NCBI RefSeq assembly: GCF_029910535.1
Contig: NZ_CP069362.1
Location: 2,108,001-2,172,000, forward strand
Direction of reading: 5' to 3'
Source: Marinitoga aeolica
Lineage (GTDB): Bacteria; Thermotogota; Thermotogae; Petrotogales; Petrotogaceae
Length of the DNA stretch: 64,000 nucleotides
Numbering within the stretch: position 1 is the stretch's first letter; every line of letters begins with the position of its first letter. Shown in pieces: positions 1-64,000 of the stretch. The notes under the pieces were generated by a model. That model worked only from the letters and a program-made list of their open reading frames with translations. It was not told the origin of the DNA and made no database searches. The position numbers and the translations under genes are program-made.

Positions 1-34
1 AAGAACTTCCTAAATTGGAAGTTCTTTTTTAAAA
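1..34. terminator. Hairpin terminator at window edge
   Basis: A 10-bp perfect inverted repeat (AAGAACTTCC / GGAAGTTCTT) with a 6-nt loop is followed by a T run on the plus strand. It sits just past the corA stop, so it could end corA on the minus strand, a plus-strand gene lying before the window, or both. The bases that would show a minus-strand T tract are outside the window. Confidence 0.75.
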
Positions 35-36
35 TA

Positions 37-963
37 TTAAAGCCATTTTTTCCCTTTAAACCATAAGTAAGTCATTATCATAATTACTATTGAAGATATA
101 ATAATATTTACATATATCAAAGGATTTTGTTGAAACGGGAGTTTTACATTCATTCCATAAAAGCTTGTTAATATTGTAGGAACTTGAAGTAGGATGGTAA
201 CAACTGTTAATATTTTCATGACAATATTCAAATTATTTGAAATAACAGATGCATAAGCATCCATCATACCAGATAAAATATTGCTATATATATTCGTCAC
301 TTCGATTGCCTGTCTATTTTCAATCAAAGTATCTTCTAATAGCTCTTCATCATCTTCATAAAGTTCTAATACTTTACCTTTTAACAGCTTTTCCATCATA
401 ATTTCGTTTGATCTTAAAGATGTAGTGAAGTACACTAAACTTTTCTCAAGATACATTAATGTTTCAAGCTCATTATTTTTCATGGATTTATGCAACTCTT
501 CTTCTACTAAATCTATGGTTTTATTAATTTCTTTCAAATAATCAAGAAATAACTTGGCATTTTTAAAAAATATTTGGAAAATCATCTTGCTTTTTTTGTG
601 TGGATTTAACAAACTTGTTTCTATCATTTTTTCTATAAAATCAATTTCCTGCTTCATGGATAATAATATATAATTTTTCCCAATAATTATACCTAATGAA
701 ACGGTTTTATAAGGGATTTTTTCGTCTTCTTCATTTCTCATAGGAACCTTTAAAATTAATAAAATTGTATCTTCATCAATTTCTATACGTGCTCTTTCAT
801 CTTCGTCCAGAGAATCAGTTATAAAATCAGGGTCGAAATTTAATAAACTTGAAAGCATATGAATCTCATCTGCCGATGGATTTACTACCTTTATAAGTGC
901 ATCTTGAGAAAAGCTTTTTGCCTCCACTAGTTTGTGTTCTACTCTGCTATAAAATTTTACCAT
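37..963 (-). CDS. corA: CorA-family divalent metal (Mg2+/Co2+) transporter
   Basis: This is a membrane channel for Mg2+ uptake, possibly also Co2+ or Ni2+. The 308-residue protein has the family plan: a long acidic, helical cytoplasmic domain, then TM1 at about 248-268, the diagnostic GMN motif at about 270-272, TM2 at about 281-301 and a short basic tail (KGKKWL). Length is typical of the shorter CorA branch. The start is well placed after an AGGAGG site. The 5' region is unusual because a 15-codon ORF with its own ribosome binding site lies between promoter and start (985-1032), which suggests leader-peptide control. The gene appears monocistronic. Family assignment is firm; which ion it carries is inferred. 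Confidence 0.93.
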   Translation of the reverse strand: MVKFYSRVEHKLVEAKSFSQDALIKVVNPSADEIHMLSSLLNFDPDFITDSLDEDERARIEIDEDTILLILKVPMRNEEDEKIPYKTVSLGIIIGKNYILLSMKQEIDFIEKMIETSLLNPHKKSKMIFQIFFKNAKLFLDYLKEINKTIDLVEEELHKSMKNNELETLMYLEKSLVYFTTSLRSNEIMMEKLLKGKVLELYEDDEELLEDTLIENRQAIEVTNIYSNILSGMMDAYASVISNNLNIVMKILTVVTILLQVPTILTSFYGMNVKLPFQQNPLIYVNIIISSIVIMIMTYLWFKGKKWL

Positions 964-984
964 ATTATCTCCTCCTTTTCTTTG

Positions 985-1032
985 TTATGGCGGTCTAGAC
1001 AACGGATCTTCGCTGCAACTAAAATAATCCAT
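985..1032 (-). CDS. Candidate 15-aa leader peptide upstream of corA
   Basis: A very short ORF, too small for usual gene callers, encodes MDYFSCSEDPLSRPP and a TAA stop. It has its own good ribosome binding site (AGAGAGG, about 8 nt before the ATG) and ends 21 nt before the corA start codon. It contains an acidic-Pro stretch (E-D-P) and ends in Pro-Pro directly before the stop. Acidic/proline nascent chains destabilise ribosomes in the Mg2+-sensing E. coli MgtL leader, and Pro-Pro-stop is slow to terminate. A Mg2+-responsive leader is therefore an inference from known leaders. Translation itself has not been shown. Confidence 0.55.
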   Translation of the reverse strand: MDYFSCSEDPLSRPP

Positions 1033-1060
1033 AAAATTCACCTCTCTTTAAATTGGGTTT

Positions 1061-1076
1061 CTAAGTAATTATATCA
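1061..1076 (-). promoter_or_regulatory. Extended -10 promoter for leader ORF and corA
   Basis: On the minus strand TGATATAAT (1068-1076) is a perfect extended -10 element (TGn plus TATAAT). No convincing -35 is present, as is common for extended -10 promoters. Transcription would begin near 1061, about 29 nt before the leader ORF start. Confidence 0.6.
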
Positions 1077-1110
1077 TATAATGTAAGCTTTTTTCATAAT
1101 CATAATTATT

Positions 1111-1938
1111 TTAACTATGTTTTTTAACAAACGTTTTGTTTTTTATGTAATTAATAAGATATGATATTAAAAATAAAGAAAATAATGTAACAACAATAGA
1201 AGGACCTGGTGGAATATTAAAAAGATACGCAATAATGATTCCAAAAAAACCTGAGAAAATACCAGATAGACTTGAAATAAGTATCATTTGATTTAAAGAT
1301 TTTGCAAATAGTTTTCCTATAACTCCAGGTGTTATAAGCAATGAAGTAACTAAAATAATTCCTATAATTTTTACTGAAGTTACTACAACTATAGATACAA
1401 TAATTAAAAATATAAAGTTGATTAAATTAATGGGAACACCAAAGTTTTTTGCCATTCTGGGATTATAAGAATAATATTTTAGTTCTTTATTAAATAGAAT
1501 TATAAACAAAAGAATAGTTATAGAAACAATGCTTAAAATTTTTACATCGTCAGCATTAACCATTAAAATATCACCAAATAAATAACTTGTAAGTTCTGGT
1601 GTGTATCCAGGTTTTAAATATAAAAATATAACACCTAAAGCCATTGAAAATGATAGTAACATTCCAATTACACTATTTTCATTTACTTTTTCTTTTTTAC
1701 TGATGAAATAAATCACCATACCAAATAATATAGCTGTTATAATGCTTATTAAATCAATATTTAAATCAAGCAAGATAGCTAAAGCAATACCGCCAAATGC
1801 AGTATGGGCAGCACCTTCTCCAATAAATTCCATTTTCTTTAAAACAATGTAGTTGGAAAGCAAAGAAGCGCTGAAACTTGCTAAAATTGCTGCTAATATG
1901 GCGTAAATCATAAAATCATATGATAATAGTTCAATCAT
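1111..1938 (-). CDS. znuB: Metal ABC transporter permease (ZnuB/MntB family)
   Basis: This is the membrane channel of a zinc or manganese ABC importer. The 275-residue protein is almost entirely hydrophobic, with about eight membrane segments, and has the family features GEGAAHTAFGGIA near residue 40 and a PGVIGKLFAKS coupling region near 205. It is the last gene of znuA-fur-znuC-znuB and overlaps the end of the ATPase gene by 8 bp, so it is translationally coupled. Zinc is favoured over manganese because a Fur-family regulator and twin Fur-type operators belong to the same operon. Metal identity is not proven. Confidence 0.88.
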   Translation of the reverse strand: MIELLSYDFMIYAILAAILASFSASLLSNYIVLKKMEFIGEGAAHTAFGGIALAILLDLNIDLISIITAILFGMVIYFISKKEKVNENSVIGMLLSFSMALGVIFLYLKPGYTPELTSYLFGDILMVNADDVKILSIVSITILLFIILFNKELKYYSYNPRMAKNFGVPINLINFIFLIIVSIVVVTSVKIIGIILVTSLLITPGVIGKLFAKSLNQMILISSLSGIFSGFFGIIIAYLFNIPPGPSIVVTLFSLFLISYLINYIKNKTFVKKHS

Positions 1939-2671
1939 TTCTGCTCACCACTTTTATTGGTTTATTTATATGTACTAAAAGTTCTAATTCTTCTGAGTAT
2001 ATCTTTCTTAAATCTTCACTTGTCATATCAATAGCATTTTTATGGCAATGAAGTGTTTTATTTAGGCACATAACGGTATTGGCTTTTTTTACTACCATTG
2101 ATATATCGTGACTTACCAGAATTATTGTCATACCTTTTTTATTAAGTTCTTCTAAAATACCGTATATTTTTATTTGGGCTTTGCTATCTACACCAGCTTC
2201 TGGTTCATCAAGGATTAAAATATCTGGATCACTAATTAAAGCTCTTGCAAGACTTAATCTTTGATATTCTCCACCTGAAAGTTTCCCAACATTTCTGTTA
2301 TACAGATAGTCTATTCCAAGCATTTTCATTATATTTTTTGCCTTTTCATAATGTTCTTTCTTATATTTTCTAAATAAGCCAACATTTTTATAAATTCCCA
2401 TTAAAACAACTTCGTAAGCTCTTATAGGAAAAGATCTATCGAATTCATCTTTTTGAGGGACATATCCAATTTTCCCTTTTATTTCAATTTTGCCATTATA
2501 ATTTTCAATTTCGCCTATTAATATTTTTATAAGTGTAGATTTTCCAGCTCCATTAGGCCCTATAATTCCAACAAAATCGTTTTTATAAATATCAAAATTG
2601 ATAAATTTTAATATTTCATTGTTTTCAACTTTATAATTTAAATTTTTTACAGAAATTATTTTTTCACGCAT
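1931..2671 (-). CDS. znuC: Metal ABC transporter ATP-binding protein (ZnuC-like)
   Basis: This cytoplasmic ATPase powers the ZnuB permease. The 246-residue protein has Walker A GPNGAGKS at 38-45, the ABC signature LSGGE, Walker B ILILDEPEAG and the switch region SHD. The start at 2671 was chosen because a GAAGGTGG site lies 5 nt upstream. An upstream in-frame ATG at 2716 would add 15 basic residues and lie deep inside the regulator gene. Its 5' end overlaps the fur stop by 8 bp and its 3' end overlaps znuB by 8 bp. Confidence 0.9.
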   Translation of the reverse strand: MREKIISVKNLNYKVENNEILKFINFDIYKNDFVGIIGPNGAGKSTLIKILIGEIENYNGKIEIKGKIGYVPQKDEFDRSFPIRAYEVVLMGIYKNVGLFRKYKKEHYEKAKNIMKMLGIDYLYNRNVGKLSGGEYQRLSLARALISDPDILILDEPEAGVDSKAQIKIYGILEELNKKGMTIILVSHDISMVVKKANTVMCLNKTLHCHKNAIDMTSEDLRKIYSEELELLVHINKPIKVVSRND

Positions 2672-3050
2672 TTTTTCCACCTTCTTTTTTTTGGCAATCA
2701 CTACATATACCTTCAAAATATAAAATATGGTCTGTTATCTTAAAATTCATGTTGTTTTCAATATAAGCTTTATATTGCTTTTCAAAACACAAATTTAAAC
2801 TTTCAAACTTTTTGCATTTTATGCAATATATAAAATGAGCATGCCCCTTCGGTTTATAATAATAGGTTATTTTGTCTGAAAAAACTATGGATTTTAATAT
2901 ATGCTCCTTTTCAAAGAAATTTAAATTTCTATATATAGTTGATAGATCATATTCTCCATTTAAAAGATTATATATTTCTTCGGCATTTAAAGGATAATCA
3001 ATTTTATCGTATAGTTTTAATATTTCTCTTCTTGTTTTTGTCAATTTCAT
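2664..3050 (-). CDS. Fur-family metal-responsive repressor (probably Zur-like)
   Basis: A 128-residue Fur/Zur/PerR-type regulator. The N-terminal winged helix (about 1-60, with the DLSTIYRNLNFFE recognition region) is followed by the dimer/metal domain. That domain contains HAH (70-72) and two zinc-ribbon pairs, C76/C79 and C116/C119. It lies between znuA and znuC and presumably represses its own operon through the twin boxes before znuA. Operon membership argues for a zinc sensor. Fur or PerR specificity cannot be excluded from sequence alone. Confidence 0.88.
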   Translation of the reverse strand: MKLTKTRREILKLYDKIDYPLNAEEIYNLLNGEYDLSTIYRNLNFFEKEHILKSIVFSDKITYYYKPKGHAHFIYCIKCKKFESLNLCFEKQYKAYIENNMNFKITDHILYFEGICSDCQKKEGGKNA

Positions 3051-3054
3051 ATTC

Positions 3055-3909
3055 TCACCTTGTTGTGTTTAAAATATTTAGAAAATTCATCAAGTACAAT
3101 TCATCTATTGTTTTATAATTATTTCCTAAAGGGTCCAATTCGCCTAAATTTATTTTTAGAGTTTTTGCCAATTTTTCTGCTAATTTTTTATTTAATTGTG
3201 GTTCGGAAAATAAAGCCTTTACTTTGTTTTCTTTTGCTAAATCTGCTAATTTTCTCATTTCTGAAATTGAAGGTTCTACACCGGGGGAATTTTCAATTAC
3301 CCCTGCAATTGAAATATTATATCTTTTTGCGAAATATGGAAATGAATTATGGAAAGTAATAATACTTCCATTAATCTCTCTGGATTTTAATAGTAAATAT
3401 GCATCTAAAAATTTCAATTTGTCGATTAATATTTCTGCATTTGTTTTATAGATCTCTTTTTTTTCAGGATTAACCCCAATTAATTTATTTAAAATTCCAG
3501 GAATTATATAATTATAAACAAAATATGGGTTTAACCATATATGGGGATTATAATTTGTATGTTTATCTTGAGAAGAACCTATTAATTCTTCTTTTGGAAT
3601 AAAATTAGCGGCATAAATAAAAGGGATGTTTTTTCTTTCTAAATTTGATTTGATTTTATTTATGAATATTTCAGAATTTAATCCATTAAAAATAACTAAA
3701 TCACTTTTATAAACATTTATGAGATCTTTTGAAGATAAAGAATAGGTATGTGGGCTTTTCCCCGAAGGAACTATAACATGTATCATATCTTCTTTATCAA
3801 CAATGTCTTTTAAAATCAAATAATATGGATAAATAGAAACAGAAATATTTATGGAATAACCGATAATTCCAATAATTACAAGAGATATCATTAAAATAAC
3901 CTTTTTCAT
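3055..3909 (-). CDS. znuA: Zinc/manganese ABC transporter substrate-binding protein (ZnuA-like)
   Basis: This exported binding protein captures metal for the ZnuBC importer. The 284-residue protein starts with a basic-hydrophobic signal segment (about 1-20; no lipobox cysteine). Metal-ligand histidines are in the usual places: H54 (GKSPHTYSL), H123 (NPHIWLNP) and H187 (ITFHNSF), with a late acidic ligand in FSEPQ. The long His/Asp-rich loop of many ZnuA proteins is reduced to a short stretch near 112-120. A strong AGGTGG site precedes the start. It is the first gene of the operon, 4 nt upstream of fur. Confidence 0.9.
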   Translation of the reverse strand: MKKVILMISLVIIGIIGYSINISVSIYPYYLILKDIVDKEDMIHVIVPSGKSPHTYSLSSKDLINVYKSDLVIFNGLNSEIFINKIKSNLERKNIPFIYAANFIPKEELIGSSQDKHTNYNPHIWLNPYFVYNYIIPGILNKLIGVNPEKKEIYKTNAEILIDKLKFLDAYLLLKSREINGSIITFHNSFPYFAKRYNISIAGVIENSPGVEPSISEMRKLADLAKENKVKALFSEPQLNKKLAEKLAKTLKINLGELDPLGNNYKTIDELYLMNFLNILNTTR

Positions 3910-3936
3910 AAAACCACCTCCGTTATAGTGTTTAAA

Positions 3937-3974
3937 TACAAATCATTTGCAAATGCAAATCATTTGCAATTATA
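3937..3974 (-). promoter_or_regulatory. Twin Fur-type operators and -10 box before znuA
   Basis: Two 7-1-7 inverted repeats stand 17 bp apart, centre to centre: TGCAAATCATTTGCA at 3954-3968 (perfect) and TACAAATCATTTGCA at 3937-3951 (one mismatch). The 7-1-7 layout is characteristic of Fur-family operators. A minus-strand TATAAT lies immediately before them (3969-3974), so bound repressor would block the start site. The -35 is weak. Confidence 0.75.
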
Positions 3975-4006
3975 AAATTTAAATATTAAAAACATATGTC
4001 TAAAAT

Positions 4007-4032
4007 AAAAAAGGAGCCTTAAGACTCCTTTT
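4007..4032 (-). terminator. Terminator of the folate operon
   Basis: On the minus strand AAAAGGAG / CTCCTTTT forms an 8-bp stem with an 8-nt loop that contains the folK stop codon, followed by a run of T. The stop codon in the loop means the last translating ribosome would disturb the hairpin. Confidence 0.75.
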
Positions 4033-4501
4033 CATATCTTTTTATTTTACTTTTATCTATTTCATCATATCGTTCTTTAATTGTTTTATTAAATATAGGA
4101 TGTTTCCAATCTGGAGAAATATCATTAAGTGGGACAATAACAAAATCTCTTTCAAACATATGCTTATGAGGAATATTTAAATCGTCTTTTTCTAAAACTA
4201 AATCTCCATAATATATAATATCCAAGTCTATTTCTCTTGGCCCCCATTTAAATCTTTGTTTTCTTTTAAGATCTTTTTCAATATTCTTGCATATTTTTAA
4301 TAATTCATATGGTTCTAATTCTGTGTTTATTAAAACACAAGCATTTAAAAAAGTATCTTGTTCTGTATATCCCCATGGTTCTGTCTCGTATATGTTTGAT
4401 ATTTTTATTATTTCTACGTATTTTGATAATAATTCAATAGCTCTTTTTATATTATTTAATCTATTTCCTACATTGGAGCCTAATGCAATTGCACTTAATA
4501 T
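4019..4501 (-). CDS. folK: HPPK, 2-amino-4-hydroxy-6-hydroxymethyldihydropteridine pyrophosphokinase; non-canonical ATA start
   Basis: FolK transfers pyrophosphate from ATP to 6-hydroxymethyldihydropterin, one step before FolP. The frame is open from the folP end and encodes the HPPK hallmarks: ALGSNVGNR at the N-terminus, YETEPWGY, DTFLNACV, RFKWGPREIDLDII and NIPHKHMFERDFVIVPL. No ATG, GTG or TTG lies upstream of these; the first (TTG) is 270 nt in and would give a useless 68-residue stub. The best start is ATA at 4499-4501, giving 160 aa, the normal family length. It lies 7 nt after AAGGGGGT, a near-perfect Shine-Dalgarno sequence. A -1 frameshift from folP over AAAAAA is the alternative. 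Confidence 0.85.
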   Translation of the reverse strand: MLSAIALGSNVGNRLNNIKRAIELLSKYVEIIKISNIYETEPWGYTEQDTFLNACVLINTELEPYELLKICKNIEKDLKRKQRFKWGPREIDLDIIYYGDLVLEKDDLNIPHKHMFERDFVIVPLNDISPDWKHPIFNKTIKERYDEIDKSKIKRYEKES

Positions 4502-5691
4502 TTTTTATACCCCCTTAATGCTTCAATCATTTTCGCTGTTCTATAATTTTCTTTTACATCATGTACTCTTATGATTTCTACATCATTTAAAGCATAGTAT
4601 GAAGTTAAAGCTAAAGTTCCTTCTAACCTATCCTTTGTATCTGGTAGATTTAAAACATGACCAATCGTGCTTTTTCTTGAGTGTCCCATTAATATTGGGT
4701 AACCAAGAACTCTAAATTCAGAAATATTGTAACTTAAATTTAAATTATCCTGAACTCTTTTTCCAAATCCAAATCCAGGATCTATGATTATTTGTTCTAC
4801 ACCGTGTTTATGTGCATAATCTATTCTTTCTTCAAAATATTCTAATAATTCACTTATACAATTTTCATAATATGGATTCTTTTGCATATCTTTTGGAGTT
4901 CCTTTTATATGCATTATAACTATAGGTAATTTTGATTCTGCGACTACATGAACCATATTCTTGTCAAATTGCATTCCAGAAATATCATTAATTATATCCA
5001 CACCATTTTCAATGGCTTTTTTTGCAACCTGAGATTTATAGGTGTCAATACTTAAAACAATTTCTGGAAACTCTTTTCTTAAAGCTTTAATAACAGGTAT
5101 AATCCTTTCAATTTCTTCTTTTAATTCCACACTTTCAGAACCAGGTCTTGTTGATTCAGCACCGATATCAAGTATTTCAGCACCTTCTTCAATCATTTTT
5201 TTAGCGTTTTCTATAGCCTGATCAACACTTTTTATTCTGCTTGGAGCATGAAAAGAATCTGGAGTTACATTTAAAATACCCATTATTTTTGAATTTTCAC
5301 CTAAAATCAATTTTCTATTATCGCTAATAGAGTATTCCCATTTTTTCTTTTTTATGTTTTTGAATAATTTTTCGAGAGCGTTTCTAACCTTTGGTATATC
5401 CCAATAATTCATACTCATTAATTTTTTTATTAATAAATCATATTGTTTTTTAGTTCCTATTAATAATATATTTGTTTTATCTATTTTATGATTAATAGCG
5501 TATTTATGAATAGCTACATCTCCACCACGAGATAACATTTCCTGCTTAATTATATTGGCGCTTGTAACATCAATATCTTCAATTAAGATATAATAATGTC
5601 TCATTTTAGAATTGAAAATAGGGATACTTGCAGGATCAACCTGGATTTCTTTTTCCAGGTCAATATCTTCAAGCATTCTTAATCTTACCAT
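4495..5691 (-). CDS. folP: Dihydropteroate synthase with N-terminal extension
   Basis: FolP condenses hydroxymethyldihydropterin pyrophosphate with p-aminobenzoate. The TIM-barrel part begins near residue 130 and shows GILNVTPDSF, ESTRPGSE, DISGMQ, DPGFGFGK and GHSRKS. At 398 residues it is about 120 longer than a minimal DHPS. The extra N-terminal part (about 1-120) is a separate alpha/beta segment with no motif I recognise. The start overlaps the folE2 stop by 7 bp. The last codons (AGG GGG TAT) supply the ribosome binding site for folK. Confidence 0.93.
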   Translation of the reverse strand: MVRLRMLEDIDLEKEIQVDPASIPIFNSKMRHYYILIEDIDVTSANIIKQEMLSRGGDVAIHKYAINHKIDKTNILLIGTKKQYDLLIKKLMSMNYWDIPKVRNALEKLFKNIKKKKWEYSISDNRKLILGENSKIMGILNVTPDSFHAPSRIKSVDQAIENAKKMIEEGAEILDIGAESTRPGSESVELKEEIERIIPVIKALRKEFPEIVLSIDTYKSQVAKKAIENGVDIINDISGMQFDKNMVHVVAESKLPIVIMHIKGTPKDMQKNPYYENCISELLEYFEERIDYAHKHGVEQIIIDPGFGFGKRVQDNLNLSYNISEFRVLGYPILMGHSRKSTIGHVLNLPDTKDRLEGTLALTSYYALNDVEIIRVHDVKENYRTAKMIEALRGYKKY

Positions 5692-6431
5692 GCCTTTCCC
5701 TCTCTTTCAGAAAAAGCATTATGGTTATGTATGCTTTCGTAACTAATTACTTTTATTTTATATCCTTCAACTCTACTATCTTTTTCTAAAAATAAACTTA
5801 AATCTCTAACAACATCTTCCACAAAATGTGGGTTATCATACATATGCTCAGTTACATATTTTTCATCTTCTCTTTTTAAAAGAGAAAATACCATCCCGCT
5901 GGATGATTTTTCAACATATTTAGCAATATCTGTAATTTTTACTTCTTCTCTTAATTTAAGACCAATTTCAACTAAAGCCCTTTGATTATGAGCACCATAA
6001 TTGGAAATAGCTTTTGAACACGGGCAAAGAGTTATAATAGGTATCGCAAGATATAATCTCATTTCTTCATCTATAATCTCATATGTAATATCGCATTTAG
6101 TATAACTTTCCAATTTTGTAATAGGAGCTTTTCTCAATGAAAAATAAGGAAAAGAAACTTTTATATAAGATTTTTTAGCTTCTAAAGCTCTCTTTAAATC
6201 TTTGCTCATTTCTAATAACTTTTCTTCAGAAAGATTATTATGGTATTTATTTAATATTTCAACAAATCTACTCATATGCGTTCCTCTAACGTTTTCATCT
6301 AGATCAACGAGCATTGTAAAATTACCTATGGTATGATTATTATCAAATATTATAGGATACTCTAAATCTGAAATTCCAACACCATGAATATATATTCCTC
6401 TATTATCTAATTCTGATTGAACGTCTTTCAA
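5685..6431 (-). CDS. folE2: GTP cyclohydrolase FolE2 (type IB)
   Basis: This enzyme makes dihydroneopterin triphosphate from GTP, the entry step of folate synthesis, in the metal-flexible FolE2 family rather than FolE. It shows the FolE2 block TLCPCSKAISNYGAHNQR with the catalytic Cys, plus SSGMVFSLLKR and YDNPHFVEDVVRDL. The TTG at 6429-6431 is chosen as start because AGGGGTG lies 6 nt upstream; this gives 248 aa. A GTG at 6440 is possible but lies inside that ribosome site. It follows the PTPS stop directly and overlaps folP by 7 bp. Confidence 0.9.
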   Translation of the reverse strand: MKDVQSELDNRGIYIHGVGISDLEYPIIFDNNHTIGNFTMLVDLDENVRGTHMSRFVEILNKYHNNLSEEKLLEMSKDLKRALEAKKSYIKVSFPYFSLRKAPITKLESYTKCDITYEIIDEEMRLYLAIPIITLCPCSKAISNYGAHNQRALVEIGLKLREEVKITDIAKYVEKSSSGMVFSLLKREDEKYVTEHMYDNPHFVEDVVRDLSLFLEKDSRVEGYKIKVISYESIHNHNAFSEREGKAW

Positions 6432-6432
6432 T

Positions 6433-6789
6433 TTATTCACCCCTATAATAAACCACATTATTTTCTGTTTCATATAGTGCTACTTCATATAATTTGCAAT
6501 TATCTCTTTTTAATTTTTTTTCTAATTTATTCCATATCCACATAGAAATATTTTCTGCAGTTGGTTGTTCAATGATATTATTGATATATGAATGATCTAA
6601 AATATTTAATACTTCATCTTTAACAATTTTTTTTAATTCGAGAAAATCTATAACCATCCCTTCTTCATTAGGAGTACCTTCTACTGTAACTTCTAATCTA
6701 TAATTATGTCCATGTAAAGCTTCACATTTTCCATGATATCTAACGAGGTTATGAGCAGCAGCAAAGTTAAAAATTCTTTTAACTAACAT
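6433..6789 (-). CDS. 6-pyruvoyl-tetrahydropterin synthase family protein with CExxHGH motif (PTPS-I/III type)
   Basis: A 118-residue COG0720 protein. The predicted zinc ligands are H13, H26 and H28. The active-site region reads C22-E23-A-L-H-G-H. QueD/PTPS-I enzymes use the Cys (CxxxHGH), while PTPS-III enzymes use Glu (ExxHGH) and make 6-hydroxymethyldihydropterin directly. A protein with both, like this one, belongs to the bifunctional PTPS-I/III group described for COG0720. It is the first gene of a folate operon with no folB, so a FolB-bypass role is likely; a queuosine role is also possible. The start at 6789 follows AGAGGTG by 5 nt. Confidence 0.85.
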   Translation of the reverse strand: MLVKRIFNFAAAHNLVRYHGKCEALHGHNYRLEVTVEGTPNEEGMVIDFLELKKIVKDEVLNILDHSYINNIIEQPTAENISMWIWNKLEKKLKRDNCKLYEVALYETENNVVYYRGE

Positions 6790-6876
6790 ATAGCACCTCT
6801 TTCTTATAATTTTCACCGTTATTATATCACAAAGTGACAGAGCCACTTTTTCAATTATATTTCAAAAATTAGAACT

Positions 6877-8853
6877 TTAATTATCCAAATTAAAAAAATC
6901 ATGATGTCTATCAAGTTCAATGATTTTTCCGTTGATTCTAATATAGTCTATAAAATCTTTGAATAATGGATATTTTGATATAGTAGCAATATCTCCAATA
7001 ATTATTAACTTACTTTTAGCTCTTGTAATTGCTACATTTAACCTTCTTTCGTCAGTTAGAAATCCAATTAATCCTTCTTCATTACTTCTTGTTAAAGAAA
7101 ATATGATTACTTCTTTTTCTTTTCCTTGAAATCCATCTACAGTATTTATGATTCCATCTATCTGTTCTTTTAAAAATTTTACCTGATCTTTATAAGGTGA
7201 AATAATACCAAAATCAATATTTCTTTCATTTAAAATTTTTGAGAGTTCAATAACGATTTTAGCTTCTAAAGGATTGTGTTTAGATGTAGAACCTTTTTTA
7301 ATTATTTCAAATTTTTCTGGAATCATGGAAGTATCAACAAAAACAATAGGTGTTTCGGTTAATATTTTATTATATGGGTATGGTATGTCTTTTGTATCTA
7401 TTTTCAGAATCCTGTTTTTAACCTTTTTATCGCTTTTCAAAATGCCATAATAGAATTTTTTATTAGAAAATTGCATGATTTTGTCATTCATTCTATATTG
7501 TATGGTCAAAATAGAAGAATTTTCAGGATATTTATTAATCAACTTTTCGAATAATGTTTTTGATAAAATCTTTTCAGCTTTAGGATTTAAAATAGTAGGA
7601 GGCAATTGTTTATGATCCCCACCCATAATGATTTTTTCACCATGAACTATAGGGATGTAACATGAAGGTTCAGTAGCCTGAGAACCTTCATCTATAACAA
7701 CAGTATCAAATCTTATTTTTTCTAATTCTTCTATTCCAGCAGAACCATTTGTACTAACTACAACATCACTTTCTGTTAAAACCTTTTTTATTAAATCATC
7801 TTCCATTTTTCTTGCGTTATCAAATAATTTTTGCACTTCTTTATTTAATTTAAGCCAATTATACATTAATTTCATATCTTCAGGAAATATACCTCTTGTA
7901 CCTCGATCCTTTAAAGCGTATTTTTCTATTTGTTCATCTGTTAATCCACGTCTAAATTGTGGCGTAGGCTTTTTATATTTATCTCTTTCTTCTGATAGCT
8001 TAATAGCTTTTTCTCTAATTTCGTCAATTTTATTATAATCTGAATGATTTTCAACTATATAATATAATGAATGATGTATTAATTGTTCATCAATTCTTGT
8101 AGGATGTCCCAATCTACATACTTTTAAGTCTTTGTATTTTACAAGATTGTATAATAAGTTGTCTGTAGCAGTATTAGAATCAGCTGTGGCTAATACTCTT
8201 TTTCCCATTTTAACTTCTTGAAGAATAATTTCAGTTAAAGTTCTGGTTTTTCCAGTGCCAGGTGGTCCGTGTATTAAGAAAACATCATCACTTCCAACAG
8301 CTTTTGAAACAGCTTCTTTTTGAGATGAATTTAAATTTTTGTCAAAAAAATCTAAATTTATTTGTTTAGGGAGTTTGGGTTTTTTATTACCTAAAATAAT
8401 GGACTTTAATATTTTTAATTTACCTTCTGCATAATGAAGTTTTAAAATAGATTCTTGCATGCGTTTGAAAGTAACTTCATTTAAATATAAATCAATTCTT
8501 ATATTTTTAGATTTTTGTACCCACATAGGTGGTTTATTAGAAAAAGCAACTATAATGTATTTATTTCCCACTTCTGTGACGGAACCTGTTAAATCGCTTT
8601 TTAAAGGATTACCTTTACTAACTAAAACTACGTCCCCAACACTAATATCTGTTTTAATGCTCTCTTTTCTCCCAAACTTGATTAAAAATAATCCTCCCAT
8701 TTCTTTTCCAATATATTTTCCACTTAAATTATTTATAGCTCGTCCTATTTTTTCTCTATTTTTACCATATTGCTTTATTTCATTTATCATTGCTCTAATT
8801 TCTGCCTCTTTTTCAAGCTCTATTGCATCGTATAATTCCTCTAAAAAACCCAT
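6877..8853 (-). CDS. SF1B helicase of the Upf1/IGHMBP2/Dna2 type
   Basis: A 658-residue nucleic-acid helicase. An N-terminal OB-like segment (about 50-110) is followed by the helicase core: Walker A GPPGTGKT at 196-203, motif Ia DSNTATDN, motif II VIDEGSQATEPS, motif III GGDHKQLPP, motif IV QYRMN, motif V DGFQGKEKEVIIFS and motif VI VAITRAKSKL. This arrangement is the Upf1-like SF1B class. It is transcribed divergently from an Fe-S nuclease gene of the Cas4/Dna2 kind, suggesting the two work together in DNA processing (inference). RNA substrates are equally possible for this class. Confidence 0.88.
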   Translation of the reverse strand: MGFLEELYDAIELEKEAEIRAMINEIKQYGKNREKIGRAINNLSGKYIGKEMGGLFLIKFGRKESIKTDISVGDVVLVSKGNPLKSDLTGSVTEVGNKYIIVAFSNKPPMWVQKSKNIRIDLYLNEVTFKRMQESILKLHYAEGKLKILKSIILGNKKPKLPKQINLDFFDKNLNSSQKEAVSKAVGSDDVFLIHGPPGTGKTRTLTEIILQEVKMGKRVLATADSNTATDNLLYNLVKYKDLKVCRLGHPTRIDEQLIHHSLYYIVENHSDYNKIDEIREKAIKLSEERDKYKKPTPQFRRGLTDEQIEKYALKDRGTRGIFPEDMKLMYNWLKLNKEVQKLFDNARKMEDDLIKKVLTESDVVVSTNGSAGIEELEKIRFDTVVIDEGSQATEPSCYIPIVHGEKIIMGGDHKQLPPTILNPKAEKILSKTLFEKLINKYPENSSILTIQYRMNDKIMQFSNKKFYYGILKSDKKVKNRILKIDTKDIPYPYNKILTETPIVFVDTSMIPEKFEIIKKGSTSKHNPLEAKIVIELSKILNERNIDFGIISPYKDQVKFLKEQIDGIINTVDGFQGKEKEVIIFSLTRSNEEGLIGFLTDERRLNVAITRAKSKLIIIGDIATISKYPLFKDFIDYIRINGKIIELDRHHDFFNLDN

Positions 8854-8876
8854 TTTCTCCCTCCTCTTTTCACTAT

Positions 8877-8920
8877 ATTATACTATATATATTGAATAAT
8901 TTAATTAAATTCTGTATAAT
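8877..8920. promoter_or_regulatory. Divergent promoters between helicase and nuclease genes
   Basis: Plus strand: -35 TTGAAT (8892-8897), a 17-nt spacer and -10 TATAAT (8915-8920), 17 nt before the nuclease start. Minus strand: TATAAT at 8877-8882, about 23 nt before the helicase start, with a GAGGAGG ribosome site. The two promoters are interleaved, so expression is probably linked. Confidence 0.65.
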
Positions 8921-8937
8921 CTTAATGAGGTGATAAT

Positions 8938-9873
8938 ATGACAGAATATCCAGAAAAATCATGGTCTTTTTCTAAGGATAAATTATTAACAAAATGTCCA
9001 AGAGCATATTATTATGCAAGATTTTTAATGTGGGGTGGATGGGACAAAAATGCACCTGAGAGAGTAAGAAAGGCATATAGATTGACAAAATTAACTACAA
9101 TTGAGCAATTTTTAGGTTCTATGATCCATGATTATATAGCTAATAACATAACAGCCTTAAAAACTCAGGACATACATACAGCATTAAATTACATTGGAAA
9201 AGAATTTAATAAAGCTGTAAAATCTTCGTATAAAATGAAGAAAGAATGGGAGCAAAATCCAAAAAATTATATAATGTTTTATTCTATTTATTATAAAAAT
9301 AGAAATTTATTTGAAGGTAATCTTGGAAAAGATATAAAAGAAAAAACAAAATTATTACTTCAGAATTATTATAATTCCAGAACATTAAAAGATATACAAA
9401 GTGGAATAAGAATAATAGAAATAGATAGAGAAAACAATTTCACATCATTTTTTGTAAATAATTATAAAATATATTCTATTGTAGATTTTATGTATGAAAA
9501 AAATGGAAATACATATATAGTCGATTGGAAAACAGGTAAAAGATCCAAAGATGATGAATTTCAATTAAAATTATATGCATTATATGCCTATAAAAATTAT
9601 AATATTGATTTAAACAATGTTTATTTAATTAACGAATATTTATATGAAGGAGATTTTGAAGAAAGAAAATATACAAAAGAAGAATTATTGGAAGTAGAGA
9701 ATTATATAAAAGAAAGAATAGAAATAATGGAATATTATTTAAAAGATAAAGAGAAAAATATTCCAAAAGAAGAGAAAACTTTTCCAGCTCGTCCTTCTAA
9801 ATATAATTGCAAATGGTGTAATTTTAAAGAAATTTGCCCGGAGTATAATGAAAATTTTATATCTCAAATTTAA
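8938..9873 (+). CDS. PD-(D/E)XK nuclease with Fe-S cysteine cluster (RecB/Cas4/Dna2-nuclease family)
   Basis: A 311-residue RecB-family nuclease. Active-site residues are H64 (SMIHDY), D183 (SIVDF) and D196-x-K198 (VDWKTGK). Four cysteines bracket the fold, C20 (TKCPRAYYY) and C291-x2-C294-x5-C300, the arrangement that holds a [4Fe-4S] cluster in AddB, Cas4 and Dna2. There are no cas genes or spacers in the window, so this is not a CRISPR Cas4. Its divergent neighbour is a Upf1/Dna2-like helicase. A strong GAGGTG site precedes the ATG. Confidence 0.87.
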   Translation: MTEYPEKSWSFSKDKLLTKCPRAYYYARFLMWGGWDKNAPERVRKAYRLTKLTTIEQFLGSMIHDYIANNITALKTQDIHTALNYIGKEFNKAVKSSYKMKKEWEQNPKNYIMFYSIYYKNRNLFEGNLGKDIKEKTKLLLQNYYNSRTLKDIQSGIRIIEIDRENNFTSFFVNNYKIYSIVDFMYEKNGNTYIVDWKTGKRSKDDEFQLKLYALYAYKNYNIDLNNVYLINEYLYEGDFEERKYTKEELLEVENYIKERIEIMEYYLKDKEKNIPKEEKTFPARPSKYNCKWCNFKEICPEYNENFISQI

Positions 9874-9899
9874 AATAGCCTTTTAATAGGCTATTTTTT
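9872..9899 (+). terminator. Terminator after nuclease gene
   Basis: AAAATAGCC and GGCTATTTT form a 9-bp stem with an 8-nt loop, followed by T residues. It begins at the stop codon of the nuclease gene. Confidence 0.85.
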
Positions 9900-9974
9900 A
9901 ATATTGCAAGAAAAAATCTGATAATTAAATATAATTCGCTTTAATAATGTTTAAAAAAACATAACTAAATTTTG

Positions 9975-10030
9975 TATAATATGTAAATTGTGTTATTCTT
10001 GTTTTAGAAAACGTTTTCGAAAACGTTTTC
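9975..10030 (+). promoter_or_regulatory. rbs promoter with two abutting LacI-type operators
   Basis: A TATAAT (9975-9980) is followed by two perfect 12-bp palindromes GAAAACGTTTTC at 10007-10018 and 10019-10030, touching end to end. The CG-centred palindrome is the classic LacI/RbsR/CcpA operator form. Both lie downstream of the start site and just before the rbsD ribosome site (GGAAGGAG), so they would act as roadblock operators. The LacI-family gene at 13803 is the likely ligand-sensing repressor. Confidence 0.8.
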
Positions 10031-10047
10031 TGGAAGGAGAGATATAA

Positions 10048-10428
10048 ATGAAGAAAACGGGAATTTTTAATTCAGAAATTTCTGCGGTAGTATCTTCTAT
10101 GGGACATACAGATAAATTAACAATTGTAGACATGGGATTTCCGATTCCTGAAAATATAAAAAGGATAGATTTAATTGTGGACGAAGGTCTTCCGTCTTTT
10201 GAAGATGTTGCAAAAACAATCTTGAAAGAATTACATATAGAAAAAATAATTATTGCAAAAGAATCAAGTGAAGAATTTATTGACTTAGTTAAATGTTTTT
10301 GTAAAAATATTGAATTTGTATCTCACGAAGAGCTTAAGAAAATATCTAATGAAAGTAAAGCAATTATTAGAACAGGAGAAAGGAAACCATATTTTAATGC
10401 CATTTTTGTTTCAGGAGTGATATTTTAA
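10048..10428 (+). CDS. rbsD: D-ribose pyranase
   Basis: RbsD interconverts pyranose and furanose forms of ribose. The 126-residue protein carries the family marks: an N-terminal MKKTGIFNSEISAVVSSMGHTD with the catalytic His, DMGFPIP, and the C-terminal IIRTGERKPYFNAIFVSGVIF. It is the first gene of rbsDACB; its stop overlaps the rbsA start (TAATG). Ribokinase (rbsK), often in such operons, is absent here. Confidence 0.95.
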   Translation: MKKTGIFNSEISAVVSSMGHTDKLTIVDMGFPIPENIKRIDLIVDEGLPSFEDVAKTILKELHIEKIIIAKESSEEFIDLVKCFCKNIEFVSHEELKKISNESKAIIRTGERKPYFNAIFVSGVIF

Positions 10429-11906
10429 TGTTATTAAAAGTAGAAAAATTAACAAAAAAATTTCCAGGTGTTTTAGCTTTAGATAAAGTGAACTTTGAGC
10501 TTGAAAGTGGAGAAGTTCACGCTTTGTTAGGAGAAAATGGTGCAGGTAAAAGTACTTTAATAAAAATTATTGGAGGCATTCATAAGGCAGATGAAGGAAA
10601 AATATATTATAAGGGAAAAGAAATAGCTTTTTCAAACCCTTCTGAAGCTATAAACAATGGTATAGCTACTATTCATCAAGAATTAAATTTATTTGAAGAT
10701 TTAACGGTGGCAGAAAATATATATGTAGGAAATATTAGAGGGAACCTGGTTAATAAGAGACAATTAATAAAAAAAGCCCAGGAGATTTTATCTAAAAATA
10801 AATTTAATATACGTTCAGATTCATTAGTAAAAGACTTAAATACCTCAGAAAAACAATTAGTAGCTATTGCAAAAGCATTATCATTAAAATCTAAAATAAT
10901 TATTATGGATGAACCTACCGCTTCTATAACAGAGCATGAAACGAAAAATTTATTTAAGATAGTAAAAGAATTAAAAAAGAAAGGGATAGGAATTATTTTT
11001 ATTTCGCATAGATTAGAAGAAGTATTTGAGATAGCTGATAAAGTAACAGTATTGAGAGATGGAAAATATATAGGGAGTGGAAATGTAAAAGATTTTACGC
11101 AGGAAGATTTAATAAATATGATGGTTGGAAGAAAAATAGAAGATATGTTTCCAAAATATAATGCTCCAGAAGATGAAATATTATTTTCCATAGAGAATTT
11201 AAAAATAGGAAAAATGGTAAAAAATGTTTCTTTTGAAGTGAAAAAGGGGGAAATTTTTGGAATAGCAGGGTTAGTTGGTTCAGGTAAATCTGAGATTCCT
11301 TTAGGAATTTATGGTTATATGCCAGCAAAATGGGATAATTTAATTGTAAATGATAAAAAAATCAAAAAAATAAAAAGGCCAGATGAGGCTTTAAAAAACG
11401 GAATAGCTTTAGTTCCTGAAGATAGAAAAAGTATGGGTTTAGTATTAGAATTAGATATTATGAAGAATATTGTTATTCAAAATACTGAATTAATAGAAAA
11501 AAAAGGGATTTTATTTTGGAATAAGGCAAAAAAAATAGCTAAAGAAGAAATAGAAAAATATTCAATAAAAGCAACTTCAATTAATCAAAAAACAGGAAAT
11601 CTTTCCGGAGGTAATCAACAGAAAGTTGTAATATCAAAGGTTTTAAAAAGAAATCCTAAAGTAGTTTTTTTAGTTGAACCTACAAGAGGTATTGATGTTG
11701 GAGCGAAGGTTGAAGTTTATAATATTATAAATAAATTAGCTAATGATGGGAATGGGGTTGTATTTATATCTTCAGAATTACCAGAAATCGTTAGTTTATG
11801 CGATAGAGTGTTAGTTATGCATAGAGGAATAAATATGGGAGTATTAGAAAATGAAGAAATAACTCAAGAAAATATATTAAAATTAGCTACTGGAGTTGAT
11901 ATTTGA
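10428..11906 (+). CDS. rbsA: Ribose ABC transporter ATP-binding protein
   Basis: This is the double-domain ATPase of a sugar importer. The N-terminal half has Walker A GENGAGKST (about 36-44) and Walker B IIIMDEPTAS. The C-terminal half has a degenerate Walker A (GLVGSGKSE), signature LSGGNQQK and VEPTRGIDVGAK, as usual for RbsA/MglA. The 492-residue length is normal. It sits between rbsD and rbsC with overlapping stop/start codons on both sides. RbsD and a RbsB-like binding protein support ribose as substrate. Confidence 0.93.
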   Translation: MLLKVEKLTKKFPGVLALDKVNFELESGEVHALLGENGAGKSTLIKIIGGIHKADEGKIYYKGKEIAFSNPSEAINNGIATIHQELNLFEDLTVAENIYVGNIRGNLVNKRQLIKKAQEILSKNKFNIRSDSLVKDLNTSEKQLVAIAKALSLKSKIIIMDEPTASITEHETKNLFKIVKELKKKGIGIIFISHRLEEVFEIADKVTVLRDGKYIGSGNVKDFTQEDLINMMVGRKIEDMFPKYNAPEDEILFSIENLKIGKMVKNVSFEVKKGEIFGIAGLVGSGKSEIPLGIYGYMPAKWDNLIVNDKKIKKIKRPDEALKNGIALVPEDRKSMGLVLELDIMKNIVIQNTELIEKKGILFWNKAKKIAKEEIEKYSIKATSINQKTGNLSGGNQQKVVISKVLKRNPKVVFLVEPTRGIDVGAKVEVYNIINKLANDGNGVVFISSELPEIVSLCDRVLVMHRGINMGVLENEEITQENILKLATGVDI

Positions 11907-12832
11907 TGAATAAAAATGTGATATTAAAGAAAATGAAAGAATATCCAGCAATTGTTGGTTTTATCGGGATTTCCATATTTTTTGCAATTTTAAGTGATCG
12001 TTTTTTTACATTTTCTAATATTATCAATGTTTTTAGACAGGTTTCGATACAGGCTATAATGGCATTTGGAATGACTATGGTTATTATTTCAGGTGGTATT
12101 GATTTATCAGTAGGTTCTATTTTTGCTTTATCAGCTGTTATTATGGCATCAATATTGAAAGGTGGTTCTGTGATTTTAGGTATTGTAGTTGCTCTTTTAA
12201 TTGGGGCATTAATGGGTTTTGCTAATGGATTTATTGTAGCAAAAGGGAGGATTCAACCTTTTATTGTCACCTTAGCCACAATGGCAATTGGAAGAAGTTT
12301 GACATTAGTATATACACAAGGAATGCCGATTACAGGATTACCATCATCATTTAGAATTATTGGTAGAGGAGATTTATTAGGAATACCTTATCCAATAATT
12401 ATAATGTTAGGAATGTTTATTTTAATATGGTTTATATTATCTAATACAAAATTGGGATTATATACCTATGCAATTGGTGGGAATGAGACAGCAGCAAAAC
12501 TTAGTGGAGTTAAGATTATAAAATATAAAATTATTATTTATATGATAAGTGGTGTTTTATCTGCAGTAAGTGCCATGTTATTAACAGCAAGACTTAATAG
12601 CGCGCAACCAACATTTGGTAGTGGATATGAATTAGATGCTATTGCAGCAGTAGTTTTAGGAGGAGCAAGTTTATCAGGAGGCCGAGGAAGTGTAATAGGA
12701 ACTATTTTTGGAGCTTTGATTATGGGTGTTATTAATAATGGTTTAAATTTATTGAATGTATCTCCCTTTTATCAGCAAGCCGTTAAAGGAGCTGTTATCC
12801 TTATAGCAGTATTGCTGGAAAGGGAAGACTAA
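11906..12832 (+). CDS. rbsC: Ribose ABC transporter permease
   Basis: This inner-membrane permease is a BPD_transp_2 family member with about eight or more hydrophobic segments. Family motifs include GGIDLSVGS, GFANGFIVAKGRIQPFI and the EAA-like loop GGNETAAKLSGV. The ATG at 11906 overlaps the rbsA stop as TGATG; a TTG one codon earlier is less likely. It is 14 nt from rbsB. Confidence 0.93.
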   Translation: MNKNVILKKMKEYPAIVGFIGISIFFAILSDRFFTFSNIINVFRQVSIQAIMAFGMTMVIISGGIDLSVGSIFALSAVIMASILKGGSVILGIVVALLIGALMGFANGFIVAKGRIQPFIVTLATMAIGRSLTLVYTQGMPITGLPSSFRIIGRGDLLGIPYPIIIMLGMFILIWFILSNTKLGLYTYAIGGNETAAKLSGVKIIKYKIIIYMISGVLSAVSAMLLTARLNSAQPTFGSGYELDAIAAVVLGGASLSGGRGSVIGTIFGALIMGVINNGLNLLNVSPFYQQAVKGAVILIAVLLERED

Positions 12833-12846
12833 TAGGGGGTGTATTT

Positions 12847-13716
12847 ATGAAAAAGGCAGTATGGTTAGTAGTATTTATTATCATTTTATCTTTGTCTGCA
12901 TTTAGTATTAAAATTGGATTATCTTTATCAACCTTAAACAACCCATTTTTTGTAGAATTAAGAAATGGAGCTTTGCAAGAAGCAGTTAATGAGGGAGTAG
13001 ACATTGTTGTGGTTGATGCACAGGACAAACCATATAAGCAATTAAATGATATTGAAGATCTGATTCAACAAAAAGTAGACTTTATTATTGTTAATCCTAC
13101 AGACAGTGATGCGATTGTTACAGCTGTTGAAGAAGCAAATGATGCAGGAATACCTGTTATTACAGTAGATAGGGCAGCAAATGGTGGAAAAGTTGTACTA
13201 CATATTGCATCAGATAATGTTGCAGGTGGTGCAATGGCAGCAAAATATATTGCTCAATTATTAAATGGAAAAGGAAATGTAGTGGAATTAGTTGGAATAC
13301 CAGGTACATCAGCAGCAAGAGATAGAGGGAAGGGTTTTGAAACTGAGTTGAAAAAATATCCTGGATTAAAATTAATTGCAAAACAAACAGCAAACTTTAA
13401 CAGAGCAGAAGGATTATCGGTTATGGAAAACTTGTTACAGGCATATCCAAATATAGATGCTGTATTTGCTCAAAATGATGAAATGGCTTTAGGAGCTATT
13501 GAGGCAATAAAATCAGAAGGAAAATTAGGTAAAATAGTTGTTGTTGGTTTTGATGCAATACCTGATGCAGTAAATGCAGTTAAAAATGGTGAAATGGCTG
13601 CAACTGTAGCACAACAACCTAGTTTAATGGGAGAATTAGCTGTTAAAAAAGCTGTTGAGTACTTAGAAACACATACAATTTATATTCCAGTTGACTTAAA
13701 ACTTGTGGTAAAATAA
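12847..13716 (+). CDS. rbsB: Ribose ABC transporter substrate-binding protein
   Basis: A periplasmic sugar-binding protein of the RbsB type (peripla_BP_4). A signal peptide covers about residues 1-20 with no lipobox. The mature part has the ribose-binding signatures SLSTLNNPFF, NPTDSDAIV, TVDRAANGG, FNRAEGL, QNDEMALGA and GFDAIPDAV. The 289-residue length is normal. A GGGGGTG ribosome site precedes the start and a strong terminator follows. Confidence 0.94.
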   Translation: MKKAVWLVVFIIILSLSAFSIKIGLSLSTLNNPFFVELRNGALQEAVNEGVDIVVVDAQDKPYKQLNDIEDLIQQKVDFIIVNPTDSDAIVTAVEEANDAGIPVITVDRAANGGKVVLHIASDNVAGGAMAAKYIAQLLNGKGNVVELVGIPGTSAARDRGKGFETELKKYPGLKLIAKQTANFNRAEGLSVMENLLQAYPNIDAVFAQNDEMALGAIEAIKSEGKLGKIVVVGFDAIPDAVNAVKNGEMAATVAQQPSLMGELAVKKAVEYLETHTIYIPVDLKLVVK

Positions 13717-13724
13717 AATGATAT

Positions 13725-13752
13725 AAAAATGGGGGTGAATCCCCCATTTTTA
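13725..13752 (+). terminator. Terminator of rbsDACB
   Basis: AAAAATGGGGG / CCCCCATTTTT is an 11-bp perfect stem with loop TGAAT. It separates the transport operon from the regulator gene. Confidence 0.9.
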
Positions 13753-13802
13753 CTAAAACATTAATTTATACTGTTTATAGTATTAAAGAGGCGGGTGTAA
13801 GC

Positions 13803-14786
13803 ATGAAAAGAATTAGTATTAAAGATGTAGCAAAAGAAGCTAAAGTTTCCATTTCCACAGTGTCTAGAGTAATTAATAATAGTGCACCTGTAAATGAAGA
13901 ACTAAAAAATAGAGTTGAAGAAGCTATAAAAAAATTAAATTACAATCCTAGTACAATCGCTCAAAGTTTAAGAAAAGGAAAAACTAAAACAATAGGTTTT
14001 GTAATTCCTGATATAACCAATCCTTTTTTCCCGAATATAGTAAAGGGAGTTGAAGATTGTTTAAAAAAAGAAGGTTATACCCTTTTACTTAGTAATTCTG
14101 ATCAGGATTTTAAAATGGAAACAGAAATAATAAATACATTTATTTCTAAACATATAGATGGAATTATTTTTACAGGAACAGGGTTATATAATCCAGCATT
14201 GGAAAAATTAATAAAAAGGGGAATAAAAATAGTATTTTTAGATAGAATTTTAGAAGGGGTAAATGCGTCTTATGTTATAAGTGACAATCAAATAGGTATT
14301 TATACATTATTAGAATATTTATATGAAAGAGGAAATAGAAGTTTTTATTTTGTTAATGGTAATGAAAATACATTTAGCGCTAAAATAAGATATGAAACTT
14401 TCATCAATTATATGAAAAAGAAAAACATAAAAATATACAAACATATTTATACACGTTTCTCATATGAAGCGGGTTATGAATTTGGAAAAAATATAAGATC
14501 ATTACCAGATGTTATTATGGGAGGTAATGACCTAATTGCATATGGCATTATTGATTCTCTCCGTGAGAGAGGAATAAGAATTCCAGAAGAAGTTAGTGTA
14601 ACCGGTTTTGATGATTTGCTTTTCAGTAAACATTATAAACCTTCATTAACAACTATAAGACAACCAATTTATGAAATGGGATATAAAGCAGCTGAGTTAA
14701 TATTGAAAATAATTAATGGTAAACAAAAGAATGTTAAAGGAATTATTTTAAAACCAGAATTAATAATTAGAGAATCAACCAAATAA
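13803..14786 (+). CDS. LacI-family transcriptional repressor, probable ribose regulator (RbsR-like)
   Basis: A 327-residue LacI-type regulator. The helix-turn-helix and hinge lie at 1-60 (IKDVAKEAKVSISTVSRVIN, then LNYNPSTIAQSLRKGKT). The sugar-binding domain follows, with DITNPFF, SDNQIGIYT, VTGFDDLLFS and TTIRQPIYEMGYKAAE. Its position after the rbs operon and the LacI-type operators before rbsD point to ribose control. Its 3' end overlaps the convergent chorismate mutase gene by 12 bp. Confidence 0.9.
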   Translation: MKRISIKDVAKEAKVSISTVSRVINNSAPVNEELKNRVEEAIKKLNYNPSTIAQSLRKGKTKTIGFVIPDITNPFFPNIVKGVEDCLKKEGYTLLLSNSDQDFKMETEIINTFISKHIDGIIFTGTGLYNPALEKLIKRGIKIVFLDRILEGVNASYVISDNQIGIYTLLEYLYERGNRSFYFVNGNENTFSAKIRYETFINYMKKKNIKIYKHIYTRFSYEAGYEFGKNIRSLPDVIMGGNDLIAYGIIDSLRERGIRIPEEVSVTGFDDLLFSKHYKPSLTTIRQPIYEMGYKAAELILKIINGKQKNVKGIILKPELIIRESTK

Positions 14787-15116
14787 ATCATTTCTTAAAT
14801 TTTTTGCTTCATGTAAAAACACAAAGTTTTGTGTTTCGCTTTCACATAATATTAAAAACCTTATAATACCTTCTTTTGAATCTTCAAACATTGCTTCTTG
14901 AAATGTCATTAAAGGAACTTTATTTAAGTTAAAATTTTCTCTTATTGCAGTAATGGGATTATATGCAGTTATATCAGGAGTAACAGAACATAATATAGCA
15001 ATTATATTTTTTATATTATTATTTTCTATAATTTTGTTGTATAATTCTATAGAACGACTTATAATATGTTCTTTTTCATTTTTTTCTATTGATGTTGCAC
15101 CTCTAATTCCAATCAT
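14775..15116 (-). CDS. aroH: Monofunctional chorismate mutase, AroH type
   Basis: This enzyme converts chorismate to prephenate for Phe/Tyr synthesis. The 113-residue protein matches the trimeric AroH fold of Bacillus: GIRGATSIEKNE near the start (active-site Arg), the central SVTPDITAYNP block, VPLMTFQEA (Glu region), an Arg in GIIRFLIL and a C-terminal FLHEAKNLR. It is isolated from other aromatic genes. The start follows GAGGTG by 4 nt. The 3' end overlaps the lacI-type gene. Confidence 0.88.
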   Translation of the reverse strand: MIGIRGATSIEKNEKEHIISRSIELYNKIIENNNIKNIIAILCSVTPDITAYNPITAIRENFNLNKVPLMTFQEAMFEDSKEGIIRFLILCESETQNFVFLHEAKNLRNDLFG

Positions 15117-15171
15117 AATTCACCTCAAAATAATAGATATATACTTATATTATAACATAAGGAGGATTTTT

Positions 15172-16329
15172 ATGAAATTTGCAATTGTTATAAACACATA
15201 TGTAAGAATAAATAAAGATATAATTGATTACTTCGATCACCCTACTTTATTAGAAAAGTTTGAAGAACAAAATACTTTGCATAAAACAATAGAAAGTATT
15301 AATAAATTAAATTTAGATTTAGATGATGAATTGAGTGTTTATGTTTTTTCTGTAGCAGCACATGAAGATACTTCAAAAGACGATGAGATTAGAGAAAAAA
15401 CAGAAAAAATACTAAAAAAATCAAAATTTAAATATTATATATATACAAATACTGATATAAAAGAATATAGAAAAAAGTATAATTCAGAATTTTTTTCAAC
15501 AAAAGGATATTCAGAAATAAGAAATCAAGGATTCTTATTCTCCATAATGAATAATGAAGATGTTATCATACAGATAGATGATGATGAATTATTGAGAGAA
15601 AATTATATTATTAAAACAAAAGAAATTCTTAATAATAACCCTGATAAATACTTGATAACAGCTCCATATGAAAAAGATGGGACAATAAGGATACTTGGTG
15701 AAGATGAATTAAAAAGTTGGAAAAAGTCTAAATCTATGGATGAAGACATTGTAAGATTATCCAAAGATAATTCTTTAAAAGAATCTATTTTCGGTTTTGG
15801 TGGAAATATGATAATTCGAAAAGAATATGCTGAGAAGATGTTTTATCCTTTGGAAATACCTCGTGGTGAAGATTTTGCATTATTATTAGCTTCAAGGTTA
15901 ATATATGAAAATGGAAATGAATATGCAAAAATTGAACCTAAAAATAGTATGTTTAAAACATATTATTGTTCTGAAAAAGATATAACAATAATACATGAAC
16001 CTCCATACGTTCCAGCTGAAGATTTTGTTTTCTATGTAGAAAAAAATTTAAAAAGATTTATATTAGAATGGCTTATGATAAAAGGGCAAAGCGCATTTAC
16101 CTTTGAAGATCTAAAAAAGTATTCTTTATATCTTTATGAAATGATAGGTTATGAAGATTTTAGAGCAAAAATAAAAGAAATATTAAATGAACTAAAAAGA
16201 AAATATCAAAATATTGATAAGCTTGAAAAAGAAATTTTGGGATATTTTGATAAATATTCAAAGATAAATAGGTTTGAAGAATATAAAAAGAAACAAAAAG
16301 AATATATTGAGCTGGTCAAATCTCTATAA
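15172..16329 (+). CDS. GT-A type glycosyltransferase-like protein
   Basis: A 385-residue protein with a GT-A/GT2-like nucleotide-sugar transferase layout. It has an N-terminal beta strand FAIVINTYVRINK, an aspartate-rich metal motif IQIDDDE (D136-D138) and a later RGEDFAL block that resembles an acidic catalytic region. No membrane segment is seen. ATG 15172 is chosen because AGGAGG lies just upstream. An in-frame upstream extension (from 14953) would run antisense through aroH and is rejected. Acceptor and product are unknown. It overlaps the next convergent gene by 14 bp. Confidence 0.65.
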   Translation: MKFAIVINTYVRINKDIIDYFDHPTLLEKFEEQNTLHKTIESINKLNLDLDDELSVYVFSVAAHEDTSKDDEIREKTEKILKKSKFKYYIYTNTDIKEYRKKYNSEFFSTKGYSEIRNQGFLFSIMNNEDVIIQIDDDELLRENYIIKTKEILNNNPDKYLITAPYEKDGTIRILGEDELKSWKKSKSMDEDIVRLSKDNSLKESIFGFGGNMIIRKEYAEKMFYPLEIPRGEDFALLLASRLIYENGNEYAKIEPKNSMFKTYYCSEKDITIIHEPPYVPAEDFVFYVEKNLKRFILEWLMIKGQSAFTFEDLKKYSLYLYEMIGYEDFRAKIKEILNELKRKYQNIDKLEKEILGYFDKYSKINRFEEYKKKQKEYIELVKSL

Positions 16330-17059
16330 GATATTTCCAATATCGTGTTGGCATATATTGTCTTTGCAATTTTTTATTTTTTCTTTCAGTAATGGTTGTA
16401 TTATTAAAATAAGTTTTCCAAAGATTTTGAAAAGAAATTTCTTCATAAGATAAATTTTCTTCTTTTAAGTAGAAATCATTATCAAATTCACTGATTTTGA
16501 ACAATTCTACTTTTTTGTCATATGAAAGAATCAGGTTTCGTTTAATGTCGTGGATAATCCATTTATTATTAGGATATCTATTAATAAAGTGTTTTGAAAG
16601 CAATGTGATTATATTATGATCTGGTTCAAAAGGTGCATATAATATAACATTTGCTAATTTTCTAAATCTAATCAATCCAAGAAATTTGTGTTTTTCATTT
16701 ATTACCTTAGATATAGCATTTTTAATTCTTATAATATAATCTTTTTCAATGTGCAATTCTGCATTGCTATTAATTTTTAATGAAAGATTAAAATATTTTA
16801 TAATATCAACTTCTATATTTTCTATTTCCGATAAATAAGCGAGGTAAATATTTTTTAAAATAATTTTGTTAAGTTTTCTTATAATGAATTCACTGACAAT
16901 AGCAGCTTTTTTATAATCTGTTTTAATATTATCTATAATATTAAATATACTTGGATTATATTGCCTAAAAATCATATCAGGTATTTTCTTTTCATTATAA
17001 GTATTAAAAATAATGGTTAAAAGCCCTTGAAAAGAACCATCATACAAAACTATTTTCAT
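16316..17059 (-). CDS. TIGR03915/DUF4130-type putative DNA repair protein
   Basis: A 247-residue protein resembling the TIGR03915 family, the constant partner of the radical SAM protein encoded just upstream. Recognisable parts are MKIVLYDGSFQGLLTIIF at the start, HKFLGLIRFRKL, YAPFEPDHNII and HFINRYPNNKWIIHD in the middle, and the C-terminal WKTYFNNTTITERKN and QRQYMPTRYWKYL. No catalytic function has been established for the family. Its 5' end is 2 nt from the radical SAM stop, so the two are surely co-expressed. Confidence 0.82.
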   Translation of the reverse strand: MKIVLYDGSFQGLLTIIFNTYNEKKIPDMIFRQYNPSIFNIIDNIKTDYKKAAIVSEFIIRKLNKIILKNIYLAYLSEIENIEVDIIKYFNLSLKINSNAELHIEKDYIIRIKNAISKVINEKHKFLGLIRFRKLANVILYAPFEPDHNIITLLSKHFINRYPNNKWIIHDIKRNLILSYDKKVELFKISEFDNDFYLKEENLSYEEISFQNLWKTYFNNTTITERKNKKLQRQYMPTRYWKYLIEI

Positions 17060-17061
17060 TT

Positions 17062-18309
17062 TTACACCGCCTTTTCAATTGCAGTTAATGGAAATAATGG
17101 AATTTGGTATTCTTTATTTTTTGTTAATTCCTCTCTTATTATTTCAGGAGTTAAAAACAGATTTGAATAGTATTTCCCATTGCAAGTTATAAAATATTTT
17201 GCTCTTTTTAAAACAACCCCCATCTTTTTTAATTCATCAAATGTAATAGGGGCGTATTTTCTTGCTTTTACAATAGTTAAAGCGGATTTAACACCTATTC
17301 CAGGTACTCTTAGTAAGGTTTCATAAGAAGCTTTATTAATTTCTACAGGAAAATAGTTGAAATTTCTTAAAGCCCAAGATGTTTTAGGATCAATATTTTC
17401 ATCTAAAAAAGGATGCTTTTCATCAAGAATTTCATGAGCAGAAAACTTATAAAATCTTAAAAGCCAATCAGCTTGATAAAGTCTATTTTCACGTTTCAGC
17501 GGAGGTTTAATATTTGGCAATCTTTTATCATTGTTAACTCTTATAAAAGCAGAATAATAAACTCTTTTCATATTAAATTTTTTATATAATCCTTCTGAAA
17601 GTTTAAGAATTTGAAAATCACTTTCTGGTGATGCGCCAACTATTAATTGAGTGCTATGCCCTGCTGGTACAAATAAAGGTGCTTTTTTATATTTTTTTCT
17701 TTCTTCAGTATTAGCGAGTGCGTTTTGACCAATAAAACTCATAGGTTTTATTATAGATTCTTTCTTTTTTTGAGGAGCTAATAAATTCAAGCTTTTTTCA
17801 CTGGGTAGTTCAATATTTACACTTAATCTATCAGCATAAAATCCGGCTTCTCTTATAAGTTTTAAATCAGCACCAGGTATAGCTTTTAAATGTATGTAAC
17901 CATTAAAATTTTCTTCTAAACGTAATTTTTTTACAACTTTTAACATTTGTTCCATTGTATAATCTGGGTTTTTTATGATTGCAGAACTTAAAAACAATCC
18001 CTCAATATAATTTCTTTTATAAAAGTTTATGGTTAAATTAACTATTTCGTCGACAGTGAAAGTTGCACGTTTAATATCATTGCTTGATCTATTAATGCAA
18101 TAGGCACAATCAAAAATACAGGCATTTGAAAATAAAATTTTTAAAAGGGAAATGCATCTTCCATCGCTGGTCCAACTATGGCATATACCACTGCTGGCAG
18201 CATTACCTAACCCTTTTTTTGTATTTTGCCTCTCGCTTCCACTGGAAGAACATGAAACATCATATTTAGCAGCACCGGATAAAATTTTTAATTTTTCTTT
18301 TAAATCCAT
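17062..18309 (-). CDS. Radical SAM protein, putative DNA modification/repair (TIGR03916 type)
   Basis: A 415-residue radical SAM enzyme. The [4Fe-4S] motif is C64-x3-C68-x2-C71, and an extra cysteine group (C20, C43, C52) precedes it. A helix-hairpin-helix DNA-binding segment appears at about 325-350 (LLRVPGIGVKSALTIV). This radical SAM plus HhH plan with the TIGR03915 partner is known from clostridia, where uracil-DNA glycosylase domains are often linked. The reaction is unknown; repair of a DNA lesion is a guess from the HhH and the linkage. Start 18309 (MDLKEK) is preferred over 18327. Confidence 0.85.
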   Translation of the reverse strand: MDLKEKLKILSGAAKYDVSCSSSGSERQNTKKGLGNAASSGICHSWTSDGRCISLLKILFSNACIFDCAYCINRSSNDIKRATFTVDEIVNLTINFYKRNYIEGLFLSSAIIKNPDYTMEQMLKVVKKLRLEENFNGYIHLKAIPGADLKLIREAGFYADRLSVNIELPSEKSLNLLAPQKKKESIIKPMSFIGQNALANTEERKKYKKAPLFVPAGHSTQLIVGASPESDFQILKLSEGLYKKFNMKRVYYSAFIRVNNDKRLPNIKPPLKRENRLYQADWLLRFYKFSAHEILDEKHPFLDENIDPKTSWALRNFNYFPVEINKASYETLLRVPGIGVKSALTIVKARKYAPITFDELKKMGVVLKRAKYFITCNGKYYSNLFLTPEIIREELTKNKEYQIPLFPLTAIEKAV

Positions 18310-18418
18310 AGTATCACCACTCAACAATTATATCTTTTTGTAGATACTAAAATTATACTACATAATTGTATAATAGTCAACTCTTCAATGTAAAAATTAT
18401 GTTATAGGAGGAATTTTT

Positions 18419-19552
18419 ATGAAAAAGATTATGTTTTTATCTATGTTTTTCTTGCTTTTTATAAGTGTATTTTCTATTTCAGAAGGAGAATGGATAATTA
18501 CTCAAAAAGATTTACATTTACCAGGAGAATATTTTGATGGTAAAAATTATTTTTGGAGAGCAGATTATCATCTTGAAGATTTGAAAAATGCGACATCTAT
18601 ATCATTAGAAATTCATCATATTACAGATGATTCTACAGTATTGTTTTTCGATGAAGGAAATAATGAAAAAGCTAATTGGAAATATATAAAATCATTACTC
18701 GATGGAGCAAAAAAATTTGTATGGATGGCAATTTATGATGTTAATTATTATCCTTTTATAACTGAATTGAAAGAATTAAATAAAAGAGGTATTGATATAA
18801 GATTAGTTTATGAAACAAATAATATAAATTCATATATAAGCGGATTAAGTAAAGTTGGTATAAAGACCAAACATGACAAAAATTATAAATTAATGCATAA
18901 TAAGTTTTTGATTATTGATGGATATTGTGTAATAACTGGTAGTACTAATTTTACAAATAATGGTTTTGGATATAATTCTAATAATTCTATTGTTATATTT
19001 TCAAATGAGTTAGCTCAAGATTATATGAATGAATTTAATGAAATGTTTGAAAAAGGATATTATGGCAAGCAATCATTGGATAATAAACCATATAAAAAAG
19101 TGGAATTTGATAGTGGTTTAATAGAACCATATTTCACACCTGAAGATGATTTAACAGATAGAATTATAGAATTAATCGATAACGCGAAAGAATCAATACA
19201 TGTTATGATATTTACATTTAGCAAAAGAGAAATAGCGGATGCCCTAATAAGGGCTAAAAATAGAGGTGTTGATGTCAAAGTAATAGCAGAAGAATATCAG
19301 TCAAATTATAGTTGGGCACAAATAAATAATTTAAAAGAAAATAGAGTTAATGTAATTTTAGATAAAAATGATAGAACATTTCATCATAAAACGATGATAA
19401 TAGATGGTAAGATAACATTAACGGGATCATTTAATTTTACCAATTCAGCACAATATAATAATGATGAAAATTCACTTGTCATACATAGTGAGTATATTTC
19501 TAAAAAATACGAAAAAGAATTTAATAGATTATGGGAAAAATATACAAAGTAG
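18419..19552 (+). CDS. Exported phospholipase D-like protein with two HKD motifs
   Basis: A 377-residue PLD-superfamily protein. A signal peptide (about 1-20) is followed by two catalytic half-sites: H160-x-K162-x4-D167 with GSTNFTNNG, and H322-x-K324-x4-D329 with GSFNFTNSA. Two HKD motifs in one chain make a complete active site. Substrate could be phospholipid or nucleic acid; the exported, compact form resembles secreted PLD-type nucleases as much as lipases. An AGGAGG site precedes the ATG. Confidence 0.88.
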   Translation: MKKIMFLSMFFLLFISVFSISEGEWIITQKDLHLPGEYFDGKNYFWRADYHLEDLKNATSISLEIHHITDDSTVLFFDEGNNEKANWKYIKSLLDGAKKFVWMAIYDVNYYPFITELKELNKRGIDIRLVYETNNINSYISGLSKVGIKTKHDKNYKLMHNKFLIIDGYCVITGSTNFTNNGFGYNSNNSIVIFSNELAQDYMNEFNEMFEKGYYGKQSLDNKPYKKVEFDSGLIEPYFTPEDDLTDRIIELIDNAKESIHVMIFTFSKREIADALIRAKNRGVDVKVIAEEYQSNYSWAQINNLKENRVNVILDKNDRTFHHKTMIIDGKITLTGSFNFTNSAQYNNDENSLVIHSEYISKKYEKEFNRLWEKYTK

Positions 19553-19582
19553 GTTATAAAGCATTTGGTTTTCATTTATATA

Positions 19583-19591
19583 TGATATAAT
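19583..19591 (+). promoter_or_regulatory. Extended -10 promoter for the AAA/nuclease gene
   Basis: TGATATAAT lies 36 nt before the ATG at 19627. The same element, similarly placed, precedes the paralogue at 46040. Confidence 0.5.
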
Positions 19592-19626
19592 AAAATTGAA
19601 TTAAATTGAATATTGGAGATGGGAAA

Positions 19627-21174
19627 ATGAAAAAATTACCAATAGGGATACAGGATTATAAGGAAATAATAGAAGGAAATTATATATATATAGATAAAAC
19701 AAAATATATATTTGATTTAATAGATAATGGAAAATATTATTTTTTATCTCGACCAAGAAGATTTGGAAAAAGTTTAACAATATCAACATTATATTACATA
19801 TTCAAAGGAGAAAAAGAGTTATTTAAAGATACATACATATATGACAAATGGGAATTCAAAGAATATCCTATTATAAGAATTAATTTGTTAGATGTTGCGA
19901 CTGATACAGAAAAAAGATTCAAAGAAAGCCTATTAAAAATAATACAAGAGGAAGGACAAAGAAATAATATAGAAATAACAGAAAAAGATTATAAATTTGC
20001 ATTTAATGAATTAATAATAAAATTATCTAAAAAAGGAAAAGTAGTAATATTAGTAGATGAATATGAAAAACCAATATTAGATAATATAAATAACAAAGAA
20101 AAAGCTGAAAGGTATAGAGAAATACTAAGAGACTTCTATGTAAGTATAAAATCAAAAGATGAATACATAAAATTTGTATTTATTACTGGAATAACGAAAT
20201 TTACCAAAACAGGAGTATTCTCAGCACTAAATAATTTAAATGACATATCACTAAATAGAAAATACTCTCAAATGTTAGGTTATACACAAAAAGAATTAGA
20301 ATATTATTTCAATAACCATATAGAAGAAACAGCAAAAGAAATGGGGATAAGTAAAGAAGAATTATTAAAAGAAATAAAAACATATTATAATGGATTCTCA
20401 TTTGATGGAGAACACTTTGTATATAATCCATTCTCAGTATTAAGATTCTTTGATGAAAGGAAATTTCAAAATTATTGGTTTGAAAGTGGATCACCATCAT
20501 TTATATATGAATATGTAAAAGGAAGAAAAATAGAATATGAGGATTTAGTAAAATACACAGTAGATTCATTAGACTTTACAACAAGAGAAATAGAAGATGC
20601 AAATGCTAATATATTCTTTGCACAAGCAGGATATTTGACATTTAAAGGAATTAAAAAGTATGGAATAACAGAAAAATATATATTAGACTATCCAAATCTT
20701 GAAGTAAAAAATAGTTTCTCAAAATTAATATTAGAAGCAAATTATAGTTTAAACGAAGAAACATATGAAAAAATATATGAAATATATGAACTAGTAGAAG
20801 AAAATAGGATAGAGGGATTAATAAAAGAAATAAAAAGAATAATAAGTGCAATACCGTATAACTTACATCAAAAAAGAGAAAGTTATTATCACTCATTAAT
20901 ATATACAATATTAGCCTCAGCAGGATTAAACGTAACAGCAGAAGAACTAACAAATCTTGGAAGAAGTGACTTAATATTAGAGCATAATGACAAAATATAT
21001 TTGTTTGAAATAAAGCTAGATAAAAGTGCAAAAGAAGCAATAGAACAAATAAAAGAAAAGAAATATTATGAAAAATATATGAGTAAAAATAATGAAAAAG
21101 AAATATACATAATAGGAATAAACATAGATTCAGAAAAAAGAAATATTGAGGATTATATGATAGAAAAATTATAA
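19627..21174 (+). CDS. AAA-ATPase-like/PD-(D/E)XK protein (PF09820 plus PF08011 type), copy 1
   Basis: A 515-residue member of the AAA-ATPase_like plus PDDEXK_9 (formerly DUF1703) family. It has the family N-terminus LPIGIQDYKEII, Walker A-like RPRRFGKS (42-49), Walker B VVILVDEYEKP, sensor FVFITGITKF and the C-terminal nuclease-like EHNDKIYLFEIKLDKSA (D/E-x-K). Function is unknown. A second copy lies at 44484-46040; its C-terminal third is nearly identical at DNA level, while parts of the ATPase core differ strongly. ATG 19627 is preferred over 19606 because GGAGATGGG precedes it. Confidence 0.82.
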   Translation: MKKLPIGIQDYKEIIEGNYIYIDKTKYIFDLIDNGKYYFLSRPRRFGKSLTISTLYYIFKGEKELFKDTYIYDKWEFKEYPIIRINLLDVATDTEKRFKESLLKIIQEEGQRNNIEITEKDYKFAFNELIIKLSKKGKVVILVDEYEKPILDNINNKEKAERYREILRDFYVSIKSKDEYIKFVFITGITKFTKTGVFSALNNLNDISLNRKYSQMLGYTQKELEYYFNNHIEETAKEMGISKEELLKEIKTYYNGFSFDGEHFVYNPFSVLRFFDERKFQNYWFESGSPSFIYEYVKGRKIEYEDLVKYTVDSLDFTTREIEDANANIFFAQAGYLTFKGIKKYGITEKYILDYPNLEVKNSFSKLILEANYSLNEETYEKIYEIYELVEENRIEGLIKEIKRIISAIPYNLHQKRESYYHSLIYTILASAGLNVTAEELTNLGRSDLILEHNDKIYLFEIKLDKSAKEAIEQIKEKKYYEKYMSKNNEKEIYIIGINIDSEKRNIEDYMIEKL

Positions 21175-21199
21175 CCACAGCCAGCTGTGGTTATTTTAA
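21171..21199. terminator. Bidirectional terminator between AAA/nuclease gene and pyrE
   Basis: ATAACCACAGC / GCTGTGGTTAT is an 11-bp perfect inverted repeat with a 2-nt centre, starting at the stop codon of the plus-strand gene. It is followed by TTTTAAA on the plus strand and lies 10 nt past the pyrE stop on the minus strand. Confidence 0.75.
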
Positions 21200-21204
21200 A
21201 AATT

Positions 21205-21765
21205 CTATTTTCTGCTACCTGGTTTGACAACAGGAATATTTTCTTTACATAAAGGGCAATTATCAGGTTCATAAGTTTTAGCGTCTATTTCAATTAATGA
21301 TTTTATAGGATAATTTTCAAGATGCTCTTTTTTACTTCTGTTTACAATACAACCCAATCCAACAATATCAGGATTATATTTTTTAAGGCTTTCAACTACT
21401 TCAAGTGTTGATTTTCCCGTTGTTATAACGTCTTCTATTATAATAACTTTTTTATTTTTTTCGATGAAAAAATTCCTTCTTAATTCCATTACCCCTTCTT
21501 TATTTCTTTCTGTAAATAGGAAAGGAACATTAAAAGCTTTTGCAACTTCGTATCCAATAATGATTCCACCTAATGCAGGAGATACAATATAATCTGGAAC
21601 TACATTGAACATTTTTGATAGTTCTTTTCCAAGTGCTTCAGCATATTGAGGATATTTTAAAATCTGAGCACATTGAATATATGTATCAGAATGAAGACCA
21701 GAAGATAATAGAAAATGTCCAGTTAAAAGAGCATTTGTTTCTTTCATTAAATTCACTATATCCAT
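21205..21765 (-). CDS. pyrE: Orotate phosphoribosyltransferase
   Basis: PyrE joins orotate to PRPP to make OMP. The 186-residue protein shows the PRPP-binding signature VIIIEDVITTGKST near residue 115, plus SSGLHSDTYIQCA and DYIVSPALGGIIIGYE. ATG 21765 is chosen because GAGGAG lies 7 nt upstream; the longer reading from 21786 would start inside uraA. It is the last gene of the pyr operon. The C-terminus has a Cys pair (DNCPLCKEN) not needed for PRTase activity. Confidence 0.93.
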   Translation of the reverse strand: MDIVNLMKETNALLTGHFLLSSGLHSDTYIQCAQILKYPQYAEALGKELSKMFNVVPDYIVSPALGGIIIGYEVAKAFNVPFLFTERNKEGVMELRRNFFIEKNKKVIIIEDVITTGKSTLEVVESLKKYNPDIVGLGCIVNRSKKEHLENYPIKSLIEIDAKTYEPDNCPLCKENIPVVKPGSRK

Positions 21766-21769
21766 AATC

Positions 21770-23065
21770 TCACTCCTCGGAAGCATTTGTTAATTCAAAA
21801 AATAAATTTACTAAAACACCAACAACAGCAGCTAAACCTAAACCTTCTAAAGCGAAGTTACCAGCTTTGAATACAGCTCCACCTAAACCTGTTACTAACA
21901 TCAATGACATTGTTACTAAATTTCTTCCTTCTACTTTTACTTGGTTGTTTATCAATGTTTTTGCACCAATACTTGCTATCATACCGAATAATAATATTTC
22001 TATTCCACCCATTACTGGTACTGGTATTGATCTTACTATTGCTCCAACTTTTGGTACCATTGCTAATAAGATTGCAAAGAATGCTGCTATTCTCATTATC
22101 CATGGATTGAATGCTTTTGTAAATGCTAATACCCCAGTGTTTTCACTATAGGTCGTGTTTGCAGGGCCACCAAAGAATCCACCTAATGATGTTGCAAGCC
22201 CATCACCCATTAATGTCCTGTGCATTCCAGGATCTTCATAGAATTTCTTTCCTACTACTGCTGAGATTGCAAATACATCACCAAAGTGTTCTACTGATGG
22301 TGCAATAGCAACTGGTACTATTGCTGCTGCAGCATACCATGAGAACTTTGGTAAATACATTTCTGGTATTCCTACCCAGCTAGCTGTTCCTACTTCTGCA
22401 AAATGTACATTTCCTGTTATTGCTGCAACAATATATCCTACTATGATTCCCCATATTACAGGTATTAATCTGCTAAATCCCCTTGTATATAGTCTAACTA
22501 TAATTGCTGTACCAAGAGATACCATTGCTATCCACCAATTTCCACTTGCCATGTTTATTGCTACTGGACTTAGTATCAAACCAATTAATATAATCATTGT
22601 TCCTGATATTACTGGTGGGAATAGTTTTTCAAATCTTCTAATACCTATCCATTTGATTAAAACACCAAAACCAAATTTAACTAAACCTGCTAAGAATATA
22701 CCACCTGTTGCATATGCCAGATAAGGTTTTAAATCTACACCAGCAGCTACTGCATCTTGAATGTTTTTATACTCTAATCCTGCTTGATTCATATAATGCA
22801 TTGCTACTGCAACTATTGGAGCTATATATGCAAAACTAGAACCTAAAAATACTGGAACTTTCCATTTGGTAATCCAGTGGAATAATAATGTTCCGAGTCC
22901 AGCAGTGAGTAACGCAACATTAACTGGAATACCTGTTAAATACGGTACCAATACTGTTGCACCGAACATCGTAAAGGTATGTTGTAACCCTAATAGTATC
23001 AATCCCCCTGTGCTCATACCTTCACTTCTGTCTTCTTGCAAAGTTACTTCACCATATTTACCCAT
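21770..23065 (-). CDS. uraA: Uracil/xanthine permease (NCS2 family), probable uracil permease
   Basis: A 431-residue membrane transporter of the nucleobase:cation symporter-2 family with about 12-14 membrane segments. Family features include QHTFTMFGATVLVPYLTG near the start, IAPSVEHFGDVFAIS (the conserved substrate Glu), NTTYSENTGVLAFTK and the PVMGGIEILLFGM region. Its place between pyrF and pyrE indicates uracil uptake for salvage. Codon use is visibly less A/T-extreme than its neighbours (more GCT, GGT, ACT). Confidence 0.92.
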   Translation of the reverse strand: MGKYGEVTLQEDRSEGMSTGGLILLGLQHTFTMFGATVLVPYLTGIPVNVALLTAGLGTLLFHWITKWKVPVFLGSSFAYIAPIVAVAMHYMNQAGLEYKNIQDAVAAGVDLKPYLAYATGGIFLAGLVKFGFGVLIKWIGIRRFEKLFPPVISGTMIILIGLILSPVAINMASGNWWIAMVSLGTAIIVRLYTRGFSRLIPVIWGIIVGYIVAAITGNVHFAEVGTASWVGIPEMYLPKFSWYAAAAIVPVAIAPSVEHFGDVFAISAVVGKKFYEDPGMHRTLMGDGLATSLGGFFGGPANTTYSENTGVLAFTKAFNPWIMRIAAFFAILLAMVPKVGAIVRSIPVPVMGGIEILLFGMIASIGAKTLINNQVKVEGRNLVTMSLMLVTGLGGAVFKAGNFALEGLGLAAVVGVLVNLFFELTNASEE

Positions 23066-23086
23066 ACTATCCCTCCTATTTAAAAT

Positions 23087-23845
23087 TTAATGAGAATAAT
23101 ATTTATTAATTATTTCATTGAATTCTTTTGCTTTTTTTCGTGGATTTTCATCAAAGATAATAGCTCTTGAAACATTAATAAATATGTTTTTATAACCATT
23201 TAGATTTTTAAATAACTCTTGAGTATTTCCACCTTGTGATCCAATTCCAGGTATTAAAAATATCATGTTTTCTGATATATCAACGATTTCTTTTATATAA
23301 TCAGAATTAGTTGCGCCAACTATAATTCCAATTTTGTTTTTATGTTGTTTATTTAAGTTATTCATTTTTTCTGTTATTTTTAAATATAATTTTTCAGGAA
23401 TCTCAAAGTCATATGCTCCTTTGTTTGAGGTCAAAGCTAAAGCAAATAAATGGGAATTTTTATATTCAAGATATGGTTCTAATGTATCTAATCCCATTAA
23501 TGGATTAATAGTTAAAGAATCAACTTTTAGTCTTTCAAAATAATATTCTGCATATGCTTTTGCTGTGTTTCCAATATCTCCTCTTTTTGAATCTAAAATT
23601 ATTGGTATTTCTGGATTTTGCCTTATATAGTTTATAGTGTTTTCCAATATTTCTAATCCTTTAGGTCCTAGTTTTTCGTAAAAAGCGATATTTATTTTAT
23701 AACCGCAGATTAAATCATGAGTTTCATCGATAATTTTTTTGTTGAATTCAAAAACATCTCCATTAATTCTTTTATAATCGCTATCTAACCCAACGAGCAA
23801 AACAGAACTATTTTTTTCTCTTATTTTTAAATATTTTTCAAACAT
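23087..23845 (-). CDS. pyrF: Orotidine 5'-phosphate decarboxylase
   Basis: PyrF converts OMP to UMP. The 252-residue protein has the catalytic block DSKRGDIGNTAKAYAEYYF and the phosphate loops IVGATNSDYI and LIPGIGSQGGN, typical of the longer PyrF group. The ATG at 23845 lies 4 nt after GGAGGG; the upstream extension to 23890 is inside pyrD and rejected. It overlaps pyrD by 8 bp. Confidence 0.93.
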   Translation of the reverse strand: MFEKYLKIREKNSSVLLVGLDSDYKRINGDVFEFNKKIIDETHDLICGYKINIAFYEKLGPKGLEILENTINYIRQNPEIPIILDSKRGDIGNTAKAYAEYYFERLKVDSLTINPLMGLDTLEPYLEYKNSHLFALALTSNKGAYDFEIPEKLYLKITEKMNNLNKQHKNKIGIIVGATNSDYIKEIVDISENMIFLIPGIGSQGGNTQELFKNLNGYKNIFINVSRAIIFDENPRKKAKEFNEIINKYYSH

Positions 23846-24737
23846 AATATCCCTCCACAGCGCAAGATAAAATATTTTCATATTTTTCATTTTTTAAATA
23901 ATCATTTAAATCATTTATTATTTTTATAGGTATTTCTGGATCTGACATTACTCCAGAACCTATTCCAACAAGATTTGCACCTGCCATTATAAACTCTATA
24001 GCATCTTTGTAATCAAAGACTCCACCCATTCCGATAATAGGTAAATCTTTGAATTTTCTTCTTATTATAAAGATTGTAGCAAGAGCAATAGGTTTTATTG
24101 ATGGACCACTAAAACCGCCAAAGCCTCTTTTTAAAATAGGTATTTTTTTGTTTATATCTATTTTCATACCTTTTGGAGAATTTATTAATGTTATTCCATC
24201 TGCGCCACCATTAACAGCAGCTGAGATTAAATTTTCTAAAAATGTTTCGACTCCGAATTTTACAAAGATAGGTTTTTTAGAAATTTTTTTAACTTCTTTT
24301 ACTAAGTCAAAAATAGATTTTTCATCAATTCCAAGTGGGATGCCATTTTTTCCAACATTAGGACAGGATAAGTTTAATTCGAAAAATACAGCATTTGAAT
24401 TATTTAATTTTTCTATTAAACTTAAATAATCTTCTTTTGTGTCTCCACCAATGCTCAGAATTATGTTTGTATCTAATGTTTCTAAAAAAGGTAAATCATT
24501 TAAGATGAATTTATCTATTCCAGGATTTTGTAACCCTATAGAATTTAATATTCCAGACTTTACATTAACTATTCGTGGAGGTGGATTACCTTCTTTTTCA
24601 TATGGTGTAACAGTTTTTGCAGTAAAACCTCCTAATTCATTTAAATCTATATGTTTTGATAACTCTTTGCCGTTTCCTCCTGGACCCGATGCTATGATTA
24701 TAGGATTTTTAAATTTTATTCCACATATTTCTACCAT
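23838..24737 (-). CDS. pyrD: Dihydroorotate dehydrogenase, catalytic subunit (PyrD type 1B)
   Basis: PyrD oxidises dihydroorotate to orotate with FMN. The 299-residue protein shows IIASGPGGNG near the start, NPPPRIVNV, ELNLSCPNVG, the catalytic Cys-type loop of class 1B enzymes, KFGVETFLE, GGADGITLINS and IGMGGVFDYKDA. PyrK directly upstream marks it as the NAD-linked heterotetrameric 1B form. It overlaps pyrK by 7 bp and pyrF by 8 bp. Confidence 0.93.
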   Translation of the reverse strand: MVEICGIKFKNPIIIASGPGGNGKELSKHIDLNELGGFTAKTVTPYEKEGNPPPRIVNVKSGILNSIGLQNPGIDKFILNDLPFLETLDTNIILSIGGDTKEDYLSLIEKLNNSNAVFFELNLSCPNVGKNGIPLGIDEKSIFDLVKEVKKISKKPIFVKFGVETFLENLISAAVNGGADGITLINSPKGMKIDINKKIPILKRGFGGFSGPSIKPIALATIFIIRRKFKDLPIIGMGGVFDYKDAIEFIMAGANLVGIGSGVMSDPEIPIKIINDLNDYLKNEKYENILSCAVEGYYV

Positions 24738-25435
24738 TCGAGTTGCACCTCGCTTAAATCAAATATAGGGCCATCTTTACATATCATTTTTATTCCATCA
24801 TTTGTTTTGATAGGACATCCTTTGCATATTCCTATACCACAACCCATTCTTGCTTCCAAAGAAGCATATAATTTTTTATTTTTGAATTTATTTTTTGTAT
24901 GTTTTATTAGATTTAAACTTCCACATATTAAAATTGCAGTATCTTCAGAAATTTCTAATTTTTCCGCTTTTTCTAATAAATTCATTCCTTCTATTGAATC
25001 TATATGTAAACCTTCAATGTTTAATATTTTCTGTATTTCTGGGGTTACAAAACCATATATTTTTTCTTTAATTAAATCAGGATATTTATTTGAAAAATGT
25101 ATTAATGGAGCAGAACCACAATCGCCACCGAGTAAAATATATTTTTTATTCTTATCTATTTTTTTAATGAATGGAATACCATATGCTCCTCTTATATCCA
25201 ATTCATCATTGATTTTTAATTTTTTTAACTCCGCAGTCATTTCCCCTACAATTGCAATGAGGAATTTAATTATTTTATCTTCTTGATATATAACGGAAAA
25301 TGGTTTTGGGAAATCAAAATATTTTGGTTTTAACATTACAAATTGTCCAGGTTCAATATTCAATATTTCTTCTGTTTCAATAGTCAAAAGAATATAATTA
25401 TCTGTTGTTTCAATTTCTTTTACAATGGCATTCAT
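24731..25435 (-). CDS. pyrK: Dihydroorotate dehydrogenase electron-transfer subunit
   Basis: PyrK carries FAD and a [2Fe-2S] cluster and passes electrons from PyrD to NAD+. The 234-residue protein has the FAD-binding PGQFVMLKP and FPKPFSVIY, the NAD site LLGGDCGSAPLI and a C-terminal cysteine cluster (MGCGIGICKGCP plus a later MICKDGP). It starts one base into the pyrC stop (TAATG). Confidence 0.93.
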   Translation of the reverse strand: MNAIVKEIETTDNYILLTIETEEILNIEPGQFVMLKPKYFDFPKPFSVIYQEDKIIKFLIAIVGEMTAELKKLKINDELDIRGAYGIPFIKKIDKNKKYILLGGDCGSAPLIHFSNKYPDLIKEKIYGFVTPEIQKILNIEGLHIDSIEGMNLLEKAEKLEISEDTAILICGSLNLIKHTKNKFKNKKLYASLEARMGCGIGICKGCPIKTNDGIKMICKDGPIFDLSEVQLEW

Positions 25436-26622
25436 TAAATTTCCTCCCTGTATTTTATTTCTCCATTTACAACAGTTAAAACAACTTTTCCGTATAAATT
25501 TTCATATGGAATATTTTTCCCCTTTGAAAAGATTTTTTTATCCCAATTTTTATTTAAATCAACTAAAACAATATCAGCATAATAGCCTTCTTTAATATCT
25601 CCGATATTTTCAAGATTAAAAACTTTTGCTGGATTATATGTTATTTTTTCTATAATATATTGAAAATCGATATTATATTTTTTAGAGATGGTATATATGG
25701 CTGGGAAGAATATATCCAGTCCTGATATTCCATTTGGAGCATTTCTGTAATCTTTTTTCTTTTCTTCTATAGAATGTGGTGCATGATCGCTTACAATAAT
25801 ATCTATATAATCAAGATTATTTATTAAAAATTTTTGTGTATCATTATCTGGTAATGGTGGGTTAATTTTCTTTAATGGATTATTATTGTCTTTTTCTAAA
25901 AGTAGATGGTGAAACGTTATTTCGCATGTTGTGTTGATATTATTTGATTTTGCATACTTAATTAATTCAAGCGAGTTTTTAGTTGAAATATGAGCTATAT
26001 GGACATGTGCTTTAGTAAATTTAGATAACTCTATATCTCTTGCTACCATTAATGATTCAAAAATTTCTTTATTTGAGAAACGACTATTTTCACAATGATT
26101 GATGATGATACCGTTGAAATTTTTTACTTCATTTAAAGCATTAAACATTATTTCATCATTCCAAATAGGATTTCCATCATCGGAAAAGAATCTATATCCA
26201 TTTTTGTTGAGCTCTTTTAAATTATTTAATTCTAAGCCTTTTCTTTCTTTAGTAACCGCTGGTATTGGTATAATTTTAGATAAATTTATTTTTTTTGACT
26301 TTTTTAATACATAATCCAAAATTTCTAAATTATCCATAGCTGGTTTGGTATTAGGCATTACACCAAGAGTAGTAACACCACCATGTACAGCTGCTTTTAA
26401 ACCTGTTTCAATAGTTTCTTTATATTCGTATCCAGGTTCTCTTAAATGTGTATGCATATCGATAATTCCAGGTATAAGAGTTAAGTTTTTTGCGTCAATG
26501 ACAATATCTGCTTTTTTTATATTTTTCGATATTTCTATTATTTTGTTTTTTTCGATATAAACGTTAAAAACACCATTGGTTGAATGTGAAATGATATTAG
26601 CATTTTTTATTAATATGCTCAT
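25435..26622 (-). CDS. pyrC: Dihydroorotase
   Basis: PyrC closes the pyrimidine ring. The 395-residue class I-type dihydroorotase/amidohydrolase shows the metal site DMHTHLREPGYEYKE, then MPNTKPAMD, HCEN, AHVHIAHIST and the catalytic SDHAPHS, and ends with GKVVLTVVNGEI. The ATG at 26622 follows TAGGTG by 5 nt. It starts 8 nt after pyrBI ends. Confidence 0.93.
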   Translation of the reverse strand: MSILIKNANIISHSTNGVFNVYIEKNKIIEISKNIKKADIVIDAKNLTLIPGIIDMHTHLREPGYEYKETIETGLKAAVHGGVTTLGVMPNTKPAMDNLEILDYVLKKSKKINLSKIIPIPAVTKERKGLELNNLKELNKNGYRFFSDDGNPIWNDEIMFNALNEVKNFNGIIINHCENSRFSNKEIFESLMVARDIELSKFTKAHVHIAHISTKNSLELIKYAKSNNINTTCEITFHHLLLEKDNNNPLKKINPPLPDNDTQKFLINNLDYIDIIVSDHAPHSIEEKKKDYRNAPNGISGLDIFFPAIYTISKKYNIDFQYIIEKITYNPAKVFNLENIGDIKEGYYADIVLVDLNKNWDKKIFSKGKNIPYENLYGKVVLTVVNGEIKYREEI

Positions 26623-26630
26623 ATTTTCAC

Positions 26631-28214
26631 CTAAATATTCCATATTTCATCATAATTATGAGGTGTTTCACAGTATTCACATACTAAATTTCCGTTTTCA
26701 TCTTTTATAAAGGAGCCTTTTACATTTTCACCATGAATAGGATTAGTAATACAATTTTCATTTTTACATCTTAATTCTTCAAAACCATAGACTTTTGGTG
26801 GAAGTTTTATTCTATATTTTTCTGTAACTCTTGAATCTTTTATAATATTTACAGTTACATTAGGTGAAATTGCAGATAATTTTTTGATTTCTTTTTTGGA
26901 AAGGTATCTATCTGGTAAGCTTATGTATCCTTTTAAATTTCCGTCTTCTGATTTGAATATTCCATCTGCACTATCTATGTCATATAATTTCATTATTTTT
27001 CTTATTTTCATAATAGTTGAATAAATTTCATCTGAACTCTTACCTTTTGCAATATGATCTATAATAGTTCCATTTGCTATAGGTTTAATTCCTCTTTTAC
27101 CATCTTTTTGGACACCTTTTGTGCCGTTTGTAATAGGTGCATTTATTATAAATTCTTCATCTTTTTTTTCTTTTTGTGGGGTTAAATCAAAATTTGTTTT
27201 TAAAGCTCCACCAAACATAGATAGTAAAATAATTCTTGTCCAATAACCATTGATTGCTTGTTTTTCCCAACCATTTAATGGAAGATCATCTAAGAAAGTA
27301 GGAATAGTAGGATATATTTTATGTCTTGGAAGTGGATGATAGAATTTAACATTTTGAGGAAGTAAAGTAAGGAAATCTTTTTTGAAGGTAACAGCTTTTC
27401 TTAAAATAAATTCTTTTTCTAAAATATCTTCTCCCATTCTTTCTAATTGTAATCTTGTAAAATACCATATTTTTGCAATATCTTTTTGTTTTAAATAGTT
27501 TTCAATTGAATCAAAAATTCTAACTTCAAAACCATTTTTTTTCATTTTTTCGATATAGTGTAAAGGCATTGAGATTTCTTGAGGTGCAATAAGGTCGACT
27601 TTAACGTTTTTGAAGATTTTTAATCCATTAACTTTTGAATGGACAGTTCTGCCATGTAACAAATCACCAACAAGAGCAATATGAATAAAAGAATTATCAA
27701 AATTATTTTTTTCAAGGAAAGTAAATTCATCGAGAAGTTCTTGAGTAGGGTGTTCATGTTTTCCATCGCCGGCATTTATAAAAGAGGGAATAGGGAGATT
27801 ATTTCTAATAGCAAATTTTGAAACAGATTCGGAAAGTAATTTAGTAGTACCTTCAAGTTTTGTTCTTAAAACGAAAATGGAATAGTCACTATAACCGGTA
27901 AGCATATTAAATGTATCAACATAACTTTCTTTTTTATTAAATGAGGAATGATTTGAATCAAAGATAGTAACTTTAGCGTTTTTGTGGAATTTAGCAGCAT
28001 TAATGAAGGATTCTTTTGTGCGGGTACTTGGTTCAATAAAAACAATATAAATACCAACATTTTTATTAATCATAAATTCGGATAAATCTTCTTTGTTAGA
28101 CCATTTCTGCTTTAAACGATGAGTTTGTCTATACAAAAATAGTTGTTCATCAACATTTAAATCATTAATAACGGTGAGTGATCTACCTAAAAAATCATTT
28201 CTCGCTGTTTCCAT
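26631..28214 (-). CDS. pyrBI: Fused aspartate carbamoyltransferase, catalytic plus regulatory (PyrBI)
   Basis: This is the committed step of UMP synthesis. The 527-residue chain fuses PyrB (about 1-330: carbamoyl-phosphate site PSTRTKESF, HEHPTQELLDEF, DLLHGRTVHS, HPLPRH) to PyrI (about 370-527: allosteric domain from KRGIKPIANGTIIDHI). The zinc-binding cysteines are RCKNENC and VCEYCE. Fused PyrBI is known in Thermotoga. It is first in the pyr operon, with a GGGAGGTGG ribosome site and a promoter close upstream. Confidence 0.95.
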   Translation of the reverse strand: METARNDFLGRSLTVINDLNVDEQLFLYRQTHRLKQKWSNKEDLSEFMINKNVGIYIVFIEPSTRTKESFINAAKFHKNAKVTIFDSNHSSFNKKESYVDTFNMLTGYSDYSIFVLRTKLEGTTKLLSESVSKFAIRNNLPIPSFINAGDGKHEHPTQELLDEFTFLEKNNFDNSFIHIALVGDLLHGRTVHSKVNGLKIFKNVKVDLIAPQEISMPLHYIEKMKKNGFEVRIFDSIENYLKQKDIAKIWYFTRLQLERMGEDILEKEFILRKAVTFKKDFLTLLPQNVKFYHPLPRHKIYPTIPTFLDDLPLNGWEKQAINGYWTRIILLSMFGGALKTNFDLTPQKEKKDEEFIINAPITNGTKGVQKDGKRGIKPIANGTIIDHIAKGKSSDEIYSTIMKIRKIMKLYDIDSADGIFKSEDGNLKGYISLPDRYLSKKEIKKLSAISPNVTVNIIKDSRVTEKYRIKLPPKVYGFEELRCKNENCITNPIHGENVKGSFIKDENGNLVCEYCETPHNYDEIWNI

Positions 28215-28234
28215 TTAACCACCTCCCAAGAAAA

Positions 28235-28280
28235 TTTATTCTCGAGAGAGAATAATACACAAAAAAATAGATAAAATCAA
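28235..28280 (-). promoter_or_regulatory. pyr operon promoter with inverted repeat at the start site
   Basis: Minus strand: -35 TTGATT (28275-28280), a 17-nt spacer and -10 TATTAT (28252-28257). Directly downstream, spanning the expected start, is the inverted repeat TATTCTC-GAGA-GAGAATA (28237-28254), preceded by a CTCTCTC pyrimidine tract in the initial transcript. No PyrR-type attenuator, leader ORF or terminator is seen between promoter and pyrBI. Confidence 0.6.
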
Positions 28281-28380
28281 TTAACGAAAAGTAACAGGAT
28301 TTTTAACAATACTATATATTGTATATCTTGTATTAAGATAATTGTTTATATAGGACCGTTTGAAGATATACGATAGATAT

Positions 28381-28414
28381 AAAACAAAAAAACTCCCCGA
28401 AAATCGGGGAGTTT
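28381..28414 (-). terminator. Terminator of the tRNA cluster
   Basis: AACTCCCCGA / TCGGGGAGTT forms a 10-bp stem with a 3-nt loop, followed on the minus strand by a T-rich tract. It ends the Glu-Val-Phe tRNA transcript. Confidence 0.88.
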
Positions 28415-28417
28415 TTG

Positions 28418-28493
28418 TGGTGGCCAGGGACAGAATCGAACTGTCGACACCTGGATTTTCAGTCCAGTGCTCTACCAACTGAGCTACCTGGCC
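28418..28493 (-). tRNA. tRNA-Phe (GAA)
   Basis: A full cloverleaf on the minus strand, 76 nt. Acceptor GGCCAGG/CCTGGCC, D-arm AGCTC...GAGCA, anticodon loop CTGAAAA (anticodon GAA) in stem CTGGA/TCCAG, T-arm with TTCGATT, and an encoded CCA end. It is third in a three-tRNA transcript. Confidence 0.97.
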
Positions 28494-28504
28494 ATCTAAT
28501 AAAA

Positions 28505-28580
28505 TGGTGGGTGCTGCAGGGATCGAACCTACGACCTTCTGCTTGTAAGGCAGACGCTCTCCCAGCTGAGCTAAGCACCC
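28505..28580 (-). tRNA. tRNA-Val (TAC)
   Basis: A full cloverleaf, 76 nt. Acceptor GGGTGCT/AGCACCC, anticodon loop CTTACAA (TAC) in stem TCTGC/GCAGA, GGTTCGATCC T-arm and an encoded CCA. It is 11 nt from tRNA-Phe. Confidence 0.97.
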
Positions 28581-28589
28581 ACTCGTTTC

Positions 28590-28665
28590 TGGCGCCCCCA
28601 ACGGGATTTGAACCCGTGCCTTTGGCGTGAAAGGCCAATGTCCTAGGCCGCTAGACGATGGGGGC
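28590..28665 (-). tRNA. tRNA-Glu (TTC)
   Basis: A full cloverleaf, 76 nt. Acceptor GCCCCCA/TGGGGGC with G discriminator and encoded CCA, anticodon loop CTTTCAC (TTC) in stem TTGGC/GCCAA, and GGTTCAAATCC T-arm. It is first in the tRNA transcript. Confidence 0.97.
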
Positions 28666-28700
28666 AAATTTGGTTACATTTCCCTTCGCAACCGAAATAT

Positions 28701-28729
28701 ATATTACCAGAAAAAACTTTAAAAGTCAA
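28701..28729 (-). promoter_or_regulatory. Promoter of the tRNA cluster
   Basis: Minus strand: -35 TTGACT (28724-28729), a 17-nt spacer and -10 TAATAT (28701-28706), about 36 nt before tRNA-Glu. This is the best -35/-10 match in the window, as expected for a stable-RNA promoter. Confidence 0.8.
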
Positions 28730-28874
28730 GGAATTAAATATTGAATTTATGTAAAATCTTAAAGTAATGCTCGATTTACCTTAACTTAATATTAGCTTTA
28801 TTTTTTTTTAATATCTTTTTTGTAGAATCGCGGTGTAAAGAAAAGAATTTTGAAAATTAAATAGTATGTAGTGT

Positions 28875-29010
28875 CCTCTTCCTGTATAATCCCAAGAATA
28901 TGGCTTGGGAGTCTCTACCAGGCAGCCGTAAACTGTCTGACTACAGGAAGAGGGGTAGTGGATATATGCTATAATTCACGCCTCTCTTCCTGAGAGGCGT
29001 TTTCTGTTTT
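28875..29010 (+). promoter_or_regulatory. Guanine-type purine riboswitch with transcription terminator, controls purE operon
   Basis: P1 pairs 28875-28886 with 28942-28953. The purine-aptamer core is present: TATAAT..., ATATGG, GTCTCTACC, CCGTAAA and TGACTAC. The C in GACTAC (the C74 position) marks guanine/hypoxanthine rather than adenine. The terminator stem is 28979-28986/28992-28999 (CGCCTCTC/GAGAGGCG) followed by TTTTCTGTTTT. The P1 3' strand (28944-28955) can instead pair with 28981-28992 as antiterminator. Guanine should therefore switch the purine operon off. The preceding 130 bases (28741-28874) show only an AT-rich promoter region with a possible -10 TAGAAT at 28823-28828. Confidence 0.93.
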
Positions 29011-29037
29011 AATAGGCAAACTTGAAGGAGGTAGATT

Positions 29038-29445
29038 ATGTCAAAAGTACTTATTATTGCAGGTAGTGAATCTGATAAAGAATTCGTTAAACAAGCTTTA
29101 AATCTGTTTGATGAGTGGAATGTGGAGTATGAATTCAGGATATTTAGCGCTCATAGGAATCTTCTTGAATTGACAGAGTATATGAAGAATCTTTCTTCAG
29201 AATTTAAAGTTGTAATTGCTGTTGCAGGCCTTGCTGCTGCCCTTCCTGGCGTTGTTGCTTCCTTAACTTCCCTTCCTGTAATTGGTGTGCCTCGTGATGT
29301 TGGACCTCTTAATGGGATTGATGCACTTCTTTCTATTGTTCAAATGCCTAAAGGTGTTCCAGTTGGAACGATGGGAATAGGAAATCACGGAATGAAAAAT
29401 GCTGCATATTTTGCAAAAAGAATTTTAGATTTGGAGGGGAAATGA
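29038..29445 (+). CDS. purE: PurE-family 5-aminoimidazole ribonucleotide carboxylase/mutase, divergent
   Basis: PurE acts in carboxylation of AIR. The 135-residue protein has IIAGSESDKEF and FSAHRN, but differs from ordinary class I PurE. The usual AHLPG is AALPG, the P-V-x-T-K loop reads VPRDVGPLNG, and the chain is about 25 residues shorter. No purK is in the operon, so it may use CO2 directly as an AIR carboxylase rather than N5-CAIR made by PurK; this is inference. It is first behind the guanine riboswitch, with a GGAGG site. Confidence 0.85.
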   Translation: MSKVLIIAGSESDKEFVKQALNLFDEWNVEYEFRIFSAHRNLLELTEYMKNLSSEFKVVIAVAGLAAALPGVVASLTSLPVIGVPRDVGPLNGIDALLSIVQMPKGVPVGTMGIGNHGMKNAAYFAKRILDLEGK

Positions 29446-30152
29446 TGAATATTAAAAATTTGAATTTGTTATATGAGGGAAAGGCAAAAAAAATATATGA
29501 AAAAGCTCCTGATGAAGTTGTGATTTATTTCAAAGATGATGTTACAGCATTTAATGGCGAAAAAAAAGATTCAATTATAGGTAAAGGCAGAATCAATAAA
29601 AAAATAACGACATTTTTCTTTGAAATGCTTGAGGAAAAAGGAATTCCAACTCATATGATATCAGATATAGACGAAAATTCTTTTCTTGCAAAAAAAGTTA
29701 AAATTATACCTCTTGAAGTTATAGTCAGAAATTATACAGCTGGAAGTTTTTGTAGAAGATATGGGATTGAAAAAGGAATAAAACTTGAAAAACCAATTGT
29801 TGAATATTCATTAAAAGATGATGATCTTGGAGATCCTATGATATGTAGAAATGTGGTGTTATCTTTAAAATTGGTAGAAGAAAAAGTTTTAAATAAAATA
29901 GAATATTATGCTTTAAAAATAAATGATATTCTTTCACAATTTTTGGAGTCAAAAAATATTATTCTTGTTGATTATAAGTTGGAATTTGGTATTAGTAATG
30001 GAAAAGTTTATTTAGCAGATGAAATTTCGCCAGATACCTGTAGATTTTGGGATAAAGAAACTATGGAGTCACTTGATAAAGATGTATATAGAGAAGATAA
30101 AGGAGATTTAATAGATAAATATTCTGAATTTTTGAGGAGGGTTGAAATATGA
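29442..30152 (+). CDS. purC: SAICAR synthetase
   Basis: PurC ligates aspartate to CAIR. The 236-residue protein shows LLYEGKAKKIYE, FKDDVTAFNGEKK, EVIVRNYTAGSFCRR and ADEISPDTCRFWD, all family hallmarks. The start overlaps the purE stop as ATGATG; either ATG may be used. The 3' end overlaps purS by 4 bp. Confidence 0.96.
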   Translation: MMNIKNLNLLYEGKAKKIYEKAPDEVVIYFKDDVTAFNGEKKDSIIGKGRINKKITTFFFEMLEEKGIPTHMISDIDENSFLAKKVKIIPLEVIVRNYTAGSFCRRYGIEKGIKLEKPIVEYSLKDDDLGDPMICRNVVLSLKLVEEKVLNKIEYYALKINDILSQFLESKNIILVDYKLEFGISNGKVYLADEISPDTCRFWDKETMESLDKDVYREDKGDLIDKYSEFLRRVEI

Positions 30153-30409
30153 GAAAATTTGTATTCGAAGCATTAATAACATTAAAAAATGGAATTTTGG
30201 ATCCACAAGGATTAGCTACACAAAAAGTATTGAAAAGATTGAAATATCCTATAGAAAACGTTAAATTTGGAAAATTAATAACCTTTGAAATTGAAGCGGA
30301 AAATGAAAAAAATGCAGAAGAGTTAGCAGAGGAAATAACCTATAAATCTTTAATAAATCCAGTTTTAGAAAATTATGAATTGAAATTATTAAAGGAGATA
30401 GAAGCATGA
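30149..30409 (+). CDS. purS: FGAM synthase, PurS subunit
   Basis: This is the small structural subunit that joins PurL and PurQ in the FGAM synthase complex. The 86-residue protein has ALITLKNGILDPQGLATQKVL and FGKLITFEIEAENEK. It overlaps purC and purQ by 4 bp each, which fits coupled translation of a complex. Confidence 0.95.
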   Translation: MRKFVFEALITLKNGILDPQGLATQKVLKRLKYPIENVKFGKLITFEIEAENEKNAEELAEEITYKSLINPVLENYELKLLKEIEA

Positions 30410-31068
30410 TAAAAGCAGGAATAATAGTTTTTCCGGGAACGAATTGTGATAGAGATGCTGAATTTGCATTAAAAATGGCAGGTTTTGATGTTGAATATAT
30501 CTGGCATGATTTTGAGAATATAAAAAAATATAATTTAGTATTTATACCAGGTGGTTTTTCATATGGTGATTATTTAAGAGCAGGAGCATTAGCAAAATTT
30601 TCACCTGTAATGAAAGAAGTAGAGAGATATGTAGAAGAAGATAGAGGATTGGTATTGGGAATTTGTAACGGATTTCAAATATTAACAGAAGCTGGTTTGT
30701 TAAAAGGAGCATTAACTAAGAATAAAACTTTGAAATTTATATGCAAAGATGTAGATGTAAAAGTTATTAATAAAGAAACTCCTTTTGCAAAACATATAAA
30801 AAAAGAAAGTTTAACAATTCCAATTGCTCATGCAGAAGGAAATTACTATATTGAAGATTATGATTATTTGAAAGAAAATAATTTAATAGCTTTTGAATAT
30901 GTGGATAATCCCAATGGTTCTATAGGAAATATAGCGGGAATATATAATGAGAAATTTAATGTTTTAGGAATGATGCCACACCCTGAAAGGAATTCATTAA
31001 AAACATTAGGTAATGGTGATGGATTAGAAATTTTACTATCAATCAGGAGGGCTTTAGAAAATGAATAA
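30406..31068 (+). CDS. purQ: FGAM synthase, PurQ glutaminase subunit
   Basis: PurQ is a class I glutamine amidotransferase that supplies ammonia to PurL. The 220-residue protein shows VFPGTNCDRD, FIPGGFSYGDYLRAGA, the nucleophile elbow GICNGFQIL and the His/Glu pair in MPHPERN. It overlaps purL by 8 bp. Confidence 0.96.
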   Translation: MIKAGIIVFPGTNCDRDAEFALKMAGFDVEYIWHDFENIKKYNLVFIPGGFSYGDYLRAGALAKFSPVMKEVERYVEEDRGLVLGICNGFQILTEAGLLKGALTKNKTLKFICKDVDVKVINKETPFAKHIKKESLTIPIAHAEGNYYIEDYDYLKENNLIAFEYVDNPNGSIGNIAGIYNEKFNVLGMMPHPERNSLKTLGNGDGLEILLSIRRALENE

Positions 31069-33205
31069 TTTATATCTAGAATTAGGATTAAAAGATTTTG
31101 AATATGAAAAAATAAAAAAAGATTTAAATAGAGAACCAAATGATTTAGAAGTATATATGTATTCTGCACAATGGTCTGAACATTGTGGTTATAAACATTC
31201 AAAGGAATTACTTAAAAGATTACCAAAAAGCATAGAGAATGAAAATGCAGGTTATGTAATTATAGATGATTATGCGGTGGTTTTTAAAGTGGAAAGTCAT
31301 AATCATCCAAGTGCTGTTGAGCCATATCAAGGTGCTGCAACAGGTATTGGTGGGATAGTTAGAGATGTATTGGCAATGGGAGCAAGGCCGGTAGCTTTAC
31401 TTGATTCTTTGCGTTTTGGAAAAGATATTAAATCAAAAAATATCTTTGAAGGCGTTGTTTCTGGAATTAGTGGTTATGGTAATTCTATAGGTGTTCCTAC
31501 AGTTGCAGGCGAAACATTTTTTGATGAAAGTTACAATACTAATCCTCTTGTAAATGTAATGTGTGTTGGTCTTGCAAAAACAGAAGAATTAGCTTCCTCA
31601 AAAGCAAATGAAGCTAATAAATTATACGTTTATGTAGGCTCTAAAACAGGGAGAGATGGAATTCACGGTGCATCTTTTGCTTCAAAAGAGTTATCAGGAA
31701 AAGATGATAGACCATCTGTTCAGGTTGGAGATCCTTTTTCTGAAAAAAATCTCATTGAAGCAACTCTTGAAATATTGAAATTAAAAGGTGTATTAGCCTG
31801 TCAAGATATGGGTGCGGCTGGGATTTTAAGTTCATCTTCTGAGATGTCCTTTAAAGGAAATCTTGGATGTGAATTATATATGGATAAAGTTCCTTTAAGA
31901 GAAGAAAATATGGAACCATGGGAAATATTATTATCAGAATCTCAAGAAAGAATGTTATTTTTGGTAGAACCTGGTGAAGAGAAAGAAATAGAAAAAATTG
32001 CAAAAAAATATTTTTTAGACTATGCAGTAATAGGTAAAACAATAAATGGTGAAAATATTAGAATAATGAAAAATGACAATATCCTTTCCGAAATGCCTAT
32101 ATCTTCACTTGTTGATGCTCCTTCGATGTATAGACCTACTAAAGAACCTACATATATAAAAGAAATAAAAAACAAAAAATTTGAAATGGCAATAGATTTA
32201 AAAACAGCTTTTTATAAGGTGTTAAAGGATATTAATGTTGTTAATAAATCATGGATTTTTGAACAATATGATTATAAAGTTGGAACTAACACATTGATGG
32301 TTCCTGGAAAAGCTGATGCTTCAGTTGTGTGGATTAAAGATACAAATAAAGGGGTAGCTGTTACTATAGATGGAAATGGGTTATATTCCTATATTGATCC
32401 ATATGAAGGAAGTAAAAATATAGTTTTTGAAGCTGCAAGAAATCTTGTTTCAGTAGGAGCAAAACCGTTAGGTGTTACAGATAATATGAATTTTGGTAAT
32501 CCTGAAGATGACATGGTAATGTGGCAATTTGAAAAGAGTATCGAAGGAATATCAGAAGCATGTAAAACTTTGAATATTCCAGTTACAGGAGGTAATGTTA
32601 GTTTCTATAATGAATCAGAAAATATGGCAATATTGCCAACACCTGTGATTGGTATGATCGGAGAAATAGATATAAACAAAATAATGGATATGACTTTTAA
32701 AAATCCAACAGATAAAGTTTATCTAATTGGAAAGGTGAATTTAGATAGAGAAAGAATTGGTGGAAGTATATACCAAAGGATTTTAAATAATTTCATTGGT
32801 GGAGAAATAGATAAGGTAGATCCAAAATTTGAATTAAAGCTATATAATGTGATTTTTGATTTAATAGAAAATAAAGTTGTTAATTCAATTCATGATGTTT
32901 CAAAAGGTGGAATTACTATTGCAGTTTTAGAATCAGCATTGAATGGCAATAAAGGGTTTAAAGGAGATTTAGGTAATACGCTTGAAGATTTGTTTGGTGA
33001 AAATCAATCGAGATTTATATTAACAGTTTCAAGTGAAAAGGCAAGAATATTAGAAAATATATTAAAAGACAAAAATATAGAATTCAAAAACATTGGCGAA
33101 GTAATGCCGGCAGATTATGGATTTAATTTAGGATTTGAAAAATTTGATTTTGAGGAATTGAAGGATATTTACTATAATTCCATACAAAATTATATGGAGG
33201 AATAA
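31061..33205 (+). CDS. purL: FGAM synthase, PurL subunit (small form)
   Basis: This is the ATP-dependent synthetase subunit of the PurSQL complex. The 714-residue length matches small PurL, not the 1,300-residue fused form. Motifs: QWSEHCGYKHSK (active-site His), VFKVESHNHPSAVEPYQGAATG, GNSIGVPTVAGE, QDMGAAGILSSSSEM and VTGGNVSFYNE. It is in frame with the complete PurS and PurQ set upstream. Confidence 0.96.
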   Translation: MNNLYLELGLKDFEYEKIKKDLNREPNDLEVYMYSAQWSEHCGYKHSKELLKRLPKSIENENAGYVIIDDYAVVFKVESHNHPSAVEPYQGAATGIGGIVRDVLAMGARPVALLDSLRFGKDIKSKNIFEGVVSGISGYGNSIGVPTVAGETFFDESYNTNPLVNVMCVGLAKTEELASSKANEANKLYVYVGSKTGRDGIHGASFASKELSGKDDRPSVQVGDPFSEKNLIEATLEILKLKGVLACQDMGAAGILSSSSEMSFKGNLGCELYMDKVPLREENMEPWEILLSESQERMLFLVEPGEEKEIEKIAKKYFLDYAVIGKTINGENIRIMKNDNILSEMPISSLVDAPSMYRPTKEPTYIKEIKNKKFEMAIDLKTAFYKVLKDINVVNKSWIFEQYDYKVGTNTLMVPGKADASVVWIKDTNKGVAVTIDGNGLYSYIDPYEGSKNIVFEAARNLVSVGAKPLGVTDNMNFGNPEDDMVMWQFEKSIEGISEACKTLNIPVTGGNVSFYNESENMAILPTPVIGMIGEIDINKIMDMTFKNPTDKVYLIGKVNLDRERIGGSIYQRILNNFIGGEIDKVDPKFELKLYNVIFDLIENKVVNSIHDVSKGGITIAVLESALNGNKGFKGDLGNTLEDLFGENQSRFILTVSSEKARILENILKDKNIEFKNIGEVMPADYGFNLGFEKFDFEELKDIYYNSIQNYMEE

Positions 33206-33207
33206 AA

Positions 33208-34581
33208 ATGTTAATGGAAGAGTGTGGTGTATACGGTGCTTATTTTAAAAATAATGAAAATGCTATTCCTTATGTTGTTGAGGGGTTAATAGCTTTACAG
33301 CATCGAGGTCAGGAATCAGCAGGTGTAGCCTATATATCAGATGAAGAAGTGAAAGTATATAAAAAGATGGGAATGGTTGTTGATGTTTTTAATAATGGAA
33401 TAATGAAAAAATTGAATAGTTCGCAGGCAATAGGGCATGTAAGATATTCCACAAAAGGGAAATCGGAAATTCAAAATTCTCAACCATTCCATGTAAGATT
33501 TAAAAATGAACATTTTGCTATTGCGCATAATGGACAGATAGAAAATGCAGAAGATTTAAGACAAATGTTGGAAGAAAGAGGAACAATATTTTTAACAGAA
33601 AGTGATACAGAGTTAATTTTGCATATTTTGATAAAACAAATGAGAAAAAACATAAGTGAATGGACTCTTGAAAATATAGCTAAAACAATATTTGAAAATG
33701 TATCACCATCATATTCATTATTATTGCTTTTTAAAGATAGAATAATTGCAATTAGAGATAAATACGGATATAGACCATTATATTATTATATTTCTGAAAA
33801 AGGATATTTTATGTCCTCTGAAGATAGTGGATTTAATTTTTTAGATCCAGATCTTAATAATATCTATGAAGTGTTACCAGGAGAAGCTATAGAATTTTCG
33901 AGAGATGGAATAAGAAAGTATAACATTGGAAATTCGGAAAAAAGATATTGTTTTTTTGAACATATTTATTTTGCCAGACCTGATTCAAATGTTTTTGGTA
34001 AAAATGTACATTTAATGAGAGAAAATTTAGGAAAGTTATGTGCAAAAGAGAATCCTGTTGAGGCTGACATAGTTGTTCCTGTACTTGATAGCGGGTTCTC
34101 TGCTGCATTGGGATATTCAAAGGAAAGTAAAATTCCTATTGAAATGGGTTTAATGAGAAATAGATATGTGGGAAGAACATTTATTAATCCAAATCAAAGA
34201 GATAGGGAAATTGGAGTAAGAAGGAAACTTCCACCAATATCACATGTAATAAAAAATAAAAGAGTTATTCTTGTAGATGATTCAATAGTAAGAGGTACAA
34301 CAATGAAAAAAATAGTAAATATGATAAAAAGTGCAGGAGCTAAAGAAGTACATGTGAGGATAGCAAGTCCTAAAGTGCTTAATGCATGCCATTGGGGTGT
34401 TGACATACCTACTACTGAAGAATTAATAGCAGCTAATTTAACAATTGAAGAAATGAAAGAAGAATTTAATGCAGATTCTATCGGTTACATTTCATTAGAT
34501 GGAATAAGAAAATTACTTATGGAAGATTATAATGATTATTGTTTTCATTGTTTTATGAGAGGTGAAAGGAATGGATTATAA
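33208..34581 (+). CDS. purF: Amidophosphoribosyltransferase
   Basis: PurF is the committed step of purine synthesis, making phosphoribosylamine from PRPP and glutamine. The N-terminal nucleophile Cys is residue 6 (MLMEECGVYGAYF), so a very short propeptide must be removed. The PRPP loop is VILVDDSIVRGTTMK. Four cysteines expected for the structural [4Fe-4S] cluster of the Bacillus type are present (RYCFF, NACHWGVD, DYCFHCF). The 457-residue length is normal. A GGAGG site lies 7-8 nt before the ATG. Confidence 0.96.
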   Translation: MLMEECGVYGAYFKNNENAIPYVVEGLIALQHRGQESAGVAYISDEEVKVYKKMGMVVDVFNNGIMKKLNSSQAIGHVRYSTKGKSEIQNSQPFHVRFKNEHFAIAHNGQIENAEDLRQMLEERGTIFLTESDTELILHILIKQMRKNISEWTLENIAKTIFENVSPSYSLLLLFKDRIIAIRDKYGYRPLYYYISEKGYFMSSEDSGFNFLDPDLNNIYEVLPGEAIEFSRDGIRKYNIGNSEKRYCFFEHIYFARPDSNVFGKNVHLMRENLGKLCAKENPVEADIVVPVLDSGFSAALGYSKESKIPIEMGLMRNRYVGRTFINPNQRDREIGVRRKLPPISHVIKNKRVILVDDSIVRGTTMKKIVNMIKSAGAKEVHVRIASPKVLNACHWGVDIPTTEELIAANLTIEEMKEEFNADSIGYISLDGIRKLLMEDYNDYCFHCFMRGERNGL

Positions 34582-35524
34582 AAAAAGTGGAGTAAATATA
34601 GACGAAGCAAATAAAATGATTTCAAATATCAAAGAAAAATTAAATGATAATGCTGACATGTATGCTGGAGTTTTTTCATTGAATGAGATCATCGAAGATT
34701 ATGAAAATCCACTTTTAGTTGCCAGCACTGATGGTGTTGGAACAAAAATGGTTTTATTAGAAGAAAGAAAAAGATGGGATATTGTTGCACAAGATTTAGT
34801 AGGAATGGTTTTAAATGATTTAGTTTGTGTGGGAGCAAAACCGTTGTTTTTCTTAGATTATTATGCTACTGGAAAATTAAATAGCAAAGATGGAGCAGCA
34901 TTTTTGAATCATTTAATAAACACATTGGAAGAAGTTAATTGCAAATTAATAGGAGGCGAAACTGCTGAGTTACCTGGACTTTTAGTAAGCAATAGAGTTG
35001 ATGTAGCAGGATTTGGAGTTGGAATAGTTGAAAAAGCAAAAGTGCTTGGAAAAAATAAAGTAAAAGAAGGAGATATAATAATAGGATTAAAATCAAACGG
35101 GATACACTCGAATGGATATTCTTTGGTTAGAAGTTTGTTGAATGAAGGAACGTTAAAGTTTTCAGAAAAAATAATTGCCCCTACTAAAATAATGGTTAAC
35201 CAAACACTTGCAATAAAAGATTATATTCATGCAGCTGCTCATATTACTGGTGGTGGAATAGCAGAGAATCTTTCGCGTGTAATACCAGATGGATTAAGTG
35301 CTGAAATCTATGTTAATTGGAAATTTAATGATGTATTTAAAGAAATATTAAATGCAGGTGTTTCTATAAAAGAGGCATTTAGAGTATTTAATATGGGTAT
35401 AGGAATGATTTATATATTAGATCAAAATAATTTAGATAAAATAAAAGAATTATTACCAGAAGAAGAAATAATTGAATTGGGAAAAATAGGAAGTGGAGAT
35501 AAAAAGGTAAGAATTTATTATTAG
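34571..35524 (+). CDS. purM: AIR synthetase (phosphoribosylformylglycinamidine cyclo-ligase)
   Basis: PurM closes the imidazole ring. The 317-residue protein shows DYKKSGVNIDEANKMI, VASTDGVGTKMVL, GAKPLFFLDYYATGKL, GGETAELPG and HITGGGIAENLSRV. ATG 34571 is chosen because AGAGGTG lies 6 nt upstream; a GTG at 34562 overlaps that site. It overlaps purF by 11 bp. Confidence 0.95.
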   Translation: MDYKKSGVNIDEANKMISNIKEKLNDNADMYAGVFSLNEIIEDYENPLLVASTDGVGTKMVLLEERKRWDIVAQDLVGMVLNDLVCVGAKPLFFLDYYATGKLNSKDGAAFLNHLINTLEEVNCKLIGGETAELPGLLVSNRVDVAGFGVGIVEKAKVLGKNKVKEGDIIIGLKSNGIHSNGYSLVRSLLNEGTLKFSEKIIAPTKIMVNQTLAIKDYIHAAAHITGGGIAENLSRVIPDGLSAEIYVNWKFNDVFKEILNAGVSIKEAFRVFNMGIGMIYILDQNNLDKIKELLPEEEIIELGKIGSGDKKVRIYY

Positions 35525-35536
35525 GAAGGCGATAAT

Positions 35537-36109
35537 ATGAAGAAAAAACTGATAGTTTTAGCATCTGGGAATGGGTCCAACTTTGAAGCAATAGTTAGAA
35601 AATTAAGAAATAGATATGAAATAAAATTAATAAGCGAAAATAGAGATGCATATGCTTTACAAAGAGCTATCAAATTAAACATAGATTATGAATTAATAAA
35701 CTATAAATACTTTAGGGAGAGGGAGAGTTATAATAAAAAACTTTTTGAATATTTGAAGAAAGAAGAACCCGATTTAATAGCTTTGGCAGGCTATATGAAA
35801 ATACTGCCAGAATATATAGTTGAATATTTTTCAGGAAGGATATTGAATATACATCCTTCCTTATTACCTGCTTTCAAAGGATTAAATGCTATTAAACAGG
35901 CATTTGAATATGGTGTAAAGTATACTGGAGTTACAGTACATTATGTAAATAATGAACTTGATGGTGGAAAAATAATTACTCAAGAAGTTGTAAAGATTGA
36001 GCCAGAAGATACATTAGAAACGTTAGAAGAAAAAATTCATAAATTAGAACATAGATTATATCCTAAAGTAATAGATAAAGTAATAAGAAGGCTTACAATA
36101 TCAATATAA
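35537..36109 (+). CDS. purN: Phosphoribosylglycinamide formyltransferase (folate-dependent)
   Basis: PurN formylates GAR with 10-formyl-THF. The 190-residue protein has [21 protein letters not shown], the formyltransferase signature [12 protein letters not shown] with catalytic Asn/His, and the Asp-containing [14 protein letters not shown]. Its folate need links this block to the folate operon at 4-6.8 kb. Confidence 0.95.
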
Positions 36110-36128
36110 AAATTATGAGGAGGTAATG

Positions 36129-37622
36129 ATGAAAAGAGCGCTTATTTCCGCATATAATAAAGACCATATAGAAAAATTAGCAAAAGTATTGGTGAATAAT
36201 GAATATGAAATACTATCTACAGGCAATACAGCAAAATATTTAGAAGAACATGGTATTAAAGTAATTAAAGTGGAAGAAATAACAGAATTTCCTGAAATAC
36301 TTGATGGAAGGGTAAAAACATTACACCCAAAAATACATGGAGGTATATTATCCAGAAATACAGAAAAAGATAAAAAAACTTTAGAAAAATTGAATATTAA
36401 AAAAATAGATTTTGTATATGTAAATCTATACCCCTTTGAGGAAAAATTAAATGAAAATCTTGAATTAAAGGAATTAATAGAGTTTATCGATATAGGCGGC
36501 CCAACATTGATTAGAGCAGCGGCAAAAAATTTTGAAAACACAATAATATTAGTAGATCCAGATGATATTGACTTAATAATAGAAAAAATAAATAATTTTG
36601 ATTTTGAAACGAAACTATATCTTGCTGCAAAAGCATTTAATTTTACCGCATATTATGATTCAGTAATTTCTTCTTATTTTAATAAATTAATAAATAAAGA
36701 ATTTCCAGAATATATGGCATTACCGCTTAAGAAAAGAAATGAATTAAGATATGGTGAAAATCCGCATCAAAAAGCAGTATATTATGAAAATGCATTGGAA
36801 AAAGGATTATTTAAAGATTTTGAACAATTAAACGGAAAGGAATTATCCTATAACAATTTTAAGGATATAGATATGGCGTGGAAAGTAGTTAACGAATTCG
36901 ATGAAAAAGTATGTTGTGCTGTAAAACATCAAACTCCATGTGGTGTTGCTGTGGGAAGAGATAATTTAGAAGCATATAAAAAAGCATATGAATGCGATCC
37001 AATTTCTATATTTGGAGGGATTGTAGCCTTTAATCATAAAGTCACTGCAGAAACAGCTAAGGAGATGAAAAAGATATTTTTAGAAGTTATTATAGCTCCA
37101 GAGTTTGAAGAAGAAGCAATTGAAATATTGAGAAAAAAGAAAAATTTAAGAATTATAAAAGCAAAAACTAATCCTTCTCAAAAATTAGAATACTCTTCAG
37201 TAGATGGTGGAATATTGGTTCAAGAAAGAGATTTGAAATTATTTGAATCGTTGAAAATAGTAACAAATGGTCCAGTAGCAGAATACTTAATAGAAGATAT
37301 GATATTTGCATTTAAAGTTGTAAAGCATGCAAAATCAAATGCAATAGTGGTTTCAAATGGAAAAATGGCTAAAGGTATAGGATCTGGACAACCAAATAGA
37401 ATATGGGCAGCTATAGATGCTCTTGATAGAGCTAAAGATGGAGTAGTTCTTGCATCAGATGCCTTTTTTCCATTTGATGATGTTGTAAGAAAAGCGGGAA
37501 AATACAATATAAAAGCTATAATTCAACCTGGTGGTTCTATTAGAGATGAAGATTCCATAAATGCAGCTAATGAATTGGGGATTTCCATGATATTTACAAA
37601 TATGAGGCATTTTAAACATTAA
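36129..37622 (+). CDS. purH: Bifunctional AICAR formyltransferase/IMP cyclohydrolase
   Basis: PurH carries out the last two steps to IMP. The 497-residue protein has an N-terminal MGS-like cyclohydrolase (about 1-190: [46 protein letters not shown]) and a C-terminal formyltransferase ([38 protein letters not shown]). The second ATG (36129) has better spacing from GAGGAGGT than the first (36126). Confidence 0.96.
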
Positions 37623-37634
37623 TGAGGTGAGAAA

Positions 37635-38879
37635 ATGAAGGTGGCTGTAATAGGGAATGGTGGAAGAGAACACGCTATTGCTTGGAAAATATCTCAAAAC
37701 CCGAAAATAGATAAAATATATTGTATACCGGGAAATGGTGGAACGGCTGTTGAAAAAAAATGTGAAAATGTATATATTGATAATATAGATGAGATTGTAA
37801 ATTTTGCAAAGAAAAACAATATAGAGTTAACGATTGTTGGTCCGGAGAAATATCTTGTAGAAGGAATAGTAGATGAATTTAAAAAAAATAATTTAAAGAT
37901 AATAGGTCCAGATAAAGAAGCATCTAAACTTGAAGGCAGTAAAATATATGCAAAAAACTTTGCAAAAAAATATGGTGTTCAAACGGCGGAATATCAGTTT
38001 TTTAACAATATAAAAGAAGCGAATGAATATATAAAAAATGCAAAATATCCATTAGTAATTAAAGCGGATGGACTTGCTGCTGGTAAAGGTGTAATAATAG
38101 CTCAAAATATAAAAGAGGCTGAAAATGCACTTTATGATTTTATGGAAAAAGATATATTTGTTGGAGCTGGTAAAAATATTGTAGTCGAAGAATATTTAAA
38201 TGGTTATGAAATGTCAGTATTCGTGCTTTTTGATGGATACAATTATAAAATTTTTCAAACAGCAAAGGATCATAAAAAAATATATGATGGTGAAAAAGGA
38301 CCTAATACGGGAGGTATGGGGGCAATATCACCTCATCCAGAATATAAAAATAGTTTAGTAAAAAAAATAGAAAATAAAATAATAATTCCAACAATAAGTG
38401 GAATAGTTAAAGAAGGATTAAATTACAAAGGAATAATTTTTATTGGATTAATGATAGTAAATGAAGAACCCTATTTATTAGAATATAATATAAGATTTGG
38501 AGATCCAGAAACTCAAGCGATGTTACTGCTTTTAGAAAGTGATTTGTTAGAAATTTTTGAACATATCATAGATGAAAAACTTGATGAAATAGAAATCAAG
38601 TGGAAAAACAAAGTTTCATGTTGTATTGTAGCTGCGTCAGAAGGTTATCCTTTGAAATATGAAAAAGGAAAAGAAATAAATATTAATACTGAATCACTGG
38701 TATTTCAAGCGGGTACAAAATTAGAAAATAGAAAACTTTTAACCAATGGTGGAAGAGTGTTATCGGTAGTTGAAGTTGGAGAAACATATAAAGAAGCAAG
38801 AGAAAAAGCATATTTGTCTATAAAAAATATAACTTTTGATGGAATATATTATAGAAATGATATAGGAAAAGGATGGTGA
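37635..38879 (+). CDS. purD: Phosphoribosylamine-glycine ligase
   Basis: PurD makes GAR from phosphoribosylamine and glycine. The 414-residue ATP-grasp enzyme shows IGNGGREHAIAWKI, VGPEKYLVEGI, VIKADGLAAGKGV, EEYLNGYEMSVF and EYNIRFGDPETQAML. It is the last gene of the pur operon; the stop codon is inside the terminator stem. Confidence 0.96.
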   Translation: MKVAVIGNGGREHAIAWKISQNPKIDKIYCIPGNGGTAVEKKCENVYIDNIDEIVNFAKKNNIELTIVGPEKYLVEGIVDEFKKNNLKIIGPDKEASKLEGSKIYAKNFAKKYGVQTAEYQFFNNIKEANEYIKNAKYPLVIKADGLAAGKGVIIAQNIKEAENALYDFMEKDIFVGAGKNIVVEEYLNGYEMSVFVLFDGYNYKIFQTAKDHKKIYDGEKGPNTGGMGAISPHPEYKNSLVKKIENKIIIPTISGIVKEGLNYKGIIFIGLMIVNEEPYLLEYNIRFGDPETQAMLLLLESDLLEIFEHIIDEKLDEIEIKWKNKVSCCIVAASEGYPLKYEKGKEININTESLVFQAGTKLENRKLLTNGGRVLSVVEVGETYKEAREKAYLSIKNITFDGIYYRNDIGKGW

Positions 38880-38898
38880 AATCACCATCCTTTTTTTT
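38871..38898 (+). terminator. Terminator of the pur operon
   Basis: GGATGGTGA / TCACCATCC with a tiny A-rich loop, then eight T. The purD TGA is in the 5' arm. Confidence 0.9.
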
Positions 38899-38951
38899 CA
38901 AAAGTGGAGATATAAAACTTATAGAATTTACAAAGAATGAAGGATGGGTTA

Positions 38952-38960
38952 TGATATAAT
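38952..38960 (+). promoter_or_regulatory. Extended -10 promoter before helicase-RNase H gene
   Basis: TGATATAAT, 33 nt before the ATG at 38993. No clear -35. Confidence 0.5.
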
Positions 38961-38992
38961 ATAAATAAAAATTATAAGATTAGGGTGTGAAT

Positions 38993-41191
38993 ATGTTTAT
39001 AAACTTCTTATATAATTTTAAATTAACTAAAGATCAAGAATATTTATCTAACGAATTGGATAGTTTTCTCTTCAACACGTTAGATTTTTTAATAGTTCAG
39101 GGTAGCGCTGGTACAGGAAAAACATTTTTAATTTCTCAATATGCAAGATATTTATATAGAAAACATAGAAATTTTGTAATATTAGCTCCTACAGGAAGAG
39201 CTGCAAAAATCCTTCATGAAAAATCTAAATTTAAAACAAAAACAATTCATAGTGAGGTTTACAGTTTTTTTGATAAAGAAATAAACCTTGATAAAGATGA
39301 AATAAAAATATATTTTAAATTAAAAGATTCATCATGGGATAACACCATTTTTATAGTCGATGAAAGCTCAATGATATCAGATACACCACAATCAGATGAA
39401 AATCTCATTTTTGGTAGTGGTAAATTACTTTCAGATTTAATTGATTATATTAAATCTGGTAATAACAATAAAATTATATTCTTAGGTGATGAATATCAAC
39501 TTCCGCCGGTTAATTCTAATTTTTCTCCAGCTTTAAATAGAGAATATCTTGAAAAAAATTATAATTTAAAAGGTGAAAAAATAATACTCAATGAAATCGT
39601 TAGACAAAAAGAAGAGAGCTATATATTAAAAAATGCAAATACAATAAAAAATCATATAGATAAAAAAAAGTTTATAAATTTAAAATTTGAATATAATAAT
39701 GATTTTATAAAAACTGATAAATTAATTGAAAAATATAATTATTCTGAGCCAGGGAAAGATATTATAATAACCTCAACAAATGAAAAAGCATTAAAATATA
39801 ATCAAGAAATTAGAAAATTTTTGGGCTATAAAAATAATATTGAAATAGGAGATATATTATTAAATACAAAAAATGTATATTATAATGAAATAAACATATT
39901 TAATGGAGAATTTTTCAAAATAATTGATATATTAAACCATGAAAAAAAAGATGCCTTTATAGGAAAAAAAGAACATATAATTTTAGAATTTTATGATTTA
40001 AAATTAGAAAATGTATTTTCTAGTGAAACTATTCTATTTAAAGTATTAGCGAACTCATTGTTTTCAAAAACTGCAGATATAGATATTAATTTAAAAAAAG
40101 CATTATATAGTTTTTGTATAGACGATATGTATAAAAAAACAGGATTACCAATAGAATTTGTAATTCAACAATTAGATTCTCATCCATATTTTAACGCCTT
40201 GCATGTTAAATATGGCTATGCAGTAACTACACATAAAGCCCAGGGCGGCGAATGGAAAAATGTTTTTGTAGATCCATATTATTATAATTCACCAAAAACA
40301 AAAGAATATTTTCAATGGTTGTATACTTCAATAACCAGAGCTAAGGAGAGGATATATATTAAAGATTTACCTTTTAAAATTTTTTCACAGAAAAAATTAA
40401 AAATAGAAAAAGATTTTACAGTAAAAGAAAAAATAAAAATTTCATATAATTTAAACTTTTCAAACACTATATTGAGAGAATTATATCTTGCATTTAGAGA
40501 AAGAATTTTAGAAAAACAATTTGAAATAATAGGTGTAGAACATCATCAATATCAGGAAGTATATTATATAAAGAAAGACAAAGACTATTTGAAAGTGCAG
40601 ATGTACTACAATAAAAATTATGAACCAACGAAATTAAAAATAATGGAAACTACAAATATTGAAAAAGCTCATAAATTTCTTGAGATTTTTAACGAAAAAA
40701 TATTAGAAGAAGAAACTGCATATGAAGAAGATAGCGAAAATTGTATAAAAATATATGTAGATGGTAGTTATGATCAAAAATTGAAAAAATTTGGAGCTGG
40801 ATTTGTTGTCGTTAAAGAAAATAAAGTGGAAAAATATTGGAAAGGTTATATAAATGAGAAATTTTTAAAACATAGAAATATATCTGGTGAAATATTTGCT
40901 GTTTTACTAGCATTAGAATATGCGAAAAAAGAAAATTTAAAGTGTGTTGAAATAAATTATGATTATCAGGGAATTGAAAAATGGGCATTGGGGTTATGGA
41001 AAACAAACACAGAATTGACAAAATACTATAAAAAACAGTATGATTATTATTCTAAATTTTTTCAAGTGAAGTTTAATAAAATAAAATCACATTCTGGAGA
41101 TGAGTTTAATGATATGGCAGATGAGTTAGCTAAAAAGGCAGTATATGAGAATGATTATAATATCAAATATGATATTGAGGTGAAATTATGA
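38993..41191 (+). CDS. Fusion of a RecD/Dda-like SF1 helicase with RNase HI
   Basis: A 732-residue two-enzyme protein. The helicase part (about 1-460) has Walker A GSAGTGKT (37-44), motif Ia APTGRAA, motif II IVDESSM, motif III LGDEYQLPPV, motif V TTHKAQGGEW and motif VI TSITRAKER. The RNase H part (about 584-732) has VDGSYD (D590), GEIFAVLLALEYA (E633), NYDYQGIE (D657), SHSG (His loop) and DMADELA (D710), so all four catalytic carboxylates are intact. This pairing would both unwind and cut RNA-DNA hybrids. ATG 38993 is preferred over GTG 38987. It overlaps the next gene by 4 bp. Confidence 0.85.
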   Translation: MFINFLYNFKLTKDQEYLSNELDSFLFNTLDFLIVQGSAGTGKTFLISQYARYLYRKHRNFVILAPTGRAAKILHEKSKFKTKTIHSEVYSFFDKEINLDKDEIKIYFKLKDSSWDNTIFIVDESSMISDTPQSDENLIFGSGKLLSDLIDYIKSGNNNKIIFLGDEYQLPPVNSNFSPALNREYLEKNYNLKGEKIILNEIVRQKEESYILKNANTIKNHIDKKKFINLKFEYNNDFIKTDKLIEKYNYSEPGKDIIITSTNEKALKYNQEIRKFLGYKNNIEIGDILLNTKNVYYNEINIFNGEFFKIIDILNHEKKDAFIGKKEHIILEFYDLKLENVFSSETILFKVLANSLFSKTADIDINLKKALYSFCIDDMYKKTGLPIEFVIQQLDSHPYFNALHVKYGYAVTTHKAQGGEWKNVFVDPYYYNSPKTKEYFQWLYTSITRAKERIYIKDLPFKIFSQKKLKIEKDFTVKEKIKISYNLNFSNTILRELYLAFRERILEKQFEIIGVEHHQYQEVYYIKKDKDYLKVQMYYNKNYEPTKLKIMETTNIEKAHKFLEIFNEKILEEETAYEEDSENCIKIYVDGSYDQKLKKFGAGFVVVKENKVEKYWKGYINEKFLKHRNISGEIFAVLLALEYAKKENLKCVEINYDYQGIEKWALGLWKTNTELTKYYKKQYDYYSKFFQVKFNKIKSHSGDEFNDMADELAKKAVYENDYNIKYDIEVKL

Positions 41192-41745
41192 ATTTATTAG
41201 AATTAGCTAAAAAAAGAAAAACAGTAAGAAAATTTGATAGCAAAATGCCAAGTTTTGAAGATATAAAATACGCTATAGAAGTTGCCAAAGAAGCTCCATC
41301 AGGTAAAAATGATCAACCGTGGTTATATGTTTTGATTAAGGATGATAATAGAAAAAAAGAAATAAGAAAAATATGCGAAAAAGGTGAAAAAACATTTTAT
41401 GATAATTCAAAAGGGGAATTAAGAGAATGGTTGGATAAAATGGGATTTTCATGGGAAAAGCCTTTTTTATCTGAAGCGCCATATTTATTATTTGTATATT
41501 CTAATATGAAGTCACCTTTTTCAAAAGAATCAGTGTGGATTTCAATAGGTTATTTATTATTAGCATTGGAAGAAAAAGGATTAGCTACAGTTACATATAC
41601 ACCTTCAAATTTTAATGAAATATCTAACTATATTAACTTATCAAAAGAATATAAACTTGAAGTGATTTTGCCTATAGGATATTCCATAGATCCAAAACCA
41701 AAATATAAAAGAAAAGATATAGATGATGTTTTGATTATAAAATAA
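41188..41745 (+). CDS. Nitroreductase-family flavoprotein
   Basis: A 185-residue FMN-dependent oxidoreductase of the nitroreductase fold. The FMN-binding N-terminal RKTVRKFDSK, APSGKNDQPWLYVL and the late GLATVTYTPSNFNE plus ILPIGYSIDPKPKYKRKDID are typical. Substrate cannot be told from sequence. It is coupled (ATGA overlap) to the helicase-RNase H gene, with no obvious functional link. Confidence 0.85.
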   Translation: MNLLELAKKRKTVRKFDSKMPSFEDIKYAIEVAKEAPSGKNDQPWLYVLIKDDNRKKEIRKICEKGEKTFYDNSKGELREWLDKMGFSWEKPFLSEAPYLLFVYSNMKSPFSKESVWISIGYLLLALEEKGLATVTYTPSNFNEISNYINLSKEYKLEVILPIGYSIDPKPKYKRKDIDDVLIIK

Positions 41746-41768
41746 AAATAATATATAATTAATTTAAT

Positions 41769-41818
41769 AAATTGGAGTGCTTGCTTTCCATGTCAATAGG
41801 AGCAAAGCACTCCAATTT
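41769..41818. terminator. Long hairpin between convergent genes
   Basis: AAATTGGAGTGCTT-GCT (41769-41785) pairs with AGCAAAGCACTCCAATTT (41801-41818), with one bulged base and a 15-nt loop. It probably works as a bidirectional terminator for the nitroreductase and EEP genes. The loop is longer than usual. Confidence 0.5.
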
Positions 41819-41832
41819 CTGTTGCAATCAGA

Positions 41833-42894
41833 TTATTTCAATCTAATCTTTAACTTTACAGGATTATGATCAGAATTTTCAAATTCATAATTTAATGTTT
41901 TTACATATTCAATATCAATATTTGGTGAAACATAAAATCCGTCAATAACAGTAACGAAGTTTTTTCCTTTTTCATAAGCAAAAGCGACTGATCTATTGGT
42001 TGGATTGGAACTATCAACAGCCCATTTCCAACCATCAATTTTTAAATCTTTTGGTAATTCAACATAACTTTCTGGTTTTTTTTCTGTATAATCGAAATTT
42101 ATCTTTGTAAATTCGCTATTCCAATCTCCACCTATAATCACATAATTTCCTTTTTCATATTCTTTTTTTGCTGTATTTAAAATAAATTCTAATTGTTGTT
42201 TTCTTAAAGTTCCACCTGAATCATATGCGCTAGGATGGATATTTAAAATAACAAGATCTTTTCCTTTATTTGTTGGTATTCTGGTTAATATTATACATCT
42301 ATCTAATTGAAAAACTTTAGTTGGCCAACTATATTCTCCTGGTAATTTTAATCTTTTTGCTTCTTCAATTTTATATTTAGAAATAGTAGTTAATCCTGAT
42401 AATACCTTACCCATTGGTTTTGAAAAAGGAACTGGAACAAACGAAACATTATAATTAATAGCAAATGCTATATTATAACTATTCTCAAAAACATTATTTT
42501 TTAAATATTCTAATTCATTAATATTATGACTTCTATGACTATTAATATCAATTTCTTGAATTAGATATATATCTGCAGGATTTTCTTTTAATGTATTTGC
42601 TATACCTTCAAGATATTTTCTAACATGTTCTTTATCAGGCACTGATCCTGTTCCACCATCCATAAAGAAATCTTCATACTTTCCTAATCCAGCATATCCA
42701 ATATTCCAATTAAAAAGTACTAGTTCATCTGGTGCAATTTCGTCTGTATAACTCTCAACGTTTATTTTTTCTACATCTTTTGGTTTATAGTCTGTAAGTG
42801 TTCCAAATAAAATCACTCCTGGGAAATATAAAATAATAGCTACAATAACAATAATAACAACCTTTAACCACCCTGGCATCTTCTTTTTACCCAT
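41833..42894 (-). CDS. Membrane-anchored endonuclease/exonuclease/phosphatase (EEP) family protein
   Basis: A 353-residue protein. A single N-terminal membrane segment (about 10-32) after a basic start (MGKKKMPGWLK) anchors the EEP domain outside the cytoplasm. EEP signs: LFNWNIGYAG, YLIQEIDINSHRS (metal Glu), LNIHPSAYD, GGDWNSEF (Asp-x-Asn) and the C-terminal SDHNPVKL (Asp-His). Substrates of this fold range from DNA to phosphoinositides; the exported position favours a phosphoester outside the cell. Confidence 0.8.
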   Translation of the reverse strand: MGKKKMPGWLKVVIIVIVAIILYFPGVILFGTLTDYKPKDVEKINVESYTDEIAPDELVLFNWNIGYAGLGKYEDFFMDGGTGSVPDKEHVRKYLEGIANTLKENPADIYLIQEIDINSHRSHNINELEYLKNNVFENSYNIAFAINYNVSFVPVPFSKPMGKVLSGLTTISKYKIEEAKRLKLPGEYSWPTKVFQLDRCIILTRIPTNKGKDLVILNIHPSAYDSGGTLRKQQLEFILNTAKKEYEKGNYVIIGGDWNSEFTKINFDYTEKKPESYVELPKDLKIDGWKWAVDSSNPTNRSVAFAYEKGKNFVTVIDGFYVSPNIDIEYVKTLNYEFENSDHNPVKLKIRLK

Positions 42895-42934
42895 AACCTA
42901 TCCCCTTTCCTGGATATTCATAATATATTATATT

Positions 42935-44461
42935 TTAATTAATCTTGGAAGGACTTTCAAAATTAGTTTTAATAAACCAAATATGAATTTTTATCCCCTC
43001 TTTATCTTCTAATAAATAATCAAAATCATCTATACTATTTGAATATATTACTAACCATCCTTCATTCAAATCTTTTCTTTTTAAATATTCAATTATTTGT
43101 TTTTTCGCTTTTTCATATTCATTTCCCGTTATATCTGCTTTTACTTCTATTAAATACTCTTTATTATTAAAGTTTATTAATAAGTCTATTCTTCCCCCAC
43201 CTACTTGTGTTTCTGGATATACTTTTCCTTCTCCTGCTTCAATATATAAACTCAGAAATTGATCTAAATTATATTGATATACTCCTTCATAATAATTCCT
43301 TCCTTTAAACATTATTGCTCCTCTTTGTTTTATATACTTCGTATATCTTTCTAATAATTTATTTAAATCCAAGCTTCCATCTTTTTTTATATATTCCCTT
43401 ACTGTATCTTTTAACGTTGCCATATAATTCTTTTCACCATTTATTTGTGGTTTGAATTTTGCATATAATGCTTTGTAATACAATGGTACTTTCACACAAC
43501 ATTTCCCTTCACAATTATCTATCACACCATTTAAATATAGGAATTTTATTCTTTCATCATATATTACAAATTTTACACTTTCTGGTTCAAATAATATTTT
43601 TATTATTAATTCTTTTTCTTTTTCTGCTTTTGATATTATATTTGATATATTTTTATTTATATATACATACATAAAATCATTTAATGTTTTTTCAAAATAT
43701 TCTTTTGTTATTATTTGTTTATCTTTTGCTTTTTTTTCTACTAAATCATATGCCAATGCATTGGTTAATCCTGGTTGTCCGCCTGCATTTTCCCAAATTA
43801 GCTCTTTCACTTTATTATCAAATATCTGTCCTGTTTCTTTTTCATGTTGGTTTAACAAATCATACACTTGTTCTTTTGTAAAATATGGCACTTCCATATG
43901 CTCTGCTATATTAAATGGACTTGCATTATCTTCTAATATTCCACTTAAATAACTTACACTGATTAATATTACACTTCTGAGTTTATATAACATCTTTTTA
44001 TGATACACATTTCTTATAACATGTAAAAATTCATTCATTAATTCTTCATTATTAAATTTCTCAAACTCATCTATCATTAGTATAATTTCTTTTCCTGTTT
44101 TGTTGTATAAATCTTCTAATACAAGCCTTATTTCATCAATTTCCTCGGGGGTTTTTAATTTAACCTTTATGTTATGTCTATATTCAATATCATCTTCTAT
44201 ATCTTTTATAAATGTTTTTAAAAATTGATTTTGATCTTTACTGGAATAACTTTCAAAAGATATAAATATAGGTAAATATTTATCTTTTGTCTTTTCCACT
44301 ATATCATTTAAAAATGTTGTTTTTCCCGTTTGTCTTGGTGCTGATACTGTAAAGTATCTCCAATTTTCTATATGGTCTAATGCCTCTTTCATCAATTCTG
44401 GTCTTTCTATATAATAACAAGTATTCTTATCAACAGGTCCTGATGTACAAAATCGTTTCAT
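42935..44461 (-). CDS. AAA-ATPase (AAA_35-like) with C-terminal PD-(D/E)XK domain
   Basis: A 508-residue protein. The N-terminal CTSGPVDKNTCYYIERPEL leads into Walker A APRQTGKT (41-48), Walker B IILMIDEFEKF and a sensor ILISVSYLSG. A winged-helix-like middle region follows. The C-terminus has GGGRIDLLINF...YLIEVKAD, a PD-(D/E)XK nuclease-like core (D, E-x-K). Function is unknown. It has the same overall plan as, but is not a close relative of, its neighbour at 44484. ATG 44461 is better spaced from GAGGTG than 44464. Confidence 0.75.
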   Translation of the reverse strand: MKRFCTSGPVDKNTCYYIERPELMKEALDHIENWRYFTVSAPRQTGKTTFLNDIVEKTKDKYLPIFISFESYSSKDQNQFLKTFIKDIEDDIEYRHNIKVKLKTPEEIDEIRLVLEDLYNKTGKEIILMIDEFEKFNNEELMNEFLHVIRNVYHKKMLYKLRSVILISVSYLSGILEDNASPFNIAEHMEVPYFTKEQVYDLLNQHEKETGQIFDNKVKELIWENAGGQPGLTNALAYDLVEKKAKDKQIITKEYFEKTLNDFMYVYINKNISNIISKAEKEKELIIKILFEPESVKFVIYDERIKFLYLNGVIDNCEGKCCVKVPLYYKALYAKFKPQINGEKNYMATLKDTVREYIKKDGSLDLNKLLERYTKYIKQRGAIMFKGRNYYEGVYQYNLDQFLSLYIEAGEGKVYPETQVGGGRIDLLINFNNKEYLIEVKADITGNEYEKAKKQIIEYLKRKDLNEGWLVIYSNSIDDFDYLLEDKEGIKIHIWFIKTNFESPSKIN

Positions 44462-44483
44462 CATCTCACCTCAATATAATCAA

Positions 44484-46040
44484 TTATATTTTTTCTATCA
44501 TATATTCATCAATATTCCTTTTTTCTGAGTCTATATTTATTCCTATTATATATATTTCTTTTTCATTGTTTTTACTCATATATTTTTCATAATATTTCTT
44601 TTCTTTTATTTGTTCAATTGCTTCTTTTGCGCTTTTATCTAATTTTATTTCAAATAAATATATTTTATCATCATGATCTAATACTAGGTCACTTCTTCCA
44701 AGATTCGTTAATTCTTCTGCTGTTACGTTTAATCCTGCTGAGGCTAATATTGTATATATTAATGAGTGATAATAACTTTCTCTTTTTTGATGTAAGTTAT
44801 ACGGTATTGCACTTATTATCCTTTTTATTTCTTCTATTATTTCTTCTATTTTATTTTTTGACAATAATTTCCATATTGTTTTATTTAATTCTTTTATCTT
44901 ATCATTTTCTAAATTATAATTTGCTTCTAATATTAATTTTGAGAAACTATTTTTTACTTCTAAATTTGGATAGTCTAATATATACTCTTCTTCAAGACCA
45001 TATTTTTCTTTTCCTTTAAAGGTTAAATATCCTGCTTGTGCAAAGAATATGTTTGCATTTGCATCTTCTATTTCTCTTGTTGTAAAGTCTAATGAATTTA
45101 CTGTGTATTTTACTAAATCTTCGTATTCTATTTTTCTCCCTTTTACATATTCATATATAAATGATGGTGATCCACTTTCAAACCAATAATTTTGAAATTT
45201 CCTTTCATCAAAGAATCTTAATACTGAGAATGGATTATATACAAAATGTTCTCCATCAAATGAGAATCCATTATAATATGTTTTTATTTCTTTTAGTAAT
45301 TCTTCTTTACTTATTCCCATTTCTTTTGCTGTTTCTTCTATGTGTTCTTTGAAATAATATTCTAATTCTTCTTGGGTATAACCTAACATTTGTGAATATT
45401 TTCTGTTTAGTGATATGTCATTTAAATTATTTAATGCTGAAAATACTCCTGTTTTTGTGAATTTCGTTATTCCTGTAATAAATACGAATTTTATGTATTC
45501 ATCTTTTGTTTTTACTTTCTTATAGAATTCTCTTAAAAATCCTCTTATTTTTTCTGCTTCTTTTTTATTGTTTATATGCTCTAATATTGGTGATTCATAT
45601 TCATCTATTAATATTACTACTTTCTCATTATATTTTTTATTTAAACTTTCTATTAAATTACCAAATTTTGTTGGAATATTATTTTTTATTATTGGCATTT
45701 CTTCATTTATATATATTTTATTTATTACTTCGTCTAAAGATTCTATAAAAGTTTCATATGTTGTTAAGGTATTATCAGACATATCTAGTTTTATAATAGG
45801 GTATTCTTTGAATTCCCATTTGTCATATATATAAGCATCTTTAAATAATTCTTTTTCGCCTTTGAATATGTAATATAATGTCGATATCGTTAAGCTCTTC
45901 CCAAATCTTCTTGGGCGAGATAGAAATATTGGCACTTCTGAACTTATTAAGTCATGTATATATTTTGTTTTATCTATATATATATAATTTCCTTCTATTA
46001 TCTTTTTATAATCCTGTATTCCTATTGGTAATTTTTTCAT
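44484..46040 (-). CDS. AAA-ATPase-like/PD-(D/E)XK protein (PF09820 plus PF08011 type), copy 2
   Basis: A 518-residue paralogue of the gene at 19627. The N-terminal 65 residues and the region from YIKFVFITGITKF onward are almost identical, and the C-terminal third is nearly identical in DNA too. Two blocks differ: about residues 70-150 of the ATPase core and a shorter one near 390-420. Walker A is RPRRFGKS, Walker B VVILIDEYESP, nuclease core DDKIYLFEIKLDKS. Start 46040 follows GGAGGTGG. It is 22 nt upstream of the other AAA/nuclease gene, probably one transcript. Confidence 0.82.
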   Translation of the reverse strand: MKKLPIGIQDYKKIIEGNYIYIDKTKYIHDLISSEVPIFLSRPRRFGKSLTISTLYYIFKGEKELFKDAYIYDKWEFKEYPIIKLDMSDNTLTTYETFIESLDEVINKIYINEEMPIIKNNIPTKFGNLIESLNKKYNEKVVILIDEYESPILEHINNKKEAEKIRGFLREFYKKVKTKDEYIKFVFITGITKFTKTGVFSALNNLNDISLNRKYSQMLGYTQEELEYYFKEHIEETAKEMGISKEELLKEIKTYYNGFSFDGEHFVYNPFSVLRFFDERKFQNYWFESGSPSFIYEYVKGRKIEYEDLVKYTVNSLDFTTREIEDANANIFFAQAGYLTFKGKEKYGLEEEYILDYPNLEVKNSFSKLILEANYNLENDKIKELNKTIWKLLSKNKIEEIIEEIKRIISAIPYNLHQKRESYYHSLIYTILASAGLNVTAEELTNLGRSDLVLDHDDKIYLFEIKLDKSAKEAIEQIKEKKYYEKYMSKNNEKEIYIIGINIDSEKRNIDEYMIEKI

Positions 46041-46059
46041 CAGTTCCACCTCCGATTCA

Positions 46060-46068
46060 ATTATATCA
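46060..46068 (-). promoter_or_regulatory. Extended -10 promoter for copy 2
   Basis: Minus-strand TGATATAAT about 20 nt before the ATG. The 5' flank resembles that of copy 1 only around this element. The rest of 46041-46210 is AT-rich without other signals apart from the ribosome site of the next gene. Confidence 0.5.
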
Positions 46069-46210
46069 TATAATATCAATAATGATTTGCTGTAAGATAG
46101 ATAAAATAGTTAAAAGTATAATATCCATATATTTAATATGATATAATAATTTTAATATGAATAACTATATTTTGATATTCAAATGAATAAAATTTTTAGA
46201 GGTGTTTTTG

Positions 46211-49200
46211 ATGGCTAAAAGAAAGATATATGGTAAAACATGGTGGGGTAAGAAATGGATTGAGGCTATGGAAAAAATAGATTTTAATACCAATAGGCTC
46301 CCTAGAGGTAGAACCTATGCTAATAAGGGATTGGTTTTGGAAGTTAGAGTAAATAGAAATTCCGATATTGTTGCTAGAGTACAGGGAACAAGAGCTACAC
46401 CATATAAGGAAAAAATTTCTTTGATAAAATTTCCTTCATATGATGTAGAGATTATTGGAAGTATACTTTCTGAAAATCCATATATTGCAGGACAATTATT
46501 AAACGGAATATTACCAGAAGAATTATATGAAATTTTTCAAAAAGAAGGGATAAAATTATTTCCAGAATCATGGGATGATATAGAAGCATATTGTTCATGC
46601 CCCGATTGGGCTAATCCATGTAAGCATCTTGCTGCAGTATATTATGTTATTGCTAATGAAATTGATAAAGATCCATTCCTTTTATTTGAAATGCATGGAC
46701 TAAAAAAGAAGAAATTATTGGAGCTCGCTAAAATTTCCAGTGAAAAATCGAAAAATGTCTTAAACTTTTTACCTATTAACAGTGAAAAAAATGAATTAGT
46801 TTTAGATGAAAAAATTGCTTTAGAAGAACCTTTCATTTACTTTGAAAATATAGAGGAAATAATATCATTGCTTTCTGAAAAAACTATTTTTTCTGATTTT
46901 TCAATAAAGGATTTTTTAAACGATTTATATGGACAAGGCGAAAAATATGTGAAAAACATAAAAATATTAGAAGAAAATCTGTATCTTAAAGATACAGAAT
47001 TTAAAATAATTTATTCATTACAAAATCCAGATATATTAATTAAAGGATATAATCCTTTTTCAAAAGAAATAATAAAATTTGAAGATTTATTTAATTTAAT
47101 GTATAGTATATCTTTTTTACCTGATAAAAACGATAATGAATATTCCTTCTTTTTTAAAAAGGTTTTAGGATTTGTATTTAATATCATTATGAATCATTCA
47201 TTTGCACCAAAACCAGAAATAATTGAATCGGATAAATTTTATGTAAAATATATGCCACTTATTTCAAATTCATCTTTTATAGAATATTTGGATTATCTTG
47301 AAAAAATAATTCCAGATAATCTTGTAATTTATTTAGAAAAAAATAAAGTATTAAAAAAATCAGATGCTGTTATATATATTATATCTTTGGTTATAAAGGA
47401 AATAGTAAAAAAAGTATATGTAAATAAGAAAATGTCGCATAATATATTATCTGTGTTTTCAGAAGATAAATTGTATCCATTAAAAACATTAGAAGAAAAA
47501 AATATTGCTAATTCATTGGAAAATTATTTTGAACCTTTATTTTTTAAAAGTCAAAAATATACATTAGCCATTAAAATCATGCCGTTTATTGAAGATAGGT
47601 ATTATTTATCTCTTTTAGTAAAAGATAATTCAGATGTATTATCCGAACCTATTAGTCTTACCGATTTTTTAAAAAACAAAAAATACTTTAATGAAAAAGC
47701 TAATATATTAAAACAAATAGGGTTTATTTCCAATTTATCCAATTTTTCTAAAACTATTATGAAACATGAGGATATAATAATAACTTCATCAGAATTAAGT
47801 ACATTTTTTAATGATGTATTACCTGCTTTAAATGTTTTTGGTATTGATGTAATTCTTCCAAAAGAAATGAAAAAAATAGTAGAGCCAAAAGTAGTTATAC
47901 AAGCAAAAAGAATTAATAATACTACAAGCTTTTTTAATTTGAATGATTTGTTAAGATTTGATTGGAAAATAGCAATAGGTGATCAGATCATATCTGCTGA
48001 AGAATTTAGAAAATTATTGGAAAAATCAGAAGGAATAATAAAATTCAAAGATATGTATATTCATCTTAATCCAAAGAAATTCTTAAACATATTGAAAAAA
48101 TTAGAAAAACCTATTGATGAATTATCTAATTACGAGAGTTTAAGAGTTTTACTTTCAGAAGAATATAATGGAATACCATTATATTCGGATAATAAATTAA
48201 AAAACATAATTGATGAAATGAAAAAAATCAAAAATATTAGAATACCTAAAACATTAAATGCTGAAATGAGAGAATATCAAAAACGAGGATATAAATGGTT
48301 AAAATCAAATGTTGATAAGGGTTTTGGAGTATGTCTTGCGGATGACATGGGATTAGGTAAAACTATTCAAACAATAGCGGTTGTTTTAAAGGATAAAGAA
48401 AATAAAAATTTAAATGAACCAGCTTTAGTTGTTTGTCCTACTACGTTAATAGGTAATTGGGCAACGGAAATTGAAAAATTTGCACCAAAATTAAAATATC
48501 ATATATATCATGGAAATAATCGTGATTTAAAAAATGATTCAGATATTATATTGACCTCATATGGGGTTATAAGAAGAGATATAGAAAAATTAGAAGATTT
48601 AAACTGGTCATATATAATACTTGATGAAGCTCAAAATATTAAAAATCCTTTAACTAAACAAACTAAAGCTGTAAAAAAATTAAAAGGTAAAAAAAGAATA
48701 GCATTAACCGGAACTCCTGTGGAAAATCGCCTATTAGAGTTATGGAGTATATTTGATTTTTTAATGCCAGGATATTTAGGAAATTATAATAATTTTATAA
48801 AAAATTATGCTATTCCTATTGAAAAATATAATGATAAAACAAAATTAAAAGCTATTAAAAAAGCTATTAATCCATTTCTATTAAGAAGATTAAAAACGGA
48901 TAAAAATATTATAAAAGATTTACCAGAAAAAATTATTTTTGATCAATATGTATATTTAACTCCAATTCAAACATCATTATATAATAAAACAGTAGAAATG
49001 GTAAATGAGATTTCTAACTTTTCTGGTATAGAAAGAAAAGGATTAATCTTTAAATTAATCACATCTTTAAAGCAAATTTGTAATCATCCTGCTAATTATC
49101 TTAAGAATAAGAATTTCAGTCCAGAAGAATCTGGTAAAACACAGAAATTGTTGGATTTATTAACCGATATATTTGAAAATAATGAAAAGGCCATAATATT

Positions 49201-49648
49201 TACACAATATAAAGAAATGGGAGAAATACTTGAAGATATAATAAAAAAACAATTGAAAGTTAAAACGTTATTTTTTCATGGAAATTTGCCAAGAAAAAAG
49301 AGAGATGAAATGGTAGAAAAATTTCAAACATCACATGATTATCCTGTGATTATTATTTCTTTAAAGGCTGGAGGTACAGGATTGAATTTAACTGCTGCAT
49401 CGCATGTAATCCATTTTGATTTATGGTGGAATCCTGCAGTTGAAGCTCAAGCTACAGATAGAGCATATAGAATAGGGCAAAAAAACAATGTTATTGTTCA
49501 TAGATTTATCACCAAAAATACATTTGAAGAAAAAATCAATGAGATAATTCAAAAAAAGAAGAATTTAAGCAATAATATTTTAAGTATTGGAGAAAAATGG
49601 ATTTCTGAACTTAGTGATGATGAATTAAGAGAAATATTTAAAATATAA
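46211..49648 (+). CDS. SNF2-family helicase with SWIM zinc finger
   Basis: A 1145-residue SWI2/SNF2 ATPase. The N-terminal part has KTWWGKKWIEAME and a SWIM finger C128-x-C130-x6-C137-x-H139. The helicase core starts near residue 690: NAEMREYQKRGYKWL, Walker A DDMGLGKT (about 711-718), DEAQN box, ALTGTPVENRL, and the C-lobe FHGNLPRKKRDEMV, LKAGGTGLNLTAAS and ATDRAYRIGQ. Bacterial members of this type (YwqA/HepA-like) remodel nucleic acid-protein complexes. ATG 46211 follows AGAGGTG by 6-7 nt; 46202 is less likely. Confidence 0.9.
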   Translation: MAKRKIYGKTWWGKKWIEAMEKIDFNTNRLPRGRTYANKGLVLEVRVNRNSDIVARVQGTRATPYKEKISLIKFPSYDVEIIGSILSENPYIAGQLLNGILPEELYEIFQKEGIKLFPESWDDIEAYCSCPDWANPCKHLAAVYYVIANEIDKDPFLLFEMHGLKKKKLLELAKISSEKSKNVLNFLPINSEKNELVLDEKIALEEPFIYFENIEEIISLLSEKTIFSDFSIKDFLNDLYGQGEKYVKNIKILEENLYLKDTEFKIIYSLQNPDILIKGYNPFSKEIIKFEDLFNLMYSISFLPDKNDNEYSFFFKKVLGFVFNIIMNHSFAPKPEIIESDKFYVKYMPLISNSSFIEYLDYLEKIIPDNLVIYLEKNKVLKKSDAVIYIISLVIKEIVKKVYVNKKMSHNILSVFSEDKLYPLKTLEEKNIANSLENYFEPLFFKSQKYTLAIKIMPFIEDRYYLSLLVKDNSDVLSEPISLTDFLKNKKYFNEKANILKQIGFISNLSNFSKTIMKHEDIIITSSELSTFFNDVLPALNVFGIDVILPKEMKKIVEPKVVIQAKRINNTTSFFNLNDLLRFDWKIAIGDQIISAEEFRKLLEKSEGIIKFKDMYIHLNPKKFLNILKKLEKPIDELSNYESLRVLLSEEYNGIPLYSDNKLKNIIDEMKKIKNIRIPKTLNAEMREYQKRGYKWLKSNVDKGFGVCLADDMGLGKTIQTIAVVLKDKENKNLNEPALVVCPTTLIGNWATEIEKFAPKLKYHIYHGNNRDLKNDSDIILTSYGVIRRDIEKLEDLNWSYIILDEAQNIKNPLTKQTKAVKKLKGKKRIALTGTPVENRLLELWSIFDFLMPGYLGNYNNFIKNYAIPIEKYNDKTKLKAIKKAINPFLLRRLKTDKNIIKDLPEKIIFDQYVYLTPIQTSLYNKTVEMVNEISNFSGIERKGLIFKLITSLKQICNHPANYLKNKNFSPEESGKTQKLLDLLTDIFENNEKAIIFTQYKEMGEILEDIIKKQLKVKTLFFHGNLPRKKRDEMVEKFQTSHDYPVIIISLKAGGTGLNLTAASHVIHFDLWWNPAVEAQATDRAYRIGQKNNVIVHRFITKNTFEEKINEIIQKKKNLSNNILSIGEKWISELSDDELREIFKI

Positions 49649-49659
49649 AATATTATAAA

Positions 49660-49700
49660 ATACCTCCAAAGCGGAATTAAACCACAAAGGAGGTATCCTT
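49660..49700. terminator. Possible terminator after the SNF2 gene
   Basis: ATACCTCC (49660-49667) pairs with GGAGGTAT (49689-49696) across a 21-nt loop, then CCTTTAT. It is weak because of the long loop. The same 8-mer could mimic a ribosome site. Confidence 0.35.
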
Positions 49701-49738
49701 TATTGAATATAATCCTGTATTTATAATAATTTTTAATA

Positions 49739-49792
49739 TTTTTGGAGTATACTCTAAATTTTTAATAAAAAAATATGACTGTACTCCAAAAA
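49739..49792. repeat. Inverted repeat and left flank of the DUF4143 gene
   Basis: TTTTTGGAGTA (49739-49749) and TACTCCAAAAA (49782-49792) form an 11-bp perfect inverted repeat. The stretch 49744-49789 also resembles 51063-51149 on the other side of the next gene: both contain GGAGTATA[C/T]TCTAAAT and AAAAAAAT[A/T]TGACT[G/A]TA[C/A]TCCAA. Confidence 0.5.
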
Positions 49793-49835
49793 ATTATTTT
49801 AAATGGAAACGTCAGTTTATTAGTAATGTAATACT

Positions 49836-51044
49836 TTAATATAAAAATCCAAAAAGGTACAGCGGGATAATACTTTTTTCTCCATACAAAATATCATCTT
49901 TTACAATAAATGAATTATCTATATTATTTTTAATTTGTTTTTTACTTTTATTTTTTCCACCAATTTCAAAGTAATAACTATTTACATTAAAATCTCCTAT
50001 CTCTTTACTATATCTTATATTTTGATTACTGTTCTTTATTTGATTAACAAAAATTATTTCTCTTAAATTTCCAATGTTTATGTTATTTCTAATCTCTTCA
50101 TTTATAGCGTTATATAAAGTTCCATTTCCTATGTATATTTTTTCTGGGCTTCTTATTAAAGTTCCCCCTACCCCTTCCTTAAATAAAAGAGTTAATAATC
50201 CAGCGTCTTCTAACTTTGAAATATAATTTATTATAGTTTTATTATCTTTTTTTAAATTCTTGCTTAAACTGTTTATATTAATTTTTCCAGGTTGCATAGT
50301 TGCAATAAAATATATTAGTTTTTTTAAAATAATTAAATTTTCTGTATTTAAATTTGCAACTTCAACAATATCTTCATATATAACTTTTTCATACATATTT
50401 ATTATTTTAGAAACTATGGATTTTGGATTTTCAAAATATATAGGATAATATCCATATTTATAATATTCTTGAAAATCTAACAATATTTTGCTGTTTTCAG
50501 CAATATTAAAAGCAATATCCATATGATTATTAATTAAATCTTGAAAATCATAAGGTTTATAGTTTTCATTATATTTTATATTTAAAAATTCTCTAAAAGA
50601 CAATCCATTTAAAATATATGTGACACATCTCCTTGAAAGATCGTATTTTGCTTGCTTGATATTTATGCTTGAACTGCCTGAAAAAATGATTTGAATATCA
50701 TTATAAAAGTCATAAACATTTTTTATTTCCTGCTCCCAATTTTTGTATTTATGTATTTCATCTAAGAAGAAATTTTTTATTCCATATTTTGTATAAAGAT
50801 TTTCTATAACATTTATTAATTTATTTTCTAAAAAGAATATGTGATCTAAACTCATGTATATAGTTTTTGATAATTCGTACTTTTCTTTTATTAATTGCAG
50901 CATAAGGGTTGTTTTTCCAGTACCTCTGGCTCCTAAAATCCCAATTAATCTATTATCAATATCTATTTTCTCATATAAATATCTTTTGGTTGTAATTTTA
51001 TTGTTTTTGATTTTATTTCTTGAAAGATTTAGTAAGAATTCCAT
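49836..51044 (-). CDS. AAA_14/DUF4143-type ATPase
   Basis: A 402-residue P-loop protein of the AAA_14 plus DUF4143 family. Walker A is GARGTGKT (38-45), Walker B NFFLDEIHKYKNWEQEI, then IIFSGSSSINIKQAKYDLSRR and LSFREFLN. The C-terminal DUF4143 has a winged helix (IINYISKLEDAGLLT) and a nuclease-like end YYFEIGGKNKSKKQIK. Its role is unknown; such genes are sporadic and often in accessory DNA. Start 51044 (MEFLLN) is chosen because AGAGGTGG lies upstream; a GTG at 51053 falls inside that site. Confidence 0.82.
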   Translation of the reverse strand: MEFLLNLSRNKIKNNKITTKRYLYEKIDIDNRLIGILGARGTGKTTLMLQLIKEKYELSKTIYMSLDHIFFLENKLINVIENLYTKYGIKNFFLDEIHKYKNWEQEIKNVYDFYNDIQIIFSGSSSINIKQAKYDLSRRCVTYILNGLSFREFLNIKYNENYKPYDFQDLINNHMDIAFNIAENSKILLDFQEYYKYGYYPIYFENPKSIVSKIINMYEKVIYEDIVEVANLNTENLIILKKLIYFIATMQPGKININSLSKNLKKDNKTIINYISKLEDAGLLTLLFKEGVGGTLIRSPEKIYIGNGTLYNAINEEIRNNINIGNLREIIFVNQIKNSNQNIRYSKEIGDFNVNSYYFEIGGKNKSKKQIKNNIDNSFIVKDDILYGEKSIIPLYLFGFLY

Positions 51045-51062
51045 TATATCCACCTCTATTCA

Positions 51063-51149
51063 GGAGTATATTCTAAATATCATATATAATTATATCATTT
51101 TTTAGAATAAAATCAAAAAATTATATAAAAAAATTTGACTATAATCCAA
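51063..51149. repeat. Right flank repeat and promoter of the DUF4143 gene
   Basis: GGAGTATATTCTAAAT (51063-51078) and AAAAAAATTTGACTATAATCCAA (51127-51149) match the two halves of the left flank repeat but are separated by 48 extra bases. Those extra bases carry the gene's promoter on the minus strand: -35 TTGATT (51111-51116), a 16-nt spacer, and TGATATAAT (51089-51097). Confidence 0.5.
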
Positions 51150-51177
51150 TTAAAAAATACTTACTACATTTAAACTT

Positions 51178-52149
51178 TTATTTTAAATACACTTTACCTC
51201 TTTTATCATTTTCTATATTTTTCAATATATCTCCATTTACTTCTAAACCTGCATGAATTCCTTTAGATGAGAAAATTATATTATTATCTTTTTTAAAAAC
51301 AATACTAATTTCTGAATTTAAACTTTCATTTACTCTACCTGTCATATTTCCATTTTTTGGAGCTAATAAAATTTTTCCTTCTCCTTTTTTTATTCTTACA
51401 TCAAGATAATAATTTTTTCTTTTTGCTTTAAAAGTAATAATATTTTCTTTAATCGCAAGATCATAAATTTTTGCTCCATTATATGTAGTAAATTTATATA
51501 TTTTTCCATTCAAGTATAATCCCATTATAAATCCTACAAAATAACTTTTTCCAAAAGGTACATTTGCTATTGACAATGAAAAGGAAGCATCATAATCTTC
51601 AAAATTATTAGATGATGCCCATATCCATGATTTTGGAAATGATCTTCCCCAATCTTTTTCTATATATCCATTTCCATTTTCATAATCTTTCTGTTCACCT
51701 CTAACAACAACTGACCCTTTTATAGTATGATTAAAACTTAATATTCCATGATAACACTCTAAAAAATTTAAAAATCCATATGGTCCCATTGCTCCTGGAT
51801 TAAATAAACTTACAGGCCATGGCTTTAAATTTTCAAAATTCAAATCAGCAGATATATCCTCAAGATTTAAAATTAATCTTTCTAAAGAGAAGAAATTATT
51901 ACCAATAGTAACACTAAATGGATTATTTGTATATTTAAAATCTTCTAATTTAAATCTATAATATTTTGAAAAATTATTATTATCAATTATTTGAACAAAT
52001 GAATGTGAATCATCACCTATAGATACCCCGGGAATAACTGCAAAAACATATTTTTTTTGAGGATCGGTATTTTTAAAATACCACCCTTCAAAAAAATTCT
52101 TTTTATTCACACCATGGAAATTCTCAGGATGCCATTTATTAAAAATCAT
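51178..52149 (-). CDS. Tocopherol cyclase-family protein
   Basis: A 323-residue protein resembling the tocopherol cyclase family: the N-terminal signature KWHPENFHG...FFEGWYFKN, the central YIEKDWGRSFPKSWIWASSNNF block and a C-terminal lipocalin-like beta-rich half. In plants and cyanobacteria the family cyclises phytylquinols. In anaerobic bacteria the family is present without a known function, and a lipid or hydrophobic-ligand role is only a guess. It overlaps the Rieske oxygenase gene by 4 bp (ATGA), so the two are co-translated. Confidence 0.78.
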   Translation of the reverse strand: MIFNKWHPENFHGVNKKNFFEGWYFKNTDPQKKYVFAVIPGVSIGDDSHSFVQIIDNNNFSKYYRFKLEDFKYTNNPFSVTIGNNFFSLERLILNLEDISADLNFENLKPWPVSLFNPGAMGPYGFLNFLECYHGILSFNHTIKGSVVVRGEQKDYENGNGYIEKDWGRSFPKSWIWASSNNFEDYDASFSLSIANVPFGKSYFVGFIMGLYLNGKIYKFTTYNGAKIYDLAIKENIITFKAKRKNYYLDVRIKKGEGKILLAPKNGNMTGRVNESLNSEISIVFKKDNNIIFSSKGIHAGLEVNGDILKNIENDKRGKVYLK

Positions 52150-53129
52150 TTAATCACTCCATTTTTTAATTCATCTCTTTTTTTCCTATATTCCAATATA
52201 GGTAAATCTCCTGTAATTAAATTTTCTTTCATTTTTAATTCACTCTTTTTTGGAATTTGAGTTTCTACAACTTCTTTATCTTGATTTAAAACCTTTTTAT
52301 TAAAAGGTATAGCAAATTTACCAATTATCTTATTTAATAATCTTGATTTTGTAAATTTATTATAAAATCTCAAATATATCTTAGTATGTTCTTCGTCTAT
52401 TGGAACAAAAGCTGCAACAACTCTAATTTTTTCAGCAATATGATTTTCCCAATAATTAGGAAATTTGAATTCTAAATAAACTTTACTAACATCTTCTTGA
52501 GATAATTCATGAGGCTTTTTAGCAGGAGTGCCATCTTCAACTCTACTTCTCATGTAATAATAAAACATAGTGTTATTTTCCCATTTTAATATTGGTCCAT
52601 CCATGATTGTTCTATTACCCTTACCTATAGTATTATAATGAACAAAAGGTACATGAACAGGATCTAATTGGTTTTCAATAGCTCTACTATAATGAACATT
52701 CCATAATTCATTAAATTCAACAAATGTCAATTCATTATCAATATCTTCAAAAAAGGATGGATTATGATCTGGTTTTCCATCGCCATACCAAACCCAAATA
52801 AAATTAGCCAGTTCATATGTATAATAAGAATTTACTTTAAAGTTTTCTGGTACAGGAGTAGTTCTACCATTTGCTGGAATTACTTGTACCTTCCCATTTG
52901 AATCATATTCAAACCCATGGAAAGGACACATTACTCTCTCCCCGTTAGCTAATATTTTCCCATGTGAAATAGATGCGCCTCTATGACAACAAATATCTGA
53001 AATACAACTTATGTTATTTTTCTCATCTCTCCAAAGAGCTAATTTTTCACCAAATCTGGTTATTCCAATTAATTTTCCTTTAGGTAATTCTTCAGAAGAC
53101 AGTATTATATACCATTGATTTTTTATCAT
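52146..53129 (-). CDS. Rieske-type non-haem iron oxygenase
   Basis: A 327-residue ring-hydroxylating-type oxygenase. The N-terminal Rieske domain has CCHRGASISHG (C-x-H) and VMCPFHGFEYD (C-x2-H), the full [2Fe-2S] ligand set. The catalytic domain has ENQLDPVHVPFVH, which supplies the bridging Asp and the two iron His (D-x2-H-x4-H). All metal ligands are intact. The layout resembles the PaO/VanA single-component branch; no reductase is next to it. Such enzymes need O2, which is odd beside a class III ribonucleotide reductase. ATG 53129 follows GGGAGGGAG; the longer reading to 53219 crosses a terminator. Confidence 0.88.
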   Translation of the reverse strand: MIKNQWYIILSSEELPKGKLIGITRFGEKLALWRDEKNNISCISDICCHRGASISHGKILANGERVMCPFHGFEYDSNGKVQVIPANGRTTPVPENFKVNSYYTYELANFIWVWYGDGKPDHNPSFFEDIDNELTFVEFNELWNVHYSRAIENQLDPVHVPFVHYNTIGKGNRTIMDGPILKWENNTMFYYYMRSRVEDGTPAKKPHELSQEDVSKVYLEFKFPNYWENHIAEKIRVVAAFVPIDEEHTKIYLRFYNKFTKSRLLNKIIGKFAIPFNKKVLNQDKEVVETQIPKKSELKMKENLITGDLPILEYRKKRDELKNGVIK

Positions 53130-53165
53130 AATCTCCCTCCCCATTATTAATATTAAATCATTAAA

Positions 53166-53174
53166 ATTATAACA
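53166..53174 (-). promoter_or_regulatory. Extended -10 promoter of the Rieske operon
   Basis: Minus-strand TGTTATAAT, about 37 nt before the Rieske start and just downstream of the amidohydrolase terminator, so this operon has its own promoter. Confidence 0.55.
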
Positions 53175-53180
53175 TAAATT

Positions 53181-53209
53181 TAAAAAAATAGCTCCCGGTA
53201 GGGAGCTAG
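53181..53209 (-). terminator. Terminator after amidohydrolase gene
   Basis: Minus strand TAGCTCCC-TACC-GGGAGCTA, 8-bp stem with 4-nt loop, then ATTTTTTT. Confidence 0.88.
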
Positions 53210-53218
53210 AAATATACA

Positions 53219-54355
53219 TTATAATACTTTTTTACCTTCAATATAAACACTTTCAGCTTTTGCTCTAATATCAAATGGGTGATAATTCCATATTGCAATA
53301 TCTGCATCTTTTCCTGGTTCTAACGATCCAACTCTATCGTCTATTTTTAATATCTTTGCAGGATTTATAGTTAACATTTTTATTAAATCTTCTTCTTTTG
53401 CGCCATATCTCATACCAAGAGCAGCTTGTACATTAGCATGTTCCAAATGAAGTACAGGATGATCACACATTAATCCAGCTAATATACCTTTTTCGTTAAT
53501 TATTCTTAACGCTTCAAATGACATATCCTTTAATTCTAATTTTGTTCTAAATCCAAATAATGGTCCTAATACTAAAGGAATATCTTTTTCTTTTATATAA
53601 TCGGCAATTTTATATGCTTCTGTAGCGTGTTCTATTACTAAATCAAATCCAAATTCTTCTGATAATCTAATAGCTGTTATGATATCATCTGCTCTATGTG
53701 CATGAATTCTTGCTGGTATCTCTCTTTTCAATACCTTTTCACCTATTTCCATTTTTAAATCAAATTCATAAAAATCGCCTTTTTCTTTCTTTTTCATATA
53801 ATTTTGTACTTTTAAGAAATATTCTCTAATAACAGCAACACTTCCGAGCCTTGTAGATGGCAATTTTTTTTGAGAACCATATACTCTTTTTGGATTTTCG
53901 CCCATTGCCATTTTTAATCCTGCTGGTTCTTTAATTATCATTTCATCTACTATTTTAGATTTGAATTTTAAAATTGCTCCTTGTCCCCCAATTGGATTAG
54001 CACTTCCAGGAACAACCATTACTGTAGTGACCCCGCCTTCTAAAGCTCTTTTTATTGCAGCATCTTCTGGGTAAAATGCATCAATAACTCTAACTTGTGC
54101 AGTATTAGGGTCTGTCATTTCATTTCCATCTTGATAATAACCTTCACCAACACCTTCTTCAAAAACTCCGATGTGAGAATGAGCATCTACAAAACCTGGA
54201 AAAATATATTTACCTTCAACATCAATAACTTCATCTGCTTTTGCTCTGATGTTTTTAGCTAATTTTTTGATTTTGCCATTTTCAATTAATAAATCTCCTT
54301 TAAATGGGTCTGAAGTTATTGGGTAGATGTTAGCATTTTTGAATAATATTTTCAT
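53219..54355 (-). CDS. Amidohydrolase-family enzyme
   Basis: A 378-residue metal-dependent hydrolase of the imidazolonepropionase/cytosine-deaminase-like branch. It has the N-terminal beta-sandwich strand (LFKNANIYPITSDPFKGDLLIENGKI), metal site DAHSHIG, then RIHAHRADDI, EHATEAYKIA and MCDHPVLHLE, and the closing DADIAIWNYHPFD. Substrate is unknown. It is single-gene: a terminator follows and a promoter precedes. Confidence 0.85.
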   Translation of the reverse strand: MKILFKNANIYPITSDPFKGDLLIENGKIKKLAKNIRAKADEVIDVEGKYIFPGFVDAHSHIGVFEEGVGEGYYQDGNEMTDPNTAQVRVIDAFYPEDAAIKRALEGGVTTVMVVPGSANPIGGQGAILKFKSKIVDEMIIKEPAGLKMAMGENPKRVYGSQKKLPSTRLGSVAVIREYFLKVQNYMKKKEKGDFYEFDLKMEIGEKVLKREIPARIHAHRADDIITAIRLSEEFGFDLVIEHATEAYKIADYIKEKDIPLVLGPLFGFRTKLELKDMSFEALRIINEKGILAGLMCDHPVLHLEHANVQAALGMRYGAKEEDLIKMLTINPAKILKIDDRVGSLEPGKDADIAIWNYHPFDIRAKAESVYIEGKKVL

Positions 54356-54430
54356 TTTTCTTCCTCCTTCTATTATATTGTCAAAAATATATGAATAAAT
54401 ATATTAATTTTTTGACTACTAATTTACTAA

Positions 54431-54460
54431 ATTATATCATAAAATGATTCGTAAAACAAA
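54431..54460 (-). promoter_or_regulatory. Promoter of the amidohydrolase gene
   Basis: Minus strand: TGATATAAT (54431-54439) preceded, with a 17-nt spacer, by a -35-like TTGTTT. The remaining bases up to 54544 are AT-rich with no further signal seen. Confidence 0.5.
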
Positions 54461-54544
54461 TTAAAATTTCTCAGAAATCTTAACATTTAATTCTATGTTT
54501 TTTGGGAATTGAATTTGAAAATTTTCTACCTAATTTATCCGATA

Positions 54545-54592
54545 TACATATATATTGTGTTTTTTGATTTATTGTGATACAATATATCGTGT
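54545..54592 (+). promoter_or_regulatory. nrdD promoter with two NrdR boxes
   Basis: The known NrdR consensus is ACACWATATATWGTGT. Box 1 (54545-54560) matches 12 of 16 and box 2 (54577-54592) matches 14 of 16. They are 32 bp apart, about three helical turns, the usual NrdR spacing. A promoter fits exactly between them: -35 TTGTGT (54555-54560) inside box 1, 17-nt spacer, -10 TACAAT (54578-54583) inside box 2. NrdR bound with ATP/dATP would repress nrdDG. nrdR itself is not in the window. Confidence 0.8.
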
Positions 54593-54622
54593 TATATTTA
54601 GAATTAATGGAGGAGGGGAAAT

Positions 54623-56497
54623 ATGAATTTAATTTATGATTACATCAATAATAGTGATTGGAAGGTTAGAGAAAATTCAAATATGCAATATTCACTTCAG
54701 GGATTAAACAATCATATACATCAGGAAATAACAAAACAATTCTGGCTAAATGAGGTGTATGACAAACATAATAAGAGCATAAGTGAATATCATAATAAAG
54801 GATTTATGCATATACATGATTTAGGTGCATTATCTGCATATTGTGTTGGTTGGGATTTAGAAGAGTTATTGAGAAAAGGGTTTAACGGAGTACCTGGAAA
54901 AGTAGCTTCAGGACCTGCACGACATTTTAGAACTGCATTAGGGCAAATAGTTAATTTTTTATATACCATGCAGGGAGAAGCAGCTGGAGCTGTTGCATTT
55001 TCGAACTTTGACACATTATTAGCACCGTTTATTAGACATGACAATTTAAATTATGATAAGGTAAAACAATCTCTTCAAGAATTTATTTTTAATATGAATG
55101 TTCCGACACGAGTTGGATTTCAATCACCATTTAGTAATATCACAATGGATTTAACTGTTCCTTCAACACATAAAAATAAAAGAGTTATTATAGGTGGGAA
55201 GGAAACAGAGGAAACATATAGTGAATTTCAAAAAGAGATGGATATTTTAAATAAAGCATTTATTGAAGTTATGTTAGAAGGCGATTATGATGGAAGACCA
55301 TTTTCTTTCCCTATTCCAACATATAATATTACAAAAGATTTTAATTGGAACAATGAAGTTGCTACGATGGTTATAACTATGACAATGAAATATGGAACTC
55401 CATATTTTGCTAATTATATAAATTCAGATATGAACCCAGAAGACGCTAGAAGTATGTGTTGTAGATTAAAACTTGATAATAGGCAGGTTTTACAACATAT
55501 GCAACAACTCTCATTTGGTTTTGTTAATGAAGATAAAAAAGAAAATGAAAAGACGGAAATCAAAAGACGCGGTGGTTTATTCGGTTCAAATCCTTTAACT
55601 GGATCAATAGGCGTTGTTACCATTAATATGCCAAGATTAATGTATTTATCAAAAGGCGATAAAAATAAATTTTATTCATTATTAGATGATGTTATGAATT
55701 TAGCAAAAGAAAGCCTTGAAATAAAAAGAATTTATGTAGAAGAATGGACGAAACAAGGATTATATCCATATACAAAAGTATATCTTGATAGTGTTTATAA
55801 ACTAACGGGTCAATATTGGGCAAATCATTTTTCTACCATTGGTTTTGTAGGGATGCATGAAGGTTTATTGAATTTTGGTATAGAAAATGGAATTGTAAAT
55901 CCTGAAGGAAAAAAGTTTGCAGAAGAAATTATGAATTATATGCTTGAAAAATTAAATGAGTTTAATAAAGAAACTGGTAATTTATATAATCTTGAAGCAT
56001 CCCCAGCAGAAGGAACAACATATAGATTGGCTAAAATAGATAGAAATGAATTCGAAGATAGTATAAAACAATCTGGATCAAATGAAAGACCATATTATAC
56101 TAATTCTGTACATCCTCCAGTAAATTATTTTGAAGATCCGTTTGATTTATTAGAACATCAAGAAGGATTGCAAAATAAATGGACAGGTGGAACGGTTGTT
56201 CATATTTTTGTGGGTGAAAAAATTACAGATGCTGAAGCTTTAAAAGAATTTATTAAATTTAGTTTTGAAAATTATTCTTTACCATATATGAGCATTACTC
56301 CAACATTTTCAATTTGTCCTGAACATGGATATATAGCTGGCGAACATTTTGAATGTCCATATTGTGGAGAAAAAACAGAAGTTTATTCAAGGGTGGTTGG
56401 TTATTATAGACCTGTTCAAAATTGGAATGATGGGAAACAGCAAGAATACATTGAAAGAATACAATTTAGAATTAATGATGAGGTTTTGAGGGGCTGA
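54623..56497 (+). CDS. nrdD: Anaerobic (class III) ribonucleoside-triphosphate reductase
   Basis: NrdD makes dNTPs from NTPs without oxygen through a glycyl radical. The 624-residue protein has active-site MCCRLKLD, the radical loop RVVGYYRP (Gly about 593) and a C-terminal metal site ICPEHG...FECPYCGEK, in which the first pair is Cys/His instead of Cys/Cys. It lacks the N-terminal ATP-cone of the E. coli enzyme, so allosteric activity control by that domain is absent. It is coupled to nrdG 4 nt downstream. An oxygen-sensitive enzyme, it implies an anaerobic life. Confidence 0.95.
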   Translation: MNLIYDYINNSDWKVRENSNMQYSLQGLNNHIHQEITKQFWLNEVYDKHNKSISEYHNKGFMHIHDLGALSAYCVGWDLEELLRKGFNGVPGKVASGPARHFRTALGQIVNFLYTMQGEAAGAVAFSNFDTLLAPFIRHDNLNYDKVKQSLQEFIFNMNVPTRVGFQSPFSNITMDLTVPSTHKNKRVIIGGKETEETYSEFQKEMDILNKAFIEVMLEGDYDGRPFSFPIPTYNITKDFNWNNEVATMVITMTMKYGTPYFANYINSDMNPEDARSMCCRLKLDNRQVLQHMQQLSFGFVNEDKKENEKTEIKRRGGLFGSNPLTGSIGVVTINMPRLMYLSKGDKNKFYSLLDDVMNLAKESLEIKRIYVEEWTKQGLYPYTKVYLDSVYKLTGQYWANHFSTIGFVGMHEGLLNFGIENGIVNPEGKKFAEEIMNYMLEKLNEFNKETGNLYNLEASPAEGTTYRLAKIDRNEFEDSIKQSGSNERPYYTNSVHPPVNYFEDPFDLLEHQEGLQNKWTGGTVVHIFVGEKITDAEALKEFIKFSFENYSLPYMSITPTFSICPEHGYIAGEHFECPYCGEKTEVYSRVVGYYRPVQNWNDGKQQEYIERIQFRINDEVLRG

Positions 56498-56501
56498 TAA
56501 T

Positions 56502-57143
56502 ATGGTGCTAGCTGGAATAAGAACATTTAGTTTTGTGGATTATCCAAAAAGGATTTCAGCAGTAGTATATACTGGTGGATGCAATTTTAGATGTCAGTGG
56601 TGTCATAATTGGAAAATTGCATATTCTAATGAATATAATGTTATTTCCGAAGGAAAAATATTAAAAAAATTAAAAGATTTAAAGAAAAGGCTAAATGCTG
56701 TATGTGTTACTGGCGGTGAACCAACTATTCATAATGATTTGCCAGAATTTATTTCTAAAATTAAAGAAATGGGATATTTAATAAAATTAGATACTAATGG
56801 AACAAATCCTGATATGGTAAGTGAATTGATAGAAAATAAATTAATAGATTATGTAGCTATGGATATTAAAGCTAAGCCAGAAAATTATTATAAATTAATA
56901 AATATACCAAAAAAATATTGGGATAATATAAATAAAACTATAGAAATATTAAGAAATTCAAATGTTGATTATGAATTTAGAATGACCTATGTTTCTGGAT
57001 TATCTACAGAGGAAGATGTGGAATTTTTTGAAAATATGTTATTAGAAAATGAAAAAGGATATATTACAATGGCAAATTCCACTGAAATTTTTGAAGTTAA
57101 TTCGAAAGATGAAATAAGATTTAACAAACTTATATTAAGATGA
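56502..57143 (+). CDS. nrdG: Anaerobic ribonucleotide reductase activating protein (radical SAM)
   Basis: NrdG generates the glycyl radical on NrdD using S-adenosylmethionine. The 213-residue protein has CNFRCQWCHN (C-x3-C-x2-C), VCVTGGEPTIH and IKLDTNGTNP, with the start GIRTFSFVDYPKRISAVVYTGG typical of the longer NrdG2/PflA-like branch. Position right behind nrdD fixes the role. Confidence 0.93.
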   Translation: MVLAGIRTFSFVDYPKRISAVVYTGGCNFRCQWCHNWKIAYSNEYNVISEGKILKKLKDLKKRLNAVCVTGGEPTIHNDLPEFISKIKEMGYLIKLDTNGTNPDMVSELIENKLIDYVAMDIKAKPENYYKLINIPKKYWDNINKTIEILRNSNVDYEFRMTYVSGLSTEEDVEFFENMLLENEKGYITMANSTEIFEVNSKDEIRFNKLILR

Positions 57144-57168
57144 ATAGGCCGAAAGGCCTATTTTTTGT
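57143..57168 (+). terminator. Terminator of nrdDG
   Basis: AATAGGCC-GAAA-GGCCTATT with a stable GNRA-type tetraloop, then T6. Confidence 0.9.
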
Positions 57169-57210
57169 GGTAAAATATTAGTAAAACAAAATATTTTATG
57201 GAGGAATAAA

Positions 57211-58134
57211 ATGAAAGAATATTTTTTAATTGTAAATCCACATTCTTCAGGTGCAAAAGCGATTAAATTATGGCCTAATATTAAAGAAACTCTGGAAAAA
57301 GAAGGCTTTAAATTCGAATATGAATTTACAAAAGGTAAAATGGATGCATATAATATCACTATAGATGCAATAAAAAAAGGATATAGAAAAATTATTGCTG
57401 TTGGTGGGGATGGAACTGCTAATGAAATAATAAATGGTATTTTCAATCAAAATTATGTTGATACAAAAGATATTGTTGTGGGTGTAATACCAACAGGAAC
57501 AGGAAACGATTGGGGTAAAACTATTGGTATTCCAAATGATTATTTACAAGCGATTAATATAATAAATAAGGGTAATATATTTACACAAGATATTGGTAAA
57601 GTGTTGTATTATGAAAACAATGAAAAAAAAGAAAGATATTTTATAAATATAGCTGGGATGTTTTTTGATGCTGTTGTTACAAAAAATACTAACAAATCAA
57701 AAGACAAAAATAAAAGTGGAACATTTTCATATCTTTTAAACCTTTTAACGACATTATTCAAGTATAAATCTCAAAAAGCTGAAATAAATATTGATGGAAA
57801 AATAATAAAAGAAAAGATATTTACTATGGCTGTTGGAATTTGCAAGTATAGCGGTGGTGGAATGAAAATGCTACCTAATGCAATTCCAAATGATGGCTAT
57901 TTTGATATTACTCTTGTAAAAGAAGTACCAAAATTCCAAGTAATAAGAAATATTAAAAAAATTTTTGATGGAACTTTTGTAAATTTAAAGTGGGTAAAAC
58001 AATTTAAAGCTAAAAATGTAAAATTAACTTCAAAAGATAAAATATATTTAGAAGTAGATGGTGAAAATTTAGGATATTCGCCTTTTGAGTTTGAAATTTT
58101 AGAAAATGCATTAAATGTTTTTTGGGAGGGATAA
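57211..58134 (+). CDS. Diacylglycerol kinase-family lipid kinase
   Basis: A 307-residue DagK/YegS/LCB5-type kinase. Motifs: IVNPHSSGAKAIK at the start, the nucleotide loop AVGGDGTANEIING, IPTGTGNDWGKT and the C-terminal PNDGYFDITLV and LEVDGENL. It phosphorylates a lipid alcohol such as diacylglycerol; the exact lipid is not determined. Preceded by GGAGG; overlaps nothing, and the DUF554 gene begins 1 nt after its stop. Confidence 0.9.
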   Translation: MKEYFLIVNPHSSGAKAIKLWPNIKETLEKEGFKFEYEFTKGKMDAYNITIDAIKKGYRKIIAVGGDGTANEIINGIFNQNYVDTKDIVVGVIPTGTGNDWGKTIGIPNDYLQAINIINKGNIFTQDIGKVLYYENNEKKERYFINIAGMFFDAVVTKNTNKSKDKNKSGTFSYLLNLLTTLFKYKSQKAEINIDGKIIKEKIFTMAVGICKYSGGGMKMLPNAIPNDGYFDITLVKEVPKFQVIRNIKKIFDGTFVNLKWVKQFKAKNVKLTSKDKIYLEVDGENLGYSPFEFEILENALNVFWEG

Positions 58135-58135
58135 T

Positions 58136-58804
58136 ATGGTACCTACTATTGTAAATGCTTTTGCAGTAATAATTGGAAGTCTATTGGGATTGTTAGCTAA
58201 AAAAGGAATACCAGAAAGGTTAAAAATAATATTATTCTATGCTGTTGGCTTAACTACTTTAGGGATAGGGATAAATATGTCTATGTCAGCTAATAATTTT
58301 TTAATAGTATTAGGCTCAATGGCTTTAGGAGGATTAATAGGCGAATTGCTTAATATAGAAGGATTTTTGAAAAGAATAGGAGATAATATGAAAGAAGGAG
58401 ATTTCTCCACTGGATTTGTTATGTCATCTATATTATTTCTTGTGGGGCCATTGACAATTATAGGTTCTATTAATGCCGGATTAACTAATGATGGAACACT
58501 TATATATACCAAATCATTATTAGACGGAATATCTTCAACAGTTTTAGCGTCCATATATGGACTTGGAGTTATGGTTTCTGCTGGTTCTGTACTTGTAGTT
58601 CAAGGGAGTATTGTTTTATTAGCATCACAATTATCATTTTTAACAAATAAAATATATCTTAATGATTTAGTTGCAGTTGGTGGTATAATGGTATTAGGAA
58701 TAGGGTTGAAGATATTAGACATAAAAGATACAAAAGTTGGAAATTTTTTACCAGCATTGTTTGTATCTCCAACTTTGGTTTGGATTGTATCCCTTTTTAA
58801 GTGA
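58136..58804 (+). CDS. DUF554-family membrane protein
   Basis: A 222-residue membrane protein with about six hydrophobic segments, matching the DUF554 (YdfK) family: TIVNAFAVIIGSLLGLLAKKGIP at the start, GMxLGGxxGE-like ALGGLIGELLNIEG, FVMSSILFLVGPLTIIGSINAGL and FLPALFVSPTLVWIV. Function is unknown. ATG 58136 follows GGGAGGG; the reading from 58115 lies in the kinase gene. Confidence 0.85.
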   Translation: MVPTIVNAFAVIIGSLLGLLAKKGIPERLKIILFYAVGLTTLGIGINMSMSANNFLIVLGSMALGGLIGELLNIEGFLKRIGDNMKEGDFSTGFVMSSILFLVGPLTIIGSINAGLTNDGTLIYTKSLLDGISSTVLASIYGLGVMVSAGSVLVVQGSIVLLASQLSFLTNKIYLNDLVAVGGIMVLGIGLKILDIKDTKVGNFLPALFVSPTLVWIVSLFK

Positions 58805-58813
58805 GGTGAAATA

Positions 58814-59440
58814 ATGAAATTAATTAAAGATATTGAAGAGATATACGATGAGGCAAAACCCTTGGTAGAAAAAAGATGGCAAGAATTTGTTGAATTTGGA
58901 AAAAAAGGTAATGAATTAGAATTGTTTTCTGAATTATCTTTCTGTGTTTTAACTGCAAATTGGAGTGCGAAAGGTGGAATAAAGGCGCAGAAAGAAATTG
59001 GAGCAGAAGGTTTTTCAAAATTAGATATAGATGAATTGGAGTATTCTTTAAGAAAGGTTGGTCATAGATTTCCTAAAGCACGAGCACAATATATAGTGTC
59101 CAATAGATGGATTATAGGGACAATACGTCATCTTTTTGTTTTACCATATTATCAGATCAGAGAATTTTTAGTAAGGAATATTAAAGGGATAGGTTGGAAA
59201 GAAGCCAGTCATTTTTTAAGAAATGTTGGATATGGTGAAGTAGCTATTCTTGATAAACACATTATGAGATTAATGTTGGAAAACGAATTGATTGAATCTA
59301 TACCAAAGGGTTGGACAAAAAATAGATATCTTGATTATGAAAAAAGATTAAAAAATGTTTTGGAAAGTCATTTTAATGAACCTATAGGGAAATTAGATCT
59401 TTACCTATGGTATCTGGTTAAAAAAAGTGTTGATAAATAA
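58814..59440 (+). CDS. ogg: 8-oxoguanine DNA glycosylase/lyase, Ogg2 type
   Basis: This enzyme removes 8-oxoguanine from DNA and nicks the site. The 208-residue protein has the compact archaeal-style Ogg2 fold: ELSFCVLTANWSAKGG, the helix-hairpin-helix IKGIGWKEASHFLRNVGYGE with the catalytic Lys, and the catalytic Asp in VAILDKHIMRLM. It lacks the long N-terminal domain of Ogg1. Start follows GAGGTG. Its presence points to exposure to oxidative damage at least at times. Confidence 0.9.
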   Translation: MKLIKDIEEIYDEAKPLVEKRWQEFVEFGKKGNELELFSELSFCVLTANWSAKGGIKAQKEIGAEGFSKLDIDELEYSLRKVGHRFPKARAQYIVSNRWIIGTIRHLFVLPYYQIREFLVRNIKGIGWKEASHFLRNVGYGEVAILDKHIMRLMLENELIESIPKGWTKNRYLDYEKRLKNVLESHFNEPIGKLDLYLWYLVKKSVDK

Positions 59441-59442
59441 AG

Positions 59443-59467
59443 AAAGCCAGAGTAATTCTGGCTTTTT
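59443..59467. terminator. Terminator between ogg and the AlaX-like gene
   Basis: AAAGCCAGA-GTAAT-TCTGGCTTT then TT; 9-bp stem, usable from both converging genes. Confidence 0.85.
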
Positions 59468-59474
59468 AATATAT

Positions 59475-60572
59475 CTATAAATATTTTTTAATTTCTTCAA
59501 TTGAAATATTTCCTATTATACTACCTCTATTTTCTCCTCCACCACCTTTAATCTCTGGATAATCTTTTTTAATGTTATTGATTAATTCTTTACAATTTAC
59601 TTTCTTTGAAGAGATTTCAAATCTATTTTCTTTTTTTACAATATATATTGCCTCTTCCATTGGTAAAAATTTTGGTAAATAAGAAACAAAATCTTCGTAT
59701 GAATCTAAATATATAAATTTAATTCCACTAATAATTTCTGCGCTATTAATAATATCTTTAGCTATTAATTCCGCATATTTTTCATTCAATTTTTCATATT
59801 TTGATTTATATTCTTTCATTTTATTTATAGTATCTTCTACTCTTTTTGGTGTATCTTCTATTTTTGAAGTCATTAAATTAGAAATAGTTTTTGTTATTTT
59901 TATTCTTTCACCATAATCTTTTAAAGCTCTATTTCCAGCTACAAAATAATATCTTATTAGATTACCTTTGATTTTTTCTCTATCTATTATTTTTATTAAC
60001 CCAATTTCTCCAGTATTTTTTACATGAAATCCTCCACAAGGATTAATATCAAAATCTCCAATTTTTATTAATCTTACAGTTCCTTTAACCTTGCTGCTTA
60101 AAGGTTTTCTTAATTTATATTCATGTATCTTATCCACTGTAGTAAAAATTTCTTCTACATCAATACATTTTTGAATTATTTCATTTGAAATTCTTTCAAC
60201 ATCTTCTACAAATTTTTCGGATTTATAATCTAAATCAATAGTTGTATACTCTTCCCCTACTCTAAAACCTAATGTATCCATATCAGCAATTTGTTCAAAA
60301 AGTGCTGAGATAATATGTTGAGCAGTATGTTGTTGAGCAATATCTTTTCTTCTGCTTAAATCTATTTCGTATTCATATTCTCCAGGTTCTATTTCTTTAT
60401 CAATTAAATGATAATACATTTCACCCTTGTATTCTACAAATAAAACATTGGCATCTCCAATTTTCCCCCTGTCTCCTAATTGCCCGCCTTTTCCATCTGG
60501 ATAAAAAGGACTTTCTTTAGATATTGCATATACTTTCTTTTTATCTTTTATTATTTCAATAATTTCTATCAT
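59475..60572 (-). CDS. AlaX-type tRNA editing protein with DHHA1-like C-terminus
   Basis: A 365-residue relative of the alanyl-tRNA synthetase editing domain. The N-terminal SPFYPDGKGGQLGDRG leads into the zinc/editing site QQHTAQHIIS (H-x3-H) and PCGGFHVKNTGEIG (C-x3-H). A coiled-coil (about 230-270) and a C-terminal DHHA1-like part ending GGGGENRGSIIGN follow. This is the long AlaX form, which hydrolyses mischarged Ser- or Gly-tRNA(Ala). There is no aminoacylation domain. A GGAGGTG site precedes it. Confidence 0.87.
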   Translation of the reverse strand: MIEIIEIIKDKKKVYAISKESPFYPDGKGGQLGDRGKIGDANVLFVEYKGEMYYHLIDKEIEPGEYEYEIDLSRRKDIAQQHTAQHIISALFEQIADMDTLGFRVGEEYTTIDLDYKSEKFVEDVERISNEIIQKCIDVEEIFTTVDKIHEYKLRKPLSSKVKGTVRLIKIGDFDINPCGGFHVKNTGEIGLIKIIDREKIKGNLIRYYFVAGNRALKDYGERIKITKTISNLMTSKIEDTPKRVEDTINKMKEYKSKYEKLNEKYAELIAKDIINSAEIISGIKFIYLDSYEDFVSYLPKFLPMEEAIYIVKKENRFEISSKKVNCKELINNIKKDYPEIKGGGGENRGSIIGNISIEEIKKYL

Positions 60573-60582
60573 TTGACACCTC

Positions 60583-61278
60583 CTATAATATTAAATATTT
60601 GCCATTTTCTCTAAACCACTTTCTTGATTCTAAATAATCATCACAATATTTTGATACGTAATCCCAAAAACTTTTCTGATGATGTTTATGTAATATGTGA
60701 GCTAATTCATGAACTATTATATAATCTATTTTTCTCATAGGAGCCATTATTATTCTAAAATTAAAACTGAGATTATTTTTCCCAGAACAACTTCCCCAAC
60801 GAGTTTTTTGATCTCTTATATATACCTTCCCATATTTTAAATTCATTATTTTAGAATAATATTCTAAACGTTCATTAATAATTTTTTTTGCTTCATTTTT
60901 ATACCACTTTAAAATCATTTCTTTTTTCAATGAAATATTGTCAAAAAAGTCTTTTTTTAAGGAGATATATATAAAATCATTCTGAATACCTACTCCATAA
61001 TTGCCTTCAATAGTTATTAATTTATAGTATTTACCAAGATAAAGGAATTTTTCACCATCTCTATACTCTTTTTCTTTAATAGGCTTAATATTGGTTAATT
61101 TCGATATAATCCATTTTCTTTTATCAAAAATAAATTTTTTTATTTCGTAATCTGAAAGAAATTTTGGTGCCCTAACAATTACGTTTCCGTTATTTTCTAT
61201 GGTAATAGAAAGGCTTTTTCGCTTTGATTTTATTATATCGTATTTAATATCCATAATTTCGGTTCTTAAAATATTCAT
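60583..61278 (-). CDS. YgjP-type zinc metallopeptidase
   Basis: A 231-residue protein of the YgjP/M48-like (former DUF45) family. It has an N-terminal beta-rich part (SKRKSLSITIENNGNVIVRAPK), the central KTRWGSCSGKNNLSFNFRI and the zinc site HELAHILHKHHQKSFW (H-E-x2-H plus a downstream acidic/His ligand). Substrate unknown. ATG 61278 is 4 nt after GAGGTG and preferred to 61290. It lies 10 nt upstream of the AlaX-like gene. Confidence 0.88.
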   Translation of the reverse strand: MNILRTEIMDIKYDIIKSKRKSLSITIENNGNVIVRAPKFLSDYEIKKFIFDKRKWIISKLTNIKPIKEKEYRDGEKFLYLGKYYKLITIEGNYGVGIQNDFIYISLKKDFFDNISLKKEMILKWYKNEAKKIINERLEYYSKIMNLKYGKVYIRDQKTRWGSCSGKNNLSFNFRIIMAPMRKIDYIIVHELAHILHKHHQKSFWDYVSKYCDDYLESRKWFRENGKYLIL

Positions 61279-61426
61279 AAAACACCTCATCGGTATGTCT
61301 TTACTATAAGAAATTATAGCATATTAATCTTTTTTTTACAAAATCTTATATTAGAGAACTTTTGTAGGAATAATTTTTACATTTATTTGATAAAATAAAA
61401 TTAGTTTTAGTTAGGGAGGAATTAAT

Positions 61427-62170
61427 ATGCTTGAATTGAAAAACATTAATTTTACAACGGGTTCGAGAAAAATATTGGAAGATATTACTTATACCTTTGA
61501 AAAAGGGAAAATATATGCTGTTTTGGGAAATAATGGTGTTGGGAAATCCACTTTGGCAAGAATAATAATGGGATTAGATGGATATAAAGGAAACCACGGT
61601 GGTAAAATATTTTTTGAAGGACAGGATATAACTGATACTAATATAACTGAAAGAGCAAAATTAGGTATAACTATGGCATGGCAGGAACCAGCAAGATTTG
61701 AAGGTTTAGGTGTAAAAGAATATTTAACTCTTGGAAAAAGAATAAAATTAAGTGAAAATGAACTGATAGAAATATTGAATTTAGTTGGATTAAATCCATT
61801 TTATTTACATAGAAAGGTTGATAAAACGCTTTCGGGTGGCGAAAGAAAAAGAATAGAATTAGCTTCTTTAATTATATTAAAACCTAAATTTGCAATTTTT
61901 GATGAACCGGATTCTGGAATAGATATGATGTCAAATATTATGATAGAAAGAATATTTAAAATGATAACTGCTAATGGTGGATCTGTTTTAAGCATAACTC
62001 ATAGGGAAGAAATTGCAGAAATTGCTGATGAAGCATTTTTAATATGCTCTGGAAGAATTAAAGCTGAAGGCGATCCGAAAAAGGTTTCAGAAGTTTATAA
62101 AACTACTTGTGATAATTGTGCCCACATAAATGTTCCAATCGATTTTTTTGAAAATGAGGTGAAATTATGA
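61427..62170 (+). CDS. sufC: SufC/SmsC-type Fe-S assembly ATPase
   Basis: This soluble ABC-type ATPase drives Fe-S cluster assembly. The 247-residue protein has Walker A GNNGVGKS (34-41), the SufC-specific MAWQEPARFEGL, signature LSGGERKR, Walker B FAIFDEPDSGIDMMS and switch SITHRE. It overlaps the SufB-like gene by 4 bp. The pair stands without sufS, sufU, sufD or sufE, the layout of the minimal two-gene SMS system. Confidence 0.92.
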   Translation: MLELKNINFTTGSRKILEDITYTFEKGKIYAVLGNNGVGKSTLARIIMGLDGYKGNHGGKIFFEGQDITDTNITERAKLGITMAWQEPARFEGLGVKEYLTLGKRIKLSENELIEILNLVGLNPFYLHRKVDKTLSGGERKRIELASLIILKPKFAIFDEPDSGIDMMSNIMIERIFKMITANGGSVLSITHREEIAEIADEAFLICSGRIKAEGDPKKVSEVYKTTCDNCAHINVPIDFFENEVKL

Positions 62171-63123
62171 ATATAGAAAAAAATTATGCCAAAGAATTTG
62201 AAATGATAGAAAAAGCTTATGAACAAGCTGGTGGTGATGTAAGTAGTTTACTAAGTAAAGATATAGTTTCCCTCATCATAAGTGGAGATAAAGTGTTGGG
62301 TAAAAATACAGTTGAAGGTATTCATTTGAATGTTGAAACCTCTGAGGGTGTTGTAAATTATGAAATGATAATAGAAGATGGCGTGAAATTGGATAAACCA
62401 ATACATTTATGCGTTGGTTTTTTAAGAAATCAAGGAGAACAATATATTAATGCAAAATATAAAATAGGGAATAATTGTGATATTAAATTTTTATCGCATT
62501 GTTCTTTCCCATTTGGAAAAATTCATCATAAAATGGATTCTGAAATGATAATAGGAGAAAATTCTGTTGTGTTTATGGAAGATGAACATTTTCATAACGA
62601 AAAAGATGGTATATTTTTAGAAACATCATATTACACAAAAGTTGGAAAAAATTCAGTTTTCGACAGCAGATTTAAATTAACTAAATCAAGAGCAGGTAAA
62701 TTAAAAATAGATATGTTTGTAGATCTGGATGAGAGTTCTAAAGCATTGTTGGAATCTAAGGTTTGGGGAAAAAAAGATGATGAATTAGAAATAAGAGAAA
62801 TAGTGAATCTTAATGGGGAATATTCTTCAGGTATTGCAAAAAGTTATATTTTTGCTCAGGATTCGACAAAAGCAGAGGTAGTAAATGAAGCATATGGAAA
62901 TGCACCGTATTCAAAAGGTCATATTGAATGTACAGAAATAAGTAAAGGCTCAAATGTAAACATTAGTACAATACCTATTTTAAGAGTAAAAAATGATCTT
63001 TCAGAATTAACTCACGAAGCATCTGTAGGAAGGGTAAACCCTCAACAATTGGAAACATTAATGGCAAAAGGATTAGATGAAGATGAAGCAACAGAATTAA
63101 TTATAAAAGGAATTTTAAAATAA
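62167..63123 (+). CDS. SufB/SufD-family Fe-S scaffold, short SmsB-like form
   Basis: This is the scaffold partner of SufC. At 318 residues it is much shorter than SufB (about 470). It keeps the beta-helix core with repeating hydrophobic strands, EMIIGENSVVFMEDEHFHN, KSYIFAQDSTKAEVVN and the SufC-binding end LTHEASVGRVNPQQLETLMAKG. A glutamate/His-rich core plus a Cys in HIECTE could bind iron or sulfur. It resembles SmsB of the proposed ancestral SMS system. Confidence 0.9.
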   Translation: MNIEKNYAKEFEMIEKAYEQAGGDVSSLLSKDIVSLIISGDKVLGKNTVEGIHLNVETSEGVVNYEMIIEDGVKLDKPIHLCVGFLRNQGEQYINAKYKIGNNCDIKFLSHCSFPFGKIHHKMDSEMIIGENSVVFMEDEHFHNEKDGIFLETSYYTKVGKNSVFDSRFKLTKSRAGKLKIDMFVDLDESSKALLESKVWGKKDDELEIREIVNLNGEYSSGIAKSYIFAQDSTKAEVVNEAYGNAPYSKGHIECTEISKGSNVNISTIPILRVKNDLSELTHEASVGRVNPQQLETLMAKGLDEDEATELIIKGILK

Positions 63124-63137
63124 AAATAGATATTATG

Positions 63138-63165
63138 GCGCAGTTAGTTTTAACTGCGCTTTTTT
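63138..63165 (+). terminator. Terminator of the suf/sms pair
   Basis: GCGCAGTTA-GTTT-TAACTGCGC, 9-bp stem, then T6. Confidence 0.92.
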
Positions 63166-63206
63166 ACATAAATTTAATTTAAATAAGATATTTTTTATCC
63201 AATTTA

Positions 63207-63237
63207 TGTTATAATAAATATGATAATATTTATCGTA
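63207..63237 (+). promoter_or_regulatory. Extended -10 promoter and inverted repeat before serine acetyltransferase
   Basis: TGTTATAAT (63207-63215) is followed at the expected start by the inverted repeat TAAATAT-GATA-ATATTTA (about 63216-63237), a possible operator or leader hairpin. No T-box or SAM riboswitch is seen. Confidence 0.45.
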
Positions 63238-63257
63238 AATGAGGTGATTTTATAAAT

Positions 63258-63857
63258 ATGATAATAAAATTCTTTAAAGATTTTCTTTCAATATTTTTTG
63301 ACCTTAATAGGGATTTAAATGAATATTTAAAAAAGGATCCAGCATCTAATAGAAAGTTAGGAATAATTCTATTTAATACCGCATTTCATGGTTTGGTATT
63401 ATATAGAATATATCATTTTTTTCACAAATATAAAATATATCCAATTTCATATTTCTTATATATGTTAAGTAAAATATTATATTCAATGGATATTCATCCA
63501 GCTGCAAAACTTGATGCCGGTATTGTAATTGATCATGGAATTGGTGTAGTTATAGGTTCTACAACTACTGTTGGAAGTGGTACTTTAATATATCATCAAG
63601 TAACCTTAGGTGCAAAACATATTAAAAAAGGAAAAAGACATCCAGACATTGGTGAGAATGTAATTATTGGAGCAGGCGCTAAGGTTTTAGGAGATATAAT
63701 AATAGGTGATAATTCAGTAATAGCTGCTAATTCGGTAGTTTTAAGAAATGTTCCTTCAAATTGCCTGGTTGCAGGGATTCCTGCAAAAATCAAAAGTTTT
63801 GAATATGATCAAAATCATATTTATGAAATAAACCATAATTATGATTTTTCTATTTAA
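63258..63857 (+). CDS. cysE: Serine O-acetyltransferase
   Basis: CysE acetylates serine for cysteine synthesis. The 199-residue protein has a short helical N-terminal part and a left-handed beta-helix with SAT marks: MDIHPAAKLDAGIVIDHGIGVVIG, YHQVTLGA, KRHPDIGENVIIGAGAKVLG and the closing VAGIPAKI. It is of the shorter EpsC/SAT type. The ATG is 11 nt after GAGGTG, slightly far. A neighbouring cysK is not in the window. Confidence 0.88.
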   Translation: MIIKFFKDFLSIFFDLNRDLNEYLKKDPASNRKLGIILFNTAFHGLVLYRIYHFFHKYKIYPISYFLYMLSKILYSMDIHPAAKLDAGIVIDHGIGVVIGSTTTVGSGTLIYHQVTLGAKHIKKGKRHPDIGENVIIGAGAKVLGDIIIGDNSVIAANSVVLRNVPSNCLVAGIPAKIKSFEYDQNHIYEINHNYDFSI

Positions 63858-63898
63858 ACAAAAAATTTTAGTATAAATTTGTATTTATTATAATTTTT

Positions 63899-63907
63899 TG
63901 TTATAAT
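63899..63907 (+). promoter_or_regulatory. Extended -10 promoter before the last gene
   Basis: TGTTATAAT, 29 nt before the ATG at 63937. Confidence 0.5.
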
Positions 63908-63936
63908 TTTTATATATAGAAACCGTAGGTGAAAAG

Positions 63937-64000
63937 ATGGATTATTTAGAATATTTATCATATAATTATGAAAAAATTATAAAAGAATTACTTAATCATT
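63937..64000 (+). CDS. 5' end of a gene cut by the window edge
   Basis: An ATG after TAGGTG opens a frame of 21 codons (MDYLEYLSYNYEKIIKELLNH) that runs off the window. The amphipathic start resembles the beginning of osmoprotectant-type ABC permeases, but too little is present to name it. Confidence 0.55.
   Translation, partial: MDYLEYLSYNYEKIIKELLNH

Follow-up and report, generated by a model that had tools for sequence, protein, structure and literature searches.

Conserved AUA or AUU codons as the probable start of the folate gene folK in Marinitoga

The window, a 64,000-nucleotide stretch of the Marinitoga aeolica genome, carries on its minus strand a folate cluster with the gene order PTPS-folE2-folP-folK. 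The last two genes meet at a junction where the end of folP and the beginning of the HPPK coding frame overlap. The genes of this cluster and the features of the junction are as follows.

6433 to 6846, minus strand: PTPS/QueD-family gene with the motif CEALHGH, first in the folate cluster (Pfam PTPS, 131 bits; open reading frame translation)
5685 to 6473, minus strand: folE2 (GTP cyclohydrolase), upstream in the same cluster (Pfam GCHY-1, 255 bits; NF010200 FolE2, 235 bits)
4495 to 5691, minus strand: folP (dihydropteroate synthase), with an ATG start and the stop TAA at 4497-4495 (Pterin_bind, TIGR01496)
4509 to 4516, minus strand: Shine-Dalgarno AAGGGGGT, within the folP 3' end, complementary to 16S rRNA and invariant in five species
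4502 to 4507, minus strand: five of the six A of the A6 run, forming the spacer between Shine-Dalgarno and start, or the slip site if the frames are joined by slippage
4499 to 4501, minus strand: proposed folK start codon, ATA in four species and ATT in one
4022 to 4501, minus strand: folK (HPPK) from the ATA start, 160 codons, with the stop TAA at 4021-4019 (Pfam, TIGR01498)

The predicted FolK protein matches the HPPK family over the full length of its profiles, both for Pfam HPPK (PF01288, 143.8 bits, profile positions 2-116 of 116) and for TIGR01498 folK (153 bits, positions 3-128 of 128), in each case above the cut-off. It aligns with solved HPPKs from residue 3 on. The 160-residue HPPK that an earlier, sequence-only reading of this DNA had drawn from ATA is in keeping with these matches: the protein read from ATA is a complete HPPK with a normal N-terminus, and no second HPPK was found elsewhere in the same genome. 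FolP is likewise well supported (Pfam Pterin_bind, 281 bits; TIGR01496 DHPS, 329 bits) over residues 135-392, and the roughly 130 residues ahead of this DHPS domain have no Pfam match. At the head of the cluster, the PTPS/QueD-family protein (6433-6846, minus strand) carries KCEALHGHNY, which fits CExxHGH, a motif known from hybrid PTPS-I/III enzymes that act in queuosine as well as folate synthesis (PMC5041015). No folB lies between the genes of the cluster, so the PTPS/QueD-family enzyme may stand in for FolB.

Read 5' to 3' on the minus strand, folP ends in ...GAA GCA TTA AGG GGG TAT AAA AAA TAT TAA, with the two AAA codons at 4506-4501 and the TAA stop at 4497-4495. HPPK is read in the -1 frame relative to folP (AAA ATA TTA AGT GCA ATT GCA TTA GGC TCC AAT...), in a frame of 161 codons at 4504-4022 (minus strand) that is limited upstream by an in-frame TAA. 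We confirmed the earlier claim that folK has no ATG, GTG or TTG start: the first such codon in the frame is codon 94, a TTG at 4225, preceded by 93 codons or 279 nt without a usual start, and no ATG, GTG or TTG is able to yield the complete protein. The first near-cognate codon of the frame is the ATA at 4501-4499 (minus strand). It stands directly before the folP stop (AUAUUAA in the mRNA), and the stop itself overlaps folK codons 2-3. Two starts further downstream were considered and rejected. Initiation at the internal TTG at 4225 would cost more than half of the enzyme, and the near-cognate Ile codon 5 (ATT/ATT/ATA/ATC/ATA) is about 19 nt from the Shine-Dalgarno and within the enzyme's first strand.

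The 16S rRNA of the same genome, located with the Rfam 16S model, has the 3' end ...GGATCACCTCCTTTCT, in which the segment CACCTCCTTTCT is complementary to AAGGGGGT near the end of folP. Pairing of AAGGGGGU with ACCUCCUU of the 16S extends over 8 nt with one G-U, at a computed -11.6 kcal/mol. Between AAGGGGGT and ATA we count 7 nt, as had been noted before. Measured from the Shine-Dalgarno core, the distance to the start codon is 6-8 nt in 41 of the 51 longer frames of the window that were counted, and for the folK ATA it is 8. folK is thus preceded by a strong Shine-Dalgarno that fits the organism's own 16S and lies within the window's range of start spacings. The last 106 nt of folP (4495-4600, minus strand) fold at -15 kcal/mol, with a z of -2.73 against shuffles in the one sequence folded, and the folK Shine-Dalgarno lies partly within a stem of this fold. 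Such a predicted structure, seen in one sequence, could mask the Shine-Dalgarno unless folP is translated.

We searched seven genomes of the genus, five of which have folP and folK and two of which have neither. The junction AGGGGGTATAAAAAATATTAAG is common to all five folK-bearing sequenced species, and each of these genomes contains exactly one copy of AGGGGGTATAAAAAATNTTAAG. At the start site, always in the same position, four species have ATA (G000, G001, G004 and M. lauensis) and one has ATT (G006), so a near-cognate codon is conserved across species; ATG, GTG or TTG occurs there in none of the five. The sequence-only reading had proposed an alignment of the junction in relatives as a check and had named an ordinary start in such relatives as a possible refuter. 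The alignment keeps both ATA/ATT and the A6 run in 5/5 species, and no ordinary start appears in any of them. In the M. lauensis assembly (87% complete), folP and folK are both interrupted by frame-breaking indels that resemble sequencing errors.

Among congeners, folP and folK share 78-85% DNA identity, and the longest invariant run of the 1.66-kb folP-folK alignment is the 18-nt TAAGGGGGTATAAAAAAT. AGG and GGG are minority codons in the two genes (13 of 100 Arg codons and 16 of 103 Gly codons, respectively). From the rates elsewhere in both genes, in four clean genomes, joint invariance has an expected frequency of about 4% for these Arg-Gly codons and of about 1% for the whole R-G-Y-K-K set of five. 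The two AAA codons would be invariant by expectation about 44% of the time, and the A6 run itself is invariant in the five species. On these figures, conservation favors the Shine-Dalgarno over the A6 run as the preserved element. Both ATA and ATT encode Ile, so the codon pattern taken by itself is just as compatible with an Ile residue inside a fusion. A single substitution would turn ATA into ATG at the price of Tyr to Cys in the final FolP residue alone, and 0/5 species have it. The comparison is drawn from five species of one genus.

The earlier reading had left two explanations side by side, initiation at ATA and a -1 slip that fuses FolP to FolK. The former is strengthened by the conserved site, the Shine-Dalgarno and the infC gene of the genus, while the latter loses ground on its motif, on the Shine-Dalgarno distance and on the lack of fused relatives. 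A programmed -1 frameshift on AAA AAA TAT would make FolK only, or also, as part of a FolP-FolK fusion of about 560 residues. Several features of the junction suit this idea, as HPPK sits in the -1 frame relative to folP, an SD-like sequence precedes an A6 run that is the same in all five species, and Ile-Leu-Ser-Ala is conserved directly after the slip point. However, the 0 frame reads TAT AAA AAA TAT, which offers T_AAA_AAA and no X_XXZ_ZZN heptamer, leaving just the weak tetramer A_AAA. Of the six tetramers that stood out clearly from background in E. coli, A_AAA came last, even when a strong pseudoknot was present (PMC4066793). Shine-Dalgarno sequences stimulate -1 shifts at distances of 9-14 nt and +1 shifts at 3 nt (PMC5009743); here, the gap from GGGGG to the A6 run is 3 nt, as for a +1 shift, whereas the HPPK frame is -1. 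The downstream 111 nt fold no better than shuffles (z 0.33, folded without pseudoknots), and the conservation of A6 is near expectation for two Lys codons. A fused FolP-FolK frame occurs in 0 of 75 Thermotogota genomes with HPPK, in which the longest HPPK frame, at 328 aa, is too short for one. With neither a heptamer, nor a Shine-Dalgarno at 9-14 nt, nor a fused frame in relatives found at folP-folK, we regard a programmed frameshift as improbable. A lesser version, in which the site would make free FolK along with a little FolP-FolK fusion, may still apply, although we think it unlikely. The E. coli prfB +1 frameshift site is AGG GGG TAT CTT TGA, and its codons AGG GGG TAT are found at the folP end identically and in frame. 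Yet prfB shifts +1, whereas the folK frame is -1 and the motif fits an ordinary Shine-Dalgarno for a downstream start. In eukaryotic bifunctional proteins, HPPK is N-terminal to DHPS. The parallel that had been drawn to plant and fungal fusions therefore does not carry over: the two enzymes are the same, but the domain order is opposite to that of a FolP-FolK slip product, and no such fusion was seen in the 75 Thermotogota genomes with HPPK.

The same fused protein could arise by standard translation if RNA polymerase slippage at the A6 run added one A to some transcripts. The run is suitably placed, and one additional A gives the HPPK frame, but the tracts on which bacterial transcription slippage has been described are 9 A or T, or long poly(A) (PMC5009743); six is short by that measure, and we consider this route very unlikely. 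Hardly credible is the proposal that folK is not expressed from the HPPK frame at all, its lack of a start reflecting a sequencing error or a decaying pseudogene. Loss is indeed common, with the HPPK match absent in two congeners and in nearly all members of the family's other genera. Against this, in the four assemblies that show no obvious indels the folK frame is unbroken and conserved, and the identical junction in five independently sequenced species rules out sequencing error as the source of the missing start, disposing of the hidden ATG, GTG or TTG that had been named as another possible refuter.

We favor, at a probability of about 0.83, a model wherein folK is translated separately as a 160-residue HPPK from AUA, or AUU in one species, by an initiation that would be translationally coupled, weak and probably restrained by IF3. 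The usual start is absent, the Shine-Dalgarno and AUA/AUU are conserved, the former is complementary to the 16S, and folK and folP are intact; from this arrangement we infer initiation at AUA/AUU, coupling, low yield and IF3 dependence. The strong Shine-Dalgarno AAGGGGGU in the last folP codons would keep the 30S subunit on the AUA, whether its ribosome is just terminating or newly arriving, and the initiator tRNA would then pair with that codon (AUU in G006). According to a review, a Shine-Dalgarno shortly before the end of a gene may retain the 30S for reinitiation when the stop and the next start are close together (PMC5009743). Given a Shine-Dalgarno inside folP and a folP stop that shares bases with folK codons 2-3, translation of folK is probably coupled to that of folP. 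Since the initiator anticodon is mismatched at the third base of the codon, the start should be weak and IF3-restrained, and less FolK than FolP would be made as a result.

That near-cognate codons can serve as starts in this genus is suggested by infC. There, GGAGGGATAAGT precedes ATT in each of the six copies read, one of them from G000, in the context GGAGGGATAAGT ATT AAG/AAA. Given this conserved ATT behind a strong Shine-Dalgarno, the ribosomes of the genus very likely use AUH-type codons. Gene callers limited to ATG, GTG or TTG would mis-start infC of the genus. More generally, the start codon of infC is AUU or one of its relatives (AUU/AUA/AUC), and the gene is restrained by its own product, IF3; pcnB is a further precedent for a near-cognate start. 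folK is similar to infC in having a conserved near-cognate AUH start behind a strong Shine-Dalgarno (ATT for infC in the genus, AUA in S. aureus; PMC13009471). It differs in that infC is autoregulated by its own product, whereas folK is the gene of a metabolic enzyme with its Shine-Dalgarno inside the preceding gene. In S. aureus, AUA is the start codon of infC and ccpN and AUU that of cvfC1, with extended Shine-Dalgarno sequences, and the reporters tested gave about 10-30% of the output from AUG (PMC13009471). The ccpN genes of S. aureus and B. subtilis (AUA) and cvfC1 of Staphylococcus (AUU) thus resemble folK in their conserved start and extended Shine-Dalgarno, but they are not folate genes, and their initiation was shown by ribosome profiling and reporters, whereas that of folK is deduced from conservation and pairing. 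Streptomyces sigR has a conserved GTC start, replaced by GTT in a minority of species, and is repressed by IF3 (PMC5472188). Like folK, it combines a conserved non-canonical start with a conserved strong RBS, its minority codon GTT corresponding to the ATT of G006; the codon and the gene are different, and IF3 repression is shown for sigR but only predicted for folK.

An AUA/AUU start of folK would be a rare but known way to hold gene output low. Folate supplies the formyl group of initiator tRNA, and a weak folK start would therefore tie folate production to the initiation machinery (IF3 and initiator tRNA). The further idea that the folK AUA/AUU acts as an IF3-sensitive, genus-wide set point for folate synthesis is speculative, and we think it unlikely. 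To our knowledge, very few bacterial genes with conserved non-canonical start codons have been characterized, and we found no earlier report on non-canonical starts of folK or on Marinitoga start codons in the open-license literature. While the mechanism class is already known, the gene, the genus and the phylum appear to be a new instance. Together with the ATT of infC, the AUA/AUU of folK in Marinitoga would widen the known range of non-canonical starts to a distant phylum and a core vitamin pathway, and makes folK a candidate IF3-sensitive gene. Standard gene callers truncate or miss genes with non-canonical starts, and folK could be miscalled as missing or truncated in Marinitoga genomes.

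Folate synthesis seems patchy in the Petrotogaceae, as judged from gene content. Two of the seven genomes of the genus have no HPPK match, both of them also lacking folP, and none was found in the other family members searched except in one, G007. Several further families of the Thermotogota have an HPPK frame of 270-330 aa, whose N-terminal half resembles holo-ACP synthase. These long frames are an apparent AcpS-FolK fusion.
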